Origin: Aphrocallistes beatrix
Lineage: Eukaryota; Porifera; Hexactinellida; Sceptrulophora; Aphrocallistidae
DNA: 64,000 nucleotides
Assembly: GCA_963281255.1 (NCBI GenBank)
Contig: OY725490.1
Location: forward strand, 6,696,001-6,760,000
Reading direction: 5' to 3'
A program made the translations under genes and the position numbers. Every line of letters begins with the position of its first letter. Positions within the stretch are counted from its first letter, which is position 1. The notes below the pieces were generated by a model. It saw only the letters and a list, made by a program, of their open reading frames with translations. It was not told where the DNA came from and did no database searches. This document shows positions 1-64,000 of the stretch, one piece after another.

Positions 1-2
1 GT

Positions 3-377
3 CTAAGTACTTACAAAATATTCATTACTTCCCACATCATCGCATTGTTCCTATTTTTAACAGGATTAACTGTCTTCTTTTTGTACAACACTTTGGACAT
101 TTTCTTAACAAAGCCTTGCTATTTCGAAGTTGTCTACAATATTCCAATGCAGAATTTCGCTTTGAGTTTAGAAACCAGACTTGGTATCAGCTCTTCCCTG
201 CTCTCATTTTGGAACTATTTTAAAATTATCATAGAATTGTTGTATGTCTTAGCACTGGTCGCACCCAGCTTGTTATTCCTTACCGCGTGGGCTTTCCAAG
301 TCCTTACCCGTGGAAGTACAAAGAGAAAGAGTATATTTCGTTTTAACAGAGCATTTATTCAACCTCTACTAACCTAA
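3..377 (+). CDS. C-terminal part of an unrecognised membrane protein (5' end outside window)
   Basis: The frame is open from the left edge of the window to a TAA at 375-377, so this is the 3' end of a gene that starts upstream. There is no in-frame ATG near the left end. Two strongly hydrophobic stretches are visible, one in the first 25 residues and one around ELLYVLALVAPSLLFLTAWAF, followed by a short basic tail (RGSTKRKS). A pyrimidine-rich tract ending in AG at 62-63 could be a splice acceptor, in which case the coding exon would start at 64. The family is not recognised. The gene converges on the minus-strand membrane ORF that ends at 457. Confidence 0.45.
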   Translation, partial: LSTYKIFITSHIIALFLFLTGLTVFFLYNTLDIFLTKPCYFEVVYNIPMQNFALSLETRLGISSSLLSFWNYFKIIIELLYVLALVAPSLLFLTAWAFQVLTRGSTKRKSIFRFNRAFIQPLLT

Positions 378-456
378 CCTATCATTGATCATACATGTTA
401 ACTTTTACAATATTATATAGATAATCATCCATTCATTTGAATAAACTTTCTTATAA

Positions 457-1098
457 TTATTCATATAATAGAATTTCTATTTTCAAACGGAATGAAGAAT
501 ATATCCATGGGGACAGGTCCCAAGGGGGAGGGGCATCCGGGGCATTAGCAAAATCATAGTAATGCCCCTGGAATTTATTTCTTTGATCCCACCTCGCCCT
601 GAGCTTGGTGAATACCTGTTTCCGAAGTGAATAGCCGTAATATCGATTCGTCAGGTATGAAAGCAAGAAAGAAGAAAGTAAAAACTGCGAAATTATACCA
701 ATGCCAAGAATGAAAAGAAACAAATACAATTCTGGATACATGTAGGTGATTCCAATGAGAGGAAAGTTACGAATACAACTACTATGGAAATGATCTTCCA
801 AGTATTTACGGAGATAATAAGAGGATACACTGAGCACCCCCAAGTATAAAATATTTACATTTTCTATGAACAAAATGCATATTAGGATGATATCTTTCTT
901 GATTATTGTATTGTAGTTAAAGAGAATTTTTGCACGTCTCTGTACTTCAATCTGGCTTACATCCTTGTAGTATTTGTATTCTCGATACGTTTGTAAAAGA
1001 TGGTTTAATAAATAAATAATTAATACTAAAGCAGTTAAAAGCAGAATAATAAAAAGTAACAAATAAAATAAACTCTCAAATCGCACTAATATTTCCAT
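457..1098 (-). CDS. Hypothetical multi-pass membrane protein, 213 aa
   Basis: The ORF starts with an ATG and has about three to four hydrophobic segments: near residues 9-33, two in the 70-95 range, and one near 118-146. A cytosol-like tail follows, rich in basic and aromatic residues, with a run of three prolines. I do not recognise the family. The composition is AT-rich but the hydrophobic pattern is regular, which argues for a real product or one large exon of it. It converges with the membrane ORF at 3-377, and the two could be related members of a lineage-specific family; that is inference only. Confidence 0.4.
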   Translation of the reverse strand: MEILVRFESLFYLLLFIILLLTALVLIIYLLNHLLQTYREYKYYKDVSQIEVQRRAKILFNYNTIIKKDIILICILFIENVNILYLGVLSVSSYYLRKYLEDHFHSSCIRNFPLIGITYMYPELYLFLFILGIGIISQFLLSSFLLSYLTNRYYGYSLRKQVFTKLRARWDQRNKFQGHYYDFANAPDAPPPWDLSPWIYSSFRLKIEILLYE

Positions 1099-1298
1099 TT
1101 AGGTTATATGAATAATATAGACATGAGTGCCAATTTATAGTTGATAATTAGTAAGGTAGTTCCTTTGAGGTAATGCTAATTGTTGTGTTTGCAAAGATAT
1201 AATATTTGGAGATGATTTAAGTTTCCAGGAACAATTCCATTCAGATATGACATTAGTATATTATTCAATCCCATGACACAATACATTGTAAGTATATT

Positions 1299-1539
1299 AA
1301 TCTAAGTTGACTAATTCATTGAAAGATGATGAAGAATTATGAATTATTCAATTAATGAATTATTCAAAATCTCAAACATTAGTGAAGATTCTATGCCTAA
1401 AAGTGGTTAAAAAGTTGCTCATGTTATATACCTCTAACATTGCTCAGTCCCTAAGAGAAATGCCAAATATTTTTTTCATTATTTTAGTTTCAAATTTTGA
1501 GTAATTCATTGATAATTCATGAATTAGTCAACTTAGATT
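1299..1539. mobile_element. MITE-like element with 21-bp perfect terminal inverted repeats
   Basis: The 21 bases at 1299-1319 are the exact reverse complement of 1519-1539, and the similarity continues inward imperfectly for about 35 more bases on each side. The 241-bp AT-rich interior has no ORF. Size, terminal inverted repeats and lack of coding capacity fit a non-autonomous DNA transposon. A clear target-site duplication was not found. Confidence 0.6.
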
Positions 1540-1602
1540 TTAGTTACATCCAAGGAATGAATTCAGCATTATATTATATTACGTTGCTAAACCTCCCCTC
1601 CA

Positions 1603-1736
1603 TTACATTTTCTTACTAATACTTACACGTACATTTTCTTACTAATACTTACACGTTACATTTTCTTACTAATACTTACACGTTACATTTTCTTACTAAT
1701 ACTTACACGTTACATTTTCTTACTAATACTTACACG
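1603..1736. repeat. 27-bp minisatellite, five copies
   Basis: Five head-to-tail copies of a 27-bp unit containing TTTTCTTACTAATACTTACA run from 1603 to 1736; the second copy lacks one base. On the minus strand each unit contains GTAAGTATTAG, which resembles a splice-donor consensus. The copies are almost identical, which suggests recent expansion. Confidence 0.85.
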
Positions 1737-1739
1737 AGT

Positions 1740-2987
1740 CATTAGCACTGTTTCACAATTATCATTGCACATTGCACCATTAGTGTTAATTCGGGATAAA
1801 TTAGGGACACTCAAATTAAAAAGCAATTCACTTTGAATGCATTTTATGGTAGGCGCTTCAACGCTCGTTACTTTTACTGACTGAATCATGTCCAGATAAT
1901 ATAAACGCTTAATTATAATCCCTAAATCTAGTTAAAATATTACATCGCTGTAGAGAATGCTTGTAACATCCTCCTAGATATATAACATTAAATTATCCAG
2001 CAATGTAGTCTGTGTACGATATATATAGTATTGGCAAATAATGCTATTAATTCAGTTCTATCAATAATAATAATAATACTGATCCTGGCCTACTGAATAC
2101 ACGACCATGTATGCCAACGAGTCAGCCAAAAATTAGAAGGTTAGTATATAATTTTTCTCTGAGGTTTGCCTCTTATAGCACTTCTAACTTTGTTTAGGAG
2201 ATTTCACCCAGATTGTAAACCCCCTGAGACATATCAGCATGGATTCGGGGGTATATAAATCTATAAACTTTTACTTTACTTTACGTATATGCAAACAGTA
2301 CAATGTAGAAATGTAGATTTTGAGATAAAATTTAAATAAAAAATTCAACCCCATTCAAATTATAGACAAAAAATTCCTTAAAGAATTTGACATAAGTTCG
2401 GAATTATTTTAGCGCGGGTCGATTAAAAGAACCGCCATTAATTCCCTTGAATGCATGCTGAGTACAAACTTAGCCAAGTGTTCCTGAGAGCCATGGTCCA
2501 CTGGTGTCCAGTGTTGTCCTAAGGCCTGATTACAAGGTGTCAGCACTCATTCACTCAGTCCGGTCACTCATTGCCAAGCTATTCCAATATCTGAGCACTC
2601 CTTGCAGTGAGTTTAAGCTGGGACAACTTTTTAATGAAAAAATCGTAGTGGGTTCGTATGAAATGTATCGGATGGAATTTTAACTTTGAGTTGTGCCCAG
2701 CTCTCTATTCTGATAATTCTGATGCCTGCACTACTAGACATGTAATCTGAGTGACTGGATCCAACTGAGCTGATCCATTCCTGAATGAATGTCAGTGTCC
2801 ATTGTCTTAGCCCTTATGTAAATTTGATTGAATGAATGCACGAATTGAATACATAGCACCTAAATGAGAAATGGGGGAGAGATAGTTAGATGCTCTAGTA
2901 TCTATCTAGTTCAAGTAAGGTAGTAATCTAGTGAAGTAGTAATTTAAGGGGATGAGAGAGAAAGGAGACTCATCAGACCTTTCTTCT
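1740..2987. other. Non-coding spacer
   Basis: No supported ORF was seen. At about 2195-2290 there is a GC-richer block, with paired C-rich and G-rich short runs, that ends in CTTTA repeats. It could be the 3' tail of an old retroelement, but this is weak. The rest is AT-rich spacer that probably includes the 3' UTR of the downstream minus-strand SR-protein gene. Confidence 0.4.
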
Positions 2988-3800
2988 CTAGTAGCTCTCT
3001 GGTGATGAAGATCTGTACTTCGAGCGGCGTGGACTCCTGTCGCGGTCCCGAGAACGGGTTCGGGATCTAGATCGGCTCCAGGATCGGGAACGAGAGTATC
3101 TCTTGCGACTGCTGCTGGTGCCTCCGCCTCCGCCTCCGCCGCTCCCGCTCTCAGCTCGAACTCGGATGACTGAGGTCTCTCCTTCGTGTGAGCGGAACTT
3201 CGTATCGTCTAGTTCGTCGATTGCATACTCCATTGCGCGTCTGCTTTTGAATTCCAACACACCAGTTCCGTCTCTGTAGGCGTCTGCAAAGCAGATCTCT
3301 CCAGCCGGTCTGAAGTGGTCCTTTAGATCCTGCCAGCTGCCACTGGGAGGCATGCCAGTGACAATAATCCTGTAGTCCGTGCGTTTAGGTCTCCCCCTAT
3401 AGGAGGACCCTCCCCTACTCCCTCCGAACCCACCCCCTCCGCCGCTGTACCCCCCGTACCCCCCACCGCCCCCTCCACCCCCTCCGCCTCCGCCCCCGCC
3501 CCCGCCTCCTCCGTAGCTTCCACCCCCGTATCCCTCGTTCCGCGACCCCTTCGGCACCTCCACTCTCAGCCGACAGCCGTCCATGTCGTACCCGTCACGA
3601 CTGCGAACCGCGTCCCTAGCATCCATCTGATCTTCGAACTCGATGAAAGCGAATGCGGGCATCCTTCTCCCACGAATGTGAAGGTCGATGTCCCGTATCT
3701 TCCCGAACTTGTAGAAGATGTCCTCTATGTCCTTGTTCCTGACATCTTCGGGGAGATTGCCAACGTAAACGCGGCAATCGTTATTGTTACCAGGGTGCAT
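2988..3800 (-). CDS. SRSF1: SR splicing factor, SRSF1/SRSF9-like
   Basis: This 270-aa protein has the SRSF1 layout: a first RRM ([12 protein letters not shown] and AFAFIEFED as RNP-like motifs), a glycine hinge, a second pseudo-RRM with the family signature SWQDLKDH, and a C-terminal RS domain. SR proteins of this type bind exonic enhancers and help choose splice sites in the nucleus. The start is the ATG at 3798-3800 (MHPGNNND); the longer open frame upstream has no ATG. The hinge is unusually long and almost pure glycine, with one uninterrupted run of about 18. The gene has no intron. SRSF9 is the main alternative name, since the two paralogues are vertebrate-specific splits. Confidence 0.88.
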
Positions 3801-4275
3801 AGACTTATACGTCTTGACGGTTAGATTTATATCAACTAAATACAAATTGTGTTAGAAACAAACCTATTTATACAAATCTAAAATTGGAGATGTATAGATT
3901 CGGTATGCACCAATTCTACCATGCACCTTAATGGGCAATTAATATTTAGTTGTTAGTGTGAAGAGACTACTGCAATGTGAAAGGATGTGGTTTGGCTACT
4001 TATCATTGTAGTACGAGATTAGTGACGAATACAGAAGCATCAGGAATACCTGATACGATAGCCGAGTTAAGGTGAATATTACTTCTATTATTACATATGT
4101 CAAAATATTATGTTGCACTAATTCAATTAATCAAAGTAAAAGGGAATCGCCAATATAGAATGTATTAATGCCTCGGTTAATTGGACAAAATAAAACTAGC
4201 TTTATTTTCTTCAAATCGAGGATATAAAATGTCAATGACTCCATTAATTAATATAAAGCAATCAAATAATATCAT
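3801..4275. other. Non-coding spacer between SRSF1-like and TMEM18
   Basis: AT-rich with no supported ORF. It must hold the promoter and 5' UTR of the SRSF1-like gene and the 3' end of TMEM18. No repeat or RNA gene was recognised. Confidence 0.5.
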
Positions 4276-4728
4276 TCATTTAGTTTTCTTAGCTTTCTCT
4301 TGTAACTCCAATCTCTTGAGTTCAATAAGGTCGTTACCAGCTCTAAGTACTGCTAGTATCACGATAACGAATATATTCACTAAGATGGGCATGTTAAAAA
4401 TGAACGTTATGAAGAGACCTGCCGAGTCAAAGTACGCATCATTTGCAAAGCTCTCCCAATGTATACTAGCATACTCGTTAAGCAATTCAGAAGCAAGTGC
4501 TAGCCCAGTCAATACTATCATCATGACACACTGGTAGAGAAGCGATTTCCGCAGGCAGAGACTTAATAATAGGCAAGATAGGTGGAATGTAATGACACCG
4601 ATTAACCAGGGCTGTTTCCAGTCGGTGCTATAGAGGATTTCGAGCATGATGCTATTCTGTTCTTCATCACCAGGGAAAGGAGGGAGCCATGAACTGAAAT
4701 TGAAAAAATCAGGAAAAACAGTCTCCAT
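4276..4728 (-). CDS. TMEM18: Transmembrane protein 18
   Basis: The 150-aa product matches TMEM18 along its length. It has the DWKQPWLIGVITFH block before the first membrane segment, the YFDSAGLFITFIFNMPILVN block in the third or fourth segment, and a lysine-rich tail. Family length is about 140 aa. TMEM18 is an inner nuclear membrane protein whose basic tail binds DNA. The start is the ATG at 4726-4728, preceded by an acceptor-like CAG four bases upstream. It is a single exon on the same strand as CCDC47, which ends about 210 bp upstream of it. Confidence 0.88.
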   Translation of the reverse strand: METVFPDFFNFSSWLPPFPGDEEQNSIMLEILYSTDWKQPWLIGVITFHLSCLLLSLCLRKSLLYQCVMMIVLTGLALASELLNEYASIHWESFANDAYFDSAGLFITFIFNMPILVNIFVIVILAVLRAGNDLIELKRLELQEKAKKTK

Positions 4729-4937
4729 TTTCTGCGACTGTAAACGACTATAATTGGAAAATACGGAATTTATGTAATAATAATTAGAAAAAAAAAAGCA
4801 TTTCTATGTATTTAGTGGCTATAAATGCATCCGCGATCAAATCAGAAACTATCAGGCATCTAATAATACATTCAGAATAGACCTATATTCAGTGTGTAAG
4901 CTAGCATATAAACATTTACAATTACAAGCAAGCATGT

Positions 4938-6470
4938 CTATTTCACCTTCACAATCTTAGCCTGCACTCCCGACTTCTTCATCTGCTTCTTCCGGTCCTT
5001 CTCTTCCATTTTCTTAGCTTTGTTCGGGTCAGTTTCCTGCATCAGCAAGTCATGAGCTGCCTTGGCCTTCTCCACTTTCTTCTTCTGTGCTGCTTCCATC
5101 CTTTGAGTGTTCTTTTTCTTATCCATCCCCTCTTGGAACTTGGCGCGGTTTTTCTGTGTCTTCTGATGCGTTTCTCTACTCAGTTTTAGTTTCCTGATTC
5201 GATCGATTAACATCATCGCTAATTGGGTCATTGGAAGCATTCTCGCCATATCGTTAGAATTGGCGCCTAGAGTCTTACGCTTTGTAGGCACAATTAACTT
5301 CAGAATTATCCTAGCAGTTGGCTTCTGTGGTTCTGTAACAACATCTGGATCGTTGTCCGCCTTCGTCCCTATATATTGATCGGAGATGTGGAGTGATTCG
5401 AAGCATTCAAAATTCGTTTCGATTATTTTCGCGATTTGTGTAGAGATTATGCTGGTGATTGCTTCCTGGCTTTCACATGCGGTTACTAACAACCCCTGAG
5501 AGAATCCGAACTTGTCACATGGGACCTTTGTTCCCGCGAAAAATATCAAGTCTTCATAATCCTTCAGCATTCGAGACAGCTGTTTTTTCGAAGCTAGCGC
5601 ACATACCACATGTTCTGTCTCCTCAATGGGAAGCATCGCTGTTATGGTAATCCTGTCCGGGACCGACTTTATGATCGTGACTAGCCGAGAGATCAGGTCG
5701 TGTCTTTTGTCTAGGGTTATCTCCACCATCATTCCGTCACACCCAACTCTCCCTGAGCACCAAAGCCTGAACACATCTTCTCTTTCCTTCAGGAATTTAT
5801 GCTCCGTATCCTTGATGCCTACGAGTGAGAAATTATCGTACAACAAGTCTGCGTTCGATTCGAACCAAGCTGTAACCATCTTCTCTCCACGTGCGCGTCC
5901 GATTAGAAAACAGATCAGGTACACACATATTCCGACCACCATGAACATCTCTCCGAGGTAAGCATCATTGCGATACACGGATGGTTGTTCTAACTGAACG
6001 TCTTCAGTGTCTCCGTAACTCTTTGATCCTGCGGTTTCTGCATCCTCTATGTCTACTTCATCATCATCCCAGGAAAATTCATCTCTGCCATCCAGATCTA
6101 GATAAGACATTTATTTCTTAATAAAAGTCAAATTATGAATAATTAAATTGATTTTTTAATTCTATTCCATCTCACCTTCACCCTCTGTACCTTCTTTCTC
6201 ATCTTTATCGCTACCTTCATCTTCATTCCAGGTGGCGGCGTTATCTAACTCTGTCTCCTCCGTACTCTCCGATTGATCTTGCCCCAGTTGAGAATCCAAT
6301 TCGTTTTCAGAAATATAAGGGTCAGTTTCATCCTCTAGATCTTGATCAAAATTTTCAATCACTCTTCTCTGTCCTCTCCGAGGACTTTCTGAACCTGTCA
6401 GGGCTATTGACAGCAAGGCGAGACAAGTAAACAGAAGTAAACAATAACATAAATACTTGTTCAGATGCAT
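4938..6470 (-). CDS. CCDC47: CCDC47 (PAT complex subunit), two exons
   Basis: Exon 1 is 6176-6470 and exon 2 is 4938-6097. The 78-nt intron has a GAAG|GTGAGA donor and a TATCTAG acceptor, and the reading phase is kept across the join. The product is about 484 aa, close to the usual length of CCDC47. It has a signal peptide (LCYCLLLFTCLALLSIAL), an acidic lumenal region, one membrane segment (MVVGICVYLICFLIG), a cytosolic domain with LWCSGRVGCDGM, and a lysine-rich coiled-coil tail. With Asterix, CCDC47 forms the intramembrane chaperone complex that protects multipass proteins at the ER translocon. Each exon alone looks like a separate small gene, so the join matters. Confidence 0.88.
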
Positions 6471-6644
6471 TTACGCTATAAAATCTAATTTTATAAAATA
6501 GAAAAAAATCTGGATAAATTACTATTTGCATTTGAATTTATCTGATTGGACTGAATTATATTCTAAATCAATCAAACAAAATTAGTTAAAAGTTGAATCA
6601 AAAATAGTGAAAAGAGTAGGTAGAAAACTAAAAAAGTTGATGCT

Positions 6645-7196
6645 TCATGATAATTGTGCGTTTTTTTGACGTTGAATCTTCAATCGGGTCGGATATCTAT
6701 GATTGACCGTCTTTTCTACTTTGGCTGGAGGAGATTGACTTTGTGAACATTTTCTTGTAGGTGGATTCCTCTTTCTTTCATGTTCTGTTCGGATGTGAGT
6801 TTTGAGATCGTGTTTCAAGGTGCATTTTTTAAAGCAAATATAACAAGTGTATGTTTTTTCTTTTTGCATGAGATGTGGCTGCTTAGAATGTTTTGCATAA
6901 CGAGTTGGACTAAGAGGTTTCTCCCCTTCATGCAGAAGAAAGTGCGTACACATATCTTTTACTTGCTGAGACCTGTTAGGACATTCTTTATACATATAAG
7001 CCCTCTTCCTCACTTCGAGGTTAGGACGTGGGATTTTATCGGTACAAGCTGTTTGTAACTGAACTTCTTTGTTGATACCGAATTCGCACTGGTTATCGTA
7101 TATATAATATTCCCCATTCCCACCTCGGACCTCGAGAATACGCAGCTCATCTACGTTATTCGGTACGCGAAAGAAATCATCTTTCCTTGGTTCCAT
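6645..7196 (-). CDS. Small C2H2 zinc-finger protein
   Basis: This 183-aa ORF has one intact C2H2 finger (CYICFKKC...HIRTEH, spacing C-X2-C-X12-H-X4-H). Before it is a stretch that looks like eroded fingers: a single Cys, then His residues, and a HEGEKP segment like the usual TGEKP linker. The C-terminus is basic. It is probably a DNA-binding nuclear protein; its target is unknown. The start is the ATG at 7194-7196. No orthologue is recognised. Confidence 0.6.
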   Translation of the reverse strand: MEPRKDDFFRVPNNVDELRILEVRGGNGEYYIYDNQCEFGINKEVQLQTACTDKIPRPNLEVRKRAYMYKECPNRSQQVKDMCTHFLLHEGEKPLSPTRYAKHSKQPHLMQKEKTYTCYICFKKCTLKHDLKTHIRTEHERKRNPPTRKCSQSQSPPAKVEKTVNHRYPTRLKIQRQKNAQLS

Positions 7197-7596
7197 TCAT
7201 GAATCTAATCGTATGACGTGTGTGTAAAAATACTTTGACAAATTCCTTACTTATTTAAAGTAAATAAGAATTGAATCATTGAGTGGAAATATCATGTGAG
7301 TAATCAAGGAATGAACTCCAATTTCTATCATAAAATTAATCTTTAAATCGCATGCATCCGAATTTTGATCATTTTAGAGGGGACACCAGTATTATTCGAA
7401 TACTGATTACCAATAAACGATCTTGGTATACATCTTTCTACAGTATACTGTAAGACTATACTCAAATACGTACAAGAATGATCATATAATAGGCAATAGT
7501 TATATCAAATGAGTTGCTTTCAGCCGTGATCGTTTTGCTGAAGTTTAAGAGATAATCACTTGAATTGATTTTTTTAAGAAATATGTGTTCTGTCAA

Positions 7597-7885
7597 GTTC
7601 CGTAAATTAGGTACTCATATTTCCCGGAATGGTTCCGTTCCGTTCCGTAAATTAGGTATGTCCATGCATTATTTATTTTAGTAGAGGTATTTAAAAAATC
7701 GTATAGAGGTGAACATAGATGTTCACCTCTGTATACGATTTTTAAATACCTCTCCTAAAATAAACAATGCATGGACATACCTAATTTACGGAACTTGACG
7801 GAACGGTTCCGGAATTTTAAATGCCTATTTTACGGAATATCCCATTCCGGATATTATAAATGCCTAATTTACGGAGTAATCCGTA
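7597..7885. repeat. Large palindrome (foldback) built on a CCTAATTTACGGA motif
   Basis: Bases 7642-7715 and 7720-7794 are near-perfect inverted copies of about 74 bp (roughly four small differences) around a 4-base loop. The similarity continues outward through TTCCG-rich sequence to about 7624 and 7813. The motif TCCGTAAATTAG or its reverse also appears near 7597 and again twice near 7865-7890. The structure would form a very stable hairpin. It looks like a foldback DNA transposon or nested copies of one MITE. Confidence 0.75.
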
Positions 7886-8049
7886 AATTAGCTATGTCCC
7901 AATGCACGCTATATCACTCATGGGATGTCATGTCCTCAACTTATATCAAATTTCATTAGTTTGTTGCTTATCCTTTTCGAATGTGCAAAAACGTTCTCCA
8001 AAACAGTAATTCCCTCGTCCCATTTCTGAAATCATATTGCCGGCGTTAG

Positions 8050-8160
8050 AGTGAATCCTGTTCCCGTTCAAATATTGCTCTCCGTACAATATTCTCTTGA
8101 GGAATTTTCTCAAGGGGATAATGTTCGGGGAATATTGGTATAGAGAAACAGGATTCTCTG
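8050..8160. repeat. Second foldback element
   Basis: Imperfect arms meet at 8096-8101 (CTTGAG) and 8109-8114 (CTCAAG) and close again at the ends with GAATCCTGTT (8053-8062) and AACAGGATTC (8147-8156). The whole 110-bp block is self-complementary with mismatches, consistent with an old foldback MITE. Confidence 0.6.
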
Positions 8161-8298
8161 ACAACGGGATGACTATGTAAAACCTCAATGCAGGGTTTAA
8201 AAAAGTGCTCGTTTTGTCTCATCCTTGTTCTTACAAAAGGAAGTAGACAATCATAAATTATGAATAAATAAAACCTTCAAAGAAGGAGGTATTAATTA

Positions 8299-9144
8299 AA
8301 AAGTCCATTGCGCATGACCAATTGACACATTGCGCATGATCAATTGCACATTGCGCGCGATTGGTTGGACTAAGTCCATTGCGCATGATCAATTGACCAA
8401 TTGTGCATGATCTATCATCACTTTGCACTTAATATGCAAAAATCACAAAATATTTCGATATATGCAAAACTATTCCAAAAATTAGAGGTATTGAAAAGTC
8501 GAGAGAGCATGCTCCTTACATTTATACCTTCTTTATGTTCAAAAAAGGTACAAGTATTTACTGATTTGAATCTACTACATGCGCCCTAGATACTGTACTT
8601 CCCGTACGGAGTATCACCTATAAAAATCCTGATGTAAAATTGGTTTAAATTAGTTCGAGAAGTTTCATATACTACGTAATAACTTCCTACTATTATAAGT
8701 AGGTATGATGCTGGTAACCAATGGAGGAATGGCGGAACTTTCGTCCCCTGAAATGCCCTTTTCGCACCTAATGATTTCTCAATCAAAATGCCTCATTTTC
8801 ACCCTTTTTTTCAAACTACTCCACTCCAAAAGCCTCAATTTCCGTTCCTTACATATTAGTGCCCGTTTATTTTGGTCTCTAATGAGACAAAAATTCCAGG
8901 GACGAAAGTTCTGCTTACCCCAATGGAGTATATAACGAGCATGCTCTCTCGACTTTTTATTATAAGGATTTCCAATCTCCAACTAAAACGCCTCGTACCG
9001 AGCAGACAATCCTATCAATCGGACCTAAAAGCCTCCATTCTTCACCATTGGGATTGTATTCCTCCCTAATGTGGCAATTGATCATCCGCAATGCGTCAAT
9101 TGATCATGCGCAATGTGACGATTGCGCATGCGCAATGGACTTTT
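8299..9144. mobile_element. Nested inverted-repeat element with TTGCGCATG-rich termini
   Basis: The outer arms begin AAGTCCATTGCGCATG at about 8301 and end CATGCGCAATGGACTT at about 9142; each arm carries several copies of ATTGCGCATGATCAATTG over about 80 bp. Inside them is a 21-bp inverted pair at 8494-8514 and 8937-8957, and inside that a 13-bp pair at 8735-8747 and 8899-8911. No convincing transposase ORF is present. A TTAA follows the right end directly and lies one base from the left end, so a TTAA target is possible. It is best read as a non-autonomous DNA transposon, perhaps several nested ones. Confidence 0.6.
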
Positions 9145-9237
9145 AATATATGAAAGAAGACTTGATATGTGTGATATCATACTGTTTAATTTTCAAATGA
9201 ATTATTGTAATATTCTCAATACAATGGAACTAGTATA

Positions 9238-10983
9238 ATGGCAGGGAAAGCATCTTCAGAGAGTATGGAGGACTCGACAGCAGAGCCAGAACAAGAACCT
9301 AATTCTCCGACAAACGGAGATACGGAGGTGATACTTCGCACTCCGCACTCAGTCACGATAAAGAAAACCGCGAGAGGGTTTGGCTTTAATCTTCGAGGCC
9401 AAGTGTCTGAGGGAGGGCAATTGAGGTCAATCGGTGGAGAACTCTACGGTCCTATGCAACACATAAGTTACGTATTGGAAGGGGGGCCAGCCGACCAAGC
9501 AGGGGTGAAAGATGGGGATCGGATTCTCGAAGTGAACGGAGAGAGTGCAGAAGGTGCCACACATGTAAAGGTCGTGCAGATGATCCAAGAAAACGCTGAT
9601 TGCGTGTCCATGGTTCTAATCTCAGTTAGTAAAGAGGAAGCGAATAAGCTTGATGCTGAGTTCATCCACCCTCCTACACAGGACCTTTCAGAGAGAAAAC
9701 AAGTGCACATTACTATCCCGGAATGGCGGAAGATTTATTCAGACGGTGACAACTATATGGTCTACAACATCTATCTTTCTGGGAGATTTCTCATATCAAA
9801 ACGGTATAGCGAGTTCGTAACATTGAACTCGTTGCTGAAGTCAGCTTTTGTTCATTTCAAATTACCTAAACTCCCCAAAAAGTGGCCGCTAAGTCTGAAT
9901 GAATCTCAGCTGGAGGAGAGGAGAGGAGGACTGGAACACTATCTGTCCTGTATATGCGCAGCTCCCTCCATCTTCCAGAGCAGAGAAATAAAATCCTTTC
10001 TTGGAATTGAAGGTTCCGATGCCTCAATTCAAAAGTCGCTCCCTGGAAAGACAGACGTTGTCCTCAAGATCCTCCTACCAGACAAGCAGTACGTGAATGT
10101 GAAGATAGAGAGAGCATGGACGGCGGTTCGTGTCATTGCTGCTGTATCTGAGAAGTTAAATCTCTCTGCCGCAGCTCAGCGATATTTCGCCATTTTTGAA
10201 ATGATGGAGCATGACTTCATGCGGAAACTCCACGAGAGTGAATTCCCCCACCAACTCAACATTTGCAGTTACAACACGACTGGCGAAACCTGTCTTACTT
10301 TTCGTAAATGGATCTTCTCTCTCAATCGCGAAATTTTACTCGATAGAGACGAAAAGATATTCAATCTGATCTACTCCCAAGCGAGAGAGGACGTGAGCAA
10401 AGGACGCGTTAGGCCGGAAGTCGATATCAAGACGTTGCAGGGACTCGATTCGAAAGGGAAGAAATCGGATTACCTAAACTTAGTCCGCATCACTGAGGAC
10501 TACTCGAATGTGGTTTTCCCGTCAGCTGTGACCGATGCTAGGAAGGAAGGACAGATTATTCTTAGTGTCGGATTGAAAAATTTGTCATTAATCGCGTGCG
10601 ATTCGAACGGATTCGCTGAGAAAGAGCGTGACGTAATCGTCGTAGAGTGGGACAAGATTGGAGAGTACTATACAGATCCAGAAGATTCGAGTTTCCGATT
10701 TCAAATTTTACGAACTGAAAAGAGTCCTAAATGGGTGCAACTGAACTCGAAGTACTACATTTACATGGAAGAGTGCTTTGTCCGTGTGCAGGAAGAGATT
10801 CAGCAATCGAAAGCCGTCGAGGGGAATAAAGCAATTAAAGATATAACCGAGGACCTGAGAGAGAAAGCGGACGCTACGTTGGCGAAGAATATTACCTCAA
10901 AACCTGTCCCTAGTCCGAACGGGACGATTGAAATCCAGAATACCAAGACTGCTCGCGAGGAAAACGATGACGAAGGATTGTAG
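9238..10983 (+). CDS. SNX27: Sorting nexin 27 (PDZ-PX-FERM)
   Basis: This 581-aa protein carries the SNX27 domain order. The PDZ domain is at about residues 35-130, with carboxylate-loop region GFGFNLRGQ and the long insert typical of SNX27. The PX domain is at about 155-255 (RYSEFVTLNSLLK, with a basic KLPKLPKKWP phosphoinositide region). A FERM-like module runs from about 270 to 530. SNX27 recruits cargo with C-terminal PDZ ligands to retromer on early endosomes and sends it back to the plasma membrane. The family is about 540 aa; the extra length is in the acidic or polar ends. It is a single exon with its start ATG at 9238. RRP1 follows 200 bp downstream on the same strand. Confidence 0.93.
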   Translation: MAGKASSESMEDSTAEPEQEPNSPTNGDTEVILRTPHSVTIKKTARGFGFNLRGQVSEGGQLRSIGGELYGPMQHISYVLEGGPADQAGVKDGDRILEVNGESAEGATHVKVVQMIQENADCVSMVLISVSKEEANKLDAEFIHPPTQDLSERKQVHITIPEWRKIYSDGDNYMVYNIYLSGRFLISKRYSEFVTLNSLLKSAFVHFKLPKLPKKWPLSLNESQLEERRGGLEHYLSCICAAPSIFQSREIKSFLGIEGSDASIQKSLPGKTDVVLKILLPDKQYVNVKIERAWTAVRVIAAVSEKLNLSAAAQRYFAIFEMMEHDFMRKLHESEFPHQLNICSYNTTGETCLTFRKWIFSLNREILLDRDEKIFNLIYSQAREDVSKGRVRPEVDIKTLQGLDSKGKKSDYLNLVRITEDYSNVVFPSAVTDARKEGQIILSVGLKNLSLIACDSNGFAEKERDVIVVEWDKIGEYYTDPEDSSFRFQILRTEKSPKWVQLNSKYYIYMEECFVRVQEEIQQSKAVEGNKAIKDITEDLREKADATLAKNITSKPVPSPNGTIEIQNTKTAREENDDEGL

Positions 10984-11181
10984 TTAGAACTAAACACTGC
11001 GTTCCCTATAAATAATACTTTGTATTTTGCTGACCATTTTATTCAGTTAATTGTATCTTCCATTCAAAGATGGATGTTGCTATGTTTCTATTGTATAATT
11101 CGACGTGTATGCCAACGTTTATGTAGAACAATACGACAAAGGAATTATGCTTATCTTATTGAATTGAGTTTATTTTTAGGA

Positions 11182-12777
11182 ATGGAAGGTAAGGACCTTG
11201 CTTTGGCTCGACGGCTTGTGGATGTGGATGCAAAGGCACGGGGACGAGCTCTGAAGAAGTTCCGCCAGTGGTTGAATGCGAGAGCTGCTGTCTCAGCTTT
11301 ACAAGGCCCCTCCAACCCGGGTGAAGAGGGCGGGAATGGCGTCATGACTAATCTTGATATGTTAAAAATAATGAAAGCGATCTATTTTTGTATGTGGCAT
11401 GCTGATAAACCACTTCTACAGGAGGAGCTCGCGAAAAATCTCGCCTCGCTCATTCACGTCTTCAAACGATTAGAGGACACAATGTTGTTCATAAATGCGT
11501 TTTTCAACACGATACAGCAGCAATGGTCGAATATTGACAAACTCAGACTAGATAAGTTCTACCTTTTAATGCGGGAATTTTTGAAGCAATGTTTCAAATA
11601 CCTTTCAAACCACGAGTGGAGCGAGGTGGCAATAAAATCTTTTACAGGCACACTTGAATCACATCCTCTCGAATTAATTTCAGAACATATCTCTGATGGT
11701 GTGAAGTTACATCTAATCGACATATATCTGGATGAATTGTTGATAGCGTATCGCAACATTCCAATGTCAACCCTCATCACTATGATCGAACCATTCAAGC
11801 CATTGGCCACGAAATCGCCAAACAAGATAATCAGGCAATCCACAATTGCGAACATTTTTGATCGAGTTTGTACCTTGATTGAGAAGGGGAAAGGTGTGAA
11901 TCTTTTCGCGGAAAAGGCCTTATATGAAGAATTCATTTCTAAGATGGCGGCCAATAAGGGCACGCTAGAGAGCTGTCGGAATAAACTGTACACCGTCAAA
12001 CACAAACTGCTCGTGATGACACAACCGGAAGCGGCGCTAGAATATATGGAGGTACCGCTCCCTGAGTCTCCTCCGGAAGTAACACCTCCCATCGTTACAG
12101 AGACGGCTGAATTGGCGCCTGATCTGTTGCAAGAAGCAAACGGTGTCAGTCCAATCGAGGAATCCGATGTCATCGTTGAGAAGACGAGTAACAACATTGA
12201 AGATATCGATCTGGACGGAGATGAGACGAATCACGAGGATGGAGACTTCGCGAATGAGCTGAATGCGCTGGTGGAAGGGGACACTGTGTGTGAAGAAGCT
12301 ATAGACGATGACGCTACCTTCGATTTCAGTAATGACGTATTCTCTCAGCCCGCGAATGGAGAGGCAGAGGATCAGGAATTACTGGAAATGGCTTCATTCT
12401 TCGTGCACAATAAGACAGGGAAAAAACGCAAGCGAAAATCGAAAGCTAAGAAGAACAGTGGAAAGGGACTTCACATTGTGATAAACCCGCCTCTTCACGA
12501 TGGATTCCAAAAGTGGCGCTCCCTGGACGATGTGAATAACGCACTCGGCGCCTGGTACAATGAAGACGAACTCTCCCTCTCACCCTCGACCCCCTCCCCC
12601 TCCTACGAGATCATGCCGAGTAAGAAAAAGCGAGTCACTTTCTCAGGAGAAAAACCGTACATTCGCGAATTCCGGAAAGGTTCCGCTGCTATCATGTCTC
12701 CGGAAGTAATCGCTTTCGAGAAATCTCTGACACCAACGAAAGGAATTTTAAAACCTCTGAAAGATTTATCTCCATAA
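11182..12777 (+). CDS. RRP1: RRP1/NOP52 ribosomal RNA processing protein
   Basis: The N-terminal 230 residues match the Nop52 domain (YFCMWHADKPLLQEELAK, LRLDKFYLLMREFLK, GVKLHLIDIYLDEL), which acts in the nucleolus on pre-rRNA for the 60S subunit. An acidic linker, a KKRKRKSK nuclear-localisation stretch and a tail with KKKRVTFSG follow; RVTF fits the RVxF docking motif for protein phosphatase 1, known from RRP1B. I chose the ATG at 11182 (MEGKDLALARR) because homology begins there. The longer upstream frame is untypical, and a strong acceptor-like TATTTTTAG ends three bases before the ATG. The product is 531 aa. Confidence 0.9.
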   Translation: MEGKDLALARRLVDVDAKARGRALKKFRQWLNARAAVSALQGPSNPGEEGGNGVMTNLDMLKIMKAIYFCMWHADKPLLQEELAKNLASLIHVFKRLEDTMLFINAFFNTIQQQWSNIDKLRLDKFYLLMREFLKQCFKYLSNHEWSEVAIKSFTGTLESHPLELISEHISDGVKLHLIDIYLDELLIAYRNIPMSTLITMIEPFKPLATKSPNKIIRQSTIANIFDRVCTLIEKGKGVNLFAEKALYEEFISKMAANKGTLESCRNKLYTVKHKLLVMTQPEAALEYMEVPLPESPPEVTPPIVTETAELAPDLLQEANGVSPIEESDVIVEKTSNNIEDIDLDGDETNHEDGDFANELNALVEGDTVCEEAIDDDATFDFSNDVFSQPANGEAEDQELLEMASFFVHNKTGKKRKRKSKAKKNSGKGLHIVINPPLHDGFQKWRSLDDVNNALGAWYNEDELSLSPSTPSPSYEIMPSKKKRVTFSGEKPYIREFRKGSAAIMSPEVIAFEKSLTPTKGILKPLKDLSP

Positions 12778-13403
12778 GCCGTAGAGACAGCCTACATCTA
12801 TATTATGATTCTCACGGCGGATTACGTTATTTCAATCACCCTAACTTTTGTATTGCCCTCAAGGGTTATAACATTGACTTCCTTACTTACTACCTCTCAT
12901 TTCATTCGCCCTTTCTAATACGATAGTTTGTGTTTACCGGTATTCCATTTCGTTGTATGTTCTTACTTTGTTGTTTATTGTATTTATTTTTAAGATATAC
13001 TTGTTTGGATATTTTATTTATTTTTTTAGCCGAGACGATATCTCTCGCGTTTATAACCTTAGTACTACTAATTAGCCCATCAATGACCTGGGGGCCTTTC
13101 TATTTATAGCTTGGACCCCACATTTCTATGGCTTCCCCGCCCAAAATGACTTAACCGGAAATGAGTTAGCAAAATCCATAGTCATAGCTATCAGCTAAAT
13201 AATGTAACTATCTGTATCTGTATCTTGCTTTTAGGAAATTGGGTTGATTATCACCTAAACTCGATTGTCGATTGTCAACCTTGAGCTCTTGACTCTTGGC
13301 AATTATTTACATAATTTATTTTTTTTCCTGAAGGCAGAATATTTCGCAAATATCTAACCTGGTGTTTAATATCATGGCTAGTCTTTAACTGAGTCTGTTT
13401 GAG
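12778..13403. other. Non-coding spacer between RRP1 and PDRG1
   Basis: AT-rich, no supported ORF or repeat. It contains the 3' UTR of RRP1 and the promoter of PDRG1. Pyrimidine-rich sequence ends in GAG directly before the PDRG1 ATG. Confidence 0.5.
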
Positions 13404-13811
13404 ATGGCTGCGAATATAGTTGAAGACAACCCCGGGGTGAAGAATGCGCTGAAGTATCTGACTGAGATGGAGCTGCTAGGAGAAGATGTGCTGTCAGATA
13501 AACACCAGCTCGTGGAGTTGGATAGAAAACGAAATGCGAACAGACAGGCGCTGAGAAAACTAAAACAAAAGTCCGTGAATGAGAAACAAAAAGAATGGGT
13601 GTGCTTTGGGAATATGTTTCTGCAAATGTCAACTGAATCAGTGCAGAAAAATCTGCTGGGAGATCAAGAGGAAATCGAAAAGGAAATTAAGAGAATTCAA
13701 GATGAATTAAAACCCAAAGTTTCGAAGCTCCACGAAATGGAAGGAGAGAAAGATGTGTCTGGGTTTTATCTTAAAGGGTTTACTTCTTCAGATTTGAAAG
13801 GATTATCTTAA
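13404..13811 (+). CDS. PDRG1: PDRG1, prefoldin-like subunit of the R2TP/PAQosome
   Basis: The 135-aa product matches PDRG1 in length and pattern: an N-terminal helix (LKYLTEMELLGEDVLSDK), the block RKRNANRQALRKL, the conserved VCFGNMFLQM hairpin, and a C-terminal coiled coil ending in DLKGLS. PDRG1 is a non-canonical beta-prefoldin subunit of the URI/R2TP co-chaperone that assembles RNA polymerases and PIKK kinases. It is a single exon and converges with FARSA. Confidence 0.9.
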   Translation: MAANIVEDNPGVKNALKYLTEMELLGEDVLSDKHQLVELDRKRNANRQALRKLKQKSVNEKQKEWVCFGNMFLQMSTESVQKNLLGDQEEIEKEIKRIQDELKPKVSKLHEMEGEKDVSGFYLKGFTSSDLKGLS

Positions 13812-13993
13812 AACTAATCAATTAATATTACTTGTATTAATGAAATATTTGTGTACAAATTAAATACTTTCATAGACTTTTCCTTGATTTTCTAGCCGTC
13901 ATCTTAAAGCGTAGTAACTCCATGCGCTCACGTAATAGAGAATTATCATAATTGTGACTAAACAGGCAAATCTAATTCAAAACTAAACTAAAC

Positions 13994-15508
13994 CTAGAAA
14001 TCCAATCTGCATATTGGGTTGTCATAGATAACATTCAAATTCTGTTTATGTCCGACCAAGTCTCTAATGTTGTTGTAGCCGTATTTGATCATGATCGGTC
14101 TCTCCAATGACAAGCCCCAAGCTAGTACCACCACATCTTTAGGGAGACCCATGGGCAGCAGCATTTCCGGTCTGAAAACACCGGAATTGCCCACTTCCAC
14201 CCAGGTCTTCCTTCCCTCGTGATAGCCGAATATCTCTAAGCTAGGCTCGGTGTATGGGTTATAAGCTGGTTTGAAGCGTAGTTGTTCAATTCCGAGCCTT
14301 TTGAAGAATTCCGCAAAAATCCCAATCAGGTGTCCTAGAGTGAGGTTATAGTCAGCGACCACTCCTTCCACCTGATGGAACTCTACGAGGTGCGTTGCAT
14401 CCATGGTCTCATTTCTGAAAACTCTGTCTATTGAGAAGTACTTGGCCGGTTTGAACCCCTCCTGTGCTAGCTTGTACAGCATGCGGGCACTAACTGCTGT
14501 GGTATGTGTGCGTAGAATATTCTTCTGAGCCTCACCTAACTTCCAATCGTAGTTATATCCTATAGACCCGTAGCCTCCCTTCTCATGCACCTCCTTCACC
14601 TTATCCACATACTCCTGCGGTAGTTCCGTTGTCAGGGAAGGGTCTGAGATGAAGAAGGTGTCATGAGCGTCTCGGGCTGGGTGTTGTTGCGGTTGGAAGA
14701 GAGCATCGAAATTCCAGAATGAACATTCGACGAAATTATTCGTTGGCATTTCTGTGAAACCCATTTCAATGAAAATCTGTCTCATCTGTGCTCGTCCCTT
14801 CAACAGGGGGTGGAGGTGTCCCCCTTGAGGGAGTGCGCCGTGCGCTTTCAAGTTGAGAGGTTTGAATTCCATTTCTTTCCAAGCGTTGCTAGCCAGCATC
14901 GAGGCGGTAATGTCAGCCGGAAGTCTCAGAGGTGACACATCTAACATGAACTCCTCCCCTTTACTTACATGGTAGCTTTTTATCGATCCTTCTGTGATTA
15001 GTTTACGGCCTTTGAGATTTTTTAATGTTTCCCCTCCAATCCCGGCTAACTTCCCTGTTGATATCATCTCGATCGCTTGCTGCACTTTGTCAGTTACGCT
15101 CTCGACATTCCTATGAACGGTTGCAACTCCTTCCTTCTTTTCAATTCTCAGCCAACCAGCAGACATAGCTTTACTGAACCCAATCTTAGCATTGGGTACT
15201 GTCTTCATCAACTCTTGCTGTGCTATTCCTTTCTCTGGGTCTATCGCGTTGTACACCACTACCTCGTGACTACCTGTTGAGAGTATGAGACTACCCTCTT
15301 CTGTCAGATTCCAAATCTTCTCCTCAATTTGTTCGGCTTTTATCACGTCACCCAGTGACTGCAGGCTCTTTATAATCCCGATCACTTCCTGGTGTTCTAT
15401 GCCCAGCTGTTGGGCTAGATTTAGGGAGCTGGAGTTACCTTCGTTTATTATCGCCAAGAAGTTACCTTCAAGTGGTGTCATCTTAGGCTTGCTCTTAACC
15501 GCTGCCAT
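13994..15508 (-). CDS. FARSA: Cytosolic phenylalanyl-tRNA synthetase alpha subunit
   Basis: This 504-aa protein is close to the usual length of about 508 aa. It has N-terminal winged-helix DNA/tRNA-binding repeats and a class II synthetase core: [19 protein letters not shown] with RVFRNE (motif 2 region), [11 protein letters not shown], and [13 protein letters not shown] (motif 3). With the beta subunit it forms the heterotetramer that charges tRNA-Phe in the cytosol. The start is the ATG at 15506-15508 (MAAVKSKPK). It has no intron. The paralogous mitochondrial enzyme lacks this N-terminal region, so the cytosolic assignment is firm. Confidence 0.95.
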
Positions 15509-15691
15509 TCTCTAATGCTAATCTAGACCATTTAAATCCATTTTAGTTCGATTAACTCGAAATTAATTCGTGTTTTAATGTGACATTACTAGTCTATATC
15601 AATAATCAATCACATATTCACAATTAACATTCTAACATGTCCTATTTGAACAAATAATAATATTAACTAGAGTGCATTACGAAAATAATTC

Positions 15692-16360
15692 TTAATCTTG
15701 CTTTTCTCTCTCAAAATGTGATGGAACATCTGAAATATCGACATCTTCATCAGTCTCCAACTCATTCTCTTCGCCAGGCCCATACTTTAGGTAATAATAG
15801 CACCCGAATATAAAGCAGAGATCCATCAGCATGAAAGGAAATCTCGGTATGAGGGTAAAGAAGAACTTTTTCCATCCTTTCGAATGGAGTCCCACTAAAC
15901 AGCCGATGAAATGGCCTCGCAATTGCGAAGCACCCAATACTGCCTGCAGAAAATAATGTTCCTTATTCCGTTTTGTCAGTTTTTTGATTAGCACCAGGAG
16001 TAATGGTAAATGCAGGTACACGCATATCAATATATCGTAGTATATCTGCTTGTGTATCAAGATGTGATCTTGACCCGTCCAGCCGAGAGCGATCCAAATG
16101 TTTTTTACCAACCATCCGCTTTTCGAGAGAGAATACAGCTCATAGTAGTAGAGGAATGGGACATAAGTGAATAGATATATGATGACCTGGAGGACTGAAC
16201 AGATAATGAGTAGGGAGTTGTAATGAGAAATTTGTGTGTTGAACACCAGTGTGCTGCCGATTATGCATGCGATTAGAAGTGCAATGAAGAAGTAGGAACA
16301 AAATGCTAGGATGTAGAGCTCTCCTTGAACCTCCCAGATCACCTGTTCCCCTGCCGCCAT
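15692..16360 (-). CDS. Unrecognised multi-pass membrane protein with acidic tail
   Basis: From the ATG at 16358-16360 (MAAGEQVIW) the product is 222 aa. About five hydrophobic segments are visible, with a short aromatic-rich loop, a KKLTKRNK basic loop, an amphipathic stretch (HSKGWKKFFFTLIPRFPFML) and an acidic C-terminal tail. A longer start at 16441 would add 27 AT-rich residues and is less likely. I do not recognise the family. Its start region is only about 175 bp from the SERGEF ATG on the other strand, so the two probably share a bidirectional promoter. Confidence 0.65.
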   Translation of the reverse strand: MAAGEQVIWEVQGELYILAFCSYFFIALLIACIIGSTLVFNTQISHYNSLLIICSVLQVIIYLFTYVPFLYYYELYSLSKSGWLVKNIWIALGWTGQDHILIHKQIYYDILICVYLHLPLLLVLIKKLTKRNKEHYFLQAVLGASQLRGHFIGCLVGLHSKGWKKFFFTLIPRFPFMLMDLCFIFGCYYYLKYGPGEENELETDEDVDISDVPSHFEREKQD

Positions 16361-16534
16361 GCTATACAGTGCAAATAACTCATTTAAAATCATTAGATAG
16401 TTCAAGTTATTATAAATAATACAAATGAAATCACTACTCATTCGAATTAGTTCTTGATAATCCTTGAGTGTATAAATGTTAGTTGTTCTAATTGATCGTT
16501 GAAATATGCTTAATTAAAACGTTCTTAGACACGG

Positions 16535-17695
16535 ATGGCAACCAAAAACAGTGATGGGAGTATTTTGTCTTGGGGGAGCAACAGCCATTATCAGCTAGCA
16601 CTAAGAAGCCAAGAGGACCAATCCACACCTGCAGTGGTGACTGATCTAGAAGGTATCAGTGCGGGATGTATCCAAGATATCGGAGGTGGAGGAGCGCACA
16701 CTTTCATTCACCTCAGTGATGGATCGGTCTTTATGTGCGGATGGAACAAAGATGGACAGGTAGGAGACAAGAGTAAAGCAGTTGACGTCATTATTCCTAC
16801 ACCGGTATCAGGCTTACCTCCGATCAAAACGGTCGCTTGTGGTTGGAATCATACAGTTGTGTGTACGGGAGACGGTGCTGTGTTTGCATGGGGGTCTAAC
16901 GCATTCGGACAGCTGGGCATAGGGAAAATATCAGAACCCGTCCATACTCCAATTAAGTTAGACCCGAGTCTGTTCAATGGAATGCCTATAACCAAAATAG
17001 TCTGTGGCATGAGACATTCCGCTTGTGTTACTGAGGTCGGGGAGGTGTTTACATGGGGGAGTGCTGGCAAGGGACAGTTAGGAAGGGGAGGAGACAGTTG
17101 TACACCAAGTCTGTTTGGAGGTGATACACTTACGGGTATTCGGTTTGTAGATTTGGCACTGGGGAGTGGACATACTGTTGTGTTAAGTGTGGATGGAGAG
17201 ATCATGGTAAGTGGGGACAATAGTTACGGGCAGTGTGGAATGGAATGCAAGGACCTGGGTGAAAAACCGTACATTCTAAAACCAGTCAGCATTCGGGAGA
17301 AGTTTGATAAGATAGGCAAAGTGATTAAAATCGTGTCTGGTTGGGAACATAATCTGTTGTTGAATGGGGAAGGTTTGGTGTACAGCTGGGGCCGATGCGA
17401 TTACGGACAATTAGGAAGGAAAGTTTTGTGTGGAAAATGCGCCAAAGGGGAGAGGGGAACGTGTGAGATCCAAAGAATCGAGTTAGGTGTGAAAATTATT
17501 GATATAGAATGTGGCACACAGCATTGTCTGGTGTTAAGTGGATCAGGGGTGTGGAGCTGGGGATGGAATGAACATGGAATGTGCGGCGATGGGAATGAAG
17601 AGAATATCTATGAACCTTTCCTAGTCCAGCTTACACTGAATGCAAGCAAGATTGGGTGTGGAAACGGGACAAGTTTCGTAGTCACAAAAATATAA
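16535..17695 (+). CDS. SERGEF: SERGEF / DelGEF, RCC1-repeat protein
   Basis: The 386-aa protein consists of about seven RCC1 blades with repeated WGSN..GQLG-type motifs (ILSWGSNSHYQLAL, VFAWGSNAFGQLGI, VYSWGRCDYGQLGRK). The last blade, WSWGWNEHGMCGDG, is diagnostic for SERGEF. SERGEF is an RCC1 relative that binds the exocyst subunit Sec5 and affects secretion. It is a little shorter than the vertebrate protein, which has an extra C-terminal tail. It is a single exon with the ATG at 16535; an acceptor-like TTCTTAG lies six bases upstream. Confidence 0.88.
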   Translation: MATKNSDGSILSWGSNSHYQLALRSQEDQSTPAVVTDLEGISAGCIQDIGGGGAHTFIHLSDGSVFMCGWNKDGQVGDKSKAVDVIIPTPVSGLPPIKTVACGWNHTVVCTGDGAVFAWGSNAFGQLGIGKISEPVHTPIKLDPSLFNGMPITKIVCGMRHSACVTEVGEVFTWGSAGKGQLGRGGDSCTPSLFGGDTLTGIRFVDLALGSGHTVVLSVDGEIMVSGDNSYGQCGMECKDLGEKPYILKPVSIREKFDKIGKVIKIVSGWEHNLLLNGEGLVYSWGRCDYGQLGRKVLCGKCAKGERGTCEIQRIELGVKIIDIECGTQHCLVLSGSGVWSWGWNEHGMCGDGNEENIYEPFLVQLTLNASKIGCGNGTSFVVTKI

Positions 17696-18124
17696 ATTGG
17701 AGTGTTTTTTTGTGTGCAATTATTTATCAAATTTTTATGAGAAATGTTGAGTTTTTAAAGTCTAAAAGCATCATATCCAACATAACCAGATTCTAACGAA
17801 GATACATTAACTTTTAAAATGATCTAAATTGGGTAAAAAGCAAATTAATTTTCAACACAATTTAGTTAAACTGAACAAAAATGTGGTTTTAACAGGTTTA
17901 AAACACCTGATTTAACCACTCGGACAAAACCCGCCACCCTGCTCTAGCATAATTGATATTCAACTCAATATTATTAACTCAAATGCTAGCAATATAGAAC
18001 TATATAGATATACCTAATATACGATAAAAATACATCACAAATCCGTTCCATGTTAGAAGTTTTATGTATAGGCTTTATAGATACTAAAGGTATAGGAGGA
18101 GGGGTGGGGGGTTATATGTAGTGT
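17696..18124. other. Non-coding spacer at a convergent gene end
   Basis: This holds the 3' UTRs of SERGEF (+) and AGTRAP (-). A short imperfect inverted repeat built on TGGTTTTAACAGGT and its complement lies near 17883-17918. A G-rich patch occurs at about 18095-18112. No ORF is supported. Confidence 0.45.
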
Positions 18125-18640
18125 TTAACTTCTCTCACCATCATCATCGATACTGGTGTAAGGGGCATCGCCTCCAGTTCTCCCGTTCCTAGTCCCAGGT
18201 GTGAATTTGAGGGTTTCTAACACTTTCCCGAATCCATCCCGGAACCAGAAAATGAAGATGAGGAGGAAACTTGTTAACGGTTTGAAAATGAGACTGATTA
18301 TGATCATGGCAGCAGAGAATTGGAATGTTCTAGCTTGTGTGGTCTGTCCACCGCCAAATGCAGATTGTACATCGCCGAAATATAATCCGAGAACTATAAT
18401 ATCAATCAGAATACCGAACACGTGAAAGACGAACATCCAAAAAACTGCCTGGGCGCTCGACTGGTCGAGAGAGGCCCACAAGCCTAGTGCGAAGAAGAAA
18501 ACATTGATGATGACGACAGCTTGAGTCCAGTAATAATTCTGAGGTAGGAGAGAGAGGATGAAGAAGACAGAGTGGAAGAAGACGATCATCATAGGGAGAG
18601 CTGGAATGTTAGGCAGCTCGGGTGCACCAAGAGATTTCAT
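18125..18640 (-). CDS. AGTRAP: AT1 receptor-associated protein-like (AGTRAP family)
   Basis: The product has the AGTRAP pattern: hydrophobic segments near the N-terminus, a YYWTQAVVIINVFFFALGLWA stretch, and the family block AAMIIISLIFKPLTSFLL followed by a cytosolic tail containing PYTSIDDD (compare the AYQTID of vertebrate AGTRAP). AGTRAP proteins sit in ER/Golgi and endocytic membranes and promote receptor internalisation. In this lineage the receptor partner is unlikely to be an angiotensin receptor. I place the start at the ATG at 18638-18640 (MKSLGAPEL), 171 aa. The ATG at 18703 would translate an AC microsatellite, and an acceptor-like TTCACAG lies between the two. Confidence 0.78.
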   Translation of the reverse strand: MKSLGAPELPNIPALPMMIVFFHSVFFILSLLPQNYYWTQAVVIINVFFFALGLWASLDQSSAQAVFWMFVFHVFGILIDIIVLGLYFGDVQSAFGGGQTTQARTFQFSAAMIIISLIFKPLTSFLLIFIFWFRDGFGKVLETLKFTPGTRNGRTGGDAPYTSIDDDGERS

Positions 18641-19043
18641 GTTTATCTGTGAATGAGTATGTGTGTGTGTGTATGGGACGTTTTCGCCTCTCTGTATGCT
18701 CATTCAGGAGTTTACTACCAGTAATGATTTATACTGGGCGCTAATGGGCTCTAGAAAACGGGAGCTGTCAAGACTATAAATTGTTACAATTACAATGAGC
18801 ATATATTCGAAACCTTGGCTATTTAATGGTTTAAATCGTGAGCACAACCATATAAAATAACATCATGTCCATCTTAAATAATGAATCCTTGAGTGTTGGG
18901 TAATAAAATGTAAGAATTATAATAAGAACATGCATTAATAATAGTATCTAGGGAGCACGAGGTGTGTAGCGTATGGCTGTGGTATTGGTATACGTATTGA
19001 ATAACCTGGGGTATTAACTTTCAACTCACCACCTCGGTTCTCC
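18641..19043. other. Spacer between AGTRAP and SH3BP5, with an AC microsatellite
   Basis: A short (GT)n tract lies near 18659-18672. The remainder is AT-rich and contains the promoter of AGTRAP and the 3' UTR of SH3BP5. No ORF is supported. Confidence 0.5.
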
Positions 19044-20225
19044 TTATAAATACGCAAACCTACTCCCATAGGTTGTCCTTGATTTTTTCTTCTGTGCAGG
19101 CGTAATGGTCGCTTGCTCAACCTCCTCAACAAGCTCATCCACATCGTCCACAGAGCGCAGCGATCCCGTAGTGAAGGAGCGCTGGTTGGCGATACTGGGG
19201 TCGATTTCAGCTATGCCGAGGCTAGAGCTGCCTATACTCCCGTCACCGTCTAGGAGGAGAGGATTCGCCAAGTTCTTCGACTCGAAATCAGGCAGGTCCC
19301 CGCGGACATTGTGGATTTGAAGGCTGATCGTCTCCAGATTGTGCATCGCGAGGTTGTATCTCACTTTCGCTTGCTTCAACTGTTCGAATATGAACCTTCT
19401 CGTGGCCATTAAGTCTCTCAGCCGATGTTCGTAATGGTATTTCATTTCGAAGTAAGGCTTAGCTTTGAGGATGTTTCTCCTGTGTTTCTTCTTGCACTCT
19501 TGAAGGGTGGACACGAGACGTGTGAAATCAGCTGATTTCAGCTGGTGTATATTTTCGCGTTTAAGCACAACTTCATCCAAATCATTGACTCGCGAAATCG
19601 CAGAATTGAGGCAATCCAGTGACATGGACTGTTGTTTGGTGACGTCAGTCTTTTCCGAGGTATTCCGATCGATAGACTCTTTATCGGTTAAGAATGCCTC
19701 TTCTACTCTCTTCAGTTCATCCTTAGCGACCTGTCTATCTTTATTCGCTTGGTCGAAATCGTGAGTTGCTTTCAATAAGCTTCGATGCACCTTTTTAGCT
19801 TTTATCAGTGTGGTATAGTATATTTTCGCGTTTTCTATCGTTCTGTCACCAATTTTGATCTTCACATCGTCCAGTTTGATGTTCCCTTCAGTCATAATCT
19901 TAGTCAAATCGTTCTTAATCCTGAGCAGTTGAGCTTCCAAGTTGTTAATGTCATCTCCGGATGCATTCATGATATCAAGCTCGCCCTTAATCCTCGGATC
20001 TAACGGTTCCTCACATGTATCAGTCGTATCAGTCGGGATGGTGCATTCCACCAGTTCTTCGGTCTCCAGGATATTGGCCACGTGGACGGGAGTGGTAGGA
20101 TCTTCGCACGAGTCAGGACTTAGAGGAATTATGTCACAGAGAAGATCATCAGGAGAGTTTAACACGTCTTGAAGTGAGGTGTTTTTCTCTGCGAACTCGT
20201 CGAGGAGTGGTGATTTCTCGGCCAT
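19044..20225 (-). CDS. SH3BP5: SH3BP5 (Sab) family Rab11 exchange factor
   Basis: The 393-aa product has a mostly disordered N-terminus (about 85 residues) and then a long antiparallel coiled coil. It carries SH3BP5 blocks such as KAKPYFEMKYHYEHRL and YNLAMHNLETISLQIHNVR. SH3BP5 proteins catalyse nucleotide exchange on Rab11 through this coiled coil. Vertebrate Sab also docks JNK on mitochondria through a C-terminal motif that I do not clearly see here. The start is the ATG at 20223-20225 (MAEKSPLLDEF). It is a single exon, followed 160 bp upstream by the DIS3 stop on the same strand. Confidence 0.88.
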   Translation of the reverse strand: MAEKSPLLDEFAEKNTSLQDVLNSPDDLLCDIIPLSPDSCEDPTTPVHVANILETEELVECTIPTDTTDTCEEPLDPRIKGELDIMNASGDDINNLEAQLLRIKNDLTKIMTEGNIKLDDVKIKIGDRTIENAKIYYTTLIKAKKVHRSLLKATHDFDQANKDRQVAKDELKRVEEAFLTDKESIDRNTSEKTDVTKQQSMSLDCLNSAISRVNDLDEVVLKRENIHQLKSADFTRLVSTLQECKKKHRRNILKAKPYFEMKYHYEHRLRDLMATRRFIFEQLKQAKVRYNLAMHNLETISLQIHNVRGDLPDFESKNLANPLLLDGDGSIGSSSLGIAEIDPSIANQRSFTTGSLRSVDDVDELVEEVEQATITPAQKKKSRTTYGSRFAYL

Positions 20226-20384
20226 TTGTGATAGTTCACGTTAATAAGAGCTAATAACGAATTGTACACTCATTTAGGTAATTAGTTTTCGCCATTTAAA
20301 TGAACTCAAATTAATTGGCAAAATGCAAAGTTTGAATTTAAACTAAAAATCTCATACACAGCTACGTATTCAGTTCAGAATAGT

Positions 20385-23264
20385 CTATGGCGATTCTGTT
20401 TGTTTAATTCGTTTAGAAACGGGCACGGAATCTGGGTTGCTAGAGCTAGTACCTACTTTGATGACAGGTGGCACACTAATTTCAGGTATAAAAGGCTCGA
20501 CGAGTTTCAATTGGACGCGTTGATGCTGTATGTCCGGTTCCACAACTTTCAACTCAACCACTAACCTGTCAAAAACCGCGATAGTGACTGTACCATTGAA
20601 AGTTAATCTCATCAATTCGTCATCGTATTGTAAAAGTGCTCCAGTATCTTTTGTATCAAAGAAGACGAAACCTTCATAACCATACTTTGGTACCAAAACA
20701 CGTACTGCGTTCTGTTTCACTTGAGTGACGTATGACTCTTCTTGACAGGTCAAACCTTTAAGGAGAATCACTGTATTCAGCTCAACGCTTGCTCGTCCCA
20801 CCCACTGTGCATTCGTGTGTCTGTAGTTGCAATTGTTACACCTCTCTACCGCCATTACCTCGTCACTAAGACTGCTATCCGGTTTCTCCACGCCCAAAGC
20901 TGCCGCGAGCAGTCTGTGCACGAGGATATCTGGGTACCTCCGAATTGGAGAGGTGAAGTGGGTGTAGATTTCATTCGCGAGGCCGAAATGGTAGAATTCC
21001 TCTTTCTTCAAAGATCCGGAACAGAAATACTTCGCTTGCTGCATGCAGCGTGTAGTGAGTATCTTCAGCAGTGTGTTGGAATACGGGTTGTCTGGGATGG
21101 TACAAGTTTGTAGAGAGTCACTGAGTGCTTTGGCAGAGCTGACGTCTATCTCGAGACCCCGACTCCTGGTCACCTTCAGGAGGGGTGCATACTTGTCCTC
21201 AGGTGGGGCGGGGTGCCGTCTTAGAATGGCGCATTTAGGGAAAGTAGAATAAGTTTTTTTCGCAGTGGAAACATTGGCTAATAACATGAATTCTTCCACC
21301 ATGGAGGTAGTCTCAAGATCCTTCTTTGGTACCATGTCTATTGGGTCATGTGTTTCTGATATCTGAAACCTGACTTCGGGAGAAGCTAACACGAGAGCTC
21401 CTTTCTCGATTCTTTTTCGTTTCAGTTTCTTGGCCAATTCGTTGAGTTGCCTCAAACCTTGAGAGATTGAGTCCTGGCGAGATGTGTCATCGATCACTTC
21501 CTGCGCGCGTTCGTAGCTAAATGCTGCTTTAGATTTTATGACAGTTTTTGCGAATTTCGTATCGATTATTTCAGCAGTTTCTGTGTTGATTTTCCAAATA
21601 ACTGAGAATGCCAGCCTTTCCTCCTCTTCTCTAAGCGAGCACAGGTTATTGGACAACAGTGCAGGCACCATGTCAATTCGCTTATCAGCCAAGTACACGG
21701 TTGTACCTCTCCGACAGGCTTCACTATCAAGCGAGGATTTGGGGCGAATGAAGTGGGACACATCTGCTATGTGCACGCCCACCTCCACGAGTGGGGTGCA
21801 GGGGATAGGCACACAATGGAGTGCATCGTCTATGTCGGTACAACTTGGGGGGTCCACGCTACAGATAGGGAGGTCTCTTAGGTCTAATCTACGTGCGTAT
21901 TCCTCCTCTGACACGGACCAAGGCAGTGAGGGGAGCTCCCCTATGGCGGCAGGAGGAAACGGATCGAAAAGGATATCGTGCTCACGTAATATCACCTCAT
22001 TCTCGACTTCCTTATCCCCGACAGCTCCTATCTTGTGCACGAAATGTCCCACGGGGTATCTGGAGGTGCGTGGCCAGCTATCAACCTGAACGATTATCCG
22101 CATCCCCTTCAGTTCATTGATTTGCCTCGTCTCGATATAGACTTTGGGAATGCATCTGTTGTCTGGGAGAAATAGATGGTGAATTCTGTGCGCATCATAC
22201 TCAGAATATCTAAGCACACCACAATACTGCCTCCGTTTCTGTTGTGTAATCCCCACCACCCTTCCCGTCATTCCATGTTTCTTCCCTGTCTCCATTGGGC
22301 TACTAAAATCTTCCTCGACGCTATCCTCTAAATCCATGGTCTTATCAATGACAACTCCAGATGGTGCTCTCCACTCATCCTGTGGTAGGATCTCCACGAC
22401 AACTATATCGTTATGTATGGCTCTGTTCATATTGGCCATCCCGCTAATTAGAACGGGTTCCTTAGCAGAAGTACAGTTCACATAGGCTTCCTTGTAGTTG
22501 TTCTTGTTTGCCTCGAATGCTCCTTCTATCAATTTATTGCTTTTAAGGCCGGATTTGATGTCAGAAGGTTTCCAGTATTCAGGATATATTATTTTAGATG
22601 TAACCCCTTGGTCGACTTCCATTTCTGACACTTTAGAAAGATAGTCAAGTAACGTATGGTGTGTCTCCCCCAGCCCCTGAATGTACTCACGAGTACTTAG
22701 CGCCATGATCCCATGCTCCTGCACCGATTTCTCACGATTTTCCTTGTCATCTGACAACAGGAGAACGCTACACTGTGACACGTGTTCGTTTACATGTTTG
22801 TGGTAGAATTCGCAGACGCGTCGGATTAGTCTGTCATTGTAATCATTCGCAGATTCGCTTTTCTGTTCGGTGTAAGTCTGCATGTGATGCTTGTTTAGAA
22901 AAACGTAGAATCGTTTCTTCTCATCTCTGAGATCAATTATCTGCCTAATTCTCTTGTACGCCATTTGGTTTCTATGCTTTACTTCCTCCTGGACACTTTG
23001 TGGTATGATAATATCGTGGATAGCTTCGTTCTCCAAGAAGTCAGGATGGTGCAATACTACATTCGTGTCGACTACGATCAGATACGGGGAAGGAATTAAT
23101 GTGTTAAATTCCGCAGAAGTAGGGCTAAGAACCGGTTCTCCTTTACATTCTCTGCACCCACGTACCCCGCACCAGATGTCGTCGCGCATGTAGTGCTCCT
23201 TCACTACTTTGTGTATGGCGCCGGAACGAGTTTTCTTGACATAGGAATTCTGAGTGCGAAACAT
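20385..23264 (-). CDS. DIS3: DIS3, exosome ribonuclease
   Basis: This single-exon protein of about 959 aa matches full-length DIS3. The N-terminal CR3 cysteine motif is present (DIWCGVRGCREC). A PIN endonuclease domain follows (VVDTNVVLHHPDFLEN and the acidic LLSDDKENREKS). Next come cold-shock domains, then an RNB exonuclease domain with the catalytic aspartate motif DPPSCTDIDDALHC, and a C-terminal S1 domain. DIS3 is the processive 3'-5' exonuclease and endonuclease of the core exosome in nucleus and cytoplasm. CR3 plus PIN separates it from DIS3L2. The start is the ATG at 23262-23264 (MFRTQNSYVKKT); the codon before the longer frame is TTG. Confidence 0.95.
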   Translation of the reverse strand: MFRTQNSYVKKTRSGAIHKVVKEHYMRDDIWCGVRGCRECKGEPVLSPTSAEFNTLIPSPYLIVVDTNVVLHHPDFLENEAIHDIIIPQSVQEEVKHRNQMAYKRIRQIIDLRDEKKRFYVFLNKHHMQTYTEQKSESANDYNDRLIRRVCEFYHKHVNEHVSQCSVLLLSDDKENREKSVQEHGIMALSTREYIQGLGETHHTLLDYLSKVSEMEVDQGVTSKIIYPEYWKPSDIKSGLKSNKLIEGAFEANKNNYKEAYVNCTSAKEPVLISGMANMNRAIHNDIVVVEILPQDEWRAPSGVVIDKTMDLEDSVEEDFSSPMETGKKHGMTGRVVGITQQKRRQYCGVLRYSEYDAHRIHHLFLPDNRCIPKVYIETRQINELKGMRIIVQVDSWPRTSRYPVGHFVHKIGAVGDKEVENEVILREHDILFDPFPPAAIGELPSLPWSVSEEEYARRLDLRDLPICSVDPPSCTDIDDALHCVPIPCTPLVEVGVHIADVSHFIRPKSSLDSEACRRGTTVYLADKRIDMVPALLSNNLCSLREEEERLAFSVIWKINTETAEIIDTKFAKTVIKSKAAFSYERAQEVIDDTSRQDSISQGLRQLNELAKKLKRKRIEKGALVLASPEVRFQISETHDPIDMVPKKDLETTSMVEEFMLLANVSTAKKTYSTFPKCAILRRHPAPPEDKYAPLLKVTRSRGLEIDVSSAKALSDSLQTCTIPDNPYSNTLLKILTTRCMQQAKYFCSGSLKKEEFYHFGLANEIYTHFTSPIRRYPDILVHRLLAAALGVEKPDSSLSDEVMAVERCNNCNYRHTNAQWVGRASVELNTVILLKGLTCQEESYVTQVKQNAVRVLVPKYGYEGFVFFDTKDTGALLQYDDELMRLTFNGTVTIAVFDRLVVELKVVEPDIQHQRVQLKLVEPFIPEISVPPVIKVGTSSSNPDSVPVSKRIKQTESP

Positions 23265-23626
23265 GAATCTCAATCTCTCTCACTTTATTCTGAGTTTGTA
23301 CTCACTACTCTGAATTGGACGCTTCTATCGTGTATTATGCACGAATTATAATGTAAAATTAATAAAATCAGAATTTACATAAAACGAGATTGTAAACTGC
23401 GTACTATACTAACCATCTATTGATAATTCAAAAATAAACAATAGCAATTATTGTATAATTTTGAGGGGTCAGTCTTAGTGTAAAGTTTAACTAAACTACA
23501 TCATACGTACATTCATTCGGATTCTCGTGACGCAAGAACATCAAATGTAACTAACTTCTTAATCAAAACGTGAAATAACAAATGATAATAACGATGCTGA
23601 CAATTGTAATGATAAGTAAAATATTG
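23265..23626. other. Non-coding spacer between DIS3 and Miro
   Basis: AT-rich sequence with the DIS3 promoter side and the Miro 3' UTR. No ORF, repeat or RNA gene was recognised. Confidence 0.5.
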
Positions 23627-26557
<2,931 letters not shown>

Positions 26558-26684
26558 TTAGTTCCTAACGTTCAATACGGGAAATATTGTCAAGAATGAA
26601 ACTCCATCAAAATAGTGAAATATATAATTTTCAACGCTGATACAATAATAATTGAACTCCAAACACAGATACACACACACCTTT

Positions 26685-27350
26685 CTATTGGGAATTGTTC
26701 TTATCTACGCGACTCTTCACAATGATAAATATGATCAAAATAAACATACAAACAAGCACAATCACGCCGATTATTAAAATAAATCGGTTCTGATAGATTC
26801 TGAACTTCATACGTGTCAGGATCCGCGAACTCCTACTCAGCTCCATGTTCACATCTCGCATCTTATCCCTCGATCTCTCAATCGTGTCTCTCTGGTCCCG
26901 AAGGTCTGTCATCACTTCCAATCCAATCTCTTCTGTCTGTACAACGATCCGCTGTCCGTCCTCTAGCCGTTTGGTCGACTGGTCTAGAACTCCTTGGTTG
27001 CCTACTACGATTCGTTTGTGGTCTTCTGAAGTGGTTGTAAAGCGACTAACTCCCTGATACGCGTCCCTCTCATCGTTCTGCGCTTTTTCTAGCTCGTTCT
27101 TGAGTCTAGTGAGCTCCTTCTTATACGTGCTTATCCTTCTCTGGAGGTCAGGCCTCAGCTCAGGCGAACACTCCAGCATTGTGATCTCCATCTGGTCCAC
27201 CAGGTCCTTTGCGTCTCCGAGACAACTCTCCACCTGTGACACCAGGCTGGCTCTGTCACTGCCCGACACATCTTGTATCCGTTTGATCCGGATGGTAGCG
27301 TCTGTGGTGGTAGTCGCGAACTGCTGTTCGTAATTCTCAAACAGAGACAT
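26685..27350 (-). CDS. VTI1B: VTI1-family Qb-SNARE
   Basis: The 221-aa product has an N-terminal three-helix bundle, a SNARE motif at about residues 130-190, and a C-terminal membrane anchor (ILIIGVIVLVCMFILIIFIIV). The block SRSSRILTRM just before the anchor is typical of VTI1 proteins. The zero-layer position reads DQRDTIERSRDKM, with Gln as in VTI1B; VTI1A and yeast Vti1 have Asp there. It would act in fusion at the trans-Golgi network and endosomes or lysosomes. The start is the ATG at 27348-27350. It is a single exon. Confidence 0.85.
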   Translation of the reverse strand: MSLFENYEQQFATTTTDATIRIKRIQDVSGSDRASLVSQVESCLGDAKDLVDQMEITMLECSPELRPDLQRRISTYKKELTRLKNELEKAQNDERDAYQGVSRFTTTSEDHKRIVVGNQGVLDQSTKRLEDGQRIVVQTEEIGLEVMTDLRDQRDTIERSRDKMRDVNMELSRSSRILTRMKFRIYQNRFILIIGVIVLVCMFILIIFIIVKSRVDKNNSQ

Positions 27351-27566
27351 TCTAACAGCTATGATTTGAATATAACGGATTTGACAGGAATAAACAGAAA
27401 ATTTGATTAGCGGTTTGAAATGTTGGACTTTTAGGTAATTGCAACAACACTAAAACGCGTTAGGGATGTTTGAATCAATCAAATATGCATGCACAGTTTG
27501 TACAAATAATTATATGACAATAAATATCAACATTAAATGATTGAAGTAGAACAAAGTGAAACTGTA

Positions 27567-27806
27567 TTAGAAAGTAGTATTCTGCATTCTGCGACGAGAG
27601 ATGTTAGTTGGCTCATTACTAATGGTCAGTTTTACAGAATCTCTTTTCCTCGGTGTGTCTGTTTCCTGTCCTAAAATAAGCTCTCTAAGAAACGAAAACC
27701 GCGAGAAGAACACTCTCCAAAGCAAATACCAACTGAGGCATAGTAACAGCAACACTCCCAAGATTCCCGTTAGAACTAGGAATAAGCTCTTGAGGATATC
27801 TAACAT
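27567..27806 (-). CDS. SMIM13: SMIM13-like small membrane protein
   Basis: From the ATG at 27804-27806 the product is 79 aa. It has one N-terminal hydrophobic segment followed by WYLLWRVFFSRFSFLREL, which matches the signature of SMIM13 (family about 90 aa), then a polar tail. The function of SMIM13 is not established. An excellent acceptor-like tract, TTTATTTTAG, ends four bases upstream of the ATG. The stop of the NHL-repeat gene is only about 120 bp upstream on the same strand, so the pair could be one dicistronic unit or be spliced together. Confidence 0.78.
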   Translation of the reverse strand: MLDILKSLFLVLTGILGVLLLLCLSWYLLWRVFFSRFSFLRELILGQETDTPRKRDSVKLTISNEPTNISRRRMQNTTF

Positions 27807-27928
27807 GAGACTAAAATAAATGAATAAATTTGTATGAGATAATAAAAAGTGATGGAATTTATCTTTAATATATGTATATGTAAAAATCACAAAATATATT
27901 CACAACTTAAAAATATACAAATTCCATC

Positions 27929-28771
27929 TCACAAAATGATTAAAATATTAGTACTTGACTGCTGTAAAGTCAGAATTCTGTTCGCGTTATCGAGTTTAAT
28001 CCCCACAACTCTATCCTCATATCCATACTTGAAGGAAAATGTTTTGATCAGCTCTCCATTCGGGCTGAAAACCCTAAAATAATGATTCTCGGAATCCGTG
28101 ATCAGCAATCTGTCATCTTCGTCTATATCGAAACTAAACGGGCGCCATACCTGCTGGCCACGCCCCTTGGTAATGTATCTACTGAGGAGCTCCCCGTCCC
28201 GAGTGAAAAACGCGACGCAAGGACTCAAGTTGTCCATCACGATAAGCATACTCTTGTGTATCTTGATTGCTTGCGGCCAATGAGTCGCCATTCGACCTAG
28301 TAATACGGAAAATGTCGGTATCTCTTGAGTCGCTACCAATATTTGGTTTCCAATGCAATTAGCAACGAATAAACTCCCTTCGTTATCGACTGCTATGCCG
28401 GTGGGACCATTCATCAAAGCGCCCCCATATTCCTTATGATTTTTAATCTGAGTTATCAAGTCGCCATTTATAGTGAACATCACGATTGTGTTTGAAAATG
28501 GATCTGTAACATAGATTATATTCCTGTCGATAAATATACACCTTGGACCGATAAGTGAGTGTTCTGTGTTTGCTGAGAATTCAAACAGGAAATCTCCATT
28601 CGCGGTGAATGTATTAACATTATTTTTCCCTTTATCCACCACATAAATGTTTTCAGAAATCGTCTCATTTGTAAGACATTGTGGCGTGAGCAAGGAACCA
28701 GGACCTCGACCCTTAGAAATGCATTTCAGTTTAGCTTTGGAGATATTCTGATAAGCTCGCCTATTAGACAT
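27929..28771 (-). CDS. NHL-repeat beta-propeller protein
   Basis: The 280-aa product is almost entirely a six-bladed NHL propeller. Each blade has the pattern of a G-[ILV]-A-[VI]-D-like strand, an acidic turn, and a xFxxxG[DE]LL hairpin (for example VAFFTRDGELLSRYI and FRVFSPNGELIKTF). There is no RING, B-box or coiled coil as in TRIM-NHL proteins. The role is unknown; NHL propellers bind RNA or protein. The start ATG is at 28769-28771, about 200 bp from the NUDT5 ATG on the opposite strand. No specific orthologue is recognised. Confidence 0.75.
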   Translation of the reverse strand: MSNRRAYQNISKAKLKCISKGRGPGSLLTPQCLTNETISENIYVVDKGKNNVNTFTANGDFLFEFSANTEHSLIGPRCIFIDRNIIYVTDPFSNTIVMFTINGDLITQIKNHKEYGGALMNGPTGIAVDNEGSLFVANCIGNQILVATQEIPTFSVLLGRMATHWPQAIKIHKSMLIVMDNLSPCVAFFTRDGELLSRYITKGRGQQVWRPFSFDIDEDDRLLITDSENHYFRVFSPNGELIKTFSFKYGYEDRVVGIKLDNANRILTLQQSSTNILIIL

Positions 28772-28973
28772 TTCGATGCTGTGAGTAAAGAAATAGATTG
28801 AAAATATTTATTCGATCTCAAACCACTATACACAATTTAGCTGAGTGAATTACCATAGTGTACTTTAGATTGTCTATGTATGAGAAAGTTGATTTTTATA
28901 TACGTGTATTGTATTTTACAATAATCATACTTAACTAAAATATGCATATTCTCTATATTTCTAGAATTATAGG
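28772..28973. promoter_or_regulatory. Probable bidirectional promoter between the NHL gene and NUDT5
   Basis: Two start codons face away from each other with only about 200 bp between them, so the core promoters of both genes must lie here. The sequence is AT-rich with TATA-like strings but no motif I can name with confidence. Confidence 0.4.
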
Positions 28974-29645
28974 ATGGCGAGCTCGAGTGGGTTTGGGGAA
29001 GTTTACGACAGACTGCGAACTATCACAGAAAAATATAAATCTATGAAATCATTACACTGCGAATGGAAATTTACAGGAGAATGGCTAAAATTCGGAATCC
29101 AACACTACTCAGATACTTCTAGCACCGAGAGAACTTATGAAGTAATACAGAGAACCACCAGAACTCACAAAGGAGGTATCGATGGGGTTGATGCAATAGG
29201 GATTAGAACTTCTGAAAAAGGAGCAAAGACGATAGTACTAGTTGTGATATATCGTGCTCCAGTCGGAAAGTTGATGATAGAATTCCCAGCGGGACTTGTG
29301 GATAAAAAAGAAGAATTAGAAGAGGCGGCTCTACGGGAATTAAAGGAAGAAACCGGAGAAAATGGGAAGATTATATCTTCAAGCAAGAAAATGTTCGGCG
29401 ATCCTTGGAAAAGTACAGAAACTTCGGTGATATTTACCATGGATCTACTTGATAAAGAAGGGACAACTGATGCGAAATTGGATCCAAGCAAACTGGATGA
29501 TGACGAATTCCTTTCCACTCTAGAAGTGCCATTAGAAGGATTATTGGCTACCTTAGACACGGCACAGGAGAAGTTTGATATAGGGGTTGAAGCAAAACTG
29601 TACACTTTTGCGATTGGGCTCAATCTAGCGAAAATGTGTTTATAA
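28974..29645 (+). CDS. NUDT5: NUDT5-like ADP-sugar pyrophosphatase
   Basis: The 223-aa product has a complete Nudix box, GX5EX7REUXEEXGU, seen as GLVDKKEELEEAALRELKEETG. It is preceded by the VDAIGIRT..TIVLVVIYRAPVGKLMIEFPAG segment typical of NUDT5/ADPRase enzymes. These hydrolyse ADP-ribose and related nucleotide sugars to AMP and ribose-5-phosphate. Length is very near the family's 219 aa. The start is the ATG at 28974, and TTTCTAG ends ten bases before it. It is a single exon followed by DTL on the same strand. Confidence 0.9.
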   Translation: MASSSGFGEVYDRLRTITEKYKSMKSLHCEWKFTGEWLKFGIQHYSDTSSTERTYEVIQRTTRTHKGGIDGVDAIGIRTSEKGAKTIVLVVIYRAPVGKLMIEFPAGLVDKKEELEEAALRELKEETGENGKIISSSKKMFGDPWKSTETSVIFTMDLLDKEGTTDAKLDPSKLDDDEFLSTLEVPLEGLLATLDTAQEKFDIGVEAKLYTFAIGLNLAKMCL

Positions 29646-29718
29646 CTCCTGAAGTGATCAATAGTATATACCTATGAACTATATTTCTAAGATTGTAGTA
29701 GTAGTATTTTATTAATAA

Positions 29719-29865
29719 ATATTGCATACATCCCAACTTGAGCCATGATAAAAGCGGGACGCGGCGATGAATTTCATGGCGGGACATAATCGAAAAGTAT
29801 TAATAAGGAAACCAAAAAATCGGGACGTCCCGCCAAAAACGGAACGGTTGGTATGTATGATATTG
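29719..29865. mobile_element. 135-bp MITE with 6-bp target-site duplication
   Basis: The element at 29725-29859 begins CATACATCCCAAC and ends with the near-perfect complement GTTGGTATGTATG (one mismatch). It is flanked on both sides by ATATTG (29719-29724 and 29860-29865), a direct 6-bp duplication. The interior has a GGGACGTCCC palindrome and repeated GCGGGAC motifs but no ORF. It lies in the NUDT5-DTL spacer and ends 33 bp before the DTL start codon. Confidence 0.8.
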
Positions 29866-29898
29866 TAACTTACTCGAATAAATCTCAAGTTATTAGCA

Positions 29899-31446
29899 AT
29901 GGATTCACTTTTTAGTTTTACGAACAGACGTGCATTTGGGGTTTCAGCAGACTCAGCATTTCAAAAGAGTAACAAGCTTATTGAGAAGTTTAAATCTACA
30001 TCAGAGCGATCACACTCACTCTCAGACCAATACGGCCAACCAACCTCCCCCAATACTGCCTGCTTCTCCCAGGACGACTCAGGGCTCATAGCTGTAGGCG
30101 ATGAAGATGGAAATGTCCACATTTACGATACGATTCAGAATAAATTTCTAATTGCATTTAACCCACACAGAAGCGCTATTCTAGATTTAGTCTGGGTACC
30201 CACTGCCCCTAAGATAATAACATGCTCAGCTGATCGGACAATCGTTGTATCCGACTCGGTGAAGGTTCAAGTTGAGCTATCTTTTCTTGGACACACAAAC
30301 AGCGTCCGTTGTCTAGACCTAAGTTCCGATCACCCGACCACTTTCGCTTCTGGGGGTCGGGACGGTAGAGTCCTGATTTGGGATATTCGCTATCCACGTA
30401 AAGACTGTGGCTCCTACCACCCCATCAACTCGATCACTCCCTTCAAGAAAGAGAGCGTGGAGAACAGGCATCAGATCAAAGTCACCTCGGTCAAATTTCT
30501 GTCCGATCGTATGCTCGCTACAAGCGGCGATACCTCGCATCTAATCAAGGTTTGGGACACGCGTAGGACTTACACTAACTACAAAGGTGCTCCCCTGCCC
30601 TGGCATACTTTCTGTCCCGAGTTTGCATTCTCCGTGAATCGGGGCTACACCTGTCTCGCTACTGACAAATCAGGTAACAGCTTGTACGCGAGTGGACTCA
30701 ACGGGTACATCCGGCGATTCAGTACCAGTTTCAATGGGAACACCGAAATAGACAATTTTTACGGACATAGCGCGAATAGTTTTTATATCCGAACTTGTCT
30801 AAGTTCTAACGACCGCTGGCTGCTCTCTGGTTCTCTCTGTGGTAAAGCGCATATGTGGGATGTAACGAAGCCAGGTCCGCACATGTATACCCTAGACTGC
30901 GGGAGTTCCAGCTCAGTTCTCGCTGTGGCATGGTCACCTGTTCTGATCGATAACATCGCGACGTGTTCTGATGACGGAGCTACGTTCTGGAGTATGGAGA
31001 GTCATTCCGAAGGCGTTTTAGATAAGTATTACAGAATCGAAAGGGTTGAGAAGGTGAACTGTTTGAAAGATTTGGATATTAGAAAGAAGAGTAAAAGACT
31101 GAAGACTTCTACACTAGACGAGTATTTGTTGAAAATTCGACCCGATACACTTGAAAATATAGAATCGATAGATTCACCAGCACCAGAGGGAAATAGCTCA
31201 TTCGATAGGGGGGTCGGGGTGAGGACGGAACCCACGGACGATCTCAACGAGTCCAGAACAACTTCAACTATGATAGAGAGTATGCAGCATCTAGCTGTGC
31301 AAGCTGATAGGCCGACGAACTCGGATGTCCCTACCCGTTCCTCGCCTGCCTCCGGTGCAGCAGAGAGACAAAGTTCTATTAGTAGTTTCCTCTTTTCAGG
31401 GAAAGGTGTGAAAAGAAAACATTCCATCGAAGATATGGATATTTAG
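29899..31446 (+). CDS. DTL: DTL/CDT2, CRL4 substrate receptor
   Basis: The 515-aa product has an N-terminal WD40 propeller with two WDxR boxes (IWDIRYPRKD and VWDTRRTYTNYK), used by DCAFs to bind DDB1. It also has the DTL-type blade with NSFYIRTCLSSNDRWLLSGS. Near the C-terminus, QSSISSFLF fits a PIP box (Q-x-x-I-x-x-F-L) at the place where vertebrate DTL carries its PCNA-binding motif. CRL4-Cdt2 degrades Cdt1, p21 and Set8 when PCNA is on chromatin. The protein is shorter than the 730-aa human one, mainly in the disordered middle. The start ATG is at 29899, with TTATTAG ending two bases before it. Confidence 0.92.
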   Translation: MDSLFSFTNRRAFGVSADSAFQKSNKLIEKFKSTSERSHSLSDQYGQPTSPNTACFSQDDSGLIAVGDEDGNVHIYDTIQNKFLIAFNPHRSAILDLVWVPTAPKIITCSADRTIVVSDSVKVQVELSFLGHTNSVRCLDLSSDHPTTFASGGRDGRVLIWDIRYPRKDCGSYHPINSITPFKKESVENRHQIKVTSVKFLSDRMLATSGDTSHLIKVWDTRRTYTNYKGAPLPWHTFCPEFAFSVNRGYTCLATDKSGNSLYASGLNGYIRRFSTSFNGNTEIDNFYGHSANSFYIRTCLSSNDRWLLSGSLCGKAHMWDVTKPGPHMYTLDCGSSSSVLAVAWSPVLIDNIATCSDDGATFWSMESHSEGVLDKYYRIERVEKVNCLKDLDIRKKSKRLKTSTLDEYLLKIRPDTLENIESIDSPAPEGNSSFDRGVGVRTEPTDDLNESRTTSTMIESMQHLAVQADRPTNSDVPTRSSPASGAAERQSSISSFLFSGKGVKRKHSIEDMDI

Positions 31447-31580
31447 AATGAGTAAATACATTGGTGTTATATTTTAATAATACTGTGTAAGCATGCATAA
31501 TTGTAATACTAACATCAAAGTCTAAAAATAAATGGAATAAAATGACTTGTAAAACGAGTTTGTACATTCCTCTGAACATC

Positions 31581-32788
31581 TTATAACATTTCTAAAACAG
31601 GTAAATGAATAAACTTTTGCTAAATATCAACCTCATGAATTAAACCTGACCTACCTTCCCACCCCCACATTCCGTGGTTAGGGTCTTTGATTCCCATTCG
31701 TAAGTACCAGGCGTCATTGTAAGGCAATTCTTTCTTATTATTTCTGTCCAGCAGGAGCATAATGCCGTTACAGATGTAGACCAGCGTCATTTGTGGCTGG
31801 TACCCTTCGTAGAGGATCTCCAGGCACATGTGTCCGTTACTGTAGATGTGCGGATGGATCGGCACGTGGCCAGGAACAAAAATGATCTAAATCGAGACAA
31901 CTGTATTTCATTTTGCATTAAATTTGTAATTGAACGGAGTGGAACTTACAGTTGGCGCTTTTCTAGGGTATTCTTGGGGAAAAACGAACTTTAATTTAAA
32001 CTTGTCGCCTTCATATATTGTCCCTAAGAGAAAATGCACAATAAATGTGAAACATTGTCAGTGTGTAAGATTTATAAACGAACCTTTTGCTCCGTCAACG
32101 TCCACAATCCATCTGTAGAGGAAGGAGTTAGCATATTTAGTATGATGTTATTGTGGTTAAAATCGGGACACTTACTCGTTCAGGTTGGACTCATTGAAGG
32201 AAGGAGCTAACCGCATGTTACTCGGTGCGCTCTCGTTAAAATATTTCAACTCTCTTAATATCCTCTTTTTACCTGTAAGTTTGCTTACTTCATCATCCTA
32301 GAACATGTACGGATATAACTTAATAATCGCACACTTCACACCTACAAGGAGTAGCGACTCCACGCCCCCCCCCCCCAATAAAGTAAATAAAGTTGCTTTC
32401 TACTTTTTTGTCTTGATTTTATGCATCAAAATGAGTGAATAATAAGATAAATTATATCAAAATGCTTGCTCCATAGATGGTTGGAATAGCTGGAGGTCGC
32501 TATTTCAGTGTCTAAGATTTGAAATTTTATGGGGCCAAGCCCCTCAGACCCCCTTATTTGCTGGATCAGGACCCCTCCCCCCCATCCAAAATCCTGGCTA
32601 GCCCCTGCATTAACGCTGGTCTTCTCTTTCTAGGACAGTCGAATTTAAGCCTACTACCTACCATTACTCACCTTATCACCTGCACTTTCTTGTCGCACTT
32701 GTATTGGGGGCTTTTCAGAGACTTCTACTGATACATTATTCACAAGTGATGTGTTGGGCTTCACACTTTTGGACTTTTTACAACCCAT
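31581..32788 (-). CDS. UBE2W: UBE2W-like ubiquitin-conjugating enzyme A, six exons, N-terminal MGCKKS
   Basis: Exons in order: 32672-32788, 32176-32297, 32084-32112 (29 nt), 31950-32023, 31655-31886, 31581-31591 (11 nt with stop). All joins are GT-AG and in frame, about 194 aa. The E2 core shows WIVDVDGAKGTIYEGDKFKL and HPHIYSNGHMCLEIL, with the active-site Cys in HMCLEIL and the UBE2W-type HPH in place of HPN. UBE2W adds ubiquitin to protein N-termini. Exon 1 adds about 40 residues starting MGCKKSKS, which fits an N-myristoylation plus palmitoylation signal. If the last intron is retained, the C-terminus is longer (ending HEVDI). A paralogue lies directly upstream. Confidence 0.82.
32340..32615. 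mobile_element. Degenerate hAT-type MITE in the first intron of UBE2W-A
   Basis: The block starts near a poly-C run and ends with AAAATCCTGGCTAGCCCCTG. Read on the minus strand that end is CAGGGGCTAGCCAGGATTTT, a form common at hAT MITE ends in marine invertebrates. The other end (CAAGGAGTAGCGACTCC) is only loosely related, and no target duplication is clear. Confidence 0.4.
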
Positions 32789-33399
32789 GTATAAAATCTA
32801 AATGTTCTCTATTCGACTTGAAAATATTTTATCATTGAGATTCTTCCATGTAATAAGTATCACATACACATTGTCTACGTACATTGCACAAAAATACTAA
32901 TGTACGACAAATGACTATTGCTCAATCTCGTGGGAGTTGTCCTACATTTTTGCAATTTTGCATATGCAGCTAATTAGAATATAATATGCATATTCGACTA
33001 GAACATCACATGTATGTATTTGCTAATATATTATACCAAGTTTAAATTGTAATTACTAATTTCTAAATTTAGAAGTCAAACAGCTTACGTATGCGTACGA
33101 ATAGACTAATTTAATGCTTGATGACATTCCCTATTCGTCGACAGAAAATCGTCAGTAATGAATCTTCATATTATCCTAATTTATTTCACCCTGTTGCCAT
33201 AGGCGTAGCCAGCCTCTAGTCTAGGGGGGGGGGGCAACGCTCATGCCTGTTGCCTGTGTCTGTGTTCAAATGCCAAGGAAAGATTGGAACAGCGAATTAC
33301 AATCATTTCAATGTCAAAACTTTCCAAAAGATTATTAAAAATAGTTGACTAGCAGGTTATAAATGTTTGCAATGTTCGTTCTTTAAAAGAGAAAAGCTC
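32789..33399. other. Spacer between the two UBE2W-like genes
   Basis: AT-rich sequence that must carry the UBE2W-A promoter and the UBE2W-B 3' UTR. Around 33200-33235, ATAGGCGTAGCCAGCC followed by a run of about 11 G resembles one end of a hAT-like MITE. No ORF is supported. Confidence 0.45.
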
Positions 33400-34160
33400 T
33401 TAATATGTATCTAAAAAATAAGAAATAGTAAATACGTATACCTTTTGTCGTTTTATGATAGCACAATTATACCTACCTTCATACACCCAATAGGTGTGTT
33501 TGGGATTTTTATCTTTGCCCCAACCCAGACTATAAGACGCGTCATTATAAGGCGCTGACTTGTCCGTATTGTGATTCAGCATCTGTGTCACGCCGATGCA
33601 GAGATAGACGATGGTCATCTCGGGTCGATAGCCACTATACAAAATCTCTAAGCATATGTGTCCGTTGCTGTAGATGTGAGGATGTAAGGGCACATGACCT
33701 GGGACGAATTGAACCTAGAATATTTCTGAATATGATATGTTCATTCAGCTGATTCAAAGTATCAGAAGCTCTTACAATAGGAGATTCGTTTGGATATCCA
33801 TCTGTAAATTGGAACTGTAACTTGAAAACTTCGCCTTCATATACAGTCCCTATAACACATATACATATAAGGTTGAAGTTTCTTCTTTCTTATGTTATAT
33901 TGTAGAAATATCGATTCTTTTGACTTACCTTCAACTCCCTTTATTGATACAACCCATCTAGATTAAAAGGAAATATTGAAAAGTTACATAAGTAAATAAT
34001 CATGCCTTTATACGCAGGTCCTAGATTACTTGTAGATATTCGATTCATCGACAGAATCTATGCTCAAGTGTTCCGGTGAAGACTCGATGAAGTATTTGAG
34101 TTCATGTTGAATCCTCGAGACGCCTGTCAAGCCACTAGATGGGAGTCTGATTTCGGCCAT
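33400..34160 (-). CDS. UBE2W: UBE2W-like ubiquitin-conjugating enzyme B, five exons
   Basis: Exons in order: 34030-34160, 33929-33957 (29 nt), 33776-33849, 33477-33714, 33400-33410 (11 nt with stop). The product is about 160 aa, near the 151 aa of vertebrate UBE2W. Key blocks are WVVSIKGVEGTVYEGEVFKLQF, VPGHVPLHPHIYSNGHICLEIL with the active-site Cys, and the C-terminal NPKHTYWVYEDTY, which mirrors the WWYHDDTC end of UBE2W. The 29-, 74- and 11-nt exons are the same size as in UBE2W-A, so the pair arose by tandem duplication. There is no N-terminal acylation motif (it starts MAEIRLPSS). The last 66-nt intron is a multiple of three and is open, so its retention would simply insert residues. 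Confidence 0.82.
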
Positions 34161-34873
34161 TCTAAAGCATTCCTAATTAAGATTCTACTGTGTATATTCT
34201 TAGATATATAATTCAATCCACGCATATCTATTTATAGCTCTCCTTTATATCATTCATTCATTCATTGTGCATGGTGCTGGCTTTATTCTAATTTAAACTC
34301 AGTATGAGTCTGACACCAATGTAATAGGTATATAAGTTTTTCAAGTACTTCTTGAATCAACAAAAGGTTTTGAAAAGACAAAAAATAATTTAGAGCAGTT
34401 TCTGAAATGTATTAGTGGGCGGTAATTCATTAATTTTTATTACAGAATTTAACACTTCGAATGTATCCGTGAATAGAGCGATGTTGTTTAAGAGCGAATT
34501 CACCAGTGAATATGGTTCCCCTCCCTATGTATCGCTTTTTTCATTTCTGTATTACTCTACTATATTTATACAGCAGTAACGTTTCTTAGCGATGAAGCAT
34601 GAATCCTTTCTGAACACACACCTCATTTTGTTTCTCCTAAAATTCTGACTAAATACATAATTATAAAGCATTTATTTTTTCAATACAACATTTGTATATA
34701 TACATACATACAAGTCAACACATGACATACAATCAAGTATCAGCTATACAATTAGCATGAATTGAAATAAAATAATTTATATGAGTATTTTTAGAGAAGT
34801 TGATTAGCAATGAGTTATGTACGTACTTGTATGTTGAGAAAAATACTTAGTGTTTATATACGTATGTGATGTT
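34161..34873. other. Non-coding spacer
   Basis: AT-rich, with a short ATTC microsatellite near 34248-34266. It includes the UBE2W-B promoter and the 3' UTR of the F5/8-C-like ORF. Nothing else was recognised. Confidence 0.45.
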
Positions 34874-35680
34874 TTAAACCCAGTCTAGTTTGAGCCAGTA
34901 TATTGTCATATCTCTGTGACTATCGTTGTAGCCGGTCATTCTGATATACTTAACACGCTGAGGGGTAGAAAGTTGAATGGTGGAGAGCCTTACGTCTCTT
35001 CTGTTCGAGGCTAGAGAAACCCAATTTATCTTGTCCACAGATACTTCTAAGCTGTAATAATTGTTTCTTGTTGTACCATCCCAATGGTACATTTGTATCA
35101 GATTGAGAGTAACTTCTTCTGCGAGGTCAAAGTAAAGCCAATTGTTGTAGTCAATCAGACAATGTTCATCTCTCCTTGCAGAGATAGGAATTTGCAGTTT
35201 GTAGTTGGAAGGTTTACAACGGTAAGTACGACCGTATATATGTGCTCCCATGATTGCATATTCTAACTTTTTCCTCATTTCAACTTTATTTTCGAAAGCA
35301 TCGTGCTTATTTATTGCATCATTTAGCCTTTGTATTGTTTTCTTTTGGTCGTTAACTACCAGACTCGTCCGTTGGAAGAGATAGAAGTACTTAGATTCTA
35401 TTTCATTCACTAACGATAGTTTTTGAGTTGGAAAATATTTAAACCTCACCAAAGCGTAATTTCTCAGGGAGTTAGGCGGAGTTACGGCTGGTTTCGAGCT
35501 AAATAAATCACAGAGCTGATCCATTTCGTACCCAGCAATAGGAATGGATTTTGAGTAGATCTTTCCTTTCTTATTCGAGCACATGAGCATAGCATTTCCA
35601 TTACTTGCATCAATAAATGCGATTACACTGTACCCACTAGCTTGGTGGTTGTATGTTCTAACAAGGGTGGAAATGTGCAC
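34874..35680 (-). CDS. F5/8 type C (discoidin-like) domain protein, start unresolved
   Basis: The C-terminal 130 residues look like an F5/8-C/discoidin jelly roll of the intracellular BTBD9-like type: LYFDLAEEVTLNLIQMYHWD, SLEVSVDKINWVSLA, RVKYIRMTGYNDS. The N-terminal part (residues 1-130) is unrecognised, with a helical, charged middle. The frame is open further upstream to about 35825, but no in-frame ATG occurs before the internal MLMCSN at 35590. A first exon may be missing from my model, or the gene may be broken. No BTB or BACK domain is found nearby. Confidence 0.5.
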   Translation of the reverse strand: MHISTLVRTYNHQASGYSVIAFIDASNGNAMLMCSNKKGKIYSKSIPIAGYEMDQLCDLFSSKPAVTPPNSLRNYALVRFKYFPTQKLSLVNEIESKYFYLFQRTSLVVNDQKKTIQRLNDAINKHDAFENKVEMRKKLEYAIMGAHIYGRTYRCKPSNYKLQIPISARRDEHCLIDYNNWLYFDLAEEVTLNLIQMYHWDGTTRNNYYSLEVSVDKINWVSLASNRRDVRLSTIQLSTPQRVKYIRMTGYNDSHRDMTIYWLKLDWV

Positions 35681-36522
35681 AAGGAATGGTGCATGACGGA
35701 CATTGATCCGAAATTTGTATTTGGTTCGAGTCGAACACGAAGAGTGACAAAAATTGGATTGCGATAACGAGAAGAAATTGTTTATGGTATGAATTCATTA
35801 GCAAATCAATATTATAATTAGTTAGACTCCGATGACGATAATGTGAGGGATTTAGGCTGTCTTGTAACTCCAGGATTTAATGCTAATTTGTATATTATGA
35901 CTTTATTTATAGTATTTCAGCAAAAAAAATATTTGAGCAAGATATCAACGTTTATGGAAATGGAGATTATTAAATGAGAAAAGGAAATTCCGAGATGAAT
36001 TCTATCTTAGAGAAATACTCGTATAATCAGTACACGAGTAGCGATCATCTATTCTCTTTCAATCATCTCAAAATCTTTGCCAAATGTTCATTATACGTTT
36101 GGTAGAAATTTTGTAGTGAGATATGATATAATGCTAAAATGTTAAAATATATTGAATGACTGTGAGGAATACATGGTTTAATACGAAAGAAATAGGATTG
36201 TGTATTATTTTGTGCTGCATCCAGCAACAAATGCTAACCATTGAACTGATTCATCTCACTTATGGATGTGGATGTGTACACTTTTCCTATGGTGTATTAT
36301 TCTTACCATCTTGTTCTTTCATTTATGCTTGTCCGCTGCACTATGCCACGTTGACTTTTATATTAACATTTTCTTTATACACGTGTTGATTATTCAACGT
36401 CATTGGATTGAGGAATTAGTTTCTTTACGCCCATATAGTATTTTCTTACTCAACCTCATATGCCTTCATCTAACAAGTTATTCGTACCGTTAGTTCTCAC
36501 CCTTGAATTAGTATATTCAATA
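35681..36522. other. Non-coding spacer before mitochondrial creatine kinase
   Basis: Small AT-rich ORFs here have no recognisable domain and are judged spurious. An acceptor-like AATTAG at 36506-36511 precedes the creatine kinase ATG by 11 bases, so 5' leader sequence may be spliced onto this site. Confidence 0.45.
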
Positions 36523-37749
36523 ATGGCATTCTTTGCTACAAACAAGAGATGGTTGGGAGCCGCGGTCGTGTCTGGGGTCGCGATTGCTGGGTACATGCTC
36601 ACAAGCGACGGACGGAATTCCATCAGAGCAGGAGCATCGGCTTATTCTCGCTTTCCCCCCTCAGCAGACTTCCCTGATCTCTCCAAGCACAGCAACCACA
36701 TGGCCAAAGTCCTCACACCTAAAATATACGCTAAGCTACGGGACAAACGCACCCCTAGCGGGTTCACCCTCGACAATGTCATCCAAACTGGAGTGGACAA
36801 CCCCGGACACCCCTTCATCATGACGGTGGGGTGTGTGGCTGGGGACGAAGAGAGCTATGAAACGTTCAAAGATCTCTTGGACCCAGTCATCTCGGATAGA
36901 CACGGGGGCTACGGGGCTGATGCTAAACACCCGACTGACCTCGACAGCAGTAAGATCAGAGGAGGACTGTTCGACGACAAGTATGTGCTGAGTTCCCGTG
37001 TGCGCACTGGACGCAGTATCCGCGGATTCGGTCTCCCGCCACATTGCACGCGCGCGGAAAGGAGAGAAGTGGAGAAGATCGTTTCAAGCGCGCTAGACAA
37101 CTTGGGCGGGGAACTGAAGGGTGTCTACTACCCTCTGAACGGAATGAGTGACCAGGAGCAGGAACAGCTGATCAATGATCACTTCCTCTTTGATAAACCG
37201 GTTTCCCCGCTCCTTCTGGCTTCCGGCATGGCGAGGGATTGGCCGGACGGGCGCGGAATTTGGCACAACAAGGAGAAGAATTTCTTGGTGTGGGTGAATG
37301 AAGAAGATCACACGCGAGTGATTTCCATGGAGAAAGGCGGAAATATAAAATCTGTCTTCGACCGGTTTTGTAACGGTTTGAAGCAGGTAGAAGACCTAAT
37401 GAAAAAAGATGGGAACGAGTTCATGTGGAATCAACACCTGGGATTCATTCTCACCTGTCCTTCCAACTTGGGGACAGGCTTGAGGGCTGGAGTCCATATA
37501 AAGATTCCTAAATTCAGCAAACACCCCAAGTTTGAGGAAGCTCTGAAGAAGATGCGGCTGCAGAAGAGAGGAACAGGGGGTGTGGACACGGCTGCTGTAG
37601 GGGGTACCTTTGATATCAGTAACTCTGACAGGCTGGGCCAATCTGAGGTTGAGTTGGTGCAGACTCTGATTGATGGAATTGACCGTATTGTCGAGATGGA
37701 GAAAGCCCTTGAGAAAGGACAGAGCATCGACAGCTTACTGCCAAAGTAA
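36523..37749 (+). CDS. CKMT1: Mitochondrial creatine kinase
   Basis: The 408-aa product aligns along its whole length with mitochondrial creatine kinase. It has a basic, hydrophobic presequence ([18 protein letters not shown]), the [19 protein letters not shown] start of the mature protein, [33 protein letters not shown] with both acidic catalytic residues, and [18 protein letters not shown] with the reactive Cys. The specificity loop is [11 protein letters not shown]. It transfers phosphate between ATP and creatine in the intermembrane space. The GVDTA loop and small-substrate loop pattern say creatine kinase, not arginine kinase. I chose the ATG at 36523; one at 36460 would put 21 hydrophobic residues before the presequence. 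It has no intron. Confidence 0.92.
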
Positions 37750-37939
37750 TAAGTTAGCTTTTAGAGCTATTTCTACGTAGGTTATTTATACGATTATTAT
37801 CTGTAGGTCAACTATTGTATAACGAAATTATTAAATCTCTCGAATTTGTGCGAATTTTTCAATGGAATCTGAATATCTCCCTTAAATATGATACATATTG
37901 AAGAGTATTCTCGATTAATTATTAGGATAGATTTGAGAA

Positions 37940-39897
37940 ATGCAAAAGATTCAATCAATCAAATCAAAGTTCAACCTCGTCCTCAAAGGCATTGAGTCCC
38001 CATCCTCCAATTCACGGGACATCACCTCCCAGCTCAAATCTGTCTACGACGACGTGAAGGCAAGCGAACCTGAGCGCAGACAGATCCTGGAGCAAACATT
38101 TCGCGAGAGAATTCGCGATAAAGTAACAGCTTCAGAGGGACAATTGGAAGAGCAAGATTTGGACATTCTTCTCTACCTAATCGACATCAGCATAGAGGCG
38201 CTGCGATCTGGCATAACACTGAACACAACTCCGTTCACTCTCCTCTCAGATCTGTTCGACTGCCTCACGATAGAGAGATGCGAGAACTTATTCACTTACA
38301 TAGAATCCAACACAGAAACGTGGATGGAACCCATCCTATACAACACAGCCAAGTTCTACCTCCTCCGCACGTGCAACGAGTTCCTACGTCGCCTCTCCCG
38401 CTCTCAGAATACGATTCTCTGCGGACGCATTCAGCTGTTCTTAGCTCGGCTATTCCCCATGTCAGAGAAAAGCGCGCTAAATCTAACCAGTCAGTTCAAC
38501 CTGGCGAATATCACCGCTTTCGGGATTGATGATAGCGAAACGGAGTTACCGAAGAAAATCGCGGAACCTGACACCACCTCATCTGAGAAGGGTAAAGTGG
38601 ATGTGAAGCTATACGAGAGTTTGTGGGGAATTCAGGATTTTTTTCGCGATCCCATTCAGTGCTATGATCAAGATAAGTGGCGTGTCTTGTTGTCGAATAC
38701 GGATGTTGTGCTATCTACTTTCAAGTCGGTAAAACTTGAAGATGAAATTGCGCGCGGATTCAACAGGGCCAAATGTCTAGACGATGGTGAGATGGACACT
38801 TCCGGTGAGTATGAAGAGTCGAAGTATTTCACGAAGTTTCTCACAAATTCAAAGCTTTTGGAGTTACAGCTTCGAGACAGTTTATTCCGTCGTCACATTC
38901 TCCTACAGTACTTGATCCTATTCCAATACATCGAATGTTCTACCAAATTCAAGAAGCCGCAACAGCTGTTGAAGAAAGAGCAGAATTCATGGATACGAGA
39001 CACGAAGTCTCGAGTTTATACCCTACTCGGAGAGACACCCCCGAATGGCGAAGAGTTCTGTGAGTACGTGAGTAAACTGCTGAAGAGAGAGGAGTTGTGG
39101 ATTGAGTGGAAGAACGAGGGCTGCCCTCCGGTACCTCCAGTGGGAGGTAAGGGGGAGGGTGAGAAGGAGGAAGTGACCGTGAAGAAGGAGTACAAGAGGA
39201 AACGCAAACTCGGAGATGCGTACCAGAATGCACAAAAGGAAAAGAGAATAGAAATCGGTGCGTTATTGTATAGTAACTATTTTCATAATACCAGGACAAA
39301 AGTATTTGACCACCACGAAATTTCCATAGATATAATGTTAATGAGTACCCTATCTTGTATAAGTATACGAGATACTGTATTTTTTTCAAATTCGTATCTA
39401 CACCACTTTTAAATTTACTACTCAGTTCATCGTTCAAAGGTTATCATTTATCATTAACTACCACCATTATATTTGGTGGCAGCTATTTATAAATGACGTT
39501 TTTCTACTCAATTCTAGGAAGCGATGAACTGACTCGGTTATGGAACCTGAACCCTGACAACATGAAGGCCTGTCAGGGAGAGAACAGGAACTTCATCCCG
39601 GACTTGCAGGACTACTTCACGGAAGCTATCGAGCAGCTGGACCCTGAGAATATGATCGAGTCAGAATACAAACTCATCAACAACAGTAATTGGTCCTGGC
39701 GCGCTCTAAGACTTCTCTCACGGAAATGTCCCTACTTCTTCCAAGGAACGAATGCTCTCACTAAACCGATTGGAGAGTACTTGGAGGGGATCATTCGGCA
39801 GGTGTCGAAGGATTTTGACGATCCAGATCTGTTGGGAAGTAAGGCACACTCCCCTACGATGCCAGAGATGGATTTCAAGACAGATGAAAAGCCTTGA
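37940..39897 (+). CDS. THOC1: THO complex subunit 1, two exons
   Basis: Exon 1 is 37940-39257 and exon 2 is 39518-39897, with a 260-nt GT-AG intron; the join restores the conserved GSDELTRLWNLNPDNMKAC block. The product is about 565 aa. Conserved pieces include LESPSSNSRDITSQLKS-like N-terminal helices, FLTNSKLLELQLRDSLFRRH and NNSNWSWRALRLLSRKCPYFFQ. THOC1 is part of the THO/TREX complex coupling transcription to mRNA export. The protein stops soon after the YLEGII helix, so the C-terminal death domain of vertebrate THOC1 (657 aa) is absent. I found no downstream exon for it before ANAPC4. Confidence 0.88.
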
Positions 39898-40224
39898 AAA
39901 GTTAGACAGGTTCACTCACTGTTATAGGTATCTGTTAGCTCTACGATTAATTAATGGGAATGCATCTTGTTCTATTTTATCTATGAATCATTAAATACTA
40001 CAAGGTGTCTCCTTATTATAATTATACAGAAGTATGGTGATGTGGATTTGCTAATATCCATGGTTTAATAAGCGTCGTTACTACTACCCAACTTTCTACA
40101 GAATATCAATCTCTGCATTATCTACGTGTATAGAGTTTGTGATCTCCGTTTCTTAACCAACCTTGTAAGATCTATAGTTACCAGATTTTTTTGTTTAATT
40201 TTGGATGAGTTACTTAGTATTTGG
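39898..40224. other. Spacer between THOC1 and ANAPC4
   Basis: No death-domain-like coding sequence was found here. The last bases form an acceptor-like TTACTTAG ending seven bases before the ANAPC4 ATG, so this could be an intercistronic region or contain a 5' UTR intron. Confidence 0.45.
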
Positions 40225-42414
40225 ATGTCGAGGATTCCCACTTTGTCTAATATTGAAATACTCTTCGAGAGGTGTCTGCCAACTACTATCTCTCTAATTC
40301 GGTGGTCTCCCAGGATCAGTGTGTGTGCACTCGCTTCTGAAAACGGGGATCTTTTCCTTTTCAGGTACAATCCATGGCAGAAGGTTTGGGACGTCCCCCC
40401 TCGAGAGGATCATTCTAAGATAACAGTTCTGGAATGGTCTTTGGACCAATTGATTCTGGCTGCGGGTAGAGACAACGGTTTGGTGGAGTTGTACGAAGTT
40501 GAGAGAGGAGTTGTTCTCACTCAATTCTCCATTTCTGCTGAAGTGACTTGTATGAGTTGGTCATCTCATGAACTGGAGCATGAAAGTTTATTTCTAACTT
40601 CTCTGAAAGAGAGTAATTCTTGCTTCTATACATTCTTCAGATCTCTGCCTAAGCTGGAAAGTGTTGAAGAGCTGTGTATAAAGCAAGAAGAGCTCTTTGA
40701 GCCGAATTTAAAGAAAAAATTCTCCAAACAAGATCTTTTAAGCGTTCTATTAATTGGCAGCAAAAACGGAGAGGTATGGGTTAACATTGATGGATTTTTT
40801 TGTCCATCCTTTTTCAAAATTCCCTCCCAGGACTTAACGGTCACCTCACTGAAGCTCTCATCAAATCTGACTGATATATTCGTTACTTATTTTGATGGAA
40901 ATGGACTAATTTCTTTATGTGTTGTCAGAACAACTTTATTTGCAAAATTTAACAATGAAATTCGTTTGTTTTCTCGCCAATTCATACTCATTTCATTCCT
41001 ACTCGACTATATGTATACTGTAATCAATGTGATGTCTGAGAGTTATGAAGCTGTGCTTACTAAACTGGATGAGAAACTCGCGAAATTTGTCGATAAACTG
41101 CCCGATGACGTTCTCGTAGTAGATGAATTTCTAAAACTGCTCAGTATGGGGAACAATCGACCCGAAATTCTTCCGTTTATAAGCAGTGACCTTTCATTTT
41201 CGAATCCACGGAATAAGAAACTGCCAAATGATATCGAGACTTCACATCAAAAGCTCTCTTCCCTCCTCAAAACTCATCTCCTACCCAGTTCCGAAATGCT
41301 CTACTACAAACTTGTACAAATGCAACGAACTTGTTACGTTGACTCATTCGTGAAATTGGGTTATAAGCCTGCGGCTTTTGAGAGTTGTTCTATGCTCGTA
41401 GGTACGTTTATGCTCAAATGTTTCGAACTGCTCCAGGTGACACAAACCACTAAGGAGAGCTTTCAAGTGTTCTTCGAATGGATTAACATTGTCGGGGACA
41501 GGAGCCAAGGCACCCCGAACACTCAGAAGACGCTGACTATGAAGCAGTACGAAATTCTGATAGACTTTTTAATGAATCATCTCACGCAATCTGGACGAAC
41601 TCCATGCGTCAAGTTCAATGTGGAATTAGTTGAGCAATATTTTATGGATAAGAACCTGTCTTGTCAACAAAAGTACAAGTCCCCTTGGCTGAAATTGGCA
41701 GAGGAGACGCTACCACAAGATTTCCCCCTCATCAGACCAGATCCGAACAGCTCTCTGCTGCAAGTCATACACGCTTTACAGCGGAGAGTTAAAGACAGCT
41801 TCCAAGATGCTTCAACCAAGATTTATCAGTCACTTTTCGATCAACTTGTGATGGAAAAATTGAAGACAATCACTTCATCAACTTCGCCTATACTCCTTCA
41901 ACAAAAGGACACGATGCTTATATTCTTTACACTGAATCCCCCGTTAGAGAAATACCTATTCGTCCTGCGCTATGCACTCGAAGCATTCCATTACACCTTC
42001 ATATCTCCCAGTGGAATCGAGGGATCGCACCGGATACAGTCAATCCGCGAATGCAGTGAACTCTGTATTACGCTTCTTGTAGAGATTTGTTTCGCTGAAG
42101 CGAGAGAGAAGCATTACACGTTTATCCTCCCACTCGACTGCTTGAAAGAGGCAAGATATTTCTCTATTTCGTATGATTTTCCACCGATAGAAGAAATTCC
42201 TGATCTATCTCTGCAAATTCCGGCTACGACATGCATTCAGGTATCACTAGACCTATATAAGGTAGGAGAATGGGATGTAAGAACGCATACGCTGGCAGGT
42301 TTCGTATCAAAAGACAAGAGAAGACTGAGAGTGTATCAACTCGATAGCAATGAGAAAAGCGATGAAAAGATGGAACAAGACACGCTGGATGAAAGTACAA
42401 TAGAAGCCGATTAG
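40225..42414 (+). CDS. ANAPC4: Anaphase-promoting complex subunit 4
   Basis: From the ATG at 40225 the product is 729 aa. It has the APC4 layout: an N-terminal WD40-like propeller (ISLIRWSPRISVCALASENGDLFL, ITVLEWSLDQLILAAGRDNG) followed by the helical APC4 domain (MLVGTFMLKCFELLQV, FQVFFEWIN) and an acidic tail. APC4 is a scaffold subunit of the APC/C ubiquitin ligase. The start MSRIPTLSN aligns with the start of human APC4; upstream codons have no homology and no ATG. It is a single exon. Confidence 0.9.
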   Translation: MSRIPTLSNIEILFERCLPTTISLIRWSPRISVCALASENGDLFLFRYNPWQKVWDVPPREDHSKITVLEWSLDQLILAAGRDNGLVELYEVERGVVLTQFSISAEVTCMSWSSHELEHESLFLTSLKESNSCFYTFFRSLPKLESVEELCIKQEELFEPNLKKKFSKQDLLSVLLIGSKNGEVWVNIDGFFCPSFFKIPSQDLTVTSLKLSSNLTDIFVTYFDGNGLISLCVVRTTLFAKFNNEIRLFSRQFILISFLLDYMYTVINVMSESYEAVLTKLDEKLAKFVDKLPDDVLVVDEFLKLLSMGNNRPEILPFISSDLSFSNPRNKKLPNDIETSHQKLSSLLKTHLLPSSEMLYYKLVQMQRTCYVDSFVKLGYKPAAFESCSMLVGTFMLKCFELLQVTQTTKESFQVFFEWINIVGDRSQGTPNTQKTLTMKQYEILIDFLMNHLTQSGRTPCVKFNVELVEQYFMDKNLSCQQKYKSPWLKLAEETLPQDFPLIRPDPNSSLLQVIHALQRRVKDSFQDASTKIYQSLFDQLVMEKLKTITSSTSPILLQQKDTMLIFFTLNPPLEKYLFVLRYALEAFHYTFISPSGIEGSHRIQSIRECSELCITLLVEICFAEAREKHYTFILPLDCLKEARYFSISYDFPPIEEIPDLSLQIPATTCIQVSLDLYKVGEWDVRTHTLAGFVSKDKRRLRVYQLDSNEKSDEKMEQDTLDESTIEAD

Positions 42415-42770
42415 TTTATCGCTCTCGCATTATTCTAGTTTGACCTCCTTATCACTTTGTAAATAAGCCATTGATTCCTCATTTTGTCACTATGCCTTTT
42501 TTATCATTTTTTTCGCTATTTAAGTAGACATAAACAATAGTTCAGATAAGTCATCGTATTTCCCATTACGTCGTGTAGATTAGAAAAGTTTTCAGGGTCA
42601 AGAGTCAGAATATTAATTTAGGAAATAAAAATAATCAAATGAAAACATGTACTGTATTACTTTAGGGCATGACACAGGTTACAATTAAAAGACTAATTAT
42701 GTTGCATCTCTTCAGGTTTTCTCCCACATAAAGGAGAAAGTTGAATTTTATTTGTTTGATTCCTCGCAGT
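42415..42770. other. Convergent spacer between ANAPC4 and the receptor gene
   Basis: AT-rich 3' UTR sequence of ANAPC4 (+) and of the Ig/FN3 receptor (-). The minus-strand frame through 42662-42770 lies downstream of the receptor stop in my exon model and is not counted as coding. Confidence 0.45.
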
Positions 42771-45700
42771 TCATAAATCTGTTCCAATTCTGAGTTGTTT
42801 AGGGAATTTGATATGATAGTCTTCTCCTCTGTCCGAGTGATATTTCTAAATAAGCACATAAATTATTTTTAAAAACTATGTCAGTTTTTAAAATTTACAA
42901 ACATAATTTAAATATTATGGCTTTAGAATAAAAGCTCTTAACTCACCAAACAAGATCTAGGAGCCTCGGGGTCTTGAGGTAATGGTTCTCCCGTATAAGG
43001 GTGTCTGGCACTATACAATTTCACATGTGTTAATTCCAAGTTGGCATTAATAATTACAATGTACAAGTGTCATAGTTATGTACTTACTTCATTGAGAATT
43101 TGGATGAGATGGACACATCTGAGGTAGTTTTCTTAACATTATTTTTCTTGTATTCACGTTTCGTTCGACATCCGTATGCGAGTCCGCATAGCAGTGCAGA
43201 CAGCACGCATACCATTAGGATTACGCCAGCTACTGGGGTTGCTATCCAAATAGCGAGATTTAGAGTTGCAATCGTTACTAAATTGAAATAAATATTGATT
43301 AATCCAATTCTAATATATTTAGACAATTAGAATAATGGATTACGAGACTACAACGCACAAATACTTCAGTAATGAATGGCTACGGATTATCTTTTACTCG
43401 CTATCGATGTTAGTAGGGTCATACATGGCAGGATATTTGCCTCTATCGTTTAACCTCTCTGAGAACATGATCGCTTACACGAGTTCGTTGGGTGCTGGGC
43501 TGCTAATCGGCACTGCATTGATTGTAATAATTCCAGAGGGCGTGAACGCTCTCTACCGCATAGACCCAGATCTAACAGATTTCAAGACGATATTGAGGGA
43601 ACAAGCGGAGAATTTGAATCATGTTTACTTAGGGGTTGCATTAATTTCTGGATTTCTGCTCATGTTCATCATTGATCAAGTTATTTTCCAGAATTCCCAT
43701 TCTCACACACCAGAAGACGCCACGAATTCTCTCCTCGTTCCCGCGCAAGCTAGCAGACAGAGGAACCCATCCACTGCCACCATCGGGCTAGTGGTACACT
43801 CTGCGGCAGATGGGGTAGCGCTAGGAGCCGCATCTGCATCAGGACACTCCCATGTTGAGCTGCTCATCTTCTTAGCTATCATCCTCCATAAGGCGCCAGC
43901 TGCATTCGGACTTACTTCCGTTCTCCTACACGCGGGCTGTGACAAGCGGAAAATCAAGAAGCATCTCTTCTTCTTCTCAATCGCCGCTCCTTTAACTGCG
44001 GTTGTAATATTCTTCTTCTTATCCCAGTTCGGTAGAGAAGGAGTCATTAGTGACAAGATGAACGGGGTCGCATTGCTATTCTCAGCAGGGACATTCCTTT
44101 ATGTTGCTACGGTGCATGTCATACCTGAGCTCACTCAGAGTAAAGGGAAACTTAGCAGAACTGAGATTTCATGCATTTTAATTGGTTCGCTAATTCCACT
44201 ACTTTTCTCCGTGCTTCATCAGCATTAATTTCAGTTTATGTGTGCTACAATTACTTTAATTCATTCATTATTAGTTCTTTGTAAATGAAGATTTTAAATG
44301 TTTATTTCTAATAATGACGAGTGTAGGATACTCACTTGGGTCGCTAGTTAGGTTAATTTCAGTGCAGTTACGGGACTGAAATTCTCCGATATATTCCATC
44401 TCCACGCAAATCAGGTAGTATGTTGTGGCTTCCAAATCACTGAAGTTGTATGCTCTGTTATTTGATGAGAAAGGCCCGATTTCCTCAAGAATTTCTATCC
44501 GATAATACAGAGTGATGTAAATTTTGTAAGTTTTCAAATCTGTTTATTTGCCTTTATTTGCTAATGATTCATTTTCCTGTGTAGTTAATTACTGAACAAT
44601 TTACCTCCAGCTGAATCCGATAATCTAACATAGTAGTAAATATCTGCATAGAAATCGCCAGACAATTCCCACTCAACAATCCAGTTAAGTTGTTCCCTTC
44701 TAACTTCCAACAGCAATCGTGGGACTTCGAATGAATCTATATTTATAGGAGATTAGATATCATCATCGTGCCATATAATTGTTTTCTATTAAACTTGTAG
44801 TTAAGCAGAATATACCTGGGAATGTAGCTGCTTCAACTCGTGTAGAATTGGGGCCAGGCCCTCCGATAGTGTAAGCTTGTACTTTGATTGAATACCTAGA
44901 ACTAGGTGACAGGTTGTCCAACCTGTAACTCCTCACACTACCATCAACTGTATCGAATGAATAAGCAATTTTATTGTTGTCCAATATCTGTCCCCACCAG
45001 ACTCTGTAACTCGTTATTTGTGAGTCTCCATCCATCAAGCTAAGCTCGGGTACCTACATGAAACATTTCAGATAAGAACTTTCAAAGTTGGTATCTGATT
45101 TTATATTTCTTTAACTCACAATCCAAGTCAGTTCTATCGCTGAACTGGAAGCTGTTGTTCCTTGGGGGCTTCGTGGGGGGAAAGTTGGAGCTAAATGTTT
45201 AAATTTAGTCAAAACAATTGTTGATTTTGCCAAAATTTATTCTGGAGCAATCACATACCTCTGTTTAAAGTTCTGAATTGAATGGGGGAACCGACATAAT
45301 CTCCTTCATTCGCGATATAGATAATGCGTAGCAGATATGAAGTGAATCCTTGCAGATCAGTGAGAAAGGTTTGGTTTGTACCGATCACAACCTCTCTACC
45401 CAGCTGCCATGCTGAAGTTCCCTGAAAGTATTCAGTATAATTCCCGAGTAAATGAGAATTAATTATTTCTGTTAATTAAAGTTGGTAACTCACAATTGTG
45501 TGTTTCCTGTATTCCACTCTGTAACGTGTTACCATGTAAGCGTTGGGAGGTTCAATCCATGACACTGTTACTTCGTTTGCGAATATTTCAATGATTTCAG
45601 GAGATTCTAATGGTCCTTTAGGAAAGAATATATTTTAAAAGATAAGTCTTTTGACTGCCAGTATGAAAATATATTTGCTTTTACCTGTAACTTCAAGCGT

Positions 45701-48700
45701 GATAGAGCTGGGTGTGTTTCCAACGGTGTTAATCCCTGTGCACACGTAGTTTCCTCCCTCGTTTTCTAGCACCACAGGAATGCTGAGCTATTAGGACATG
45801 GGGAGTAATTCACCTTCACTAAGGTAACATAAGTTTTAATTCATTAAATTCCATACAAACCTGTGAATATATCCAATTATTTTGTGTATTTCTACTGATC
45901 AGGATGCCGCTAGTAATCTCGTATCCATTAGGGTCGTACCATCTCACAGTCACCTCAGGGAAGCCAGTGTAGTTGCAGGATAGCGTTGCTGTTGTGTTAG
46001 CCAGGATCGTATACCCAGGAGAAATGTTCTTGTCTGAGAGTACGGGTTCGTGTTTCACGAGAAGCATTAACTAAAATATTTAACGATAAATGTCTGGTTT
46101 CCAAATGTGGTGTGATTTTATTGGCTTACTGTTGTCATTGCTTCCCCAGCTAAGTTTTCTGATTGTAAGGTATGAAGTCCTTGATCTGATAGTCTCAGAC
46201 TCGAGTAGGTAATCTCAACTTTAGAGTCGAAGACTTGAACATGTATGTTTGTATCATTAATGATTGATTCCGCGTCTCTTAGAAGATCTATCTCGTAGAG
46301 AGGGCCACATGTCCCAGAGTAGCTGATCTCGATCGTAAGAGGCTCTCCTTCTGTCCCTTCATAGGCAGGACTTGCCAATTGGAACGTAGGGAGCTCTATA
46401 AATTCGTTATTGTGAGCATCACTGAATGCACTAGATTGTAATTAAGTTTGTACATTCTATAGAATTAATTTTAGACCTATCACATCACATCACATCATAT
46501 CATAGTTCATAGGCAGATCACGCTCTTATCTAAATAATATAAATTCAAAGATATTCACACGAGTTAGATTTATTTGTTCTTTACCTTTGAAGTTATGTTT
46601 CACACATTTTATAATTAGGAATCCTTCAAGTTCCTTTCCAGACAACAAAATTAAGTTGCAATTATAAATACCTCAAGTATTAATATATTACATTACATAA
46701 TATCTTTGTAATAATCAAAAGGATGAAACCATAAAGTTTCCTTTGATTGACTTTTATATTTTGAAGGTGGTTGCCACTCAGAAGGATTAAACGCCACTAA
46801 TCAGACATTTTACTGTCTTCTATTAATTGCGCAATTAAATGATAATTTCTAGTATAACAAGTATATTTATTAGATTTATTCTCTTCTAAAATGTGGTGTC
46901 TTATACCAAGTGTTGAACTGTATTTCCTTTCTAACCGCAAAGTTTAAATTTTAAATGCAATTATGCAATATTTAAAATTTCTTGGTTTATTAATATGCGG
47001 TGATGGAGTTTCTCAGGAATTCTAAAATTTCAAGTGTCAAATATCGCAATAATTATATTCTAAGTTTTCGTCTAGTGGATTACCTAAATAGTTTATTTTA
47101 ATTGACTGGCATAGTCTAGAAAATTATATTTGAAAACCTCAATTTACTTTAGTAAGTGTAATAATCACTATTTATCTTTTAATTTTGGTTCATCTTTCAT
47201 AGAATTTAAACCTTACAAGTTATTTATTACGGAATTAGATGGTATTTATCTAGCTGTAGAATATCATAACGATTCGCGAAAATGCTGTATATAGGAAACC
47301 AGAAAAATCCACTAAATAACCCAATGTTAGCCCAGGTTCCAAATCCGCATAAAAACCTCGGGGCGCCTAATAGTGCAAGATGGGTAGCGGCTGCTTCTTC
47401 GTCTGGAAGCGCAAAGGGAAAGAGACATCCAGGAAAAGCTATTCTCGCTGGGGGCATTGCTGGCGGGATAGAGATAATGATAACTTTCCCTACTGAGTAC
47501 GTCAAAACTCAGCTGCAATTGGATGAGAAGTCGGGTACACCAAAGTACAAAGGTGTCGGTGATTGCATTAAAGTTACATTTCGCGATTTTGGGTATTTCG
47601 GTTTCTATCGCGGATTGAGCTCGCTCTTATACGGTTCAATCCCAAAGGCTTCTGTAAGATTTGCGATGTTCGAATTTCTCAAAAATAGACTAGCAGATGA
47701 AAAAGGGAACCTTTCACAAGGGGGAACCTTACTCTCGGGTCTCGGGGCGGGAGCGACAGAGGCAGTGGTTATTGTGTGTCCGATGGAAACGATCAAAGTG
47801 AAATTCATCCACGATCAAACTCAGCCTAACCCTAGATTCAAAGGCTTTCTCCACGGGATCAGGGAAATAGTGAAAGAGGAGGGAGTAATCGGAGTATACA
47901 AAGGCTTACTACCAACAATTCTAAAGCAAGGCACGAATCAGATGATTCGATTCTTCGTATTTACTAATCTCAAAAAGATGGTACAGAAGGGTGACAATAC
48001 TATGAACATTGGGAGTGTGAAGACTTTTATATTCGGTGGAATTGCAGGAGCTGCTAGCGTGTTTGGAAACACTCCAATTGATGTGGTGAAAACACGCATG
48101 CAAGGCCTACAAGCACACAAGTACAAGAGCAGCTGGGATTGTGTGGTGAAGATTTTCAAGTATGAAGGCGTGATGGCTTTCTATAAAGGCACAATACCGA
48201 GACTCGGACGCGTGTGTGCCGACGTAGCTATTGTATTCACCATTTATGAAAAAGTAATGCAAACTTTGGATTATGTCTGGAAAACATAGATTTCCAGTTG
48301 TGTGCACTAATATTTAATCTTATTTATTCGATGTTTATGTCAGCATCAGTCTTCCTCGTAAAAATTACGTATATTAGATGAAATTTCATTTCAATTCGTA
48401 AAAATTGTCTTTGTAAGTCCGCAATGTTAATTTGGGATCGATTCGTAATTATTTAAGTCGTTTAAATTAGAAATAAAATTACTCCTACAAGTCATACCGA
48501 GTAGACTTTACTAAAACATGAATTCTAATTAATAATATTAATTATTTACTAATTCCACCAATATGGGATTAACAATTAGAAAACGATAGCTATCCTCATT
48601 TTGATAGGTAATCATAGTGGTACTGAATTCTGCAATATTCATGTAGACAGTTTTAATTTAATGTATCAATGGCTATGCCATATAAATGTTGGTCTTCTTA

Positions 48701-49820
48701 ACGTGAGTTTTATCGTTTTTATCGTTTTTAGGTTTTTACTGAATCTTTCAATTTATTCAAATTGAAATTAACCTTCAACAATCAATCAGCATTTTAGTGG
48801 ATTTAATTGATTATGTTCACAAATGTGTATGAATAATTCTTGCAATTATAACTGAAGTGAATGTTAAATTCTTTGGGCTCATTATTCACTAGAAATACTT
48901 AGAACCACACGATAATGAATGCACCTAATTAGCAGGCATTTAACCCGAGAATCCTTTTTTGCTCGACATTAAGCTCCTTTGCTTACATAATTTTCAAACA
49001 AAACAAAATGCTGTTTTCATCTCGACACTCTTCTTATCACTCAAAAATAATCCCTATTTTTCGCACTGATGTCATATAATCGTTGTTACATGGTATCGGA
49101 TGACTAAATCTATTTTTTGATGGCTTGTAGACAATAGCGTAATATGTGGACAGTGGCTACCTGAAGCCTGTTAACTTTCCTTTCAAATTTGCGATAATTT
49201 CTTCGTCGGAGCGGAACTTTGCACTTTCAATGCACAAGTTTAGATTTATTCATTACAAGCACAATGGGCTGTTATTATTCAAATTATGCCCAAATCTGTT
49301 ACAGTGATCTAACGAAATTCTTATTAAAAATGACATCCTATTCAATTTGAGTAGAAATTAAAAATATTTTACAATAAAACTAACCTTCTATGCAAATTCT
49401 TGCTTCACTATTTTTCAAAACTCCAGAGGCAAATATAGTACAACTGTAAACATTTCCATCTCCAGCGTCTTCAGAACTGATACTGGGGAACACCAGGTCA
49501 CCACACGGTTGTACCTCGCAGTTGCATATTTCTGAACCGGGTGAGATTGACACTCCATTTTGCGTCCAAAACAGAGCGCCCGCATTAGAGCATCTAAGCA
49601 CTACCTGAGTGTTAATTCTTGCTGTGGTATTTTCTGGTAATGTTTCAGCAGGACAGCCTAGATGGATAATTAAATTTGTCATTGAAAACGAATACATATT
49701 ATATTCAAGTATTAAAATTGAGCTTCATCCTTTCGATAAATCGTATCAACATTTACCTGTTGTGTATATGAATCTGGGCGAAATAAATAAGATAATCAAC
49801 AGGAAGTAATGTAGCAACAT
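42771..49820 (-). CDS. Ig/fibronectin-III transmembrane receptor, 14 exons, hosting two nested genes
   Basis: Exons in order: 49757-49820, 49385-49657, 46130-46395, 45861-46070, 45685-45787, 45494-45615, 45259-45421, 45120-45190, 44816-45053, 44605-44736, 44336-44494, 43088-43277, 42947-43010, 42771-42845. Every join is GT-AG and in phase, giving about 709 aa. The protein has a signal peptide ([15 protein letters not shown]), three Ig-like domains (the second lacks the usual cysteines), three FN3 domains each split over two exons, one membrane segment ([18 protein letters not shown]) and a short tail of about 90 residues without a kinase or phosphatase domain. It resembles cell-adhesion or sidekick/DCC-type receptors but has no clear orthologue. 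Intron 2 (2,989 nt) holds SLC25A1 and intron 11 (1,058 nt) holds SLC39A9. Confidence 0.78.
43335..44228 (+). CDS. SLC39A9: Zinc transporter ZIP9
   Basis: The 297-aa multipass product matches ZIP9. TM4-TM5 metal-binding blocks are [18 protein letters not shown] and [16 protein letters not shown], a histidine patch (SHSHTP) lies in the variable loop, and the protein ends in HQH. TM2 has [21 protein letters not shown]9 moves zinc from Golgi or outside into the cytosol. It is a single exon lying wholly inside intron 11 of the Ig/FN3 receptor, on the opposite strand. Its ATG is only 57 bp from the host's membrane-segment exon, so its 5' UTR or promoter probably overlaps that exon. Confidence 0.93.
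   Translation: MDYETTTHKYFSNEWLRIIFYSLSMLVGSYMAGYLPLSFNLSENMIAYTSSLGAGLLIGTALIVIIPEGVNALYRIDPDLTDFKTILREQAENLNHVYLGVALISGFLLMFIIDQVIFQNSHSHTPEDATNSLLVPAQASRQRNPSTATIGLVVHSAADGVALGAASASGHSHVELLIFLAIILHKAPAAFGLTSVLLHAGCDKRKIKKHLFFFSIAAPLTAVVIFFFLSQFGREGVISDKMNGVALLFSAGTFLYVATVHVIPELTQSKGKLSRTEISCILIGSLIPLLFSVLHQH
46396..47281. other. Host-intron sequence upstream of SLC25A1
   Basis: AT-rich sequence of the large receptor intron, with a CATCA microsatellite at about 46486-46505. It should include the SLC25A1 promoter. No other coding sequence was recognised. Confidence 0.5.
47282..48289 (+). CDS. SLC25A1: Mitochondrial citrate (tricarboxylate) carrier
   Basis: The 335-aa product has three mitochondrial-carrier repeats. 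It carries SLC25A1 blocks [72 protein letters not shown] and [20 protein letters not shown]. Repeat signatures [16 protein letters not shown] and PIDVVKTR are all present. It exchanges mitochondrial citrate for cytosolic malate, feeding fatty-acid synthesis. The N-terminus is about 20 residues longer than the human one. It is a single exon lying inside intron 2 of the Ig/FN3 receptor on the opposite strand. Confidence 0.94.
48290..49384. other. Host-intron sequence downstream of SLC25A1
   Basis: AT-rich sequence with no supported ORF or repeat. It contains the SLC25A1 3' UTR and the donor side of receptor intron 2. Confidence 0.5.
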
Positions 49821-51004
49821 CTTTAGTGAATAATTTCGATAGTTCAAACAAATATACTTATGTCAATACTGCAATGTTCTCTCTTACAACAACCATTCTT
49901 TATTTATACTTCATTCATAGTGCTATTCTCTTTGAAGCCATTTGTGCCAATAATGAATTAGACTGGTTGATCAATCATTCACTAATGGTAACAATAGAGC
50001 CTATTAAGGGTCGTTATTTTGATTAATCACTTGATAGATAATAACAAGAAAAGGTGCTAACTGTAAAGCAGATATTAAGATTTAAAATTGTGTTTCTAGC
50101 GTCTCGTCTAAACAATTTCAAGTAACTAGAAGGGAAATGCTGCATTTTACAGACAGTTAGAAGTGTTATAATGAACATTAATTGGTACTACTATACTCGC
50201 TTGGTATCTCGGCGCCTTTATGTAACAATAATAATAATGACAACATACGTAAGAGGGACTGAGGCAAGCTGTTGTATCTACCCACCTTTCCTACGCCCAT
50301 GATCATTAAGTACTGAGATCCAACTTTCGATTATCTCATATTGGTGGTTTTCTACAAGTATCATACCCATTACGGAGGAAAGCGGGATGTAGGTTTTCAT
50401 TGGTTTGGGACACTGCACTATACATAGTATTGTCACCAACAAAAAGAAAAAGTAATTAAGAGATATTAAGGTGCGTGTCTTTCGGAGATAGTACTGAATA
50501 TTTTGGAACAATTGTGTTGTCAGGCATACCAGATAAAGCCGATTAACATATTGCTACTGCTGATAAGTGTTTTTTCTAGAGTGTTAATAAATATTCAAAG
50601 CAACCTCATACTTCTTATCTAAATCATATCATTTACGTACATTCAAGACGAAGTACGGTTATCTGTGATATTCTTTTCTCACTTGCTTACTTGATAAGTG
50701 AACCGCATTACCATGCATGGCTTGACAAACCCAGTGGTTTGGTGTTGATCGCCACCAAAATGTTGTAGTAAACAACCAATGAGAGCTGGGGGTGGTTCTT
50801 AGTTATCTGCTGAACTTATAACTGGACTGTCAGCACATCTTGCTTGACCTAGTCAATCACTGCACATGCATGCTAACCGGTAATTATTCAAATTTTCAAG
50901 ATTGCATCGGAATAGTAATATTACTTGTATGATAAGACTATGATAATTGCATTATTTACATATATTCAATTCTTGTGTATTATCTAGTTGGAGAAGGTTG
51001 AAGA
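49821..51004. other. Divergent spacer between the receptor and the creatine-kinase fusion gene
   Basis: About 1.2 kb of mostly AT-rich DNA holding the promoters of both genes. A minus-strand open frame at 50278-50511 has a hydrophobic stretch and a donor-like AAAG|GTGGGT end but no ATG or homology; I do not call it. The block at about 50690-50890 is GC-richer and may be promoter. Confidence 0.4.
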
Positions 51005-54000
51005 ATGGCCATTGACTTCCGATTTAAGAATTTACAAGCTAATTCGCAAATGTTTAACAGAAGACTTGACTTCGGTCAACATAGACATGTTTTTATCCCT
51101 CTGCCACCTCCTAACCATCCTGACTTGATGAAGAAATATAGCCATATTAAATTGAAATCTACGAAAGATGTGAGCCAGCTAACTGGCAAAATGGCAAACA
51201 AGCCATCTAAAGTGCTACAACCGAGGCGTGAACATTTTAAAAACGCTTCTGATCTTTTGTATAAAAGACCTAATGCTTTAGCCTCAAAAACTGAGAAAAT
51301 ATCTTCCGATTTATGCTCGGCAAGACTAGCCAGAGTCCATGATCTAACTAAGTTAAAATATCCTAAAACATCCGATAATACGGCGAGAGAGCATGAAGAG
51401 TTCAGAGCACTTGAAAATGTGATGAAAACCAAGAGACACGTTTCGAATCTTCAGAAAAAAGATGCAACCGAACGGATTAGTCGAATTTCACAACCCATTC
51501 AGAGAACGACGAATATTTTGAAAAGACCGAATGAACTTTCGCAAACTATTCCAACGGTCAATCGTCAAACATCAACAACAAACACCCACCTTTCTAACCC
51601 AAAGATATCATCAATTCTAGAGAAGCATTACAAGATCCCACAGATACAGGCTTTCACATGGGTGAAATATTCCATTCCAAAGCCCCCGCCGAACCTCGAA
51701 GAGGTGGAACGAAAACTGTACCCACATCGATTTAAGATAATAATTGAAGAAATTTCAACTTTCTTTCGTATCCCTACACCACCACCTCACATGCCTGAGT
51801 CAATGAAATTTCCCTTATTATCTCTGATCCCATCCCCTCCCCCTGATATCCCTGAGTACCTACTCACACAGCCTGAGTTGAGCAGTGTGAGAGTTAGAAC
51901 TAGCATTGTTCCTAACCCTATTAGAGGTCTCATCCCATCCCCTCCCCCTGATATCCCTGAGTACCTACTCACACAGCCTGAGGTGAGCAGTGTGAGAGTT
52001 AGAACTAGCATTGTTCCTAATCCTATTAGAGGTCTTATCCCATCCCCTCCCCCTGATATCCCTGAGTACCTACTCACACAGCCTGAGTTGAGCAGTGTGA
52101 GAGTTAGAACTAGCATTGTTCCTAACCCTATTAGAGGTCTCATCCCCTCCCCTCCCCCTGATATCCCTGAGTACCTACTCACACAGCCTGAGGTGAGCAG
52201 TGTGAGAGTTAGAACTAGCATTGTTCCTAATCCTATTAGAGGTCTTATCCCATCCCCTCCCCCTGATATCCCTGAGTACCTACTCACACAGCCTGAGTTG
52301 AGCAGTGTGAGAGTTAGAACTAGCATTGTTCCTAATCCTATTAGAGGTCTTATCCCATCCCCTCCCCCTGATATCCCTGACCTACTCACTGATCTGAGCA
52401 GTGTTAAACCTATCATTGCTCCTAACCCTATTAGAGGTCTCATCCCACCCCCTCCTCCTAATATCCCTGAGTCCCTACTCACTAAGTCAGGGTTCCCACC
52501 TCCACCTCCTGATATTCCACTGGACTCAGGTCCGATGCGCCTGATAAGCTTGCTGTCAGGCCGCACACTGAATTCTAAACTATCCTTAATCCCTCTTCCC
52601 CCGCCCGATATTTCTATTTTCCCCCCACCTCCGCCTCCGCTCGAGTTGTATCACAGTTTCTCTTCCTCTGACAGTTGGGATGAACCCCCAGTTGACCCTT
52701 CTGATTTCAGATCACTACACCTGCAGGAGATAGTTGATGCGGCTAAATTGAAGGAGAAGTTAGCTAAAGATAAGAAGAAACTAGCGAATTTTCGCATATT
52801 AAGTTTGCAAGAGATCATTAATGCAGAAAATGTTAAAGAGGCAGAAAGGAGAGCTAAGGATGCCGATGAAAAGAATTGGAGAAGTCCGAACTTTCGCCGA
52901 TTACATTTAGAAGAGTTAAAGAAGGCGTTTCTGAAAAGGGAAAAAGAGATGGTAATGAAATCTATTACAAAACTTGAACTTCAGCTTGCACAAGGTAAAC
53001 GAACAGGTCAGCCATCTACTCAACCAATTCTTCTCAATCTTCCCAACCTAAAGAAAGAGGAATATTATCATCGACTTTTATCTAAGCTTGGACTAGCTGA
53101 AAACGGGAATAAATACTCCGATAGTGCACAAGATCCTTCGAACCTGACTTTTAGAAGTAAGATCGAATTATTGAAGAAAGTTGAGACTGCAATATCAACT
53201 GGTAATCCGCCTGTTAATTCGCTTCTACCTCCTTCCTTATTGTCTATTCTACAAGTGCCGGGTTATCCAGATCTAAGCAAACATCATAGTCACATGTCAT
53301 GGCATTTAACTCCAGAGATTTACCGCTTACTTTCGAAGCGAGTGACGAAGTCTGGTTTCACATTCCATCAAGCCATTCAGGTTGGTATTGATAATCCAGG
53401 AGATACGGTTAACTTGACAGTAGGCTGCATTGCAGGTGATGAAGATTCATACTCTGAATTCGCGGAATTATTCGATTTGGTGATAGAAACCGTGCATAAT
53501 GGCTATTCAACTGACAAAGTACATTATTCTGATTTCGACCCTATTCACTTTTCAGATGGTTATTTTGACCCCAATTACGTGTTGTCTTGCCGAGTGCGCG
53601 CTGGTCGTAGCATTCGAGGGTTTCCCCTGCTGCCCCAGTGCACACGAGTGGAGCGGCGCAACGTGGAATCTATTGTGAAGTTGTGTCTTAATAACATGCC
53701 GCACCCTTTCAAAGGCGCCTATCATCCTCTCTCTACAATGTCAGTAGAGGAGCACAGACATCTTTCAAGTCAGAGTCTACTCTTTCACAAGCCTACCTCC
53801 CCATTGGTCACGTCCTCTAGGATGATTCGAGACTGGCCGGATGCGAGAGGTTTATGGGTGGATAGAGATAAATGTTTTTCTGCTTGGGTTAATGAGAAAG
53901 ATCACGTCAGGCTAATCTCTATGGCAGAAGGTGGAGATTTGGGTTCGGTTTTTGAGCGATTCTGTCTAGGCGTTCAGCTGTTTGAGATGGTGTTGAATCT

Positions 54001-54442
54001 TAGAGGCCATGAAGTTATGAAGAACGACCATCTCGGATATATTGTGACTTGTCCGTCAAATCTAGGAACTGGAATGAAGGTTAGTTTGCGTGTGAAGTTG
54101 CCAATAGTTTCAAGTCTACCTGAATTCCACACGATTATTCAATATCTCAATTTGGATAAGCGAGATACGTTAGAGCAAGGAATATTCGATATTTCGAACA
54201 GATATAACCTTGGCTACACAGAAGTTGGGCTAGTACAAGAAGTCATCCACTCGGTGCAGCTGCTGATCAGGCTAGAGCAAGGACTATGGTCTGGCTATGG
54301 CCTACTTGAGATTCTGAGAGAGAAGAAACCCGGTTTAGCTGACGTTCTTATCGCGGGAGTGTACCCTAGCAACCCATTGAAGAGGATGAAATGTGCTAGG
54401 AAATTGATTCCCGAACCTCCGCCCGATATGCCCCAGATATAA
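51005..54442 (+). CDS. Proline-repeat / creatine-kinase-like fusion protein
   Basis: This single ORF encodes 1,145 aa. Residues 1-270 are basic and unrecognised with PLPPPNHPDL-type motifs. Residues 275-480 are five near-identical 35-aa repeats (105 bp each) built on IPSPPPDIPEYLLTQPE, followed by degenerate copies. Residues 560-660 hold three charged FRxLxLqEi repeats. Residues 752-1115 are a complete phosphagen-kinase fold most like creatine kinase (CVAGDEDSY..., [19 protein letters not shown] with Cys1016). The domain looks catalytically impaired: NEEDH is NEKDH (Lys965), LRAGVH is MKVSLR, and the [10 protein letters not shown] loop is shortened by about six residues. The tail ends PEPPPDMPQI, so the proline motif brackets the protein. 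The next gene is the flagellar CFAP99, which hints at a ciliary role. Confidence 0.85.
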   Translation: MAIDFRFKNLQANSQMFNRRLDFGQHRHVFIPLPPPNHPDLMKKYSHIKLKSTKDVSQLTGKMANKPSKVLQPRREHFKNASDLLYKRPNALASKTEKISSDLCSARLARVHDLTKLKYPKTSDNTAREHEEFRALENVMKTKRHVSNLQKKDATERISRISQPIQRTTNILKRPNELSQTIPTVNRQTSTTNTHLSNPKISSILEKHYKIPQIQAFTWVKYSIPKPPPNLEEVERKLYPHRFKIIIEEISTFFRIPTPPPHMPESMKFPLLSLIPSPPPDIPEYLLTQPELSSVRVRTSIVPNPIRGLIPSPPPDIPEYLLTQPEVSSVRVRTSIVPNPIRGLIPSPPPDIPEYLLTQPELSSVRVRTSIVPNPIRGLIPSPPPDIPEYLLTQPEVSSVRVRTSIVPNPIRGLIPSPPPDIPEYLLTQPELSSVRVRTSIVPNPIRGLIPSPPPDIPDLLTDLSSVKPIIAPNPIRGLIPPPPPNIPESLLTKSGFPPPPPDIPLDSGPMRLISLLSGRTLNSKLSLIPLPPPDISIFPPPPPPLELYHSFSSSDSWDEPPVDPSDFRSLHLQEIVDAAKLKEKLAKDKKKLANFRILSLQEIINAENVKEAERRAKDADEKNWRSPNFRRLHLEELKKAFLKREKEMVMKSITKLELQLAQGKRTGQPSTQPILLNLPNLKKEEYYHRLLSKLGLAENGNKYSDSAQDPSNLTFRSKIELLKKVETAISTGNPPVNSLLPPSLLSILQVPGYPDLSKHHSHMSWHLTPEIYRLLSKRVTKSGFTFHQAIQVGIDNPGDTVNLTVGCIAGDEDSYSEFAELFDLVIETVHNGYSTDKVHYSDFDPIHFSDGYFDPNYVLSCRVRAGRSIRGFPLLPQCTRVERRNVESIVKLCLNNMPHPFKGAYHPLSTMSVEEHRHLSSQSLLFHKPTSPLVTSSRMIRDWPDARGLWVDRDKCFSAWVNEKDHVRLISMAEGGDLGSVFERFCLGVQLFEMVLNLRGHEVMKNDHLGYIVTCPSNLGTGMKVSLRVKLPIVSSLPEFHTIIQYLNLDKRDTLEQGIFDISNRYNLGYTEVGLVQEVIHSVQLLIRLEQGLWSGYGLLEILREKKPGLADVLIAGVYPSNPLKRMKCARKLIPEPPPDMPQI
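51827..52470 (+). repeat. In-frame 105-bp tandem repeats of the fusion gene
   Basis: Near-identical 105-bp units begin at 51827, 51932, 52037, 52142 and 52247, and a degenerate unit begins near 52352. Alternate units differ at the same few bases (for example GAGTTG and GAGGTG), suggesting that a two-unit block was duplicated. The array keeps frame throughout. Confidence 0.9.
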
Positions 54443-54718
54443 CATGTGTAGATATATTTATTGTTTTCATGGCTTGTTTTTAGAAAGTTCATTCGGTGTA
54501 GTTAATATTATTTTGTTTAGGTGTAAAATAATACTATTTTCGTAGTTTTTAAAAATACGTTACTTCGATATATAAATTAAAGCTTTTAAAAGTGCTCAAA
54601 TTTGCTAAAACGAACACATGCGTTTGTTAATTAAACATTTCAGTTTGTATTTGTTTATTAAAAATATTTCGTAAAATTTCCTCAGCAAAGCGCCACCCAC
54701 TTTTTTGCACATACTAGC

Positions 54719-56623
54719 ATGTCATCACCCGAACAAACTCCTACACTACTCGGAACTCTGCTAAACCTGAATCGAGCTGTGAAAGAGGATCCGAGTAACA
54801 TTGAATCGCTCCAGGAACTCTTCCCTATCTATCCAGTGGTGCCCACTAAGACCGCACAGCTAGCCATAGAGTGTGCTCGAGGCTGTTTCCGATTCTCCAA
54901 AGTCCTCAACTCAACTGTCCACAACTTTTTCAATCACCCTTTCGGCGAGACTGCTTCAAGAAAAGACTCTTCACTATACCTTGCTATTACCTACATTGTT
55001 ATTTTTCAGTTTAGGAAAATTGGACTTGAGCAATTTACTGAAATTGTCGGATTGCAATCTACTCGAAATTTGTATTTTTTCCTTTCATACTTACTGGACA
55101 CAGATAACATTCAAACTTGGCTGTTTCAAGAATGGTGCAAGAGTTATGACACAGAATTTGTCATCAACAATATTCAAGATCCTCTCTTGAGTATTTCCGA
55201 GTTGATGCAGGATTACCTCCAAGAGCTGAATGACAAGATAGACAGTAGGAAAACCCCCAAGTTGCCTAATAAACCGAAAATTCCCTCCACACAAGTAGCT
55301 CCATTCAATCTATCCGAACCTAAGCCAAAGCCGAAACCAGAATTAGAGGAGATAATTCTGAAACAGCACTACAAACCAGTGGACCCCAAGCTGTACCAGC
55401 AGCCAGAGGAGCTGGCTCAGATCGAGAGGGCAAAGGAGGCGAATAAGAAATGCGCAGACCAGAAATTAAACGATGCACAGAAGAGTAAGCCTCGGTGCGC
55501 TACAGGGGAGAAGTCTGACAAGACGAAGGCGAGGATACAGGAGATTGCGGATGAGAGAGATGGCGCGTTCAAGGAATCGAGGACGCGTAAGGCTAAGCCT
55601 TTCGTAGCCTCAAAGCTGGATGATAACCTGGTTGTGAAGAAAAACGCTGCCAGCATCCTCCGAGAGGGACTGCTGTTCCAGAAGGAGGAACAGAAGAAGA
55701 TTCAGGAACTGCTCGATCTAGAAGCGGGGGGTAAGGATGCGAGTGAGTATTTCCGCTGGCAGGAGAATGTGCTGCAAGAGCAGCTGGAAGCGGAGCAGTT
55801 CGAAGTTGAGAAGAAACACTTGATGGGGAGACTGACCTACGAAGAGGCTATCATTGCGAAGCAGAAACTGAGCGAGGATAACAAGGTGTTAGTGGAGCAG
55901 TTGAAGGAAGAGAGACAGGCGCTACTGGATGAGTACTTCAGAGAGAGGGAAGAAGAGAAGAGGCATATGCAGAGGCTGGTTGAGGAGATAGCTGCTGGAA
56001 AGGAAAACGCAAAGTTAGCTCAAGAGAAACTGAAAGAGATGAAGAAAAAGATAGTCGAGGAGATGTCAAGGGAGAATCGAGCTCTGATGCAAGCAGCTAT
56101 AGAGATGGCGCAAGCGGAGATGGAGAAGAAGATGGAGATGATTCAGCAGATCCGGGCGATGGAGCGAGTGCCCATCATACGCGTTAAGTTTGTGGACATG
56201 ACAGAGACAGGTGGGCATGGGCTGCTCTCTGAGATGTCTATTGCGGAACTGAATGAGCGAGTTAACCTGATGAAAACCGCAGTTCAAGAAGAGGAGGAGC
56301 AGAGGAGGGTAGAGATCATTCAGGGGAAGAAGGAGCGCCACGAGTTATTAGAGTCTACGATGGAGTTCATCAAAGAAGCTCGATCTAACCAGACTCGAGA
56401 GAAAAGCAGAACGATCCCTTCTACCAAGCAGGCGAGTAAGAAAGCTAAGGAAAGCCTGGAAGTTTTAGCACTGAGGGAGAAACTGCTGGCTCGACAGAAT
56501 CTGCGAAAAGAGAAAACGAAAGAAAGGATATTATCACCCAAGCAAAGTTCTAATAAGAAAGCCAATGTCAATCATTCGAATGCCAAACTAACTTTAAATT
56601 CCTCAGTACTCGCCAGTCTCTAA
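54719..56623 (+). CDS. CFAP99: Cilia- and flagella-associated protein 99
   Basis: The 634-aa product has an N-terminal helical domain (HPFGETASRKDSSLYLAITY, FLSYLLDTDN) and then a long charged coiled coil. It contains the CFAP99 blocks KKNAASILREGLLFQ and EYFRWQENVLQEQL with KKHLMGRLTYEEAIIAKQ. CFAP99 is an axonemal protein of motile cilia and sperm flagella. It is a single exon with the ATG at 54719; an acceptor-like ATACTAG ends one base before that ATG. It sits 276 bp after the creatine-kinase fusion on the same strand. Confidence 0.85.
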   Translation: MSSPEQTPTLLGTLLNLNRAVKEDPSNIESLQELFPIYPVVPTKTAQLAIECARGCFRFSKVLNSTVHNFFNHPFGETASRKDSSLYLAITYIVIFQFRKIGLEQFTEIVGLQSTRNLYFFLSYLLDTDNIQTWLFQEWCKSYDTEFVINNIQDPLLSISELMQDYLQELNDKIDSRKTPKLPNKPKIPSTQVAPFNLSEPKPKPKPELEEIILKQHYKPVDPKLYQQPEELAQIERAKEANKKCADQKLNDAQKSKPRCATGEKSDKTKARIQEIADERDGAFKESRTRKAKPFVASKLDDNLVVKKNAASILREGLLFQKEEQKKIQELLDLEAGGKDASEYFRWQENVLQEQLEAEQFEVEKKHLMGRLTYEEAIIAKQKLSEDNKVLVEQLKEERQALLDEYFREREEEKRHMQRLVEEIAAGKENAKLAQEKLKEMKKKIVEEMSRENRALMQAAIEMAQAEMEKKMEMIQQIRAMERVPIIRVKFVDMTETGGHGLLSEMSIAELNERVNLMKTAVQEEEEQRRVEIIQGKKERHELLESTMEFIKEARSNQTREKSRTIPSTKQASKKAKESLEVLALREKLLARQNLRKEKTKERILSPKQSSNKKANVNHSNAKLTLNSSVLASL

Positions 56624-56786
56624 GCACTATCTTATCCTCACCTATCACTTCTAATTATATTCAACTTGTCTGTCTGTTTAATTCTTGTTTATAATCTCTA
56701 TCGTTCACAAAATAAGTTATCATTCATTCCTATTTTGCTCTCCTCCTTTTAGTTTTATTTCATTTAAATCTACACAAATTTGCGTA

Positions 56787-57539
56787 ATGAAAATGCACAG
56801 ACATCTATCTTCACTGCTACAGTTGAATAGAAAGTTTCAACCTGGATTACTTGAAAGTATTATAGAAGCCAAGCTGATTAGAAACAATCCTACCACATCG
56901 CCTGATGCGATACGTCTGTGGACAGAGAGTGTCAGGAGATTGGATCTAACCACGGCGAAATTTGTAATGATGCATCTTCTATTTCCTGATATGGCAATGA
57001 TACACCGTGTAGGAGGGAATCCACAGATTTGCAAACTTTGTAAATCTTCAGATCTGACTACTACTCATGCGTTGGTTAAATGTGTAGAGGCGCACCGGAT
57101 TCAACTTTTCTTGAAGAGACATGACAACGTGAAGGAATGCCTAGCCAAGTTTTTGGAAAAAAACATAAGAGCAGATTTTAAAATAATAAAAGAAATAGAT
57201 CATCAAGGTTTTTTCCAGGGTAAGGTCCCAGATATACTCTTACGGAGACAGTCAGAAGGAGAAATTGTGATATTTGATGTTGTGATATCCGAATCTCTAT
57301 CGAAGGGGGCGCAGAATAAACGAAGGAAGTACAAAGAATTCACAGATGAGAATGTCGTAGTCATTGGCCTCACTACCAATGCTATGCCCTATTATAACCT
57401 CTTCAACCGAGACTATCTCATGTGCAAGGACTTCATTGATGAAGATAAAGTCTCCAAGGACGTGTTTGATGATTTCATTATTTCGTTAATGATGGAAGTC
57501 CACTGTTCGAATGAAGAAATTTGGAGTAAATTTATCTAG
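56787..57539 (+). CDS. Orphan R2-type retrotransposon C-terminus: zinc knuckle plus restriction-like endonuclease
   Basis: The 250-aa product begins at the ATG at 56787. Residues 82-99 form a CCHC knuckle (C-X2-C-X8-H-X4-C), followed by RHDNVKECL, the RHN motif of this family. Residues 148-181 read PDILLRR...VIFDVVIS...KRRKY, matching the PD-(D/E)xK restriction-like endonuclease of R2/NeSL-type non-LTR retrotransposons (Asp149, Asp164, Lys181). The reverse transcriptase that normally precedes it is absent, and no RT remnant is seen upstream, where CFAP99 ends 160 bp away. The frame is intact with its own ATG and stop. It could be a domesticated nuclease or a young 5'-truncated insertion; I cannot tell which. 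Confidence 0.7.
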   Translation: MKMHRHLSSLLQLNRKFQPGLLESIIEAKLIRNNPTTSPDAIRLWTESVRRLDLTTAKFVMMHLLFPDMAMIHRVGGNPQICKLCKSSDLTTTHALVKCVEAHRIQLFLKRHDNVKECLAKFLEKNIRADFKIIKEIDHQGFFQGKVPDILLRRQSEGEIVIFDVVISESLSKGAQNKRRKYKEFTDENVVVIGLTTNAMPYYNLFNRDYLMCKDFIDEDKVSKDVFDDFIISLMMEVHCSNEEIWSKFI

Positions 57540-57699
57540 AACCTTTCATTCAGTTAAAAATTTATAGCTTTTATGGCTTAAAAATTAATATGTCTTCAAG
57601 AATTTTACTTGCATACATATATACACATATACTATTCTAGTATTAGAAAAAATAATTTGTCCAGACTCAATACACAACTATTCTGCTTCCAATTAGCTC

Positions 57700-60600
57700 A
57701 TGGCTGTAGTCTGGACAGTGATCGCTGTGACAGCTCCCACCCGCGACAGTGCTTTCGCCTTCCAGAATGAACTTCTGATCCGCCAGAAGAAAGGTATCAT
57801 AAACCGCGAGACTGCCATCATTACAGTGGACGATCCGAAGCCTCGGATCGGATCTGGATCGGCGACCCTCAACGCGCTACTTATCGTTTCAGAGCTTCTC
57901 TCCTCTCGAGCTGGATTCAAGATCGTGAGTACGGAGGTGTTCCAAAAGGCGCGCGTTCTAATCTTGCACGCGGGGAGATTATTCCCGTTTTCGTCCTGCG
58001 GTCGAGCCTTTTCTACCCTCCCCCTCAAGCACCCCCGCCCGGGTGCTCCTAACCTACTCTCAGATTACTTCGAACTTCCCTGCGAGATCGATCAGCTGAT
58101 GAGTTTCTTGCACACACAGCTCTGTCCTAACACGGGCCCAGGCGTGTGGGTGTGTTCCACTGACATGATCCTGAACATGCCTGAAGAGAAGCTAGCGATC
58201 AACCTTGGAGACATGACTGGAGTAAAGTTATTTGCTACTAGGGCGAATCCCGGCTATGCTAAAGACCACGGGGTATGTCTAATTTACATATATTGACTTT
58301 ACTATGGATAAATTGTTTTATTATTTTGATATGCTTTTAGGTTTGCAAGCTTTCCAGTGATTTCAGCCAAGTTGAAGATATCCTATTTCAAGCAGAGGAC
58401 CTGAAGAGATGTCTATTGGAAGATGGAACTGTCCCTATTTTGGCTGGTATCGTGTTTCTCCCGTCTCAGTTCGTGGATAAACTCGTCTCGCTCCACTCGG
58501 CCCCTCCTCTGGACGCCTGCACCTACGTCGGTCTGGACAGTGGAGCCCCGCCTCTCTCCATCTCTCTCTTCTTCGACATTCTCAGATGCATGGCTACAGA
58601 TGTGAAGCAGGATGATTTCATCGATACGTGAGAGAATTTACACTCTAGTATGCATTTAGGAATGAATGATGGTCATTATAATCTGCTTATTCTTAGTCCG
58701 ATGAAGAACAAATTCGAGTTCGATGCAAATCCGCTGTCAGAGCTGACGATGAAGCGCGCGCGATCCATTCTCTGGNNNNNNNNNNNNNNNNNNNNNNNNN
58801 NNNNNNNNNNNNNNNNNNNNNNNNNNNNNNNNNNNNNNNNNNNNNNNNNNNNNNNNNNNNNNNNNNNNNNNNNNNNNNNNNNNNNNNNNNNNNNNNNNNN
58901 NNNNNNNNNNNNNNNNNNNNNNNNNNNNNNNNNNNNNNNNNNNNNNNNNNNNNNNNNNNNNNNNNNNNNNNNNNNTTAGGCAATTTAGCGTAGAATTGTC
59001 ATGCATGGTTTGTGTACTCTCATTGAATATGCGTGTTTGATTGTGGTTATTTTTTGTAGAGAAGATCCGTTTAACTCTCCAGTCGCTTCTAGCAATGCAT
59101 TTCAAGACTGCATCCTGATTAACAGCCGTATCGAAGGACAGGTGTCGATAGGGGAGGGCTCTATGATCCTTCATTCCCATCTGGAAGGTAACCGCTACTT
59201 CGGGAAGCGGAACATTTTGATTGAGGTGGACTCTACTCTATTCGAGTCAGCTGGAAGTCCTTTCGGGAGTTCGAGTTCTGTCGTGTTTCCTGACGACATT
59301 GTCTTGCAGCAGTTCATGGTGAAGTTTTCTTCTCCTAAGAACCTGAATCCCCTCAGTTCGTCCGTCCTAGCTGCATTCGGCACTGACGACAACCTCATCC
59401 TCTCTCTCTCTGAGCCCCGCGCTACCTACCTGAACAAACCCTGGGAGGAGTTCTTCTCACGCACCGGTGTAAAGTCAGGCGACCTGTGGGCGGCGGATGC
59501 GGAAGAGGGAAATAAGACCCTCCTCAAGGCCAAACTCTTTCCGGTTTCCCTACTCGAAGGGGAGTCTATTCTTTCCTATGTGACTTGGTTAGTAGGTGTG
59601 AATGGTCGCGAAATGGTTGGGAAGTGGCGCGAGCAGTGGCGCATGTCGATGGAGCAGATACTGAGACATATCAACTATGGTAAGACGATGGAATGCAGGC
59701 GTAATCTCACATTCCAAATCGGCTTGGAGGAGATGAGTGAGGCACTTGTGAGTGGAAAGCCACTCTGCATTCTCTCTTTTCTAAGCGGTGCCTTCCATGA
59801 AGGGAGACAGTTGGAGGTGTTAGATCGTTTGGATGAGGTGGCCTCCTCGTTGAATAACATCGTGATCCTGTGTCGCGTCTTCTCCTGCATTGCTGACATG
59901 CTGGGGATCATGGCAGAGGATGCAGGGGGGGTGAGGGGGGGACCAGCTGCGAATGTGTTCTGGAACCACGCCTTGTCGCTCCTGGAGCAGGGCAAGTTTA
60001 GGAGTGCGGTGAGGGAGTTGGCCAAGGAACGGAATGACTGGTTAGATCGACATGACAGGATCCTACGCGCTTCAAGACATTACGAGAGGGCTGCACAGAT
60101 CCTGACGAGCATCAGCGTACTGTCTGTGAAAGAATTTATTAAAGGCAGTCCTTGTAACCCTATTCCGATAGGGAAAACCCTCAAGGTAACCTGTGCGTCT
60201 AGGATTGATTGGGCGGGAGCTTGGAGTGACACGCCACCTATCACCTATGAGATCGGAGGAGCAGTGCTAGATTTCGCGATCGAGATTGAGGGTCGGAAGC
60301 CGATTGTTGTGTATGTGAAGAGAATTCCTCAATTTCAGCTGGAGCTGGTTGAAGGGGATGGAGAAAGTGAGAAGGAGATTATTTGTACCGAGTTGAAGGA
60401 AATATCGGATTATAACCAACCACATGCATTTGGGAGTCTTTTGAAGGCGTGTTTCATATCTGCAGGCATCCTTGAATACCCTTCCACACGCTCCCTAGCT
60501 CAGCAGCTGGAGAAGAGTACCGGAAGTGGGATTCGAGTGGTCTCGGTCTCGTATTTGCCTCATGGGTCCGGGCTTGGGACGAGCTCCATCCTAGCTGGGG

Positions 60601-61286
60601 CTATTTTATCTGGAATTTGGCGCGTAACCGGTATCATCCATGATAACCTGTCTCTCTCACATGCCGTGTTAAGTCTGGAGCAGCTGTTAACCACTGGCGG
60701 TGGCTGGCAGGATCAATGTGGCGGTATTTTTCCAGGCGCGAAACTCTCGACCACTCCGAAAGGCCTTCCCCTTAAAATCTCGGTGGAACCCATTCCCCTC
60801 TCCGATGAAACCATAGATAAGTTCAACAGACACTTCGTATTGGTGTACACGGGTAAAACACGGCTGGCGAGGAATGTGCTGCAGGATGTGTTGCGCAACT
60901 GGCACGCACGCCTACCGGAAATTGTCCTCAACGTGAACGACATTGCTCTGAACGGACGGACTTCCGCCGAAGCTCTGCGTAAAGGTGACTTCGTGAAGTT
61001 GGGTCAGTGTCTCACTCAGTCCATGCAGCATAAACTGATGATGGCGCCCGGCTCTTTACCGTTTCGAGTACAGCTGTTTATCGACAAAGTTAGAGAGGAA
61101 CTCTTGGGGTATCAGCTGGCGGGCGCAGGCGGGGGTGGGTTTTTGATTCTGCTTACGAAGGAGCCGAATCAGCAGGAGAGAATGCAGAAAGTTGTCGAAA
61201 GTATTCCGGAAATGACAGGTGGGAGGGTGTATCCTGCTAAGTACTCCAGATCCGGACTTGAGTACGAAACGCTTTATTCATCTTGA
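57700..61286 (+). CDS. FCSK: L-fucose kinase (FCSK), interrupted by an assembly gap
   Basis: Visible exons are 57700-58272, 58341-58627, 58697-58775 (runs into the gap) and 59060-61286. The N-terminal half is the fucose pyrophosphorylase-like domain (VGLDSGAPPLSISLFFDILRCM, GVWVCSTDMIL, with left-handed-helix SRIEGQVSIGEGS). The C-terminal half is a GHMP kinase with YLPHGSGLGTSSILAG as ATP loop, TTGGGWQDQCGG and GAGGGGF. FCSK phosphorylates free L-fucose to fucose-1-phosphate in the salvage route to GDP-fucose. It resembles animal FCSK more than the bacterial or plant bifunctional FKP, though the architecture is shared. The exon 3 end and the start of any exon in the gap are unknown. Confidence 0.93.
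58776..58975. other. Assembly gap (200 N)
   Basis: Exactly 200 N, a common placeholder size, lie within fucokinase. The sequence on the right resumes in intron-like DNA before an acceptor at 59058-59059. True size and missing exon sequence are unknown. Confidence 0.99.
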
Positions 61287-61513
61287 TAAACTCGCAAGTT
61301 TATTTTCATATTTATATACCCCTAATTCACTAGGAATGGCAACACGTTACTCTGAGATTTCCGCTCTAATTTTTTTTTTGTTAAATTCATTATCTAAGTC
61401 GTTACATTACATTAATTATATTTGATGTTAAGTATCTTACTTAAATATTTATTTTTGTTTCTTTCTACTATTCACATTCACTTTTAGTTGCTTAGCTTGT
61501 TCTGAGTAACGAG

Positions 61514-62894
61514 ATGAAAGGTTTCGAAATGAAGAATGTCACTTTCCTGATGTTCCAGGGATTGATTAGTGTGGTGATGGTCTTCACAGGAACCATCAAC
61601 ACCCTCAGCACCAAGGCAGCCGACCTCCTCCTGGTACGTGGGACCAACCCTCACGCTGTCCACAGTTTCAACCATCCTTATGTGCAAGCGGTAGGAATGT
61701 TCATCGGGGAGTTTTCCTGCATGTTCGTGTTCGCAATATATGCTTTAGGTAATTATTTTTTTTAATTCAAAAACTTTATTTTAAATACTGATAATGTTCA
61801 ACCTAGTTTTGTGTTGTACTGTTCTCTCACTATTTTTTATGATGTGTTTCCTCTTTAGTCTTTTTCGCGTTTAAGCGCACTATAAAGCCTCTAATCCCGA
61901 AGCGGTTCAACCCCCTCATTTTCCTCGCTCCCTCCTGCTGCGACATCCTGGCCACGAGCACCATGTACCTCGGCCTTAACCTCACCTCTGCGAGCAGTTT
62001 CCAAATGCTGCGAGGTGCAGTGATCATCTTCTCTGGGCTTTTATCGGTCGGATTTCTCGGCTCACACATCTCACTCACTAAATGGAGTGGAATGTTATGC
62101 GTGTTCTTCGGACTCATGGTTGTGGGTGTAGGGGATCTGATCAGTAGTGGTACCGGGTCTGCTTCAGCATCGCAGGTGATCACAGGGGACCTTCTGATCC
62201 TGGTGGCACAGATAATCGTCTCGATCCAAGTTGTGGTAGAGGAGTACTTCATCAAAGGATACCAGGTACGACTCGATTCTAATAAACTCTACGCGAGCTA
62301 TTTATACTAATCTAAGACCGATTCAATTTCACTGCGTATCTACTCTAGGTGGATCCTCTCTTGGCCGTGGGGTGCGAGGGGATGTTCGGCCTTACGATAA
62401 CCGGGCTTCTACTCGTGCCGATGTACTTCATCCCGTGGCACATCCCTGGTACAGACTTCTGGCAGGAGGTACCGAGGTACGAAGATGCGCTGGACGCGCT
62501 CGCACAGATGGGGAATAGCGGCCTGCTTATTCTATTCGTGATCGGCAACATTGTCAGTATAGCTTTCTTTAACTTCACTGGACTGACAGTAACGAAGTAC
62601 CTTAACGCCACCACAAGGATGGTGTTAGATTCCGTGCGTACGCTATTTATCTGGTTGTTCAGTCTAGCTATCATGTGGCAATCGTTCTACTTCACACAGC
62701 TGTTAGGTTTCGTGCTTCTAATCCTAGGCACATTTATTTACTACGACATTTTGATCCCCCCGGGAATCCGATGGGTGTACAACAAAGTTGCAGGTAAAAC
62801 CATGGGAAGGAGGCTTACAGGTAATTTCGATAAAAATCATCTCGAAGAAGAAAACGATTCTCTACTTGGAAAGGAACGAGACGAGATTAATTAG
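61514..62894 (+). CDS. SLC35F6: SLC35F6, three exons
   Basis: Exons are 61514-61748, 61859-62265 and 62349-62894, with introns of 110 and 83 nt, GT-AG and in phase. The product is about 395 aa with about ten membrane segments. Diagnostic blocks are TGTINTLSTKAADLL, HPYVQAVGMFIGEFSC, LTSASSFQMLRGAVIIFSG, ITGDLLILVAQIIVSIQVVVEE and LNATTRMVLDSVRTL. SLC35F6 belongs to the drug/metabolite transporter clan and is found in lysosomal and mitochondrial membranes; its substrate is not firmly known. The C-terminal tail has a dileucine-like DSLLG signal. An acceptor-like CACTTTTAG lies 27 bases before the ATG. Confidence 0.92.
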
Positions 62895-63148
62895 GGTAGA
62901 GTAGTCTCTTTTAACTTTGCTTTAAAACTCTTTACATATTTGCTCGTTTTATCTTTTGAACTTGTTTGAATAGCTCCTGCTCTACATAGCTGTGTATGTC
63001 ATGTGTATATATATAGTATGTATGTATGCACTGTATACATGTACTAACACATCCTATTTCCCTGTGTAAATTGTGTTATTGTGTTACTTTAATTGAATTA
63101 AAATATTCGCTTGAATACTCGATTTCTTAGGAACTTAACGTAGGGTTA

Positions 63149-64000
63149 ATGCTACCGAAATTTTTGAAAGTGCATGGCATACAACAGTCCAGTTCTTTAC
63201 GAGATGTTGAAAAAGGTTTAGAAGTATTATGGAAAAATTTAGAGAGGAAAAAGCACTTAATTTCAGTTAGCCAAAGAGTTATCGCACAAAGAATCGTGCT
63301 TAACTTCCATACTGAAGCGGTCCTAAGCAAATTGAAGAATTTTCAAGACATTCTTACTCGCCAAGTAAGACATCTACTGCTGCAAGGTTCTGATACTACT
63401 TTGATAAAAGATAGAAGCAGGTTGCTAAGAGAACAAATTCGCGCCATTAATCAGCTACAGCTTCCAATTTATAACGAATTAACGAAGGTATTAATTTGTA
63501 TTTTAGAAAGATTAATTTTTAGTTCATAGATGCTACATACTTATTTTACTTTTTTTAGCTTTTCGATTCTCTCCCGAATTCTATTCACGAAGAGGTCCCA
63601 GATAAACCTTTGACCATTAGACGGCAAGGAATCAAGAGGAATTTTAAATTCGCTCCGAAAGACCATGTTGAACTCGGCGCCAGACTGGGCTTATTCGACC
63701 TGACTGCGGGGACTAGTGTCAGTGGACATCGGTTCGTCTACCTAACGGGCTGGGGAGCTCGCTTAGCCCAAGCATTGGAGCAGTGGGTTATTGAATTTTT
63801 ATTATCACAGAATTTCGAACTCTTCTCTCCTCCGGACATAGTGAAGAATAGCGTTTTAGATGGGTGTGGGTTTAGGCCAGAGGGAAACGCAACTCAGGTT
63901 TACGGAGTGATGCATCGTAGTGACTCACAGCTCTCCTTAGCTGGAACAGGGGAAATCCCCTTAGTAGGATTCTACGCAAACAAACGAATTGATTTCAAAT
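63149..64000 (+). CDS. SARS2: Mitochondrial seryl-tRNA synthetase, 5' part (continues past window)
   Basis: Exon 1 is 63149-63487 and exon 2 runs from 63559 past the right edge; the intron is 71 nt. Exon 1 gives an N-terminal coiled-coil tRNA arm (RHLLLQGSDTTLIKDRSRLL). Exon 2 enters the class II core with LPNSIHEEVPDKP, HVELGARLGLFDLTAGTSVSGHRFVYLTG (motif 1 region) and LAGTGEIPLVGFYAN. The VSGHRFVYLTG and DGCGFRPEGNATQVY segments fit the mitochondrial enzyme better than cytosolic SARS1. It charges mitochondrial tRNA-Ser. An acceptor-like TTTCTTAG ends 18 bases before the ATG. Confidence 0.88.

Follow-up and report, generated by a model that had tools for sequence, protein, structure and literature searches.

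Closest described systems

Flagellar creatine kinase is a multi-domain, myristoylated enzyme. The gene described here resembles it in joining a creatine kinase (CK) domain to extra sequence, but the likely relative of that enzyme in the genome of the hexactinellid sponge Aphrocallistes beatrix is another gene, a two-domain CK on contig C12. A phosphagen kinase with an added N-terminal segment is also found in Trypanosoma brucei, where TbAK1 reaches the flagellum through a 22-aa N-terminal extension and is part of a working phosphoarginine system (PMC3679164). Our protein shares the principle of an N-terminally extended phosphagen kinase, in TbAK1 a means of placement in the cell, whereas the TbAK1 extension has just 22 residues and is flagellar. 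A different precedent is the actin acetyltransferase NAA80, which has three profilin-binding polyproline stretches in an internal loop (PMC7864067). Both proteins combine an enzyme fold with FH1-like stretches, profilin-binding in the case of NAA80; however, NAA80 is an active enzyme of another fold and has its stretches in the internal loop (PMC7864067). Earlier support for a connection between CK and actin comes from the link of CK-B to membrane ruffles, as given in the abstract of that study (PMC2659440). Among the titles and abstract beginnings of open-licence PubMed Central articles, we found neither an inactive CK acting as a scaffold nor one fused to an FH1-like region.

Compared with CK itself, the protein has the complete fold, the reactive Cys283 and most of the phosphate-binding arginines, but its catalytic Glu is replaced by Lys, R292, H296 and R341 are changed, a loop is shortened and an arm of 750 residues precedes the domain. 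With formin FH1 and other proline-rich regions of actin regulators, this arm has in common an array of Ile-anchored polyproline motifs; it differs in that the motifs are spaced by 35 aa and present in nine strict copies, against at most three in any other motif ORF examined, and no FH2, WH1 or WH2 domain was found alongside them. Our data suggest that an old energy enzyme was converted to an actin-assembly scaffold.

Gene architecture

The window, a stretch of 64,000 nucleotides of contig OY725490.1, contains the gene as a single intact frame on the plus strand (51005..54442), as are all features given below. It runs from the ATG at 51005 to the TAA ending at 54442 and comprises 1145 codons free of internal stops, with an in-frame TGA two codons 5' of the ATG. 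The encoded protein starts with a basic part (residues 1-225, 51005..51679, net charge +24) that holds IPLPPPNHP (residue 31), the earliest copy of the motif. The adjoining FH1-like array (residues 226-546, 51680..52642), recognised by the positions of the motif and its company elsewhere in the genome, includes a 105-bp (35-aa) tandem repeat of 6.4 copies with 91% matches (51823..52482), and the variable codons among the five full copies are three synonymous and one conservative (Leu/Val). At 52493..52645 lie IPLPPPDIS (residue 529) and, at residues 497 and 539, a pair of FPPPPP stretches that presumably resemble Ena/VASP EVH1 ligands. Residues 568-655 (52706..52969) are charged, probably helical and contain three FRxLxLxE repeats. 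We considered these repeats as WH2 actin-binding motifs and rejected the idea, as Pfam detected no WH2 among them even with E values up to 10 admitted; against the PDB they returned E 0.81 only, to an unrelated chain.

The last third of the gene encodes a complete CK fold with a broken active site (residues 752-1110, 53258..54334), supported by Pfam, alignment and structure model. Behind it lies a C-terminal tail, mostly with pLDDT <50 in the model (54335..54439), that carries another motif copy, IPEPPPDMP at residue 1135 (54407-54433), and the protein ends in ...LIPEPPPDMPQI. The motif is thus found near both protein ends, and its recurrence beyond the CK fold supports one protein over two genes.

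Fold and descent of the kinase domain

On the whole protein, Pfam recognises only the two phosphagen-kinase domains, in order (PF02807 at residues 758-828 and PF00217 at 887-1092), and neither FH2, WH1 nor WH2. The CK part matches rabbit CK at E 1.2e-104 and is 47-51% identical to this enzyme and to the other CKs of A. beatrix. Using an alignment of 16 of 80 bacterial kinase loci plus two window sequences, the structure was predicted with a pLDDT of 88 and superimposes on a human CK with 1.5 A over 357 residues. All 50 VIA-align matches listed in the fold comparison are phosphagen kinases, and the 49 PDB sequences matching the CK profile all bear names of phosphagen or protein-arginine kinases, with no axonemal protein among them. 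The earlier note had proposed a full phosphagen-kinase fold behind an arm of about 750 residues in one frame, which the intact ORF, both Pfam domains and the confident model bear out.

Searching genome contigs for relatives yielded 195 stretches with 120 relatives, the best 80 of which were kept, all in bacterial records. In viral contigs, the whole-protein search matched two stretches and the CK-alignment search 39, none of them a relative. In trees containing 15 of the 80 bacterial loci in one case and five in the other, both Pfam domains and clade membership place the domain in the phosphagen kinase family by descent, on a long branch (1.1-1.9 vs 0.2-0.4 for other CKs). The best small tree groups it with the two domains of the C12 CK at non-significant support (69/66), which is indistinguishable from placing it beside the cytosolic CK encoded on C6 (p 0.27) or at the base of the whole group (p 0.27). 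Descent from the other CK gene in the window is disfavoured, as the sister pairing has a p-AU of 0.019.

The long branch would also fit two separate genes or a decaying pseudogene that has stayed open by chance, and codon usage points the same way: every part of the ORF scores below all but one or two of the 11 neighbouring genes tested, with another frame slightly higher for residues 1-225 and a reverse frame higher for the repeat part. What argues for coding is instead the uninterrupted frame, together with the fold, the repeats and the motif in the tail. Given the base composition of the window, a random stretch of 391 codons, about the CK part, would stay free of stops with p ~2e-11. Moreover, codon positions 1, 2 and 3 differ from the paralogues by 0.43-0.47, 0.27-0.30 and 0.61-0.72, so that the second positions, being least divergent, are constrained. 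Together with the confident predicted fold and the motif behind the CK domain, this makes split genes or a pseudogene highly improbable.

An altered active site

The catalytic base at rabbit-CK position 232 is Lys (E232K), turning NEEDH into NEKDH; R292 (to Lys), H296, G321 and R341 are changed as well, LRAGVH reads MKVSLR, and the substrate loop KR-DTLEQGI-FDIS lacks six residues relative to the other CK of the window. CPSNLGTG and RxGRSIRG, including the reactive Cys283, are retained. At H66, I69, V325 and D326, which we take to be the specificity-loop residues of CK, the domain has D, N and two gaps, at odds with a working CK. Both E232 and R292 are present in the genome's remaining phosphagen kinases. 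Among the bacterial kinases (best 80 of 120 relatives) E232 is found in 79 and R292 in all 80, where conservation is partly by construction within the stretches spanned by the search patterns (the DWP stretch and positions 227-234, where either E or K was accepted at 232); R292, H296, G321, R341 and G356 lie outside these patterns. Alignment and structure prediction, both proposed in the earlier note, thus return a complete fold with an altered site, and each of the substitutions and retained stretches it had listed is found as described.

Judged from these residues, the CK domain is very probably a pseudoenzyme, in agreement with the first reading. The residues S128, R130, R132, R135, R215, W228, E231, D233, H234, R236, C283, R320 and D335 are kept, as would be expected if the domain still catalysed at a very low rate or on another substrate. 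However, the base is lost, R292, H296 and R341 are changed, part of the substrate loop is missing, and in uMtCK the variant E227S has just 3.3 of 664 units/mg; residual catalysis therefore seems a very slim prospect.

The domain could also act as a regulatory subunit that heterodimerises with active CKs and recruits them to sites that the arm marks. R148, R152, D210 and W211 (Met-counted numbering), which we take to be CK dimer-interface residues, are all four kept, and three other genes of the genome together encode four CK domains whose catalytic residues are intact. One is the comparison CK of the window, a separate gene (36439..37749) 13.3 kb upstream with every checked catalytic residue intact, which the earlier note took to be an active mitochondrial enzyme. 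Nevertheless, identity to these putative partners is only 48-51% and homodimers would fit equally well, and we rate a regulatory subunit as rather unlikely.

The proline motif and its genomic company

The genome searched comprises 100.5 Mb in 28 contigs and has many long intronless ORFs, much as in published glass sponges such as A. vastus (80 Mb, numerous single-exon genes; PMC10282587). In these contigs, the arm motif IPxPPP[D/N/H][I/L/M/F]P occurs at 50 exact sites, the reversed pattern at none. Nine strict copies (13 relaxed) lie in the arm and tail of the CK fusion, and the other motif ORFs examined hold at most three each. The remaining 41 sites form 33 loci, 17 of which carry or adjoin an actin-regulator domain, where adjoining means within 6 kb, a limit of our own choice, and the connection with actin was drawn only once the matches were in view. 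Several of the motif loci are mutually paralogous (for example L121/L123, L141/L145, L128/L129) and thus not independent. Of the 35 open fragments that bear the motif, 29 were run through Pfam, all except L127, L135, L140 (nearly identical to L136), L142 (nearly identical to L125) and two of the three fragments in L134; scanning was confined to the motif-bearing fragment, other exons being caught through the genome-wide FH2, WH1 and WH2 searches only.

Strict copies stand upstream of FH2 in eight of nine formin genes, and the ninth has a variant, so that the arm motif is the same as the FH1-type tracts of the genome's own formins. Further actin-type loci carry or adjoin domains of the WH1, WH2, ABI, EPS8-like and WASH-complex kinds, with two of the three WH2 cases weak or separate; the names WASP, EPS8 and ABI are assigned from Pfam domains. 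For 16 of the 33 loci, including a 'WWP' family of obscure nature, no actin domain was found; the motif may therefore have a broader reader. Searched by itself, the arm finds no further copy in the genome (next match E 1.57), nothing in Pfam and nothing in the PDB at better than E 0.47. Its motif content makes the arm FH1-like and favours actin over flagella.

A flagellar role had been suspected earlier on account of the neighbour CFAP99, which is a genuine separate gene (54719..56623, E 4e-75 to PDB 9ijj). Its adjacency counts against the actin reading and leaves room for a ciliary role. In that case the arm might tether the inactive CK to the axoneme within the flagellar energy supply. Flagellar phosphagen kinases such as TbAK1 exist (PMC3679164). 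The two-domain CK of this genome, with which the altered domain groups at the non-significant 69/66, has, in each of its domains, every catalytic residue that was checked, and begins with MGCGSS, presumably flagellar-CK-like. In contrast, the motif is that of formins and of WH1, WH2, ABI and WASH-complex loci, no axonemal protein is among the PDB sequences matching the CK profile, and adjacency of one gene is weak evidence. We consider an axonemal tether unlikely; the structural or scaffolding role suggested before stays plausible, whereas its flagellar part finds no support.

A candidate actin-assembly scaffold

We give about an even chance to the protein being a multivalent actin-assembly scaffold. 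The motifs would bind profilin, of which the genome has two (C2:867194, C11:4298755), and hence profilin-actin, or an EVH1, SH3 or WW reader common to actin regulators, many at once, while the CK fold would no longer transfer phosphate and would serve as a folded dimerisation or docking module; a dimer would present ~26 motifs. Compared with mDia1, the arm motif has one extra residue before the second anchor, so that profilin binding by the arm is not assured, and the protein itself yielded no actin-binding domain, the FRxLxLxE repeats not being WH2. The weakest step is a possible pairing with one of the active CKs of the genome, which would keep ATP regeneration close to where actin grows. 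That the arm loads many profilin-actin complexes while inactive and active CK together plug phosphocreatine-driven ATP recharging into filament growth is an improbable extension.

If the scaffold reading is true, a phosphagen-kinase pseudoenzyme has been recruited to the cytoskeleton, and the creatine kinase system would be linked to actin assembly at the sequence level. The genome-wide motif, in turn, offers a probe of a proline code common to the actin regulators of one animal.

Gene structure and coding potential

The gene at window 51005-54442 on the forward strand is one open frame of 1145 codons, with an in-frame stop two codons before the ATG. It encodes a basic region (residues 1-225), a proline-motif region (residues 226-546), three FRxLxLxE repeats (residues 568-655), a complete creatine kinase (CK) fold (residues 752-1110) and a tail of 35 residues, which closes with the proline motif again. 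Since the motif recurs past the CK domain, arm and CK domain are very likely parts of one protein, which bears out the earlier note in its description of a phosphagen-kinase fold fused behind a proline-repeat arm; the novelty of this fusion is judged from searches of open-licence literature. The proline-motif region includes a tandem repeat (window 51823-52482) with 6.4 copies of a 105-bp unit. Because Leu and Val alternate at one site between successive copies (Leu/Val/Leu/Val/Leu), the repeat suggests a recent higher-order duplication of 70 amino acids, and its length may vary between individuals.

For roughly the CK part, the chance of a 391-codon stretch without a stop is p about 2e-11. 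Compared with four paralogous domains of the same genome, codon positions 1, 2 and 3 differ by 0.43-0.47, 0.27-0.30 and 0.61-0.72, which we read as the pattern of coding sequence under selection; codon usage of the frame is a weak witness for coding.

A broken active site, and creatine kinases with intact catalytic residues elsewhere

In rabbit CK numbering (Met counted), position 232 is Lys in this domain, where the paralogues and 79 of 80 bacterial kinases (here and below the best 80 of 120 relatives, from search patterns that covered 227-234 and allowed E or K at 232) have Glu. Further replacements affect R292 (Lys; Arg in 80/80 bacterial kinases), H296 (Arg; His in 76/80), G321 (Asp; Gly in 78/80), R341 (Asn; Arg in 76/80) and G356 (Ser; Gly in 75/80), and G324, present in 78/80, falls within a shortened loop. 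H191 is Ser (His in all paralogues and 41/80 bacterial kinases), and H66, a His confined to the CKs, is Asp. I69 is replaced by Asn and V325 and D326 are missing, three positions which we take to be substrate-specificity sites. Altogether, five CK domains agree at 163 positions, and 44 of these are altered here. Retained are S128, R130, R132, R135, R215, W228, E231, D233, H234, R236, C283, R320 and D335, together with R148, R152, D210 and W211, presumably dimer contacts.

The residue equivalent to E232 is described as the catalytic base of human uMtCK, where activity of E227A was not detected and E227D and E227S reached 2.6 and 3.3 versus 664 units/mg (PMC5133464). According to a review, R132, R236, R292 and R341 are important for catalysis, and loops 59-72 and 319-333 form the enzyme's moving gate (PMC12467219). 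With E232 changed to Lys and R292, H296, G321 and R341 altered on alignment with paralogues and bacterial kinases, the domain is very probably a pseudoenzyme, as had been proposed; it may still bind phosphate, but is unlikely to catalyse at a useful rate.

Searched with PF00217, the entire assembly (28 contigs, 100.5 Mb in all) gave seven matches, this domain included. The others are a CK at window 36439, a single-domain CK on contig C6, a two-domain CK of 770 amino acids on contig C12 (L002 322-2634; two matches), an arginine-kinase-like gene on contig C11 (L006) and a short CK fragment with a stop on contig C1 (L007 1501-1623), a probable pseudogene remnant. Every checked catalytic residue is present in the four CK domains of the three genes at window 36439, on C6 and on C12, and therefore the altered domain is not the only CK that the organism has. 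The C12 protein is likely a relative of flagellar CK, with two domains whereas flagellar CK has three; its start, MGCGSS, may permit myristoylation. The arginine-kinase-like gene has an ORF bearing the proline motif (L124 2259-2954) on its own strand at a distance of about 2 kb.

Elsewhere in the window, a single ORF (58989-61286) has GHMP kinase domains behind a fucose pyrophosphorylase domain, which suggests that one protein may cover two GDP-fucose salvage steps. At about 58.9-59.0 kb a 200-base run of N overlaps it in part, on the other strand's reading.

The proline motif across the genome

Searched as a degenerate DNA pattern in the whole genome, the motif I-P-x-P-P-P-[D/N/H]-[I/L/M/F]-P had 50 exact sites, versus none for the reversed pattern. 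Nine sites fall in the gene at 51005-54442; the remaining 41 are spread over 33 loci and lie in 35 open fragments, the loci including two near-identical duplicate pairs (L136/L140 on C18/C1; L125/L142 on C11/C1). Codons vary from one site to another, so that the motif is a protein word, not a mobile repeat. We regard the arm as more than merely proline-rich.

Pfam searches of 29 of the 35 fragments, combined with whole-genome searches for FH2, WH1 and WH2, placed actin-regulator domains in or near 17 of the 33 loci outside our gene, a link spotted post hoc, after the hits were seen. These comprise eight formin loci; three near a WH1 match on their own strand (in L127 at 4.2 kb, as putatively one gene); three with a WH2 match (L126 above cut-off, L119 below it, L146 with the match 1.9 kb upstream and putatively one gene); an ABI locus with Abi_HHR and SH3 domains; a SAM+SH3 protein that we labelled EPS8-like; and the C-terminal part of WASH complex subunit 7 (L118 2395-2718, contig C4; Pfam WASH-7_C, E 1.3e-8). 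The last terminates in the motif (ARIPAPPPDIPI), as does the 51005-54442 protein. Among the other 16 loci are a mitochondrial-fission-regulator-like gene, an IBR-domain gene, UBA-like genes and a 'WWP' family (L117, L125, L134, L142, L149). The motif hits contain seven members of this family, from four contigs. They are short ORFs with WWP...DP..M.K.EL and then an IPAPPPDIP-type motif, and a YDR124W-like helical domain is their only Pfam similarity, weak and below cut-off.

To control for proline richness we dropped the [D/N/H]-[hydrophobic] pair from the pattern; this looser form had 86 genome sites (reversed control, 8). With the 51005-54442 gene excluded, an FH2 or WH1 match is no more than 6 kb away for 15/41 strict sites versus 2/35 loose-only sites (p 0.001), and for 11/33 versus 1/32 when loci are counted (p 0.0016).

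Formins, profilin and a possible actin role

The genome search for FH2 gave 16 matches, which we grouped into nine genes. In eight, the strict motif stands upstream of FH2 and on its strand, at <0.1 kb to ~1.7 kb from the first FH2 match; in the ninth, this region holds CPSPPPNLP and IPAPPLDIP as variants. The sequence of one formin runs ...IPQPPPNMPG...IPVPPPSMPG...IPRPPPNMPG...IPNPPPNIPG. Judged by sequence, the arm motif is the formin FH1 motif of the same genome. Profilin 2a is described as bound by the mDia1 FH1 core IPPPPPL through its Ile and Leu as anchors (PMC7864067); the Aphrocallistes beatrix motif also has the Ile and the second hydrophobic residue, but with one extra residue between the two anchors. 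Two clear profilin matches and a marginal one were found in the genome, and the profilin on contig C2 retains the N-terminal Trp and Tyr named among the contact residues (PMC7864067).

A flagellar role, inferred earlier from the neighbouring gene, has to be weighed here. That neighbour (54719-56623) is indeed CFAP99 (E 4e-75 to PDB 9ijj; E 8e-55 to FAP99 of PDB 7n6g), a protein listed among those of the central apparatus that lie on the outer side of its C1 microtubule (PMC9113940). It speaks for such a role by adjacency only. The 49 sequences that the CK alignment retrieved in a profile search of the PDB all bear names of phosphagen or protein-arginine kinases. We rate a flagellar role as possible, but well below one in actin assembly.

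For actin, the CK fold with its broken active site shares its frame with the largest FH1-type motif array among the ORFs examined (nine strict motifs versus at most three in any other). We infer that the arm would gather profilin-actin, or another shared reader of the motif, and that the CK fold would serve as a folded, dimeric hub. More speculatively, the hub may pair with a live CK, bringing ATP recharging to growing actin. CK-B reportedly accumulates in membrane ruffles and supports cell motility (PMC2659440), and NAA80 is a described case of an enzyme fold that binds profilin through polyproline stretches (PMC7864067).
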